Source of the DNA: Clostridiales bacterium DTU070
Lineage (GTDB): Bacteria; Bacillota; Clostridia; DSM-8532
Direction of reading: 5' to 3'
Assembly: GCA_001513105.1 (NCBI GenBank)
Contig: LFSH01000051.1
Span: forward strand, 1 to 33,994
DNA length: 33,994 nucleotides
The notes under the pieces: model-generated
Database searches by the model: none
What the model was told of the DNA's origin: nothing
Seen by the model: only the letters and a program-made list of their open reading frames with translations
Made by a program: the position numbers and the translations under genes
In this document: positions 1 through 33,994 of the stretch, in pieces
How the letters are laid out: each line of letters opens with the position of its first letter
Numbering within the stretch: position 1 is the stretch's first letter

Positions 1-111
1 TATATCAGAGGTCTTTCCTTTTTTCTTATCTTTTTGTCACATATGTATTATCTTATATCAGTGAAAATCCGCACATATGGCAGCAGAAGCCGACAAACAT
101 GCACAAATTTA

Positions 112-140
112 TTGATTTAAACCTTAAGCTGTGTAATAAT
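112..140 (+). promoter_or_regulatory. Candidate sigma-A promoter for the MetRS-like gene
   Basis: TTGATT at 112-117 and AATAAT at 135-140 are separated by 17 bases, with TG at 132-133 forming an extended -10. The predicted start of transcription near 147 leaves a leader of roughly 90 bases. I see no T-box or other known riboswitch in that leader. Confidence 0.5.
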
Positions 141-235
141 AATTAAATAAAGCCGGGCAATTTTTACAATATGCCGTGCCTGTTTCAGGCTTTCATATAC
201 ATATTAAAAATCTGTCTTTGGTGTGAGATAAACAA

Positions 236-2320
236 ATGAGCAAAAGAGGGGATGATTTGCTTGGGGCAGAAATGAAGAACACGAATTTGAATAATACCAC
301 AGAAAATAAAAAGGATTGCAGGGATATGAACAGTAAGGCTTTTGAAAGACCTAAGTTTCCAAAAAGGGCTGTAATAACAGCAGGAATGCCTTATGGAAAC
401 AAGGAACTGCATCTTGGGCATATCGGTGGTGTTTTTATTCATGCCGATATGTTCGCACGGTTTATGCGGGATCGTATTGGAAAAGAGAATGTTATTTTTG
501 TTTCGGGTACCGACTGTTATGGTTCCCCGATAGTGGAGGATTACCGCCAGAAGGTTGAGAACGGCCTGTTTAAAGGTACCATTGACGAATTCGTTCAGCA
601 TAACCACGAGCTTCAGAAAGAGGTTCTGGACAATTATTACATTAATATAAATCTTTATGCGGCATCAAGTTTTGGTCCTGCCGCAGAGATCCACCGTGAG
701 TTTTCCGCAGAATTCATAAACAGGTTATATTCCAACGGTCACTTGATAAAACTGACCACATCCCAGTTCTATGACCCTGAGGTTGGTGCTTTTCTGAACG
801 GCAGGCAGGTAGTGGGCAAATGTCCCATTGAAGGCTGCCAGTCCGAAAAAGCCTACGCTGATGAGTGCGCGCTGGGGCATCAGTATATGCCCGCTGACCT
901 GATTGATCCGAAGAGTACTCTTACGGGCAAAAGACCCGAGATGAGGGATGTTACGAACTGGTATTTCAGGCTGGATGATTTCCGTGACCTTTTAATCCAG
1001 TGGGTAGAGAAACTTGAAAATGATGAAGGCACAAGAAAATTTGTTATTAAGAGCATAAAGGAATTCCTTGAGCCGCCGGTTATTTATGTAAAGAGAGAAT
1101 TCCTCGATACAGTGGAATCAATTAAGGGCAGCCTGCCCGACTACACCTTGATCGATGAGGGAAAATCCTCGGTTGTAATGTCTTTTGACTGCCTTGCGAA
1201 AAGGGAAAAAGCCTCATTGATACTCGCCGAAAACGGTGTGCGCTTCCGTACAGGTAAAACCCTTGTACCTTTCAGGCTTACCGGTAATGTGGAATGGGGG
1301 GTGCCTGCGCCCTGCATAGAAGGCCTTGACGGCCTGACACTGTGGGTTTGGCCTGAATCCCTTTGGGCACCGATATCCTTTACTATGACATATCTTTCGC
1401 TGAATAACGAAGACAGGAACAAGTGGAAGGAATGGTGGTGCTCGAAGGATGCACAGGTGTACCAGTTCCTTGGCGAGGACAACGTATACTTTTACGGTCC
1501 TGCTGAAATGGCAATGTTTATGGCACAGCAGGGCAGGGAACCTTCTCTTGAAGCGGCTGAGGGTGAACTACAGCTGCCGAAGCTGATTGTCAATAATCAT
1601 ATTCTGTTCCTTAACAAGAAAGCAAGCAGCAGCGGAGCGATAAAACCACCTTCAGCAAAGGATTTGCTTGATTATTACACTCCTGAACAGCTAAGGGCGC
1701 ATTTCCTTGGTTTAGGTCTTGGAATCAGGAGCGTGGGGTTCCAGCCGAAACCGTTTAATCCTGCTGCCCAGGAGAAGGACAGCGATCCTGTTCTGAAAGA
1801 AGGAAACCTGCTTACCAACGTATTCAACCGGGCAGTAAGGTCCTGTTTCTATACAGCCCAGAAATACAGCGACGGGAAAGTACCAGTAAGGGAAATCAGT
1901 GAAGATGTTGTGAAAGAGACTAATGAGACTATCCTCGAATATGAAAGGCTGATGTCCAGGTTCGAATTCCACCAGGTTATGAACCTTATGGATACCTATA
2001 TCCGGAATATGAACAAGTACTGGTCAAAAATGATCCGGGAAGCAGAAACTGAAAATAATGATGACTTAAGGCTGCAGGTACTGGCGGATACTTTCCATAT
2101 GGTCCGTACGGCGGCTGTTCTTGTGCATCCTATTGCTCCGATCGGAACCGAAATGATAAGGGAATACCTTAATGTTGGCGAAGAGCTCTGGAGCTGGGAC
2201 AGGATATTCGACCCGATATATTCCTTCATGGACAACCCCGAAGAACACAAACTGAAATTCCTTGAACCAAGGGTTGACTTCTTTAAAAAGCATCCAAGCC
2301 AGATCAGCCAGTACGAGTAA
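236..2320 (+). CDS. Methionyl-tRNA synthetase-like class I tRNA ligase (divergent)
   Basis: Cytoplasmic class I aminoacyl-tRNA synthetase fold most like MetRS, which charges tRNA-Met using ATP. The N-terminal nucleotide-binding motif AGMPYGN...HLGHIGG lies at about residues 50-65. A Cys/His knuckle (KCPIEGC...DECALGHQ) near residues 193-215 sits where MetRS carries its zinc site. The KMSKS position reads K-A-S-S-S-G (residues 462-467), so the second, normally catalytic lysine is serine. The C-terminal half is helical, as in the anticodon-binding domain. Length (694 aa) is at the upper end for MetRS. The start is uncertain: ATG 236 follows a weak GGTGTGAG, while in-frame ATGs at 272 and 326 would trim a poorly conserved-looking lysine/asparagine-rich leader. 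It could be the sole MetRS or a paralogue with another role. A strong terminator follows at once, so it appears monocistronic. Confidence 0.8.
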   Translation: MSKRGDDLLGAEMKNTNLNNTTENKKDCRDMNSKAFERPKFPKRAVITAGMPYGNKELHLGHIGGVFIHADMFARFMRDRIGKENVIFVSGTDCYGSPIVEDYRQKVENGLFKGTIDEFVQHNHELQKEVLDNYYININLYAASSFGPAAEIHREFSAEFINRLYSNGHLIKLTTSQFYDPEVGAFLNGRQVVGKCPIEGCQSEKAYADECALGHQYMPADLIDPKSTLTGKRPEMRDVTNWYFRLDDFRDLLIQWVEKLENDEGTRKFVIKSIKEFLEPPVIYVKREFLDTVESIKGSLPDYTLIDEGKSSVVMSFDCLAKREKASLILAENGVRFRTGKTLVPFRLTGNVEWGVPAPCIEGLDGLTLWVWPESLWAPISFTMTYLSLNNEDRNKWKEWWCSKDAQVYQFLGEDNVYFYGPAEMAMFMAQQGREPSLEAAEGELQLPKLIVNNHILFLNKKASSSGAIKPPSAKDLLDYYTPEQLRAHFLGLGLGIRSVGFQPKPFNPAAQEKDSDPVLKEGNLLTNVFNRAVRSCFYTAQKYSDGKVPVREISEDVVKETNETILEYERLMSRFEFHQVMNLMDTYIRNMNKYWSKMIREAETENNDDLRLQVLADTFHMVRTAAVLVHPIAPIGTEMIREYLNVGEELWSWDRIFDPIYSFMDNPEEHKLKFLEPRVDFFKKHPSQISQYE

Positions 2321-2335
2321 TGTAAATACCAGTAA

Positions 2336-2363
2336 GGGTGGAGGGAGACTCCACCCTTTTTTT
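2336..2363 (+). terminator. Rho-independent terminator after the MetRS-like gene
   Basis: Perfect 8-bp stem GGGTGGAG (2336-2343) with CTCCACCC (2349-2356), five-base loop, then seven T residues. Confidence 0.93.
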
Positions 2364-2403
2364 ATAGAAAAAAATGGAATTGGTTGTCCAAATACCTTAA
2401 CAC

Positions 2404-2432
2404 TTACATTATTTTTAATTTTATGATAAAAT
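2404..2432 (+). promoter_or_regulatory. Candidate promoter for the CarD-like gene
   Basis: TTACAT at 2404-2409, a 17-base spacer, and TAAAAT at 2427-2432, with TG at 2424-2425 giving an extended -10. Confidence 0.55.
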
Positions 2433-2507
2433 AGAAATATAGTTCAGACACTGTTTTTGTGTTAAGTAGTCTTTTTGGCTGTTCATATACAGGTTAAGGA
2501 GGAAATT

Positions 2508-3002
2508 ATGTTCAAGGTTAACGACTATGTGATTTATAATTCAATGGGGGTTTATCAGATTATAGACATTAGGGAAGAGAAGGATATTAATGACAACAAT
2601 ACGGAGTACTATGTTCTGAAACCGGTCTATGGCAATAATCTCACGATTAAAACTCCTGTAAACAATACAAAGGTCTTTATGAGAGAAATCCTGAAAAAAG
2701 AGGAAGTGCTGTCATTGATAGAATCATTGCCGGAACAGGAAACTGTATGGATCGAAGACGACAGGAAGAGGAACGAGACATTCAGGGCTTCCCTCAAAAC
2801 AGGCGACAGCGGGGAATGGGTAAAACTTATCAAGACCATATATCTTGAAAAACAGAAGAAATCTGCAGATGGAAAGAAATTAATGAAGGCCGATGAGGAT
2901 ATCATGAGAATTGCCGAAAAGAATCTTTGTGAAGAGTTCGCGGTGGCATTAAACATTGAACCCGAAGAAGTTGTTTCGTATATACTGGAACATGTGTCGT
3001 GA
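2508..3002 (+). CDS. CarD-like (CdnL/TRCF RNAP-interaction domain) transcriptional regulator
   Basis: Predicted cytoplasmic RNA-polymerase-binding regulator of 164 aa. The first ~60 residues (MFKVNDYVIYNSMGVYQI..., then ...YYVLKPVYGNNLTIKTPV) match the Tudor-like domain shared by CarD/CdnL and TRCF, which in that family contacts the beta subunit and stabilises open complexes. The remainder is charged and helical, like the CarD C-terminal DNA-binding region. Length fits the family (about 160 aa). ATG 2508 is chosen because AAGGAGGAA lies just upstream; a longer in-frame opening at 2475 has no such site. The gene has its own promoter and terminator and appears to stand alone. Which promoters it acts on cannot be read from sequence. 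Confidence 0.88.
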   Translation: MFKVNDYVIYNSMGVYQIIDIREEKDINDNNTEYYVLKPVYGNNLTIKTPVNNTKVFMREILKKEEVLSLIESLPEQETVWIEDDRKRNETFRASLKTGDSGEWVKLIKTIYLEKQKKSADGKKLMKADEDIMRIAEKNLCEEFAVALNIEPEEVVSYILEHVS

Positions 3003-3042
3003 GCGGTGCAGGATGTTTATCTTATATACAGGAACAATAAAA

Positions 3043-3075
3043 GGCCGGGAGACAATACAGTCTTCCGGCCTTTTT
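3043..3075. terminator. Bidirectional terminator between convergent genes
   Basis: An 11-bp stem (3043-3053 with 3060-3070, one G.T pair) has a six-base loop and five T residues at 3071-3075. On the minus strand the same stem is followed by TTTTATT, so it can also serve the chemoreceptor gene that converges on it. Confidence 0.9.
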
Positions 3076-3085
3076 ACTGTTTGAA

Positions 3086-5188
3086 TCAGGTCTTGAAAAT
3101 ACTGATGGCTTCTTTCATCCTGTTGGCAGCTTCTCCAAGTTCCTTTGCCAATGTGTTCAGGTGCTCAATACTTGCCAGCTGCTCTTCGGTAGAGGCGTTG
3201 GCTTCCTCGGATGATGCGGCAGTCTCCTGCGATATTGCAGAAATATTATGAATGGATGACAGGGATTCTACTTTGCAGTTGTTCATTTCTTCAGTATCTT
3301 TTCTTATTTCTTCTATCTTTTCAGCAAGCGCCTGCATCGACAAAGTGATTTTCTTGAAAATCTCGATGGTGTTATTGACTTCTTCGTTCTGTAACTTCAA
3401 TGCGCTTTCCATATCAACAGAGCGCTGCACGGTTATTTCGGTCTGTTTCTGCGTATTCTTGATTATTGACGAGATTTCCTTTGTGGCTGTCATTGACTGC
3501 TCTGCAAGTTTTCTGACCTCGTCGGCAACAACAGCGAAACCGCGGCCTGATTCACCGGCCCTGGCAGCCTCTATTGTGGCATTCAATGCGAGCAGGTTGG
3601 TTTGATCGGCAATTGAGCGGATTACATTAACAATCTTACCGATTGATTTTGAATGCTCTTCGAGGGTATGTATGTCACTTGTTATCGCATTGGTATTCTC
3701 TGTTGTTTCAATCGTTCTCTTTTCAAGGTTTTCCACCGTGGACAGGCCCTGGCTTGTAATATCCATGGCTTCTTTCGACAATAGGTCGATCCTGTCTGCA
3801 GCGTCCGATACCTTGTTTATTATTGTTGCAAGCCTGTCCATCAGGCCGACGCTTTCTTCAACATTGCTGGCCTGCTCTGATGCACCTGTTGCAATTTCCT
3901 GTATTGCAATGGTTATATCTTTTGAAACCTCAGACACATACTCTGTTGTTGATGTTACTACTGAGGCGGATTCAGCCACCTTGCCCGAGATTTCCATCGT
4001 ATTTGCAATCAGGTTCCGTGTATTGGAGACCATTGTGTTAATTGCTCTTGCCAGAAGGCCAAGTTCATCCTTCCTCCTTGACGTGAACTGAACGGTCAAA
4101 TCACCGGAGGCTGCCTGCCTGGCATTGTTTATAATCCTGTTTATTGTTCTGCCCATACCAATTGATATATACAGCCCTACGCAGATGGCAAACACCGATC
4201 CTGCAGCTACCAGGATCACCGTCCACATAAGGATGTTGTTTGTTGCCTCCATAAGGACGCTCATTGGAATAAGGGATATCAGCAGGTATCCTGAATTGCC
4301 GATATAAGTGTATGTTAACAGGTGTTCATGGCCGTTATAGTCTACATATCTTGATCCTTCTTCAACATCATCTGCTGCCAGGATTTCTTTTATAAAGTCC
4401 AGCTCATAAAGCCAGTCCATTTGCTGCTCATCATCCCCTGCATATGAGTTCGAAGACGAAATAACCCTTCTATCGGGGCTTAGAAGATGATATTCACCCT
4501 GGCTGCCTTCAGCAAGCTGGTTCAGCAGATCCTCAATGCTCTTCAGCCTGATATCTATGAAAAGATAGCCCACTGTTTTGGCAGTGTAGACGTTTCTGAT
4601 ACTACGGGCTACAGAAATTGCATAACTAACATTGTCCAGGCGGTTTGACATGTTCTCGTCAAGGTAATCATGCCGGCCGACGTATACTAACTGGCCTGCC
4701 TTTTCGGTAATCCTTTTGGTCAGCTCGTCCTCAAGAAAGGCCTGGTAATCGAGATCACCCAAGTAATAGGTGGATGTATAAATTGACTTTTTATTATCGG
4801 TTACAATGCAGATGTCGGAAATAAAATCATATGTAAAAACTATGTTTGATATGGTACTGGACAAATTATTTTTAGTTTCAATTGATTCCAGAATATCCAT
4901 TGTATCAGTGGACAAATAATCCTGCAGATCCTTGTTGGCAAAAAGTTGTGTTGAAGTGGCCTCTATATTCGAAAACATCAGTTCAAGATAGTTCTGTGTC
5001 TGCCTGAAGGTATCCATCGTGGAAGATTCTGCCTTTTCCCTCAGGGCTTCTTTTGAAATATTATAGGAAGCATATCCTAACAGGATAACCGGAATAACTG
5101 TCAGGATGAATGCAGTCAGAAGTTTAGTACGGATGGTTTTGATGCCTAATGATTTAAATCTGGATGTTAGTTTTTGCAAGACCTTCAT
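3086..5188 (-). CDS. Methyl-accepting chemotaxis protein (transmembrane chemoreceptor)
   Basis: Membrane chemoreceptor of 700 aa that would signal to CheA/CheW. Order of parts: first membrane segment at about residues 20-42 ([19 protein letters not shown]); a ~270-residue extracytoplasmic sensor resembling double-Cache domains; second membrane segment at about 316-345; HAMP linker near 349-395 (...[16 protein letters not shown]); and a coiled-coil signalling domain whose hairpin tip ([20 protein letters not shown]) lies near residues 528-550. The ligand is unknown. ATG 5188 is preferred because an AGGGGA-type site precedes it and the lysine/arginine-rich start leads into the membrane segment; an upstream in-frame start at 5344 would add 52 residues that look like leader sequence. 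It faces the pyrophosphatase gene back to back. Confidence 0.93.
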
Positions 5189-5345
5189 GGTTCCCCTACC
5201 CCTATCCTTCAACTTAACATTATATACTTTTATTATATCGACAATCCAGTACACGGATTTTAAGGTGTGGGAAATGCTTAAATATCTTTGTATCCTGAAA
5301 ATATCAGCATCCTTTACCTTAACTTCATATCGATACGTCAACAAT

Positions 5346-5354
5346 ATTATAACA
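5346..5354 (-). promoter_or_regulatory. Extended -10 element, candidate chemoreceptor promoter
   Basis: On the minus strand TGT followed directly by TATAAT (positions 5354 down to 5346). No good -35 is visible, which is tolerated with an extended -10. Confidence 0.4.
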
Positions 5355-5484
5355 TAAAAATGCGAACTGGAATACTTTACTTAAAAATGCATGGTAATCG
5401 TTTTAAGTTAATAGCTAAAAAATTGCTGAAAGCCGTGAACACACGCGGCAAAAAAATATAACACCGATATACCGTTATACGGGT

Positions 5485-5512
5485 TTGACAGAGGCTTTTT
5501 ATTCTGTATAAT
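5485..5512 (+). promoter_or_regulatory. Strong sigma-A promoter for ppa
   Basis: Perfect TTGACA (5485-5490) and perfect TATAAT (5507-5512) with a 16-base spacer, about 50 bases upstream of the ppa ATG. Confidence 0.88.
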
Positions 5513-5566
5513 AAAATAACCGGAGCAATTACCAGAAAAAGATTATTCGGAAAGGTGGCACTCGGC

Positions 5567-6106
5567 ATGAATATCTGGCATGATATTGATCCCAAGGAAG
5601 TAAAAGCTGATGAGTTTATGGTTGTAATAGAAATTCCTGCGGGAAGCAAGAAAAAGTATGAGATGGACAAACGAACCGGCCTTCTTGTGCTGGACAGGAT
5701 TCTTCATACGTCTACCCATTACCCTGCAAACTACGGTTTTATCCCCAGGACCTATGCCGAAGACAAGGATCCCCTTGATGTGCTGGTTTTGTCAAGTGAA
5801 TCGCTGGATCCGATGATTATGGTGAAATGCTATCCGATTGGCGTGGTGAGGATGGTGGACGGGGAGGATCATGATGATAAGATAATCGCCATACCGCTGA
5901 AAGATCCGACATGGAATTTTTACAGGGACATCGAAAGTCTCCCGCCGCATATATCCAACGAGATATCCCATTTTTTCGAAGTGTATAAAAGTCTTGAAAA
6001 TAAAGTATCTGCAGCAATTGAAGTGCTTGGTCCCGAACATGCAAAGGCTGTGATAGGCGAGGCCATAAACTTGTATGAAAAGCATTTTTGCGGCAAACTG
6101 TTTTAG
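5567..6106 (+). CDS. ppa: Inorganic pyrophosphatase, soluble family I
   Basis: Cytoplasmic, Mg-dependent enzyme hydrolysing pyrophosphate to phosphate, which pulls biosynthetic reactions forward. The 179-aa length matches bacterial family I enzymes. Family hallmarks are visible: VVIEIPAGSKKKYEMDK near the N-terminus (substrate-binding Lys), HYPANYGFIPRTYAEDKDPLDVLVL around residues 50-75 with the metal-binding DxDPxD core, and the later PLKDP...FYRDIESLP...EISHFFEVYKSLE segment. ATG 5567 is chosen because AAGGTGG sits 8 bases upstream; GTG 5555 overlaps that site and is unlikely. A consensus promoter precedes it. No canonical T-tract terminator follows; instead the first of two repeated long hairpins starts about 45 bases after the stop. 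Confidence 0.96.
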   Translation: MNIWHDIDPKEVKADEFMVVIEIPAGSKKKYEMDKRTGLLVLDRILHTSTHYPANYGFIPRTYAEDKDPLDVLVLSSESLDPMIMVKCYPIGVVRMVDGEDHDDKIIAIPLKDPTWNFYRDIESLPPHISNEISHFFEVYKSLENKVSAAIEVLGPEHAKAVIGEAINLYEKHFCGKLF

Positions 6107-6151
6107 GATGTCTTCAGGCGCACCTTTCTTAACACCCCGAACCGAACCGTC

Positions 6152-6251
6152 GAAAGTTTCCTCGCATTGTACGATAGCTACAAACACTTGATCAGTAAAT
6201 AAAAGATATCGTGAGAATGCTCGGAAACAGCCGCTGCGTTTGCAAGAGCTG
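6152..6251 (+). repeat. Hairpin repeat, copy 1
   Basis: Gap-free match to 6381-6480; I count 81 of 100 identical. It folds into a long stem: GTTTCC (6156-6161) with GGAAAC (6223-6228), GCATT with AATGC, and ACGATA with TATCGT, closing a loop of about 30 bases. No T-tract follows. Strand is given as that of ppa; an element acting as DNA would have no defined strand. Confidence 0.75.
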
Positions 6252-6380
6252 GGCAGTTCAGCTTAGGTAAGCCGAAACTCGCAGAAATGCTAAAAATAAA
6301 TAAAGTATGAAGCATTTTTGCTCAAACAGTCGGCTTGCTTGTCCTCGCTCTGACTGCGCATTTCTATGCTGCACTCCGCT

Positions 6381-6480
6381 GAAAGTTTCCTTGCATTGCA
6401 CGGTATCTTCAAACAGTTGACCTGTATAGAAAAGCTATCGTGCGAATGAACGGAAACAGCCGCTTTATTTGCAGGAGCCG
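6381..6480 (+). repeat. Hairpin repeat, copy 2
   Basis: Second copy of the element. Outer stem GTTTCC/GGAAAC is unchanged. The inner stem is GCACGGTA with TATCGTGC (8 bp, one G.T), and CATT/AATG lies between. Differences from copy 1 inside the stem mostly keep pairing: a T.G pair becomes C-G and an A-T pair becomes G.T. Confidence 0.75.
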
Positions 6481-6559
6481 GCGGGTGGCAGCCGGTACAG
6501 GATGAAACCTGGATAAAATGATTATAAAAGAACAGTATCCGGTGAAAAGTCTTAAAGCG

Positions 6560-6589
6560 TTGACAACGAAGACAAATTCGTGCAATAAT
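6560..6589 (+). promoter_or_regulatory. Promoter of the ABC-F leader transcript
   Basis: TTGACA at 6560-6565, an 18-base spacer, and AATAAT at 6584-6589 preceded by TG at 6581-6582 (extended -10). Transcription would begin near 6596, leaving a leader of about 255 bases before the ABC-F start. Confidence 0.7.
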
Positions 6590-6621
6590 TAAACAGATCA
6601 TTTATGAAATGAGGTGTGACA

Positions 6622-6636
6622 ATGTGTTCAAAGTAA
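6622..6636 (+). CDS. Putative leader peptide MCSK
   Basis: ATG-TGT-TCA-AAG-TAA, preceded by GAGGTG five bases upstream, about 26 bases after the predicted transcription start. Its place at the head of an attenuator suggests a ribosome-stalling leader peptide. No homology can be judged at this length. Confidence 0.45.
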   Translation: MCSK

Positions 6637-6790
6637 TCTCAAATTAACTGATAAACTTAAAATAGTCTGTTCAGGGACTATTCTGTTGTCGGAATTTGGA
6701 TTACTTTACCGGTAATGCCGGTTGTAAATTGTTGCGCTTATTTTTATATATGTGACATATGCATATCTTTTGTCATACAGCCCAACTGTC

Positions 6791-6840
6791 AATCCATTTC
6801 CGACGGCTATTCATCACGGGAGAATGGATTTTTTTATTTT
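6791..6840 (+). terminator. Conditional terminator (attenuator) before the ABC-F gene
   Basis: AATCCATT (6791-6798) pairs with AATGGATT (6823-6830); three more pairs extend the stem inward past one bulge. Seven T residues and a further ATTTT follow, ending just before the AGGAGG ribosome binding site. A full terminator between promoter and start codon is characteristic of regulated read-through. Confidence 0.8.
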
Positions 6841-6852
6841 CAGGAGGGTGTT

Positions 6853-8325
6853 ATGTCATTAATAAGTGTTTCGAATCTCACATTCTGCTATGAAGGCAGT
6901 TATGACAATATATTTGAAAATGTTTCATTTCAGATTGATACGGACTGGAAACTGGGATTTATAGGCAGGAACGGCCGTGGAAAAACCACTTTTCTTAACC
7001 TTCTGCTTGGCAGGTATGAATATCGGGGGAGTATCAGTGCAGGCGTTAACTTTGAATACTTTCCCTATGCCGTTGATGACAAGTCCCAGCTGACAATTGA
7101 CGTTGTTGATTCCGTCGGAGGCAATTTTCAGCTTTGGGAAGTACAGCGCGAGCTGTCGAAACTGGATGTATCGGAAGATGTTTTATACCGTCCCTTTGAG
7201 ACGCTCAGCAACGGGGAACAGACAAAAGTCCTCCTTGCTGCGCTGTTTTTGAAGGAAAACAGTTTTCTGCTGATTGATGAGCCTACCAACCATCTTGACG
7301 TTGAGGCAAGGGAACTTGTGGCGGAATACCTGAACTCGAAAAAAGGTTTCATCCTGGTATCACACGACAGGGCTTTTCTTGATTCATGCGTTGATCATAT
7401 CCTGTCGATCAACAGGGCGAATATAGAAGTTCAGAGCGGTAACTTCTCAACTTGGTATTATAATAAGCAGCTTAAAGATAGTTTCGAACTGAAAACGAAC
7501 CAGAAGCTGAAGAAGGAAATCAAAAGGCTTGAAGGGGCCGCAAGACAAAGGGCAGACTGGTCGTATAAAGTTGAAGCGACGAAAATAGGAAACCATGTAT
7601 ATGACAGGGGATATGTCGGGCATCTTGCCGCAAAGATGATGAAGCGGTCAAAGGCTATTGAGCGAAGACAGAAGAATATGATAGAGGAAAAGTCGAAGCT
7701 CCTGAAAAACATTGAAAAGGCCGAGCCTCTTAAGATTGCAACCGCCGCACACCATGCCGGAAGGCTTGTTGAACTTAAGGATGTTTCACTGTTTTATGGA
7801 ACCAGGAAAGTCTGTGAAAATGTTTCGTTCACGATTGAACAGGGAGACAGGATTGCATTATGGGGCAGGAACGGGTCGGGCAAGAGCAGCATAATTAAAC
7901 TGATTTGCGGTGAGAAAATAGACTACACCGGAGATTTTTACAAGGCGGCAAATCTTAAAATATCTTATGTACCGCAGGATACTTCATTCCTGAAGGGCAG
8001 CCTGAACGATTATGCCGAACGGAACAATATCGACATAAGCCTTTTCCTGGCAATACTTCGTAAACTTGATTTTGAACGGGTACAGTTCGAAAAGGACATG
8101 TCGGATTTCAGTGCTGGGCAGAAGAAGAAGGTATTAATCGCACGCAGCCTGTGCGAGAATGCCAACCTGTTCGTATGGGATGAACCTTTGAACTACATTG
8201 ACATCCTGTCAAGAATGCAGATTGAAGAGCTGCTCACCGAGTACCGGCCGACAATCCTTTTTGTGGAGCATGATATATCCTTCTGTGAGAATATAGCAAC
8301 AAAGATTGTGAGGCTGCAGGCATAA
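6853..8325 (+). CDS. ABC-F ribosomal protection protein (Lsa/Vga/CplR-like)
   Basis: Soluble tandem ATPase of 490 aa with no membrane segments, the ABC-F layout. First cassette: Walker A GRNGRGKTT at about residue 38, signature LSNGEQ near 118, Walker B LLIDEPTNHLD near 140. A charged helical linker (about 225-315) corresponds to the antibiotic-resistance domain. Second cassette: GRNGSGKSS near 338, signature FSAGQKKK near 419, and a degenerate Walker B LFVWDEPLNYID. Family members bind the ribosomal E site and dislodge lincosamides, pleuromutilins and streptogramin A from the 50S subunit. The drug range here is unknown. ATG 6853 follows AGGAGG; an earlier in-frame ATG at 6715 lies within the leader. 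The attenuator upstream supports an antibiotic-inducible role. Confidence 0.9.
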   Translation: MSLISVSNLTFCYEGSYDNIFENVSFQIDTDWKLGFIGRNGRGKTTFLNLLLGRYEYRGSISAGVNFEYFPYAVDDKSQLTIDVVDSVGGNFQLWEVQRELSKLDVSEDVLYRPFETLSNGEQTKVLLAALFLKENSFLLIDEPTNHLDVEARELVAEYLNSKKGFILVSHDRAFLDSCVDHILSINRANIEVQSGNFSTWYYNKQLKDSFELKTNQKLKKEIKRLEGAARQRADWSYKVEATKIGNHVYDRGYVGHLAAKMMKRSKAIERRQKNMIEEKSKLLKNIEKAEPLKIATAAHHAGRLVELKDVSLFYGTRKVCENVSFTIEQGDRIALWGRNGSGKSSIIKLICGEKIDYTGDFYKAANLKISYVPQDTSFLKGSLNDYAERNNIDISLFLAILRKLDFERVQFEKDMSDFSAGQKKKVLIARSLCENANLFVWDEPLNYIDILSRMQIEELLTEYRPTILFVEHDISFCENIATKIVRLQA

Positions 8326-8346
8326 TATCCTGCCTCTGTACATTTA

Positions 8347-8375
8347 TTGAAATTTACGGCATTTGATTCTATAAT
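8347..8375 (+). promoter_or_regulatory. Sigma-A promoter for the Cys-rich small protein
   Basis: TTGAAA (8347-8352), a 17-base spacer, and perfect TATAAT (8370-8375), ending 36 bases before the start codon. Confidence 0.8.
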
Positions 8376-8411
8376 CAGAGTATAAAGTTTAAATCCGGAG
8401 GTTTGAAACAG

Positions 8412-8603
8412 ATGGCTTGCGATTCAAAAGCTGTATGTACCTGTACATATCCCTGTTCGCGCCGCGGGAAATGCTGTGAGTGCGTGGCATATCACAGGAG
8501 AAGCGGTGAAGTGCCGGGATGCTTTTTCTCGAAAGACGGGGAAAGATCCTATGACCGTTCAATAGAAAACCTTTATAAAGATTACATGAAACGGGGTTAT
8601 TAA
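8412..8603 (+). CDS. Small cysteine-rich protein, DUF6485-like
   Basis: A 63-aa cytoplasmic protein with no signal or membrane segment. Cysteines fall at residues 3, 9, 11, 15, 21, 22, 24 and 36, with His28 nearby, in the pattern C-x5-C-x-C-x3-C-x5-CC-x-C. This strongly suggests metal (zinc or iron-sulfur) binding. The segment TYPCSRRGKCCECVAYHR resembles small clostridial proteins filed as DUF6485, from memory. Function is unknown. ATG 8412 follows GGAGG by 10 bases; an upstream TTG at 8403 is too close to that site. It has its own promoter and terminator, so it is independently expressed despite its size. Confidence 0.78.
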   Translation: MACDSKAVCTCTYPCSRRGKCCECVAYHRRSGEVPGCFFSKDGERSYDRSIENLYKDYMKRGY

Positions 8604-8605
8604 GG

Positions 8606-8640
8606 ATTAAGGCGGAGCTGAAGCTCCGCCTTAATTTTTA
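8606..8640. terminator. Terminator after the Cys-rich gene
   Basis: Perfect 13-bp stem (8606-8618 with 8623-8635), TGAA loop, then T-rich sequence on the plus strand. On the minus strand, downstream of the convergent exported-protein gene, the T-tract is weak. Confidence 0.85.
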
Positions 8641-8669
8641 ATATGCTTATATCCTTTTAACAGCTTAAT

Positions 8670-10199
8670 TTACGAGATAAGCTGCTTTGCAATTTCAAGG
8701 TAAGGCTCGTAATCTTCACCGCGGGGGACATACAGGTAAAGCTGGTAGGCCTTTGTACTGTCTTTTACCGGAATCCATGCATAAACCAGTTCAAAGGCAA
8801 CACTTTCGTTATTCAATGTTTCATACCGTTCAAGCAGATAGATTTCCGCACTGCCGATGCCTGTCCGGGCTGAATACAGCAGTTCCTTTACGGCGGCGTC
8901 CCTTGGGAACTTGTCATCCTTCAGCGATATCAGTGAATAATCCACTATGGTGAAACTGCCTGCCGAGCCGGGCAGCAGACCGGCCTTTTCGGGCTGGTAA
9001 AAGGTGAAGTAGAAATTATCGTAATAGGAATTATAGTAGCAATCGGCTTTATATGAAGCAGGCAGCAGTTTAAGAACTACCTCGTTATTGCCGTTTCTGT
9101 TCAGAAAGCGTATATCGGTAAGCCCTTCAATAATACCGTCGGCATAGGCGGGCAAATACAGGGTGCGCTCCATACTGAGTGTCCTGTCTGCAGAAATCCC
9201 GCCTGTTTTAAGGTCAACCCGGAACTTGTCATTATCGGTTGTTTCAATTGTTACAATGCTGTTTTCAACATCTACGACATAACTGCTTATTTCTCCTATC
9301 ATGGCCAGCAAGTTGACTTTTCCGTCCCTGGCCGTATACAGGTATTCATAATACGGTCCTGCAGGTATCCTGCGTTTTTGGCTGAAACTGAAACAGTCAT
9401 CGGTCAAAACCAGGTAACCAACCGAGTATGTCTCGTTATAGGTTTCAACCGAAAAATCCCTTAAATCCACAATGAGTATGAATTTTCCTTCAATACCTGC
9501 AAAAATTCTGTTCTCACTGTGAATAACAGGATTTATATGCACTCCTTCGCCGATATCTCCGCTTAATTCTGCAATAACCTTTTCCTGTGTACCGTCGGAA
9601 ATCACGACCTGGTTGTTTGACATGAACACAAAGTAATTGCTTTTGTAGCCTAAAATGGGTCCGGAGAAATCAGAGGGCTGCTGTGCATACCTGGGACTAA
9701 ACGGATACCCGGTCTCTCTTATTGAATTGTCCTGTTTATTCAGAACAATAAAGGTTAGTGTATCGGCGTCTGCAATTAATGAGTAACTGTTTCCGTCCTG
9801 CCTGTATATCGCGTTATAGGTTACTTCACCTGTTTCACCGCTGTTTTCAGACGTTTCTTCAGATTCCTGCCCCGGTTCTGGTGTTGGTGTTAAAGCCGGA
9901 GTGGGTTCAGGCGTTGGAGAAGGCGTGGGTGAGGGTGACGGTGTTGGTGTTGCCGAAACTGTTGGGCTTGGGGTTGGTTCATCGGTTGGAGATACTTCGG
10001 GTTCAGGTTCCGGTGAAGTTTGCGGTGCTTGGGTCGGCTGGGCATCAGGAGTTGGTGAAACCGATACTACGGTTTTGTCCGAACCCTTTCCCTTTGCCGG
10101 AGCCATCGACGAATTCCTCTTATCCAGAACTATTAGTACTGCAAGTATTACAGCCAAAATACAAGGGATAAGAACCACGATTCCAAGATTTCTTCTCAT
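8670..10199 (-). CDS. Membrane-anchored exported protein with Pro/Thr-rich linker, unknown function
   Basis: Predicted 509-aa cell-surface protein. Residues 6-26 form one hydrophobic segment after MRRN, acting as signal anchor. About residues 45-125 form a low-complexity linker of Ser/Pro/Thr/Glu repeats ([16 protein letters not shown]-like), typical of wall-spanning spacers. The remaining ~380 residues are rich in beta-strand-like and aromatic segments ([41 protein letters not shown]) and could be a propeller-like ectodomain; I recognise no family. ATG 10199 is preferred, with AAGGGTGG 8 bases upstream; GTG 10211 overlaps that site. It lies 160 bases downstream of the ABC ATPase gene on the same strand but has its own promoter, so a link to that cassette is possible but unproven. 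Confidence 0.8.
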
Positions 10200-10308
10200 T
10201 GCCTCAACCACCCTTTATTAAATTCTTAAATGCGCTTTTTTCAATATAAATAAAAGCTGAAATCTGTGAAAATAACGTGGGGTTCCGGTAATTTCCCCAT
10301 ATATCTAA

Positions 10309-10337
10309 ATTATATAACATGATTCGACCGTAAACAA
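10309..10337 (-). promoter_or_regulatory. Promoter for the linker-containing exported protein
   Basis: On the minus strand TTGTTT (10337-10332), a 17-base spacer, and TATAAT (10314-10309), about 110 bases before the ATG at 10199. Confidence 0.6.
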
Positions 10338-10359
10338 TAAGGAAAACACTCGTCAAGCC

Positions 10360-11085
10360 TTACTGCCGCATCGTAAATATACGCTTGTAATTGTCTTCCC
10401 TGTAACCTGTTATTTCCATCAGGACAGATTTCAAATCCCTGTCGGACATCCTGATTTCGTCCATCTGCAAATCGGCTCTGATTCTTCCGTGCCGGAGTAT
10501 TATTACCCTGTCAATGAAGTTTTCAATTTCATCTGCCAGGTGGGTGGCAATCAGGATTGTTTCATTTCCTTTCAGGCTGGAGATCATGAGCTTTAAAAAA
10601 TCCCGGCGTGTAAACATGTCCTTGCCTGTGAACGGCTCATCCATCAGGATATATTCGGCTCCCCTGCAAAGGCCTGCCGCGATTTCAAGCTTGGTTTTCT
10701 GGCCATGGGAAAAGTTTTTTATTTTCTGTTTCATATCCAGCTCAAAATATTTTAAAAACCTGGTATATTTATCCATGTCAAACCCGGGTACGGTGTTTGA
10801 GAGAAACTCTCCGTACTCAAGAGGTTTCATCCACGGAAAAAAGCTTCCCTCGCAGGTTATGAATGCCATTTTGCCATACATTTTTTTAACCGGTTTTCCT
10901 TCAATCAACACTTTGCCTTCATTCAGTTCGCAAAGTCCCATGATCGCCTTTAGCAATGTGGTTTTTCCCGAACCGTTTTCCCCCAGTATTCCTACAATCT
11001 CTCCCTTGCTGATTGCAACAGACTCATTTTCAAGACCTGTCGCCGTGGTACCGTAATACTTCTTTACACCGATAACTTCAATCAT
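10360..11085 (-). CDS. ABC transporter ATP-binding protein of the GntR-linked cassette
   Basis: Cytoplasmic ATPase of 241 aa with a single nucleotide-binding domain. Walker A GENGSGKTT at about residue 35, signature FSHGQKTKL near 125 (first residues differ from LSGGQ), Walker B YILMDEPFTGKD near 145, and the switch histidine in ATHLADE near 180. It most resembles YtrB/EcsA-type ATPases that work with multi-span permeases lacking binding-protein partners. It starts 4 bases after the stop of the preceding gene, so it is co-translated with the exported protein and permease upstream. Substrate unknown. Confidence 0.9.
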   Translation of the reverse strand: MIEVIGVKKYYGTTATGLENESVAISKGEIVGILGENGSGKTTLLKAIMGLCELNEGKVLIEGKPVKKMYGKMAFITCEGSFFPWMKPLEYGEFLSNTVPGFDMDKYTRFLKYFELDMKQKIKNFSHGQKTKLEIAAGLCRGAEYILMDEPFTGKDMFTRRDFLKLMISSLKGNETILIATHLADEIENFIDRVIILRHGRIRADLQMDEIRMSDRDLKSVLMEITGYREDNYKRIFTMRQ

Positions 11086-11089
11086 AGTT

Positions 11090-12496
11090 TCACCTCTGTT
11101 CTATTCTGACCGATTCAAAAACCCTGTAGTAAGAGAGGTTTCCGGGCGATGTATCCGATGTATACAAATGCCTGTTATAATCATCCGCAGCATCTGTTAC
11201 AAGCTCTCCGGCATATACAGGAAGGGTAATGCCGTTTTTCGTCTCATAGGCATGTATCATGAAATGCCCCGGTGTAAGCCACGATGCGGAATATTTCATT
11301 ATTTCCTCCATGTTCCTGGTGAATGCCGCAATATAAAGCCTGTCGCCCCTTGATTCAATATCAAAGGGATATATTTCGCCGGTACTGTTTTTTTCTGTTC
11401 TATGCTTCAGGATCAGCCTGTTATCTTCATCAGCCATGATGCTTAATACAATGTACTTACTGAAGCCTTCTTCATTTGCGTATTTCAGGAAAATATTAAG
11501 ACAGTTGTCATTTATAAAACCCTGGTATTCCGGCAGGCCTTCCGTTGATGTAATTCCCGGAACCGCCAGTTCATCCATAAGATCTCCGCGCGTATTGTAA
11601 AGCCGGGCTTTAAATACACTGTTTTCGAACAGCAGCAATACCAAATTATCATTGACTGCTTCAAGCCCCGCTGCTTCGATGACCGGATCATCAAGGCTGA
11701 ATTCGGTGATTGTGTCCACAATACCCGGATATTCCGTTTCATCCCACCACCTGTAAAACTTAACTGCCTTATAAATGCCGTTGTGTCCCGAATACTCCTC
11801 CGGGCAGACAACTGAAAAATACAGTTCGTCATTCAGCACGGTCATTGCCAGTTTTGGAAGGGGTGCGGGGAAGGAGCCCGGGTTCAGGGAATAATCGGTA
11901 TATACACTCTGATATTCGACGTCGGATAAATACCTGTAGAACTCTATATCCATGCTGCTGTTTTCGTACCTCAATCCGGGGTCAAGGTAAAGGGAGGCCA
12001 GGTCAAAATCCGGGGCGGTGAAATCAGCAGGCCTTTTTGTTATTTTTACATGAATGTCTATACTGTCGGTAAAAACGGTACTTCTCCGGAGCGACGGGTT
12101 GTTTGCGGCAGGCATGTTTTTTTCCGGCTGTTCTTCTGTTTTTGCCCCCGGGGATATTTTATACTCAAACTGGTAATAGTAAACAAAATCATTGTGTATA
12201 ACAGCGTTTACCAGGTTCTGAGGCTTTTTCAATCCTGCAATATCGTCCTGGTGCTGGTAATAAAGGAAACTGCTCTCCAGCGTACCGTTTTTCAGCTCAA
12301 AGTACCTGCCGTGATACCTGTCCTCAAGATATCCCGAAATCACTATATCATTTAATACCGACCTGTCACCTTCCAAATCCCTGAGGAAAAATGTTGAGCT
12401 GTCTTTCCGGGCAGCCATAAAGCCGTATGTGAACACTGTTATCAAAACAGCGGGTATTGAAAAGACAAGGATTATATTTTTCACCAATCTGCCCAT
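11090..12496 (-). CDS. Exported/membrane-anchored protein inside the GntR-ABC operon, unknown family
   Basis: A 468-aa protein with one N-terminal hydrophobic segment (about residues 6-28, after MGRLVKN), then a large presumably extracytoplasmic region containing a short Pro/Asn/Glu-rich stretch near residue 120 and many aromatic, beta-strand-like segments. I recognise no family. ATG 12496 is chosen because GAAAGGA lies 8 bases upstream; ATGs at 12505 and 12529 fall on or before that site. It sits between a permease gene (20-base gap) and an ATPase gene (4-base gap), so it is probably a subunit or accessory sensor of that ABC system. Its general layout recalls the exported protein at 8670-10199, but I could not establish homology. 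Confidence 0.75.
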   Translation of the reverse strand: MGRLVKNIILVFSIPAVLITVFTYGFMAARKDSSTFFLRDLEGDRSVLNDIVISGYLEDRYHGRYFELKNGTLESSFLYYQHQDDIAGLKKPQNLVNAVIHNDFVYYYQFEYKISPGAKTEEQPEKNMPAANNPSLRRSTVFTDSIDIHVKITKRPADFTAPDFDLASLYLDPGLRYENSSMDIEFYRYLSDVEYQSVYTDYSLNPGSFPAPLPKLAMTVLNDELYFSVVCPEEYSGHNGIYKAVKFYRWWDETEYPGIVDTITEFSLDDPVIEAAGLEAVNDNLVLLLFENSVFKARLYNTRGDLMDELAVPGITSTEGLPEYQGFINDNCLNIFLKYANEEGFSKYIVLSIMADEDNRLILKHRTEKNSTGEIYPFDIESRGDRLYIAAFTRNMEEIMKYSASWLTPGHFMIHAYETKNGITLPVYAGELVTDAADDYNRHLYTSDTSPGNLSYYRVFESVRIEQR

Positions 12497-12515
12497 AAAT
12501 ACCATCCTTTCAGGC

Positions 12516-13298
12516 TTAAACAACGGCACTTTTCCTTATAAGTCTCAGGCTGTCGTACACAATGAATGCCGTTGCGAGAAACAATGCCGCGTTTAAAACA
12601 TGTATATGGCCGCTTTCATTCAGAACAGAAACGGTCATGGACCCTGTTCTGTGAACAAGCGAGAGTATTATTAAAGCAAGGTTCAGGATCACGGCCGCAA
12701 AACTCAAATACCTTTTGCTCCGCTCACAGATAACTGCATAGTATATAGTGCAAATCAGGCATATAAAAATTGCCAGTGAATTCAAAAAACTCTCAACCCC
12801 GAAGGGAAGTATCAGCCTGAAAAAATCCAGGCGGATAAAGGTAAGAAACAGGCCGTTGCTGGCAGGGCGCACGGCTGTTGATGCAAACCGCTGTGATAAA
12901 ATACGTCGGCAAAAAATGCCGTACCCCATCCAGGCACTTATTATTTGCGATGCCAGGAGGGTGAGAAAGCATACCGCGTAGGTTATAATCTTCGAAAAAT
13001 ATATGTATTCCCTTGGCGACGGCAGCGTAAGCAGCGTGTATATGCTTTTGCTTTCCGTGTAATTGGAATATGCATTGAAAACACAAAGCCCGCACACCGA
13101 AAAAAGGCATACAAGGAAAACTATAATGCAGCCCGAGTCTGAAAACAGGAATTCAAATCTTTCAAACCGGTTTGGATTGTAATTCATGCTTTTTACCAGG
13201 AGAACCTGCTGCAATGCAATCATAACAATGCAAATAACCAGGATGATCCTGTACAGGCTTCTGAACTCATGATTCACCAGGTAGTACAATTTCCTCAA
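12516..13298 (-). CDS. ABC transporter permease (ABC-2-like), GntR-linked
   Basis: Integral membrane protein of 260 aa with about six hydrophobic spans: near residues 18-35, 55-75, 95-120, 160-185, 195-210 and 230-245. The motif NYTESKSIYTLLTLPSPREY between spans 2 and 3 is typical of clostridial ABC-2-like permeases paired with YtrA-type regulators. TTG 13298 is taken as start because AAGGAG lies 8 bases upstream; GTG 13307 is in frame but only one base from that site. It is the second gene of the operon, 49 bases after the GntR gene. Confidence 0.78.
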   Translation of the reverse strand: MRKLYYLVNHEFRSLYRIILVICIVMIALQQVLLVKSMNYNPNRFERFEFLFSDSGCIIVFLVCLFSVCGLCVFNAYSNYTESKSIYTLLTLPSPREYIYFSKIITYAVCFLTLLASQIISAWMGYGIFCRRILSQRFASTAVRPASNGLFLTFIRLDFFRLILPFGVESFLNSLAIFICLICTIYYAVICERSKRYLSFAAVILNLALIILSLVHRTGSMTVSVLNESGHIHVLNAALFLATAFIVYDSLRLIRKSAVV

Positions 13299-13347
13299 GT
13301 CAACCACTCCTTAATGTATTACTCCAATAATACACCGATGCAAAAAA

Positions 13348-13725
13348 TTAAATTTCGTCCCATACCTCGCTGATTAAATCAATGGTCTGCTTAAATGTCA
13401 TATTGATATCCTTTGCGGCTTTAACAAAATGCGCAACAAGTTCTTTTGTAAACTCATTTCCAACGGCGGACAGGATTTTTTCATCCGTATATATTATGCT
13501 CCCTGAATTGCTGAGCGTTCTTACATAGCCTTCTTCTTCCATGAGCCTGTACGCTTTCTGAACAGTATTAGGATTGATTCCAAGCAATGCGGCAAGCTCT
13601 CTCCTGGACGGAAGCTCTTCGCCTGATTTCGCGGAGCCCGCCAGTATCTGCTTCTTCACGAATGAGGCTATCTGCACATATACAGGTTCCTTATTGTTCA
13701 GGTTAAGCCTGGTAAAATCAATCAA
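13348..13725 (-). CDS. GntR-family repressor, YtrA-like
   Basis: Cytoplasmic DNA-binding regulator of 125 aa. An N-terminal winged helix spans about residues 10-75 (PVYVQIASFVKKQILAG...LPSRRELAALLGINPNTVQKAYRLMEEEGY); only ~45 residues follow, too short for an effector domain, which is the YtrA subfamily pattern. In Bacillus, YtrA represses an adjacent ABC operon and is relieved by some cell-wall-active antibiotics; a similar role here is inferred. The start is TTG 13725, with GGTGGT 8 bases upstream. A palindrome covering the -10 region 25 bases upstream is a natural autoregulatory operator. Confidence 0.88.
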   Translation of the reverse strand: MIDFTRLNLNNKEPVYVQIASFVKKQILAGSAKSGEELPSRRELAALLGINPNTVQKAYRLMEEEGYVRTLSNSGSIIYTDEKILSAVGNEFTKELVAHFVKAAKDINMTFKQTIDLISEVWDEI

Positions 13726-13746
13726 ACGCTGTTCACCACCTTTAAA

Positions 13747-13770
13747 AGTATATTATATATATAATACACT
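13747..13770. promoter_or_regulatory. Palindromic operator of the GntR operon
   Basis: A 24-base near-perfect inverted repeat: AGTATA at 13747-13752 and TACACT at 13765-13770 around an alternating AT core. It overlaps the minus-strand -10 box. The AGTGTA/TACACT ends resemble the YtrA operator as I remember it. Confidence 0.7.
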
Positions 13771-13780
13771 TTGAGATCAA
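13752..13780 (-). promoter_or_regulatory. Promoter of the gntR-ABC operon
   Basis: Minus strand TTGATC (13780-13775), a 17-base spacer, and TATAAT (13757-13752). The predicted start near 13745 gives a leader of only ~20 bases. Confidence 0.8.
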
Positions 13781-13811
13781 GTGTTTTGCCAAATTGAAAT
13801 TATTCCTGGAA

Positions 13812-13876
13812 TGCCTAACTTCTTCAGGCGAAGAGAGTTTTCAGTATTTCATACCGGTTTTCAGGCATTTTTTGTA
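13812..13876 (+). other. Structured segment upstream of the ferredoxin gene
   Basis: ATGCCT at 13812-13817 can pair with AGGCAT near 13863-13868, which is followed directly by a T run. Inside, AACTTCTTC and GAAGAGAGTT form a ~9-bp hairpin with one bulge around AGGC. It resembles a terminator with a folded interior, but no plus-strand transcript obviously enters it. Confidence 0.35.
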
Positions 13877-13909
13877 GCCGGGGATACTGTCCGACAGCTT
13901 TTTCTGTAG

Positions 13910-13915
13910 TATAAT
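13910..13915 (+). promoter_or_regulatory. -10 box before the ferredoxin gene
   Basis: Perfect TATAAT about 50 bases upstream of the start; the -35 region (TGTCCG or CTGTCC near 13887-13893) is weak. Confidence 0.5.
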
Positions 13916-13963
13916 TTAATTGAAAATTCAAACTTCACCGGATGAACGGGAGGAGGTATGTTC

Positions 13964-14158
13964 ATGAGAGCTTTTGTTGACAAGGACACATGTATTGGCT
14001 GCGGCCTTTGCGCTGATTTATGCCCGGAAGTTTTTAGCATGGACGATGACGGAACAGCATCTGCAATAGATACCGAAATACCCGAGGATGCAGAGGATGC
14101 TGCAAAAGAAGCGGCAGATCAGTGCCCTGTACAGGCTATAACCATTGAAGAAGACTGA
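13964..14158 (+). CDS. Ferredoxin, single [4Fe-4S] type
   Basis: Cytoplasmic electron carrier of 64 aa. Cys10, Cys13 and Cys16 (CIGCGLC) plus Cys54 (DQCPV) make one cluster site; Cys20 is extra, and its usual disulfide partner in similar ferredoxins is absent. The acidic composition is typical of clostridial and Thermotoga-type small ferredoxins that serve hydrogenases and oxidoreductases. ATG 13964 is preferred over ATG 13958 because GGAGG is 7 bases upstream of the former and abuts the latter. The gene is monocistronic, with a terminator right after it, so its redox partner is not indicated by neighbours. Confidence 0.93.
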   Translation: MRAFVDKDTCIGCGLCADLCPEVFSMDDDGTASAIDTEIPEDAEDAAKEAADQCPVQAITIEED

Positions 14159-14165
14159 TACGTAA

Positions 14166-14207
14166 AAAAGAACCCTTTCAGATTACCCTGAAACGGGTTC
14201 TTTTTTT
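14166..14207 (+). terminator. Terminator after the ferredoxin gene
   Basis: AGAACCC-TTTCAG (14169-14181) pairs with CTGAAA-C-GGGTTCT (14188-14201) with one bulged base, followed by T residues to 14207. Confidence 0.92.
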
Positions 14208-14347
14208 ATGCCCGTTTATACTGTACCTTGAGAACGCAGGCAGTATCATACACCGGTATTTCTCCGGGAAGGTGCGGCCATGTTTGGCATAAACCCGGTA
14301 CCATTAATCATAACTATTTTAAGAAACATGATTTAAGGACAGGGAAT

Positions 14348-15427
14348 GTGAAGAAAAAAGGGGTTTCGGCTTCAAAAGTGGCCGCAGCATACATAGGCAC
14401 CGTTGTTGGTGCCGGATTTGCCACGGGACAGGAAGTGCTGCAGTTTTTCGCAAGGTTCGGTATTTCCGGGCTATGCGGTTTATTAATTGCCGCTGCACTT
14501 TTTATTGTATTCGGCTGGATAATAATGAAATCAGGCAGAATGCTGCATGCCAGGTCCCACCTCGAAATTATCCGCCATTCCGGCGGAAGGTTTCTCGGAA
14601 CGGTGATTGACGCAGTCATTACAGTATTTCTGTTTGGTACGTTTGCAGTTATGATTGCTGGAAACGGTGCATTATTTGAACAGCAGTTAAAACTTCCGGC
14701 AATGGCCGGTAACGCGATAATGGCCGTACTAACCGCGTTAACGGTATTGACAGGCATTAACGGCGTTATTAATTCAATAAGCTTTGTCGTGCCTTTTTTG
14801 CTTTCAACCGTAATGTTAACCAGTATTCTTTCAGCAGCCCGTTACCCGGTAAATCTTTGTTCGGTACCGTTGGCCGGCAGCCCGGACGGCTTGTTCAGCA
14901 ACTGGTTTCTTGCTGCAATATTGTATGTGTCGTATAATACCGTTGTTTCAATTGCAATACTTGCGCCTTTGGGGAATGAGGCTGAAGATGAAAAAGCTGT
15001 AAGGAACGGTGCACTGCTGGGCGGAGCAGGTCTTGGATTTGGAGCCGCGATGATTTTCCTGGCACTGTCAGGACAGATAACAAGTATTGAAAAACTTGAA
15101 GTTCCGATGATTTATATTGCGGGTGAAATATCACCGGTGCTTCAGGTTATATATTCCATTGTGCTGATTGCGGAGATATATACAACGGCCGTCAGTTCTC
15201 TGTACGGTTTTACGTCAAGAATTATTGACATGCAGAAAAAGCCTGTCAAGGGCAGATACATTGTGGCGGGTTCAACTGCTTTAGCCTTAATGTCAAGCCG
15301 CCTGGGGTTTTCCAACCTGGTCAGGTACCTGTACCCCTTTATAGGTTACTGCGGTTTGGTTGTTCTTACCGCCCTTGCCGGCAGGACTGTCAAAAACAGG
15401 ATTAACAGCAGCAGGAGCGGTTTATAG
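14348..15427 (+). CDS. YkvI-like multi-span membrane protein
   Basis: Integral membrane protein of 359 aa with about ten hydrophobic spans. The opening KVAAAYIGTVVGAGFATGQE, with glycines breaking the first helix, matches the YkvI family (COG3949), distantly related to LeuT/APC-fold transporters; substrate is not established. Other conserved-looking parts are the ILYVSYNTVVSIAILAPLG loop and the EIYTTAVSSLYGF span. GTG 14348 is chosen because AAGGA lies 8 bases upstream and the lysine-rich MKKKGVSASK start leads into span 1; an in-frame TTG at 14228 would add 40 residues of unlikely sequence. No clear terminator follows before the next promoter. Confidence 0.82.
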   Translation: MKKKGVSASKVAAAYIGTVVGAGFATGQEVLQFFARFGISGLCGLLIAAALFIVFGWIIMKSGRMLHARSHLEIIRHSGGRFLGTVIDAVITVFLFGTFAVMIAGNGALFEQQLKLPAMAGNAIMAVLTALTVLTGINGVINSISFVVPFLLSTVMLTSILSAARYPVNLCSVPLAGSPDGLFSNWFLAAILYVSYNTVVSIAILAPLGNEAEDEKAVRNGALLGGAGLGFGAAMIFLALSGQITSIEKLEVPMIYIAGEISPVLQVIYSIVLIAEIYTTAVSSLYGFTSRIIDMQKKPVKGRYIVAGSTALALMSSRLGFSNLVRYLYPFIGYCGLVVLTALAGRTVKNRINSSRSGL

Positions 15428-15441
15428 AAGCGAATTCTGTC

Positions 15442-15469
15442 TTGTATTTTGATTCAATTCATTTATAAT
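15442..15469 (+). promoter_or_regulatory. Promoter for the ABC exporter gene
   Basis: TTGTAT (15442-15447), a 16-base spacer, and perfect TATAAT (15464-15469), about 90 bases before the ATG. Confidence 0.65.
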
Positions 15470-15557
15470 GATATTAGTGTAGGTGTTTGATTATTCAGAC
15501 GGGAATCCTGTTATTCCATAACCGGTAATAAAATCATGACAAAAAGGTAGATGGCTG

Positions 15558-17285
15558 ATGAAAAAAATCAAGAGATTCATATCTTATTACGGCCCTTATA
15601 AGGGCATGTTTTTTATGGACATGTTCTGCGCACTGGTTCTTTCGGCAATTGATCTTTTCTTTCCGAAGCTCGTGCAGTACCTGTTGGAGGAAGTATACGG
15701 CAAGAGGCCGCCCGACATGGTAAAAATCATACTCCTTTCGGGACTGGGTCTCCTGGTGCTGTATATCGTCAGGTATTTCTGCCAGCGCTATATCACATCG
15801 CAGGGGCATATAATGGGAGCGCGCATGGAGGCAGACATGCGCAGGGATCTTTTCACCCACCTGCAGAAACTGTCCTTTTCGTTCTATGACGATGCCAATA
15901 CCGGAACGCTTATGTCGCGCATGACAAACGACCTTTTTGATATTTCGGAACTGGCCCATCACGGCCCTGAAGACCTGTTCATCTCGACGATAAAGATTGT
16001 CGGCGCGGTCGCAATAATGCTGACAATGAATGTTAAGCTGACGGTAATACTGCTGCTGCTGATTTCCTTTATAATAGTATTTACTGCTTATTACAACCTG
16101 AAAATGCGTGCGATATTTTCAGACAACCGCAGAAAAATCGCACTGGTTAACGCGCAGACCCAGGATACCCTCGCGGGAATAAGGGTTGTGAAGTCGTTTT
16201 CAAACGAAGCAATCGAGCAGGGCAAATTTGATGAGGGCAACAGAAAGTTCCTGGAATCCAAGGAATCAAGCTATACCATCATGGGGAAGTTTTTCTCAGG
16301 AAACCAGTTCCTCCAGGGAATCCTGTACCTGACCGTACTTGTTCTGGGCGGTGTTTTCTTAAGTCACGGCAGTATATCATCAACCGATCTCGTGGCGTAC
16401 ATCCTGTTTATAAATGTATTTTTAAGCCCGATAGACAAGCTGGTTAACTTCACCGAGTCTTTTCAGCGCGGAATGTCCGGTTTTGAACGGTTCATCGAAA
16501 TTCTTGATACGAAACCCGAAATAGAGGACAGCGAAGATGCCGTGGAATTAACCGATGTTCAGGGGGAAATAAGGTTCAACAACGTATCCTTCAGCTACAA
16601 CGACAAGACCGAAGTATTAAGAAACATCAACCTTACCATACCGAAGGGAAAGACCGTTGCGCTGGTTGGCCCGTCGGGCGGCGGCAAGACCACTTTCTGC
16701 AACCTGATACCGAGGTTTTATGAAGTGGATGAGGGCTCAATTACCATTGACGGAAAGGATATCAGGGACGTAACTCTCGAATCGCTGCGCAGAAATATAG
16801 GCATGGTTCAGCAGGATGTGTACCTGTTCACCGGAACGGTTGCCGAAAACATACTATACGGAAAACCCGACGCAACCCGTGAAGAAATAATTAATGCCGC
16901 GAAACTTGCCAATGCTCATGATTTTATAATGCAGCTGGAGAACGGTTATGACACCTTTGTAGGCGAAAGAGGTGTAAAACTGTCAGGTGGACAGAAACAA
17001 AGAATATCAATAGCAAGGGCCTTTCTGAAAAACCCGCCGATACTTATACTGGATGAAGCAACCTCGGCACTTGACAACGAAAGTGAAAGGCTTGTCCAGG
17101 AATCCCTTGACGCCCTTGCAAAGGGAAGAACCACGTTAGTCATTGCTCACAGACTTTCAACCATAAGGAATGCCGATAATATTGTCGTGCTCACCGCGAA
17201 TGGCATCGAGGAGCAGGGAACCCACGACGAACTGATGAAAAAAGGCGGGGTGTATGCATCGCTCCATAGCGATGTAAAGTTTTAA
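15558..17285 (+). CDS. ABC exporter half-transporter (MsbA/BmrA-like)
   Basis: Fused membrane and ATPase protein of 575 aa, the usual size for a homodimeric ABC-B exporter. Six membrane spans occupy about residues 15-305. The ATPase follows: Walker A GPSGGGKTT at ~371, Q-loop MVQQDVYLF, signature LSGGQKQR at ~475, Walker B ILILDEATSALD at ~495, and switch histidine in IAHRLSTIR. Both catalytic residues are intact, so a working homodimer is likely. Substrates of such proteins include lipids, drugs and peptides; nothing here decides. A promoter lies just upstream and the downstream hairpin is shared with the converging sugar-transport operon. Confidence 0.9.
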   Translation: MKKIKRFISYYGPYKGMFFMDMFCALVLSAIDLFFPKLVQYLLEEVYGKRPPDMVKIILLSGLGLLVLYIVRYFCQRYITSQGHIMGARMEADMRRDLFTHLQKLSFSFYDDANTGTLMSRMTNDLFDISELAHHGPEDLFISTIKIVGAVAIMLTMNVKLTVILLLLISFIIVFTAYYNLKMRAIFSDNRRKIALVNAQTQDTLAGIRVVKSFSNEAIEQGKFDEGNRKFLESKESSYTIMGKFFSGNQFLQGILYLTVLVLGGVFLSHGSISSTDLVAYILFINVFLSPIDKLVNFTESFQRGMSGFERFIEILDTKPEIEDSEDAVELTDVQGEIRFNNVSFSYNDKTEVLRNINLTIPKGKTVALVGPSGGGKTTFCNLIPRFYEVDEGSITIDGKDIRDVTLESLRRNIGMVQQDVYLFTGTVAENILYGKPDATREEIINAAKLANAHDFIMQLENGYDTFVGERGVKLSGGQKQRISIARAFLKNPPILILDEATSALDNESERLVQESLDALAKGRTTLVIAHRLSTIRNADNIVVLTANGIEEQGTHDELMKKGGVYASLHSDVKF

Positions 17286-17311
17286 AAGGAGCATTAATGT
17301 TTTAATGCTCC
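17280..17311 (-). terminator. Terminator of the sugar-transport operon
   Basis: A 10-bp perfect stem (17288-17297 with 17302-17311) is followed on the minus strand by TTTTAAAA. On the plus strand there is no T-tract. Its tail overlaps the stop of the convergent ABC exporter gene. Confidence 0.7.
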
Positions 17312-17317
17312 GAAAGT

Positions 17318-18172
17318 TCACCCTTTTATTGCCCCGATTGTCATGCTTTCGATTATCCTGTCGCTTAGAAACAGGTAGGCAGTGATACTGGGTATCACCA
17401 TGATTACTATTGCGGCCAGCTGCACGGTCCAGTTGGTTGAGTATTGGCCCTTGAACCGCGTCAAACTTACCGGCAGCGTCAGTTTATTCGGGTCGGACAT
17501 GAAAATCAGTGCGAACATAAGCTCATTCCACATAGAAACAAAATTGAAAATTGATATCGTTGCAATAGCCGACTTTGACAGGGGAAATATTATTTTCCAG
17601 AATATCTTTGACATGTTTCCTCCGTCTATAATGACGGCTTCTTCAATTTCATTTGGTATTGTGCGCATGAACCCTGATAATATGAAAATGGAGGTTGGCA
17701 GGGCAAAAGCCACATATGGAAGAATTAAGGCCAGGTAACTGTTCGTAAGATTGATCCTGGTGAACAGTGAAAAAAGAGGTATCAGGGTGGAATGAATGGG
17801 TATCATGACACCTAAAAGGAATAAGCCCAGGACCGTTCCCGACAGTTTCCATTTCAGCCGGGTTATTGCAAAGGCGGCCATGCTTGCGACAATTATTGTA
17901 ATGAACAGTGACGTAACGGCAACAAAAGCCGAGTTAAAAAAACTTATACCGATCTTGCCTGCAACCCATGCTGTTTTGTAATTCTCAAACACTGGGTTAA
18001 GCGTAATTCCCCACGGGTCATTGAAAAGCTCCGAATTGGTTTTAAAGGAGTTTAAAATAAGCCATACTAAAGGGTACAGGCATGTTATAGAGGAAGCAAT
18101 CATTATTATGTAAAAAATAACAGAACCTATACGGGGTTTCTTTCCTTCTTCTTTCCTTGAAACGTCCTTCAT
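17318..18172 (-). CDS. CUT1 carbohydrate ABC permease (MalG-type)
   Basis: Inner permease subunit of 284 aa with six spans, in a binding-protein-dependent sugar importer. The EAA loop EEAVIIDGGNMSKIFWKIIFPL (residues ~190-212), which docks on the ATPase, is intact, as is the C-terminal DRIIESMTIGAIKG typical of MalG partners. It lies 24 bases after the MalF-type gene and is the last gene of the operon before a terminator. The substrate is probably an oligosaccharide, judging from the family and the YesMN regulators; it cannot be named. Confidence 0.93.
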   Translation of the reverse strand: MKDVSRKEEGKKPRIGSVIFYIIMIASSITCLYPLVWLILNSFKTNSELFNDPWGITLNPVFENYKTAWVAGKIGISFFNSAFVAVTSLFITIIVASMAAFAITRLKWKLSGTVLGLFLLGVMIPIHSTLIPLFSLFTRINLTNSYLALILPYVAFALPTSIFILSGFMRTIPNEIEEAVIIDGGNMSKIFWKIIFPLSKSAIATISIFNFVSMWNELMFALIFMSDPNKLTLPVSLTRFKGQYSTNWTVQLAAIVIMVIPSITAYLFLSDRIIESMTIGAIKG

Positions 18173-18196
18173 TGAGCTTGCACTCCCTGTGTTAAC

Positions 18197-19081
18197 TTAG
18201 TATTGTATTTCCTCGGATTTGAAAACCCTGTTCAGAATAAAGGTTACCAAAAGACACAGTACCAGCAAAACGACGGATACTGCACTGCCGTAACCGTATT
18301 GATAATCCCGGAAGGACTTGTAATACATGAATGACGCCATAACTTCACTGGCGTGGTTTGGTCCTCCGTTCGTCATAACGTAAATCAGGTCGAAAAAGCG
18401 CAGGGAACCGGTAGCCATTAAAACAGTATCAATTCCTATTATGGGCTTTATTAACGGCAGTATGATATAGCGGATCATTTTTCCCTGGGTTACACCGTCG
18501 ATAAGAGCCGCTTCTTTCAGTTCGGCAGGGATATTCTCTATCGCTGCAAGATATATAATCATATGGTAGCCGACAAACTGCCAGCAAATTACCGCAATAA
18601 CCGAACCCATTACCGTGCTTTCGCTGGCAAGCCATAAACGGGTCAAACTGTTCAGGCCGACAGCGGAAAGAAGGCGGTTGATGATTCCAAACTCGGGATT
18701 ATATATAAATGACCACAAAAGTCCGATTGCAACGCTTGACAAAATATTCGGAAGGAAAAAAACAGTCTTGAAATACCTTTTTCCTTTTATTTTACCGCTG
18801 ATGGCAATGGCAAGCAAAATAGCTAAGGGAGTTTCAATAACCAGTGACCAGAACATCAGCAGGAAAGTATTCTTCATACTTTTGATGAAAATGGTGTCTT
18901 TTGCAAATAAATTGATATAATTGTTAAGGCCCGTGAACTTCTGAGTATCAAGGATATTCCATCTGAAAAAGCTGTAATAAACAGTGTTGAAAATGGGTAT
19001 TATTACAATTCCGATGTATATGACCAGTGCCGGTAATATAAAGGAAAGGATTGTTTTTTTGTTTCGCTGCATTGTTTCCAT
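18197..19081 (-). CDS. CUT1 carbohydrate ABC permease (MalF-type)
   Basis: Partner permease of 294 aa with six spans. EAA loop ELKEAALIDGVTQGKMIRYIILPL lies at about residues 186-210. Other family marks are NTVYYSFFRWN after span 1 and MTNGGPNHASEV near the end. ATG 19081 follows AAGGTGG by 7 bases. A 212-base gap separates it from the solute-binding gene upstream, and that gap carries a large stem-loop, suggesting the permeases are made at a lower level than the binding protein. Confidence 0.93.
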   Translation of the reverse strand: METMQRNKKTILSFILPALVIYIGIVIIPIFNTVYYSFFRWNILDTQKFTGLNNYINLFAKDTIFIKSMKNTFLLMFWSLVIETPLAILLAIAISGKIKGKRYFKTVFFLPNILSSVAIGLLWSFIYNPEFGIINRLLSAVGLNSLTRLWLASESTVMGSVIAVICWQFVGYHMIIYLAAIENIPAELKEAALIDGVTQGKMIRYIILPLIKPIIGIDTVLMATGSLRFFDLIYVMTNGGPNHASEVMASFMYYKSFRDYQYGYGSAVSVVLLVLCLLVTFILNRVFKSEEIQY

Positions 19082-19235
19082 TATACTGCCACCTTATAAA
19101 GTTACTGATTTTTTTCTAAACCCTCATGGTATTAATTCCATAAAATAAATTAAAACACTCATAAAGATTAATATATATCTGCCTTTCCTGACTTTTATAA
19201 TTACTGTCAAACACCCTAATGCTATTTATATAGCC

Positions 19236-19276
19236 TGTCAGGTGGATGGGGGGGAGAGGGAGGTATCCACCTGACA
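19236..19276 (-). other. Intra-operon stem-loop after the solute-binding gene
   Basis: A perfect 12-bp inverted repeat (19236-19247 with 19265-19276) encloses a 17-base loop that is all C, T and A in the mRNA. No T-tract follows, so it is more likely an mRNA processing or stabilising element than a terminator. It sits 17 bases past the stop of the binding-protein gene. Confidence 0.7.
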
Positions 19277-19293
19277 CGCTGATTAATAATCAA

Positions 19294-20586
19294 TTATTCC
19301 CTGTTTTGATCAGTGAACTCCTGCAGCTTGCTGAATGCCTCTTCCGGATCCGTTCCTGCAGTAATTGCCTGTATTGCATTGTTGAATTCATTTCCGATGG
19401 TGCTTCCAAGGGCAACGTCATAGAACAGGAAGAGTTCAGTCATATCCTTCTGAAGCTCTGCAACCTTGATTGCAACAGGATTTGATTTTGCAGGATCAAT
19501 GGTGGTCTTGGTTGCAAGAAGGTTTCCTGCTTCAGCAAATTTTGTCTGTATTTCTTCTGATGCTATTGTCTTCAGGAATTCAACCGCAGCTTCCTTGTTC
19601 TTGCAGTTCATACTGATTGCAAAACTCTGGTCTGGCTGGCCAAGCCAGTTGTTGATATCGCCTTTTCCGCCTTCTATTGCCGGGAATCTTGCAACATCCA
19701 CCTTGCCTTTCAACGGTGATTCATCGTTGGTCAACTGTTGGATGGCCCAGCTTCCCATAACCAGCATGGCTGCCTTTCCTTCCTTGAACAGTTCCTGGGC
19801 AGGGTCATTGTCCAGTGCGTTGAACCCTTCGGGGAAAGCATTCATTTGAACGAGCTCGTACATGATCCTGCCTGCTTCAATGAAAGAAGGATCAAGCCAT
19901 GTACCGGTTCCTTCGTATACCTTGTTGAAGGGTTCGCTTCCGCCAATGCGGTTTGCAACCAGTTCGCTGTACATTGCGCCAACCCACGGAGCCTTGTTTC
20001 CAAGTGCGAAAGGAGTGATACCGTTTTCATTAAGCGTGTTTATAACATCCTTGAGTTCAGAGTATGTTTCAGGAGCTTTCAGGTTGTATTTGTCGAAAAT
20101 CTCCTTGTTGTAGAACAGGCATACAACCGTCTGGGTTGTTGGAGCTGCGTAGACTTTTCCGTCCATTGTGAATGGAGTTAAAATACCGTTTATGTAGCTG
20201 TTTTTCCAGTTGGGGTCCTTATCAAGATCTTCACTGATACTGTATACTTTTCCTGAAGTGACAAAGGGCTTTAAGAATCCTGCCGCCCATGTGTTGAATA
20301 AGTCGGGAGCTTCGTTTGTTGCCATGAGTGTTGCAATTTTTGTCTTGTACTGTTCCTGTTCCGTGAATTCAATTTCGATTACTGCACTGCTGCTTTTTTC
20401 GTTGAACAGGTTTACTGCTTCCTTAATGATTTTTGAGTTCGGGTCGGTTTCTATTCCCCAGGCTTCAATCTTCAGCTTTGTCTTCTCAGTTCCTCCGCCT
20501 GTACCGACCTTCGCAGTGTCACACCCCGATAACAGTGCAACAATAATCAAAATGGAACACACTAATACCAAAGACCGTCTTCTCAT
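19294..20586 (-). CDS. Extracellular solute-binding lipoprotein, CUT1 family
   Basis: Sugar-binding lipoprotein of 430 aa. The signal peptide MRRRSLVLVCSILIIVALLSGC ends in lipobox LLSGC with the lipidated Cys at residue 22. The mature part has the family-1 binding-protein pattern: KIEAWGIETDPNSK start, then LFNEKSSSAVIEIEFTEQEQ, APDLFNTW, GKVYAAPTTQTVVCLFYNKEI, and FKEGKAAMLVMGSWAIQQL. ATG 20586 follows AGGAGG by 8 bases. It is the first transport gene, placed after a YesM/YesN two-component pair that probably controls it. Confidence 0.95.
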   Translation of the reverse strand: MRRRSLVLVCSILIIVALLSGCDTAKVGTGGGTEKTKLKIEAWGIETDPNSKIIKEAVNLFNEKSSSAVIEIEFTEQEQYKTKIATLMATNEAPDLFNTWAAGFLKPFVTSGKVYSISEDLDKDPNWKNSYINGILTPFTMDGKVYAAPTTQTVVCLFYNKEIFDKYNLKAPETYSELKDVINTLNENGITPFALGNKAPWVGAMYSELVANRIGGSEPFNKVYEGTGTWLDPSFIEAGRIMYELVQMNAFPEGFNALDNDPAQELFKEGKAAMLVMGSWAIQQLTNDESPLKGKVDVARFPAIEGGKGDINNWLGQPDQSFAISMNCKNKEAAVEFLKTIASEEIQTKFAEAGNLLATKTTIDPAKSNPVAIKVAELQKDMTELFLFYDVALGSTIGNEFNNAIQAITAGTDPEEAFSKLQEFTDQNRE

Positions 20587-20637
20587 TTACTTTTCCTCCT
20601 GTTATTATTTTTTGCGGCTGAAATATGCCACATTTCT

Positions 20638-20643
20638 ATTATA
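20638..20643 (-). promoter_or_regulatory. -10 box before the solute-binding gene
   Basis: TATAAT on the minus strand about 50 bases before the ATG, with no recognisable -35. This fits a promoter that needs an activator such as the YesN-type regulator encoded upstream. Confidence 0.45.
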
Positions 20644-20714
20644 AAGTTTTCCATTTGCCGTAGATTTGGAGTAATTAACTAAATATTTGAAAAAATAAAC
20701 TTCCGGTGAAAATC

Positions 20715-22505
20715 TCAGGTTTCAATCCGGGGACTTGGTTCGTTGTCGGGCAGATATATGCTTACACAGGTTCCGCAGTCTTTCCGGCTTTGGATGCGTA
20801 GCCCGAAATTCTCCCCATAGTACATTTTTATTCTTTTGTCCACGTTTTTTAACCCTATATGGGTATGCCTTTCGGAAAAACTGCTTTTAAAACCGTCGGA
20901 AAGGATCCTGGCGCATGTTTCTTCATCCATTCCTACGCCGTCATCCTTCACCTGCAAAACCATCATATGATTCTCAATGAAACCTTCGATACTTATTTTC
21001 CCGTTGCCGATTTTGTTCTCAATTCCGTGCACAATTGCGTTTTCCACTATCGGCTGTAGAATCAGCTTCGGTATTTTCACGTTGATTATCTCAGGGCTTA
21101 TATTCATTTCGGCTTCTATTTTGTCGCCATACCTGAACTTCTGTATTGTAAGATAGTTTTCTACGTTCTTCATTTCATCCCTGACTGTAATAAAATCCTC
21201 GCCGCTTATGCTGGCACGCATCAGGTCGCCGAGGGCCTTTACCATTTTCCCGATTTCGGGGACACCTCGCATTCTTGCCAGCCAGTTTATCGATTCCAGC
21301 GAGTTGTAAAGAAAATGCGGATTAATCTGCATTCTTAACGACTTCAGTTCTGCTTTCTGCTTAAGCAGTTCCTCCTGGTAGACCTTCTTGATCAGCTGCC
21401 TGACCTGGCTGACCATTCCGTTGAAATGCCTGCTCAATATTCCTATTTCATCTTTTGATTCGTAGTCTATATATACGTCGAAGTTTCCTTTTCCCACTTC
21501 ATCCATTTTCTTTGAAAGATCCCGGACGGGTCTGGATATTCCCTTGGAAATAATTATCGAAAGAACAACCGACAAGAGGCAGCAGCACAGAATAATCAAA
21601 AATATCCAGTTCCCGAGCCATATGATTTCCTTCTCGTATTCCAGCGAAGGAATGAAACTGATCATTCTCCACGGTGTACCCTGGATGTTCCTGTATGTTA
21701 CATAATAGTTTTTTCCGGCTATATTCGCGGTTGTGAAGTTTTCACTCAGAATGCCGTCTATCGCCCCGGAGGTTGAAAACTCATTCTGCTTGCCAAGAAG
21801 ATTCTTGTCCTTTGCCGAAACGATATATCCCTGCTGATCCACAACTAACAGTTCGCCGGCATTGAACAGTTCTGTTTCCTTAAAAGTGTTTATAATGCTG
21901 CTTTCACGCAGGTATACAAATACGTAGCCAATTTTTTCCTGGCTGTCGAGACTGTTTATCACTCTTCCAACCATAAGCGTCTGGGTCACAGGGTTGGTGT
22001 TAAACCAGAATGTGCTTCCTTGGCCCTTCTCAAGTATTATCTTCTCTTCGTCGTTACCGGTTAACGATATAGATGCCGGATTAACATAATATATTATTCC
22101 CGAATTTGAAATAACCTGGATTGCCGCTATGTCCGAATCCGAGGATATGAGACTTCTGAGCTGGGAGTCTATGGTTTTTTCAGCAATGATTTTCTCCTGT
22201 TCAATGGCAAATCCCCTGTTGCTGTTTTTTAATGCATCCTGGATTGAAGCACTTGAAACCACCTGGAATGTTAAGCGTTCAGCCTCGCGAAGATTAATCT
22301 CAATATTGTTTCCGGTCTCCATCAGGATATCCTTTGTATACTGCTCGGTTTTATTCTTAAGAAGTTCACTGGAACGGTAAAAGGAAAAAGTGCCGATAAA
22401 CAGGGCAGGAAAAATGATCAAAAACAGGAATGACAGAATCAGTTTTTTATGGATTGGCATGTCGCGGAAATACCTGTTAATGCTTCTTATGATTTTCAGT
22501 TTCAT
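20715..22505 (-). CDS. YesM-type sensor histidine kinase
   Basis: Membrane sensor kinase of 596 aa. Span 1 at about residues 22-42; extracytoplasmic Cache-like sensor to ~290; span 2 at ~293-318; HAMP at ~320-375 (ISRPVRDLSKKMDEVGKGNF...DEIGILSRHFNGM). The phosphoacceptor segment is of the LytS/YesM class, LRMQINPHFLYNSLESINW (His near residue 395), followed by an ATPase domain with NAIVHGIENK and DDGVGMDEE. The start codon overlaps the stop of the response-regulator gene (ATGA), so the two are translationally coupled. Such pairs usually sense an extracellular sugar, sometimes through the binding protein, and switch on the neighbouring importer. Confidence 0.94.
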   Translation of the reverse strand: MKLKIIRSINRYFRDMPIHKKLILSFLFLIIFPALFIGTFSFYRSSELLKNKTEQYTKDILMETGNNIEINLREAERLTFQVVSSASIQDALKNSNRGFAIEQEKIIAEKTIDSQLRSLISSDSDIAAIQVISNSGIIYYVNPASISLTGNDEEKIILEKGQGSTFWFNTNPVTQTLMVGRVINSLDSQEKIGYVFVYLRESSIINTFKETELFNAGELLVVDQQGYIVSAKDKNLLGKQNEFSTSGAIDGILSENFTTANIAGKNYYVTYRNIQGTPWRMISFIPSLEYEKEIIWLGNWIFLIILCCCLLSVVLSIIISKGISRPVRDLSKKMDEVGKGNFDVYIDYESKDEIGILSRHFNGMVSQVRQLIKKVYQEELLKQKAELKSLRMQINPHFLYNSLESINWLARMRGVPEIGKMVKALGDLMRASISGEDFITVRDEMKNVENYLTIQKFRYGDKIEAEMNISPEIINVKIPKLILQPIVENAIVHGIENKIGNGKISIEGFIENHMMVLQVKDDGVGMDEETCARILSDGFKSSFSERHTHIGLKNVDKRIKMYYGENFGLRIQSRKDCGTCVSIYLPDNEPSPRIET

Positions 22506-23263
22506 TTCCCTACCTCTTCTGCAGTTAAAAGCCTGTCCCTGTATTCCGACGGTGTGAGGCCGTAGTATTTTTTGAACACCTGGCTGAAATAGCCGGGATC
22601 AAAAATGCCCACCATGGAGGATATTTCGTATATTTTGTAATCAAAGTCCGACAGGAGTTCGCATGCTTTTTTAAGCCTGTATTTTGTAAGGGTTTCAAGA
22701 AATGTTTCGCCCATTTCCTTCTTGAAAAGGCGGCTGATGTAGATGTGATTCATATGTACGTATTCTGCTGCAGTGAATAGGGATATATCTTCAGAATAGT
22801 GGTTTTCAATATATTCCAGTAAATCGCGGACAACCTTGTTTTTTATTTTCGGGGCTCTGCATGGATTGTTGAGGTCTTTCAGGCGTGTGATTTCACCGAG
22901 CTTTCTTTTAGCTTTTAAAACGGCTTCGATTATTTCGTCCGGGTCGGAGGGTTTCAGGATATAGTCAACGGCACCCAGGCTGATTGCAGTTTTGGCATAG
23001 CTGAAATCTTCATATCCGGTGAGGAGGATTGACTGGATTTCGGGAACCTGTTCCTTCGCTGCTTCAATCAGTTTCAGGCCGTCCATACCGGGCATCCTTA
23101 TGTCGGTGATTAATACCTGGGGCTGCTTGGATATAATCATTGAAAGAGCTTCATTGCCATTGGAGGCAATACCCAATACCTTGACTCCGTATTCACTCCA
23201 GTTAATTGACATTAAACCCTGCCGTATAATCAGTTCGTCGTCTGCAATTACCATGCCAACCAT
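22502..23263 (-). CDS. YesN-type response regulator (receiver + AraC HTH)
   Basis: Cytoplasmic regulator of 253 aa. The receiver occupies residues ~3-120, with acidic pocket ADDE, phosphoacceptor Asp in ITDIRMPGMDG and the conserved lysine in ILKPSDP. The AraC-type double HTH spans ~150-250 (...HMNHIYISRLFKKEMGETF... and ...GYFSQVFKKYYGLTPSEYR). It is shorter than many YesN proteins (about 500 aa) because no long linker separates the domains. ATG 23263 is chosen, preceded by GGGGGGA at 7 bases; an in-frame opening to 23320 lacks such a site. Confidence 0.93.
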   Translation of the reverse strand: MVGMVIADDELIIRQGLMSINWSEYGVKVLGIASNGNEALSMIISKQPQVLITDIRMPGMDGLKLIEAAKEQVPEIQSILLTGYEDFSYAKTAISLGAVDYILKPSDPDEIIEAVLKAKRKLGEITRLKDLNNPCRAPKIKNKVVRDLLEYIENHYSEDISLFTAAEYVHMNHIYISRLFKKEMGETFLETLTKYRLKKACELLSDFDYKIYEISSMVGIFDPGYFSQVFKKYYGLTPSEYRDRLLTAEEVGK

Positions 23264-23401
23264 TTTTAATCCCCCCGACAGAATAAAATCCGTACCGGAT
23301 AAGCATTGTGAATTAGCCATGAAATAACTTGCCTGATGTGAGCATTCAAAAAGCTGTTAATCTTTTGAAAACAACGGTGGAAAAAGGGTTTTCACGTAAA
23401 T

Positions 23402-23430
23402 AGAATATCATTGCAGTTATTGCTTGTCAA
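23402..23430 (-). promoter_or_regulatory. Promoter of the YesN/YesM operon
   Basis: Minus strand perfect TTGACA (23430-23425), a 17-base spacer, and TATTCT (23407-23402). The leader would be about 130 bases. Confidence 0.65.
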
Positions 23431-23577
23431 TCAGCCCGGCGGGGTTTCGCCGGCCCAACTTTATGTGTATAAGTATGCAAATTTTACCTGTTTTACGCCG
23501 ATTTGGGCCCGTTATGCGCGTTAAACCGAAATGACAGTGCAATCAGGATAATAGGAAACTTTTTTAATAATAAGGTA

Positions 23578-23606
23578 TTGACAAACGGGATTTTATACTG
23601 TAAATT
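23578..23606 (+). promoter_or_regulatory. Promoter of the amino-acid transport operon
   Basis: Perfect TTGACA (23578-23583), a 17-base spacer, and TAAATT (23601-23606); the predicted start is ~60 bases before the ATG at 23673. Confidence 0.65.
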
Positions 23607-23683
23607 TATATTTATACAAAATATCAATGAATAAATGAATAATTATACAAATACTAATAGGGGGAGTAAAAAATGAAAAAAGT

Positions 23684-24529
23684 TTGAAAATAATTGCCAT
23701 GATAACAATTCTTGCTGCAGTTGCCGCAGCATTGGCAGGCTGCAGCCCGGCGGCTTCAGGTCCGAAAGTAAAAGTCATTGATATTCCGTTAACCCAGGAA
23801 GAATATGCTTTCGGTGTGAACAAAAACAAGCCCGAGATTCTTGAGGAAGTAAACAAGTTAATAGCCGATATCATGTCGGACGGTACATATGATGAATTAA
23901 TAGAAAAGTATTTCGGAGACGGTGAGCCTGAGGCAGTTGAATCCGCGGAACTTGATCCGTCGAAGGATCAGCTTGTTGTTGCTACGAACGCCGCCTTTGA
24001 ACCCTTTGAGTTTATGCTGGGCGATAAGTACTACGGAATAGATATGGAAATAGCAAAACTTCTTGCAGATCGCCTTGGTAAAGAGCTTGTAATCAGCAAT
24101 ATGGATTTTGATGCCGTATGCCTGTCGGTGGGCCAGGGAAAGGCTGATATTGCAATGGCAGGTCTTACGATCAGGGAAGACAGGAAAGAGTATGTTACAT
24201 TCTCAGACAAATACCATAATGCATCGCAGAAACTTATAGTGAAGGCATCGGACACCACTTTTGACAACTGTAAAACGGCAGAGGATGTTGAAGCCATTCT
24301 TTCAGGCCTGAGCAGCGATACCAGGATTGGTGTGCAGGGAGGTACAACCGGGCAGTTCTATGTTGAAGGCGACGAAGACTGGGGTTTCAGCGGCTTTGAC
24401 GTGGAATGCGTACCCTACAAATCAGGTTCTCTTGCAGTCCAGGATATGCTTAACGGGAATATAGATTATGTGATAATAGATGAAGCGCCTGCAGAGTTTA
24501 TTTCCAATGCCATAAATGAGCTTAACTGA
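23684..24529 (+). CDS. Amino-acid ABC substrate-binding lipoprotein, apparently circularly permuted
   Basis: A 281-aa binding protein of the SBP_bac_3 family. From TTG 23684 the signal peptide ends in lipobox ALAGC with Cys20. Residues ~28-77 (VIDIPLTQEEYAFGVNKNKP ... DGTYDELIEKYF) look like the segment that normally closes these proteins. The usual opening (LVVATNAAFEPFEF...YYGIDMEIAKLLADRLGKE) starts only at ~97, followed by the core ADIAMAGLTIREDRKEYVTF, and the protein stops right after VIIDEAPAEFISNAINELN, where a standard protein would go on for ~50 residues. The best Shine-Dalgarno (AGGGGGAG, 23659-23666) serves ATG 23673, whose frame ends after four codons at a TGA overlapping TTG 23684. 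One more A in the A6 run would join the frames as MKKSLKIIAM. Permease, ATPase and aminotransferase genes follow. Confidence 0.85.
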   Translation: MKIIAMITILAAVAAALAGCSPAASGPKVKVIDIPLTQEEYAFGVNKNKPEILEEVNKLIADIMSDGTYDELIEKYFGDGEPEAVESAELDPSKDQLVVATNAAFEPFEFMLGDKYYGIDMEIAKLLADRLGKELVISNMDFDAVCLSVGQGKADIAMAGLTIREDRKEYVTFSDKYHNASQKLIVKASDTTFDNCKTAEDVEAILSGLSSDTRIGVQGGTTGQFYVEGDEDWGFSGFDVECVPYKSGSLAVQDMLNGNIDYVIIDEAPAEFISNAINELN

Positions 24530-24548
24530 CAGACGCGGTTGTTTATAG

Positions 24549-24590
24549 AGGGTCAGGCGGATTATCGTTTGCCTGGCCCTTTCGTTATTT
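24549..24590 (+). terminator. Weak terminator or attenuator after the binding-protein gene
   Basis: AGGGTCAGGC (24549-24558) pairs with GCCTGGCCCT (24571-24580) with one G.T pair, followed by an imperfect T-rich tail. It probably lowers expression of the permease genes relative to the binding protein. Bases 24591-24783 show nothing further; a 70-codon opening across this area lacks a ribosome binding site and family resemblance. Confidence 0.55.
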
Positions 24591-24783
24591 TAGGATTCGG
24601 AACACAAAAGCTGCGGGTTTTGAAACCGATATACTGCGCGGATTTTAGGACATTGCTTCCGGGAAGAAAGAAACCTGTTCACATGATTGTGTTTCGGATG
24701 TTTCTTAAAATGATATATCCGGTTGCTAAAGGGCAGCCGTGGTTGATATAATGTTGTAAAATACTTTTTGTTAGGGATTTGTG

Positions 24784-25494
24784 ATGGGTAGTTTTGAAAA
24801 GAAACTTATAAAGTTCTGGGAAATTTTTTATGAGCGCGGCGGTTACACAAAGGTTCTGACCGGGCTCAGGAACACTGCATATATTGCCGTTGCCGGTCTT
24901 GTAATCGGTATTATAATCGGTACGATAATAGCCGTTATCGAGGTATTTCCGAAATATAAGAGGCTTCCAAGAATACTGAACAGGTTTTGCTCCTTTTATG
25001 TCGGGCTGTTCAGGGGTTCTCCGATCGTGGTGCAGCTTCTGGTCGCATATTATGTTGTTCTGCCCCTGCTTGGAATAAACATACCGCCGCTGAATGTCTG
25101 TGTCTTGGTGTTTGGCCTTAACAGCGGCGCTTATGTTTCTGAAATTATGAGGGGCGGAATACTGTCGGTTGACCCGGGCCAGATGGAGGCAGGACGTGCT
25201 CTTGGCCTGAGTTATGGCACTACGATGCTGAAAATAGTTGTACCGCAGGCAGTGAAGAATATATTGCCGACGCTGGGCAATGAGTTTATAGCGCTGATTA
25301 AGGAAACATCGGTTGTAAGTTTCGTAGGTGCGGCAGACCTGTATGTTGCTTTCAACTATATAGGAACCAACAGCTATGAATTTATGGTTCCATACCTTGT
25401 CATGGCAGTAATCTATATTGTCATGGTTATGATTATAGCGCTGCTTGTGAGAATCATGGAAAGGAGCCTCAGGAAAAGTGATAGACGTAATTGA
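24784..25494 (+). CDS. Amino-acid ABC transporter permease (HisM/GlnP-type)
   Basis: Membrane subunit of 236 aa with about five spans, in a polar amino-acid importer. Family marks: [21 protein letters not shown] (start of the permease domain), [40 protein letters not shown], and the EAA loop [28 protein letters not shown] 24784 has AGGG 7 bases upstream; the in-frame GTG 24781 directly before it is closer than usual. The 3' end overlaps the ATPase gene by 17 bases, indicating translational coupling. Confidence 0.94.
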
Positions 25495-26302
25495 TTTAAG
25501 AAAGAGCTATGGCAGGCTCGAGGTTCTGAAAGGCATAACGGTTACGATAAAGGAAGGCGAAAAAATTGCGATAATCGGCCCGTCGGGCAGCGGGAAGAGT
25601 ACGTTTCTGCGCTGTCTCAACTGCCTGGAGGATCCTACAGGCGGTTCTATAATATTCGAAGGCGTTGATATTGCTGACATGAGAGTTGATATAAATATTC
25701 ACCGCAGGCACATGGGGATGGTTTTCCAGCAGTTCAACCTGTTCAACAACAAGACCGTAATTGATAATATTATGCTTGCACCGGTGCATACAGGCATTTC
25801 GGATCTTCGTAAAAAGAAGATAAAGAATTTTTTCATAAGAATAAGAAATCTTTTTGCCAAAAACAAAAAACCCCTTTATGAGATAAACACCACTCCTTCA
25901 AAAATCAAGGAAGAAGCCAGGGTAAATGCAATGCGCCTGCTTAGAAGAATCGGTCTTGAAGATAAGGCAAATGCCTATCCGTCAACCCTTTCGGGCGGCC
26001 AGAAACAGAGGATAGCAATAATTCGTGCGCTTGCAATGAATCCGAAAGTTATGCTGTTTGATGAACCCACATCTGCACTTGATCCCGAAATGGTCGGGGA
26101 AGTGCTTGAGCTTATCAAACAGGTTGCCGATGAAGGCATGACTATGGTCATTGTAACCCATGAAATGGGGTTTGCCAGGGAGGTTGCGACACGGGTTCTG
26201 TTCATGGATGAAGGAAGGATTGTTGAAGACAACACCCCAGAAGAAATTTTCACAAACCCGCAGAATCCAAGAACCAGGGAGTTCCTGTCCAAAGTTCTGT
26301 AA
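25478..26302 (+). CDS. Amino-acid ABC transporter ATPase (GlnQ/HisP-type) with an insertion
   Basis: Cytoplasmic ATPase of 274 aa. Walker [10 protein letters not shown] at ~34, Q-loop [19 protein letters not shown], signature LSGGQKQR at ~170, Walker [13 protein letters not shown] at ~191 and H-loop VTHEMGFA are all intact. Members of this family are usually about 240 aa. Here a basic insertion of roughly 35 residues (about 104-148, including [20 protein letters not shown]) lies in the helical subdomain between Q-loop and signature. The start is GTG 25478 inside the permease gene, preceded by AGGAAAA. Confidence 0.93.
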
Positions 26303-26343
26303 GCATGTCCTAATCCTGAAATGGATTCCATGTCCCGCTGCAG

Positions 26344-26372
26344 TTGCGAAACGGGTATAATTGTATTAAAAT
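26344..26372 (+). promoter_or_regulatory. Candidate promoter for the aminotransferase gene
   Basis: TTGCGA (26344-26349), a 17-base spacer, and TAAAAT (26367-26372); a second TATAAT at 26375-26380 lacks a -35. The 123-base gap after the ATPase gene contains no clear terminator, so co-transcription is also possible. Confidence 0.4.
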
Positions 26373-26425
26373 CATATAATACATATTCCAAAGGAATGCA
26401 ACTGTTGATATTGAGGTGAGTGCGC

Positions 26426-27592
26426 ATGAAATTTTCAAAACGTATTGAACAGCTTAATGAAGGAATTTTTTCGAAGCTCTTAGAGTTAAAGCGGGAAAGG
26501 CTTGCGAACGGTGAACAGGTGATAGATTTAAGCGTCGGAGCCCCGAATATTGCCCCAGCGAGGCATATAATAGATGCCCTGTGTGCAGCTGCCGCCGACG
26601 AAAAGAATTACACGTATGCGATAAGTGATCAGGTTGATCTGCTCAATGCAGTGAGTTCATGGTATAAAAACAGGTATGGAGTGGACCTGGACCCCAAAAC
26701 CGAGATCTGTTCGCTTTTGGGTTCCCAGGAGGGTTTTGCGCTCATATCAATGACCATTATAGACGAAGGGGACCTGGTGCTGATACCCGATCCGTGCTAC
26801 CCGGTATTTGCCGACGGCCCGCGCATGGCAGGGGCGAAACTTTATTACATGCCGCAGAAAAGGGAAAACGGCTATATTGTAAACCTTAAGGATATCCCGG
26901 AGGATGTTGCAAGAAAGGCAAAACTCATAATAGTTTCATATCCGAACAATCCGACCACGGCGGTTGCTCCCGACAGTTTCTATAACGAGCTGATAGCCTT
27001 CGCAAAAGAGTACGATATAATTGTGCTACACGACAATGCATACAGCGATTTGGTTTTTGACAATAAAAAAGGCGGCAGTTTTCTTGCCTATCCCGGTGCA
27101 AAGGATGTGGGCGTTGAGTTTAATTCGCTGTCAAAAACCTACGGGATAGCAGGTGCGAGGGTTGGATTCTGCGTGGGAAGCAAAGAGGTGGTTTCCCGCC
27201 TGAAAATGCTGAAATCCAACCTTGATTACGGTATGTTTATTCCTATTCAAAAAGCTGCCGTTGCAGCCATTACGGGCGATCAAAGCTGTGTTGCAAGAAC
27301 GAGGGAGGCATATGAATTACGCAGGAATATTCTTTGTGACGGGTTCAACAGCATAGGCTGGAATATGGAAAAGCCTGAAGCGACGATGTTCGTATGGGCG
27401 CAGATTCCGCCCAAATATGAAAAATCCATTGATTTTGCAATGGACATGATAAGGAAGGCCGGTGTGATGGTGACTCCCGGAAGTGCTTTCGGCCCTTCGG
27501 GCGAGGGACATGTACGCATTGCGCTGGTCCAGGATATTGAGGACATCAGAAAGGCAATTGAAGCAGTAAAGAAGAGCGGGATTCTTGAGTAG
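26426..27592 (+). CDS. Class I/II PLP-dependent aminotransferase
   Basis: Cytoplasmic transaminase of 388 aa. PLP-binding elements are visible: VIDLSVGAPN near the N-terminus, GSQEGFALISMTIIDEGDLVLIPDPCYPVF, VSYPNNPTTAVAP, LHDNAYSDLVFD (Asp and Tyr holding the cofactor), the Schiff-base lysine in NSLSKTYGIAGARVGF (Lys237), and the substrate-carboxylate Arg in GEGHVRIALV. It resembles aspartate/LL-diaminopimelate aminotransferase-like enzymes; the donor is not determined. ATG 26426 has GAGGTG 7 bases upstream; GTG 26420 overlaps that site. Its place after an amino-acid importer suggests it acts on the imported compound or a derivative. Confidence 0.9.
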   Translation: MKFSKRIEQLNEGIFSKLLELKRERLANGEQVIDLSVGAPNIAPARHIIDALCAAAADEKNYTYAISDQVDLLNAVSSWYKNRYGVDLDPKTEICSLLGSQEGFALISMTIIDEGDLVLIPDPCYPVFADGPRMAGAKLYYMPQKRENGYIVNLKDIPEDVARKAKLIIVSYPNNPTTAVAPDSFYNELIAFAKEYDIIVLHDNAYSDLVFDNKKGGSFLAYPGAKDVGVEFNSLSKTYGIAGARVGFCVGSKEVVSRLKMLKSNLDYGMFIPIQKAAVAAITGDQSCVARTREAYELRRNILCDGFNSIGWNMEKPEATMFVWAQIPPKYEKSIDFAMDMIRKAGVMVTPGSAFGPSGEGHVRIALVQDIEDIRKAIEAVKKSGILE

Positions 27593-27639
27593 CAAAATAT
27601 AAAAAGGTCAGGTTCTGAGACGACCCGATAAGTCAGGCT

Positions 27640-27676
27640 AAAACAGCGGAACGGCCATTTTGCCCCGCTGTTTTTT
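27640..27676 (+). terminator. Terminator after the aminotransferase gene
   Basis: AAAACAGCGG (27640-27649) pairs with CCGCTGTTTT (27665-27674), with a GGC/GCC pair inside the loop, ending in six T residues. Confidence 0.88.
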
Positions 27677-27872
27677 ACATTGTTTCCGTTTGCACTTTAT
27701 GCGTCTCTTTGTCCTTAAGCAACGGTTTAAACATCAATCCGGTCATGCAGCAGAGAATCCATCCCAGTGCAGAACAGGGACTATTGCTTAATCCGCCCCT
27801 TGTTTTTGCCGAAAATATAAAAAAGTGCAGTTTTTTGATAAGTGTGTTTATATTCACCTGAATGAGAGTATA

Positions 27873-27878
27873 TATAAT
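27873..27878 (+). promoter_or_regulatory. -10 box before the second chemoreceptor
   Basis: Perfect TATAAT in an AT-rich stretch, without a convincing -35 at 16-18 bases. No sigma-D (motility) consensus was found. Confidence 0.4.
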
Positions 27879-27918
27879 ATGATATTAGTTTACATAAGGA
27901 AAGGGTTGGGGGTACTTA

Positions 27919-30015
27919 ATGAAAAGCATAGGCTCAAGGATCATTGTTTCTTTTGGTATTCTGATTCTGATTGTTTGTCTGGCATTTGGTATAATCTCCT
28001 ATTATACTTCTGCAAACTCCCTGATGAATGTACTCAATGACACAATGCCGAAATTTGCGATCGAGGCTTCACTGACGATAGAGGACAGCCTGCAGAATCA
28101 TCTGAATGTTCTCGGCCTGATAGCTTCCTCTGAAGAAATGAGGGTGCTGAAGGAACCGGGCGGCAATTACTCCGCTGTTGTTCCGTTCCTGTCAAGGGAA
28201 GCAAGGAGGGCGGGACATGAAAAAATGATACTGATAGACAGGAGCGGAAAGGGAATATCCGATCAGGGCGAGGTTCTGGATTTGAAGGACCATTCTCTTT
28301 TCAGCTCGGCAATGTCAGGTGAAAGTACCGTATCAGAACCGCTGTTTGATACGGACGGAAGCAAGATTGTTATGGCATATGCGGTTCCTGTGGTAATTGA
28401 CAATCAGACGGCAGGGGTTCTGATGGCTGTAAGGGACGGGCTGGAACTTAGCGAATTTGTAAAAAGAATAAAACTTGGTGAAACCACTGAGGCGTTTATT
28501 ATAAATAACCAGGGAAGAACCATTGCCCATGCCGATACCGGACTGTTAATTGAAATCATTGATACACGGACCGTTGACGCTGCAGCCACGGCTTCGCTGC
28601 TGATAACGGAGACTGACGGCGGCGGGGTTGATACCGTGGCCTCTGCAACACTTGATGAAGCCGAACGAAATACATTCGGTTTTGATAATTTTACCGAAGT
28701 GCAGAAAAAAATGATGCAGGGCGAAACAGGTTTTGCGGAATACAAGTATAAAGGCGTTTCAAAAGTAGCGGGGTTTGCCCCAATCCCGGGTTACGGCTGG
28801 TCAATAGCCGTTTCTGTTGACAAGGCTGAGATGATGGCTGAGCTGGACAACCTTAGACCTGCCTTTGTTCTTATTTCTTTCATCTTTCTGGCAGTTGGCA
28901 TTATTGTATCGTACCTGATGGGAAGAAATATTTCCAGGCCTGTGACTGATTTGGCAAAACAGTGCATTATAATGTCAGAAGGGGATTTCACCACCAAGGA
29001 AGTGAGTAAAAAGTACGTTGAGAGACGTGATGAAATAGGTGAACTGACGAGAGGGTTCAGAAAGATTCGCGAGAATGTATCGGAGATTATAAAAAATGTC
29101 ATTTCCGAGTCACAAAGTGTGGACAACGCAATTATTACCGCGAGTGAAAGCATGGCAAAACTGAATAATGAAATCCAGGTGATGTCGGATATTACCCAGG
29201 AACTGTCTGCAAAAATAGAAGAGACATCGGCAATGGCTGAAGAAATGAATGCCACTGCGGCCGAGATTGAAAGAGCTATAGACACAATTGCGGTTAAGGC
29301 ACAGGAAGGTGCTGAGTCCGCCGGTGAAGTCAGCAAAAGGGCTGATGAACTCAGGAACAATGCCATGGAATCCCAAATGAGCGCACGGGAAATCCAGGAA
29401 AACAATTCCGCAAGGCTCAGAGAAGCCATCGAAAAAGCAAGGGCAGTGGAAAGAATCAATATTCTGTCGGATGCAATCTTAGAGATTGCTTCACGAACAA
29501 ACCTGCTGTCTTTGAATGCTACAATTGAAGCCGCCCAGGCAGGTGAGGCAGGCAGAGGTTTTGCGGTTGTTGCTGAAGAAATAAGAAGCCTTGCTGAAAA
29601 CTCAAGAAAAACCGCTTCCGAAATCCAAAAGGTTACACAGCAGGTCCTGGAATCGGTGCAGAACCTGTCCGAATGTTCGGAACAGGTCCTGGATTTTCTT
29701 GAGAACAAGGTCGCAAAAGATTACGACATGCTTGTGGAAACAGGGAAGAAGTATAATATCGACGCACGGATGATAGACGATATGGTAACTGATTTCAGTG
29801 CAACTTCACAGGAACTGTATTCATCTGTTCAAAGCATAATGAAGGCAATTAATGATGTTGCAGAGGCAGCAACCGAGGGAGCTTCGGACACAATGAATAT
29901 GGCGGGTGAAACAAGCATTGTGGCGGCAAAAGCCGGCGAAGTGATGGAACAGGCCAGGATTGTAAGAGACAGCGCCGAAAGGCTTATAAAGGCTGTATCG
30001 CTCTTCAGGGTATAG
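27919..30015 (+). CDS. Methyl-accepting chemotaxis protein with Cache-like sensor
   Basis: Membrane chemoreceptor of 698 aa. Span 1 lies at about residues 9-32, followed by a ~280-residue extracytoplasmic sensor ([20 protein letters not shown], then [15 protein letters not shown] just before the membrane, as in dCache domains). Span 2 is at ~314-335, HAMP at ~336-390, and the signalling coiled coil has its tip [20 protein letters not shown] at ~528-547. The start ATG follows GGGGG by six bases. dCache chemoreceptors often bind amino acids directly; with an amino-acid importer just upstream, an amino-acid ligand is a reasonable but untested guess. A kinase gene follows after 48 bases with no terminator. 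Confidence 0.93.
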
Positions 30016-30063
30016 AATTAAATGTAACAACACATACCAGGTTTGAAAAGGTAAGATGCGTGG

Positions 30064-33000
30064 ATGTTTGAATTGCCTGATTATGTGATAAACGAGCAAA
30101 TCCATGAAAATAACAGGGTAAAGGTATACAGGGGCTACTCTGAGAAAGACAGGATGCCTGTCATCCTGAAGGTGGTGGAAAAAGAGTATGCGGAGCCCGG
30201 TCACATAGCAAACTTGTATCGCGAATACGAAATAACCCGGCTTTTTGATGTTGACGGTGTCATCCGTCCTGAGAGAATGGAGCAGACAGGCACTGTCATT
30301 GCATTGGTTTCCAGGGATATCGGCGCCGTTTCACTAAAAGAATACATCCGTAGCAATAAAGTTGACCTTAAGATGTTCCTGGAGACAGCAATACAGATTG
30401 CAGAAACGCTTAACAGGCTTCACAACGCGGGTATAGTGCATGGTGACTTAAAGCCCGGCAATGTACTGATAGATACCGGGAGCAAAAAAGTATACATAAT
30501 AGATTTCAGCAGTGCCATACCTGTTTTTTCGAAAAACCGGGACACAGCATTTTATAACCTGGTAAAAACATATGAATACATGTCCCCTGAGCAGACCGGC
30601 CGCCTGAATATCGGGGTTGACTACCGGAGTGACCTGTATTCCCTGGGTGTAATGTTATATGAACTACTTGCCGGGACCACCCCGTTCAGGGCCGAAGACC
30701 AGGATGCATGGGCAGATGCCCATATTACCCAGACCGCAAAGCCGCCCCATGAAGTGCAAGGTTCAATTCCCGAAGTTATATCGGACATAATAATGAAACT
30801 CCTTGCAAAATCCCCTGAAGAAAGGTACCAGGGCGCAAACGGATTACTGTACGATTTGAGGGAATGCTATAATCAGCTTGCCAATACAGGGGAGGTACAT
30901 TATTTTAATATAGGCTCCAGGGATGTATCCAGGTATATCAGCTTACCGCAGGAACTCATCGGAAGGGATGATGAACAGCAGTTTCTGATCGATGCCCTCA
31001 AACGCGTATCTAAGGGGAAGACTGAAATAATCCTCGTAAGCGGGGATCCCGGCGTGGGAAAAACAATGCTGATTGAAAAAACCCTCAAATCGGCTGTTAA
31101 CGGGAACGGATTCTATATAAGCGGGAAATTCGATCAGCTTAAAAGCAGTATTCTGTATGCTCCCTTCGCATCGGCTTTCAGCAACCTGGTAAAGCTGCTG
31201 ATGACCAAAAGCGAAAAGGAACTGAATGATTGGAAGAGGGATATTCAGCAGGTCATTGGGCGCAGGGGAGCTGTAATTGCCCAGGTGATTCCTGAACTGG
31301 AGTGGATAATCGGAAAACAACAGCCGGCGGACGAGCTTTCTCCAAAAGAGGCGGAAAACCGCTTTTTAATGGTATTCAGGGATTTCGTAAAGGTTTTCGC
31401 AAACAGGAAGCATCCGCTTGTTGTATTTATTGACGATTTGCAGTGGGCTGATTATTCCTCGGTAAACTTACTGAAATACCTGAGCCTCGAGGCAGACCTG
31501 AAATATGTGCTTTTTGTCGGAGCTTTCAGGGACAATGAGCTGCCCGAAGGTCATCCGGTCCATGAACTTCTGGCTGCGCTGAAAAGCGGCGAGTATGCCG
31601 GGCAGAGCGGCTTTCTTCACCTGAAACCATTACAGTTCAGTTATTTTGCTGATATTATAGCCGAATCCCTGAATGTTAAAAAAGAGGATATCAGCATACT
31701 GTCGGAGGTTTTATACAGGAAAACCGGAGGAAATCCGTTGTTCCTCGGGCAGCTGCTGGCCCATGCCTATGAAGAAGGGCTCCTGTACATACAACAGCAG
31801 AAATGGAAATGGAACATAGAAGCAATAGATGCACTGAATCCGGGTGAGGATGTACTCGAGCTGCTGGTTAAAAAACTTGACAGGCTTCCGAAAAAGACGC
31901 AGGAAATTTTGAAAATAGCCTCATGCATCGGAAACAGGTTTGATATACATGCGGTTTCAAAGGTATGCTGCAAAACCGCTGACGAAACAATTTCATGCCT
32001 TATGCCTGCCGTTGCCGAAAGGCTTATAGTACCGGCAAAACCTCTTCAGACTTCGATGACCCAAGGCCCGGACGACGAATATGTGTTTGAGTTTCTGCAC
32101 GACCGTGTTCAGCAGGCAGTGTATTTACCGATACCCGTGCAGGAGAAAAAGGAAAAGCATATTGCCATCGGCAAGATATACTTAGAACACGGCAATATTG
32201 AAGACAGGATAATGTTTATAATGGACCATTTCAACCGCAGCCTGGATCTTATCGAATGCGGCGAAGAGAGGAAAAAACTGGCCGAATACAACCTAATGGC
32301 CGGCCGCAAGGCAAAGATTGCCGCTGCATATTCATCTGCGCTGCAGTATTTCAGGGCAGGAAAATCACTATTGCCCGATAATTCGTGGACAACTGATTAT
32401 AAGCTCAGCTATGACATTTACCTCGAGCTTGCACAGGCGGAGTATCTTTCTGCAAACATCACAACTGCAGAAGAGCTGTTCGATACCGTAATAGAAAAGT
32501 CGAAAAACGAGCTGGAACGGGCGGCGGTATACGGTTTGAAGGTTACACTGTACGCAGGCGTCGGGAAATACAAGGAGGCCGTTCATACCGGTATTCACTC
32601 GCTAAGAAGGCTTGGCGTAAGAATACCCACCGACCCGACGAAATTCGATTATTTGATGGAACTTCTGAAATATAAATGGCAGATGTTCAACAGGAATATT
32701 GAATCCCTTGAAAATCTGCACGAAATGAGGAAACCGGAGCAGGTAAAAGTTGCGGATCTCCTTTCACGCATGGCGTCGGTAACAATGTCGAGCCATCCTA
32801 ACCTGTACAGCTTTTTAATCCTTAAAGCGGGAAATTACGCGGTAAAGCACGGCAACACCGAGATGACATGTGTAGGGTACCTGGGATACGGCATTACCGA
32901 GGGAAGCGTGCTGGGAAACTATAAAGAAGGGGAAGAATACGCAAAGGTGGCCCTGAACCTTGTTGAGAAATTCGGGAAAAGCTCATCCAAATGTATTATA

Positions 33001-33994
33001 TATTTTGTAATAGGTTCCCTGGTACTTCATTGGACACAGCCTGCAGAGTTATGCCTTAAGTATCTTGACAAGGCCGCACAGGCAGGTATTGAAGCAGGCG
33101 ACCTTCTTATTACGGGTTATTCACACTGTCTTCTTCTTGAAGACCAGTACATAATGGGTGCCCGGCTTCCGGATATCCTGGAGGAAGTGAGAAGGAAGCG
33201 GGAAATTGCTTCAAGAATAAAGCATGATAATCTTTCAATAAACGTTGAACTGTATGAAAGCACCGTAAACGCGCTGATGGGGATTAACGGCTGCGAATTG
33301 CCGGATGCTGCTGAAATTCTGAATAATGAGCACCTTGTCAGCCTGGTTAAGAAAGATCAGTCATCTCTCGCAACATGGCATATACGGAAAATGCAGCTGT
33401 ACTATTTTTTGACCGATCACAGAAATGCCCTCGCTGAATCCGAAAAAATCCAGAACCTGATGGGAGCAATATTCGGCTTTTTGCTTCAGAGTGAATGTGT
33501 TTTTTACCATTCCCTGATAATTACGGCAATGTACCGTAATTTTTCGCCAAAGGAACGGAAGCATTACAGGAAGATACTGAAAAACAACCATAAACAGCTG
33601 AAAAAATGGGCGGAGTCGTGCAGGGAAAACTTTGAGGACATGTACCTTCTTGTATCTGCTGAAATTGCCCGAATCAACAACAGGAAGGAGCAGGCAATGC
33701 AGCTGTATGACAGGGCCATACAGGCAGCAAGGGAATACCGGCATGTAAACAATGAAGCCATTGCAAACGAGCTTGCAGCACAATACTACCTGTCAGAAGG
33801 CCATAGCAGAATTGCAGGGGCATATATGGATGATGCATGCAGATGTTACATGCGATGGGGTGCTTACGCAAAGGCAAGGCAGATAAAAAGCAGGTATCCC
33901 GATTTGACCGGGGAGGTTATCGTAGAGGAATATTCAGGTTACAGGAAAAACAAGTATACAGGAATCCCGAAGATTAAACGGGAGGACAGCGACA
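30064..33994 (+). CDS. Large multidomain Ser/Thr-kinase-like / AAA-type ATPase / helical-repeat protein, truncated by the window
   Basis: Open for 1,310 codons and still open at the window end. Residues ~1-270 form a protein-kinase domain: lysine in PVILKVVEK, catalytic loop HGDLKPGN (~126-133), DFS instead of DFG at ~147, and YMSPEQTGR...DLYSLGVMLYELLAG. After a linker, an AAA/STAND-like ATPase has Walker A GDPGVGKT at ~327 and Walker B VVFIDDLQWAD at ~452, preceded by ELIGRDDEQQFL. From ~700 on the sequence is alpha-helical with TPR-like repeats. This order is shared with large signalling proteins that usually end in GAF plus histidine-kinase, cyclase or GGDEF output domains; the output here is beyond the window. 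ATG 30064 is the first start after an in-frame stop; AAAAGG lies a loose 12 bases upstream. It follows the chemoreceptor closely, possibly as one operon. Confidence 0.88.
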   Translation, partial: MFELPDYVINEQIHENNRVKVYRGYSEKDRMPVILKVVEKEYAEPGHIANLYREYEITRLFDVDGVIRPERMEQTGTVIALVSRDIGAVSLKEYIRSNKVDLKMFLETAIQIAETLNRLHNAGIVHGDLKPGNVLIDTGSKKVYIIDFSSAIPVFSKNRDTAFYNLVKTYEYMSPEQTGRLNIGVDYRSDLYSLGVMLYELLAGTTPFRAEDQDAWADAHITQTAKPPHEVQGSIPEVISDIIMKLLAKSPEERYQGANGLLYDLRECYNQLANTGEVHYFNIGSRDVSRYISLPQELIGRDDEQQFLIDALKRVSKGKTEIILVSGDPGVGKTMLIEKTLKSAVNGNGFYISGKFDQLKSSILYAPFASAFSNLVKLLMTKSEKELNDWKRDIQQVIGRRGAVIAQVIPELEWIIGKQQPADELSPKEAENRFLMVFRDFVKVFANRKHPLVVFIDDLQWADYSSVNLLKYLSLEADLKYVLFVGAFRDNELPEGHPVHELLAALKSGEYAGQSGFLHLKPLQFSYFADIIAESLNVKKEDISILSEVLYRKTGGNPLFLGQLLAHAYEEGLLYIQQQKWKWNIEAIDALNPGEDVLELLVKKLDRLPKKTQEILKIASCIGNRFDIHAVSKVCCKTADETISCLMPAVAERLIVPAKPLQTSMTQGPDDEYVFEFLHDRVQQAVYLPIPVQEKKEKHIAIGKIYLEHGNIEDRIMFIMDHFNRSLDLIECGEERKKLAEYNLMAGRKAKIAAAYSSALQYFRAGKSLLPDNSWTTDYKLSYDIYLELAQAEYLSANITTAEELFDTVIEKSKNELERAAVYGLKVTLYAGVGKYKEAVHTGIHSLRRLGVRIPTDPTKFDYLMELLKYKWQMFNRNIESLENLHEMRKPEQVKVADLLSRMASVTMSSHPNLYSFLILKAGNYAVKHGNTEMTCVGYLGYGITEGSVLGNYKEGEEYAKVALNLVEKFGKSSSKCIIYFVIGSLVLHWTQPAELCLKYLDKAAQAGIEAGDLLITGYSHCLLLEDQYIMGARLPDILEEVRRKREIASRIKHDNLSINVELYESTVNALMGINGCELPDAAEILNNEHLVSLVKKDQSSLATWHIRKMQLYYFLTDHRNALAESEKIQNLMGAIFGFLLQSECVFYHSLIITAMYRNFSPKERKHYRKILKNNHKQLKKWAESCRENFEDMYLLVSAEIARINNRKEQAMQLYDRAIQAAREYRHVNNEAIANELAAQYYLSEGHSRIAGAYMDDACRCYMRWGAYAKARQIKSRYPDLTGEVIVEEYSGYRKNKYTGIPKIKREDSD

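Follow-up and report, generated by a model that had tools for sequence, protein, structure and literature searches.

A naturally circularly permuted amino-acid receptor of the SBP_bac_3 family in a clostridial ABC importer operon and its counterparts in Bacillota

Introduction

Receptors of the SBP_bac_3 family, which serve ABC importers of polar amino acids, have a standard segment order of opening, lobe 2, return and tail. In the window, that is, the whole 33,994-nucleotide stretch of DNA that was analysed, one family member instead reads tail, linker, opening and lobe 2. The locus raises the question of whether such a gene encodes a working receptor whose chain has been circularly permuted in nature, or a fragment, a remnant of a larger protein or an artefact of assembly. 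A sequence-only reading had proposed natural permutation, brought about by tandem duplication and loss of both ends. We have followed up that proposal computationally, by sequence alignment, structure prediction, comparison of related loci and phylogeny.

Segment order of the receptor gene

An open reading frame at 23684-24529 (+ strand, as are all window features given here) encodes a permuted SBP_bac_3 lipoprotein of 281 aa, identified from its sequence, Pfam and alignments to AncQR. The signal peptide (23684-23743) ends in the lipobox LAGC, whose Cys20 is invariant in 56 aligned homologues. Cys20 and a short spacer are followed by residues 28-79 (23765-23920; KVKVIDIPLTQEEYAFGV...DGTYDELIEKYFGD), comprising a strand, a hinge strand and a pair of helices, all of which canonical binding proteins (SBPs) have at the C-terminus. 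A linker, residues 80-94 (23921-23965), delimited from the sequence and the homologue alignment, then connects the old C-terminus to the old N-terminus. The core, residues 95-281 (23966-24526), assigned from AncQR alignments and structure superposition, contains the N-terminal part of lobe 1 and lobe 2. The canonical opening QLVVATNAAFEPFEF begins at residue 95-97, and the chain ends with VIIDEAPAEFISNAINELN, followed by TGA. It halts after the helix that precedes the tail in canonical proteins, at the loop where these run on into the tail. The sequence-only reading had put the tail at about residues 28-77 and the opening at about 97, with nothing left of the tail at the back and a linker at the join. 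The quoted motifs are indeed present in the quoted order.

The start of the gene is disturbed relative to its relatives. A Shine-Dalgarno element, GGGGGAG (23660-23666), is correctly spaced to an ATG at 23673, and the matching element in two close relatives, L118 and L119, precedes an in-frame ATG. In the window this ATG is out of frame: ATG AAA AAA GTT TGA (23673-23687) reads MKKV-stop and overlaps the TTG at 23684. In same-genus relatives the receptor frame is open from the corresponding ATG (MKK start), and in the window sequence no properly spaced Shine-Dalgarno site was seen upstream of the TTG. A one-base indel or an assembly error in the A run is the likely cause, the latter being possible. 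The window copy is probably either frame-broken at its start compared with its relatives or started from the TTG.

Homology of the two pieces

The protein matches PF00497 (SBP_bac_3) with 111.7 bits, against a gathering threshold of 26.4, and does so in two stretches; Pfam gave no match to another binding-protein family of the OpuAC kind. In a search of 177,635 sequences both pieces scored far better than chance would allow: core residues 96-270 match residues 11-171 of AncQR (4zv1; 76.0 bits, i-E 2.5e-20), and residues 27-79, the front segment by itself, match residues 181-233 (31.8 bits, i-E 7.5e-7). The same swapped two-piece pattern is seen against AncCDT-1 and Thermotoga maritima ArgBP. 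When the pieces are put in the order core plus tail, as the sequence-only reading had suggested as a check, a single stretch results (3-240 to 12-233 of AncQR, 118.3 bits). Because one stretch is obtained upon reordering, the front segment is identified as the homologue of the standard tail, and no large part is missing or doubled. The marks of a natural permutant, namely one-piece alignment after reordering, linked old termini and new termini inside the fold, are all present. As judged from homology, the window protein is a permuted variant of SBP_bac_3 and not a standard member.

Predicted structure

An AlphaFold2 model, based on 56 aligned rows of window and locus proteins, has a pLDDT of 91.9 and a pTM of 0.82. 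Its residues 90-281 superpose on both lobes of solved receptors such as 6ggv and 4zv1 (Z about 16, rmsd 2.3-2.5 Å, ~170 residues), the rmsd of the core on solved closed SBPs being 2.0-2.7 Å overall, and the two-lobed type II fold is predicted accordingly. The moved tail is modelled at pLDDT 92-97 overall and 95-97 over residues 31-70, with strands at 29-32 and 39-46 and helices at 50-65 and 68-77 (DSSP). The linker is also modelled confidently, low values being mostly limited to the signal peptide and the spacer. Since the fold aligner is sequential, it leaves the moved tail unaligned. Packing of residues 28-79 on the core is thus inferred, from model confidence, secondary structure and lobe placement. 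No other residues of the protein are free to complete the two-lobed fold. Neither of the two outcomes that would have told against permutation was obtained: the front segment is not modelled as a separate domain, and its alignment does show homology to the standard tail.

Operon context and conservation

The receptor gene is followed by an imperfect inverted repeat and a T-rich stretch (24550-24579, read by eye), and then by genes for a permease (PF00528 by Pfam; 24781-25494) and a GlnQ/HisP-like ATPase (PF00005, from profile matches; 25478-26302). The order SBP-permease-ATPase is found at nearly all permuted loci of sufficient length. A HisM-type permease and a HisP-type ATPase are thus co-encoded, as a polar amino-acid importer requires, and import of polar amino acids is the inferred function; there are no binding, expression or transport data. 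The ATPase carries an insertion of ~34 aa between Q-loop and LSGGQ signature (25793-25894, approximate limits), recognized by comparing spacings. The spacing is 81 aa in 40 of the 46 ATPases measured in the clade of the window receptor and 58 aa in L086 and L064; operons of canonical, type B and other type A receptors gave 47 aa wherever measured (types defined below). Behind the transporter lies a class I/II aminotransferase gene (26420-27592), for which LL-diaminopimelate aminotransferase models are nearest, although it scores below their cut-offs; this position is common only to the close relatives L118 and L119. Elsewhere in the same genome, the sole other SBP_bac_3 family match is a 1002-aa open frame with an SBP_bac_3 domain (L083; G000:C14:8891-9541).

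That the same order might exist in other clostridia had been suspected, and a genome scan bears this out: at least 80 homologues share the tail-linker-core order (the best 80 of 310 encoding stretches), many of them in Clostridia. Their sources include the isolates Acetivibrio mesophilus, A. straminisolvens and Thermoclostridium caenicola, numerous MAGs of Lachnospiraceae and Oscillospiraceae, and a genome of the window's own genus assembled in a single contig (G172). In the alignment of 55 of them with the window protein (56 sequences in total), identity to the latter is 63-79%. Invariant residues include F105, F142, G160, R167, T221, T222 and D266, which we take to be the GlnBP-site residues that hold the side chain, carboxylate and amine of the ligand. 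Retention of the permuted order in at least 80 homologues, mostly within SBP-permease-ATPase operons, argues against both an assembly error and a dead fragment. We conclude that the window gene is a genuine and probably working natural circular permutant of a type II-fold amino-acid receptor, and assign this reading a probability of about 0.9; binding and transport remain inferences.

Canonical and permuted alleles in one genus

How a permuted gene can arise is best seen in genus g54, where 22 of 85 genomes have full-length matches of the window's tail-linker-core type (type A) and most others have canonical matches. Among the g54 loci (L188-L223), a single receptor gene occupies the same genomic position as either a canonical or a permuted allele. 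In an outgroup-rooted tree the 22 permuted genes form one clade (96/98) nested within the canonical genes, and the permuted form is therefore derived from the canonical one. A canonical orthologue at the same locus thus exists for this parallel type A event; none was found for the window clade itself.

The closest pair, L205 (permuted) and L216 (canonical), is 88% identical in protein and about 83% in DNA. The two are colinear upstream and through the signal peptide, and again downstream of the gene. The core at 1512-2027 of L216 corresponds to 1812-2327 of L205 (83%), and the 162-nt tail of L216 (2035-2196), which ends with the last sense codon, is found in L205 at 1600-1761, directly behind the lipobox. 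A terminator-like hairpin is common to both downstream. L188 and L189 show the same pattern of relocation with longer flanks. The linker of L205 opens with KYIPVEG, the former C-terminus retained in full down to the codon preceding the stop, and ends in FTTIESGKL, where the canonical post-lipobox spacer reads FTTVESGKL. From this resemblance, the second part of the linker looks like the post-lipobox spacer of a second gene copy. The permuted form has the new C-terminal residues ANK, which may be former 3' untranslated sequence that is now read as protein. The origin of the window linker is inferred by extension from this pair.

End-to-end duplication with loss of both ends, the route that had been proposed for the window gene, fits the L205/L216 junction, and to that extent the proposal holds. 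It remains an inference: double-tail intermediates were sought in all fetched loci and none was seen apart from the tandem permease fusions L130 and L131. A shorter route would lead to the same end product: the tail alone is duplicated, the copy is inserted after the signal peptide, and the original is then lost. The preserved flanks, signal peptide and hairpin of L205 and L216, with only a 162-nt block relocated, speak for it. Against it, the block stops precisely with the final sense codon, which is what a full gene running on into the next copy would give, and the second half of the linker is like the post-lipobox spacer. These last two points do not by themselves separate whole-gene duplication from tail insertion, and the latter is not excluded; we regard it as a serious contender, at somewhat under even odds.

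Other cut sites

Segment order was determined in related open reading frames with separate tail and core profiles. Besides canonical and further type A proteins, two other orders were found. In type B, the second half of the core is followed by the tail, a linker and the first half of the core, the cut being at the first, lobe-1/lobe-2 hinge; in type C the cut is inside lobe 2. For example, the type B protein of L095 matches residues 108-233 and then 10-104 of AncQR, and the type C protein of L127 matches 141-233 and then 9-135. Type B occurs at L095-L108, L126, L141 and L176-L178, and type C at L127-L129, in genomes outside the window's class. Of 391 sampled Clostridia genomes, at least 36 have type A and at least 17 type B, as judged from match patterns. 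Both B and C genes likewise adjoin permease and ATPase genes, and in L106, L176 and L177 the permease is fused directly to a type B receptor. The type B model has a pLDDT of 89.7 and a pTM of 0.82. Among the sequence matches listed, none of the solved chains had an order of type A, B or C, which is weak evidence only, and the sequential fold searches support neither a claim to, nor the absence of, a permuted match in the PDB.

A 779-aa permease fusion at L130 (1560-3896) has the order half2-tail-half1-half2-tail-half1-permease. It can be read as two permuted receptors in series or as one canonical receptor nested within a split one.

In AncQR numbering the cuts are at about 104-108, 135-141 and 171-181, all three in lobe 2; the small domain of GlnBP is, we assume, at ~90-180. 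This suggests either that relocation of the anchor or fusion point matters, or that lobe 2 merely tolerates cuts. The loci were picked by similarity, and cuts in lobe 1 may have escaped.

Number of origins

The number of events was estimated from a tree of 85 rows in which the proteins were rotated to canonical order and linkers omitted; an early quick tree was replaced by a careful one because of long branches. The careful tree requires 8 changes: 3 for type A, 4 for type B and 1 for type C. Type A needs 3 across the whole bootstrap range (3-3). A single type A clade is rejected (dlnL 163, p-AU 6e-95), as is a single clade of all permuted forms (dlnL 251, p-AU 6e-8). A single B plus C clade is rejected only marginally (p-AU 0.031), and L126, of type B, is sister to type C with support of 100/100. 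The groups used in these constraint tests were named only after the first tree had been inspected. The window form is one of several independent permutations of SBP_bac_3 in Bacillota, at three cut sites. L111, the canonical protein closest to the window clade, is on a long branch, which makes the window-clade event old and its ancestor unclear.

The alternative is a single ancient permutation that later moved, or reverted to canonical, several times. The tree is unrooted and the counts are blind to gain versus loss, and the marginal test and the position of L126 leave room for a shared origin of B and C. Nevertheless, the grouping of all permuted forms in one clade is strongly rejected, outgroup rooting shows the permuted form of g54 to be derived, and each reversion would have to restore the old termini. 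We consider a single origin unlikely.

Comparison with known receptors

In comparison with canonical GlnBP, ArtJ, T. maritima ArgBP and AncQR, all segments of the window receptor are homologous, the operon type is shared and the ligand-site residues are inferred to be the same. It differs from canonical SBP_bac_3 receptors in segment order, position of the termini and lipid anchor. OpuAC glycine-betaine receptors are presumably rearranged relative to ProX. Against OpuAC, the type B model can be aligned sequentially over 208 residues of 2b4l, almost its whole length (Z 12.6, rmsd 5.3 Å). As judged from the model, a type-B-like order may already be present in OpuAC; pseudo-symmetry of the lobes is an alternative source of the alignment.

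GlnPQ (6h30) has two complete canonical receptors fused to the permease, whereas the window protein has the segments of one. The tail-linker-opening junction between the two receptors of GlnPQ resembles the permuted junction, and the window gene could in principle be a remnant of such a tandem protein, a lost first receptor having left its tail attached to a second that had shed its own. It would then be a truncated or non-functional fragment, or active only as a domain-swapped dimer. Tandem receptors do occur in the family (6h30; L131 and L130), and in T. maritima ArgBP the subunits exchange C-terminal helices (PMC4022495), so that a tail in trans is possible; by analogy, part of the tail may act as a separable unit. 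The window gene, however, is a complete lipoprotein frame of 281 aa with each piece present once and the permease separate, at least 80 homologues have the same layout with ligand-site residues retained in those aligned, and the monomer is modelled confidently. In the young g54 pair, moreover, the tail stems from one ancestral gene that occupied this very locus. A tandem remnant is accordingly a very improbable account.

A chimera assembled within one metagenome bin could be imagined from the 107 contigs of the genome and the out-of-frame start, but it is ruled out for practical purposes by the same order in many independent assemblies, isolates and single-contig G172 included.

The precedent for a naturally permuted binding protein of an ABC importer is TpMglB-2 (Tp0684) of Treponema pallidum, a lipid-anchored protein described as Type Ic or cluster Bc (PMC4990184). 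It has the type I, glucose-binding fold, with N-terminal strands relocated to the C-terminal end, and represents one family without canonical sister alleles; its relatives are in spirochaetes and Gram-positives, and its authors raised tethering as a possible driver (PMC4990184). The window system differs in having the type II amino-acid fold, three cut sites and several origins. Pfam and sequence matches to solved structures place the window protein with type II amino-acid receptors and not with the type I sugar-binding fold. In the literature found, the term 'domain dislocation' denotes the ancient conversion of the type I into the type II fold (PMC9815098). TpMglB-2 was the only clear natural permuted receptor found in the literature, whose coverage was partial, with subscription journals and preprints mostly outside it. 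Within that coverage we found no account of permuted SBP_bac_3 proteins, of repeated permutation in that family or of a pair of forms within one genus, and a prior description is not excluded. Natural permutation of a binding protein is itself known; what appears to be new is its recurrence with several cut sites and the before/after pair within one genus.

A model for the permuted receptor

In the permuted receptor, the 52 residues that were formerly C-terminal stand behind the lipoprotein signal peptide, a 15-residue linker bridges the old ends, and the chain now begins and ends in lobe 2, next to the second hinge strand. The permuted chain is predicted to fold to the usual two-lobed receptor and would be tethered to the membrane by its N-terminal lipid. 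It would close on a polar amino acid between the lobes, dock on the permease as its canonical relatives do, and hand the ligand to the permease and ATPase encoded next door. The lipid anchor would then hold the receptor via lobe 2 and not lobe 1, an inference from the position of the new termini in the fold.

A broader possibility is that permutation of these receptors is both recurrent and selected, each event shifting the anchor or the permease fusion point and so altering how the receptor is held or docks. We put this forward tentatively and hold it to be rather doubtful at present. If true, the canonical and permuted alleles of a single genus would amount to a natural before/after experiment on how fold topology evolves.

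Implications

Natural permutations are usually inferred from distant relatives, after all else has diverged. Here the receptor of the same kind of importer has been permuted several times, and the g54 pair, at 88% protein identity, enables direct tests: of the DNA route, of the cost of permutation in stability and affinity, and of selection on relocation of the anchor. The rearrangement is concealed by standard annotation. The natural cut points and linkers are also templates for engineered biosensors.
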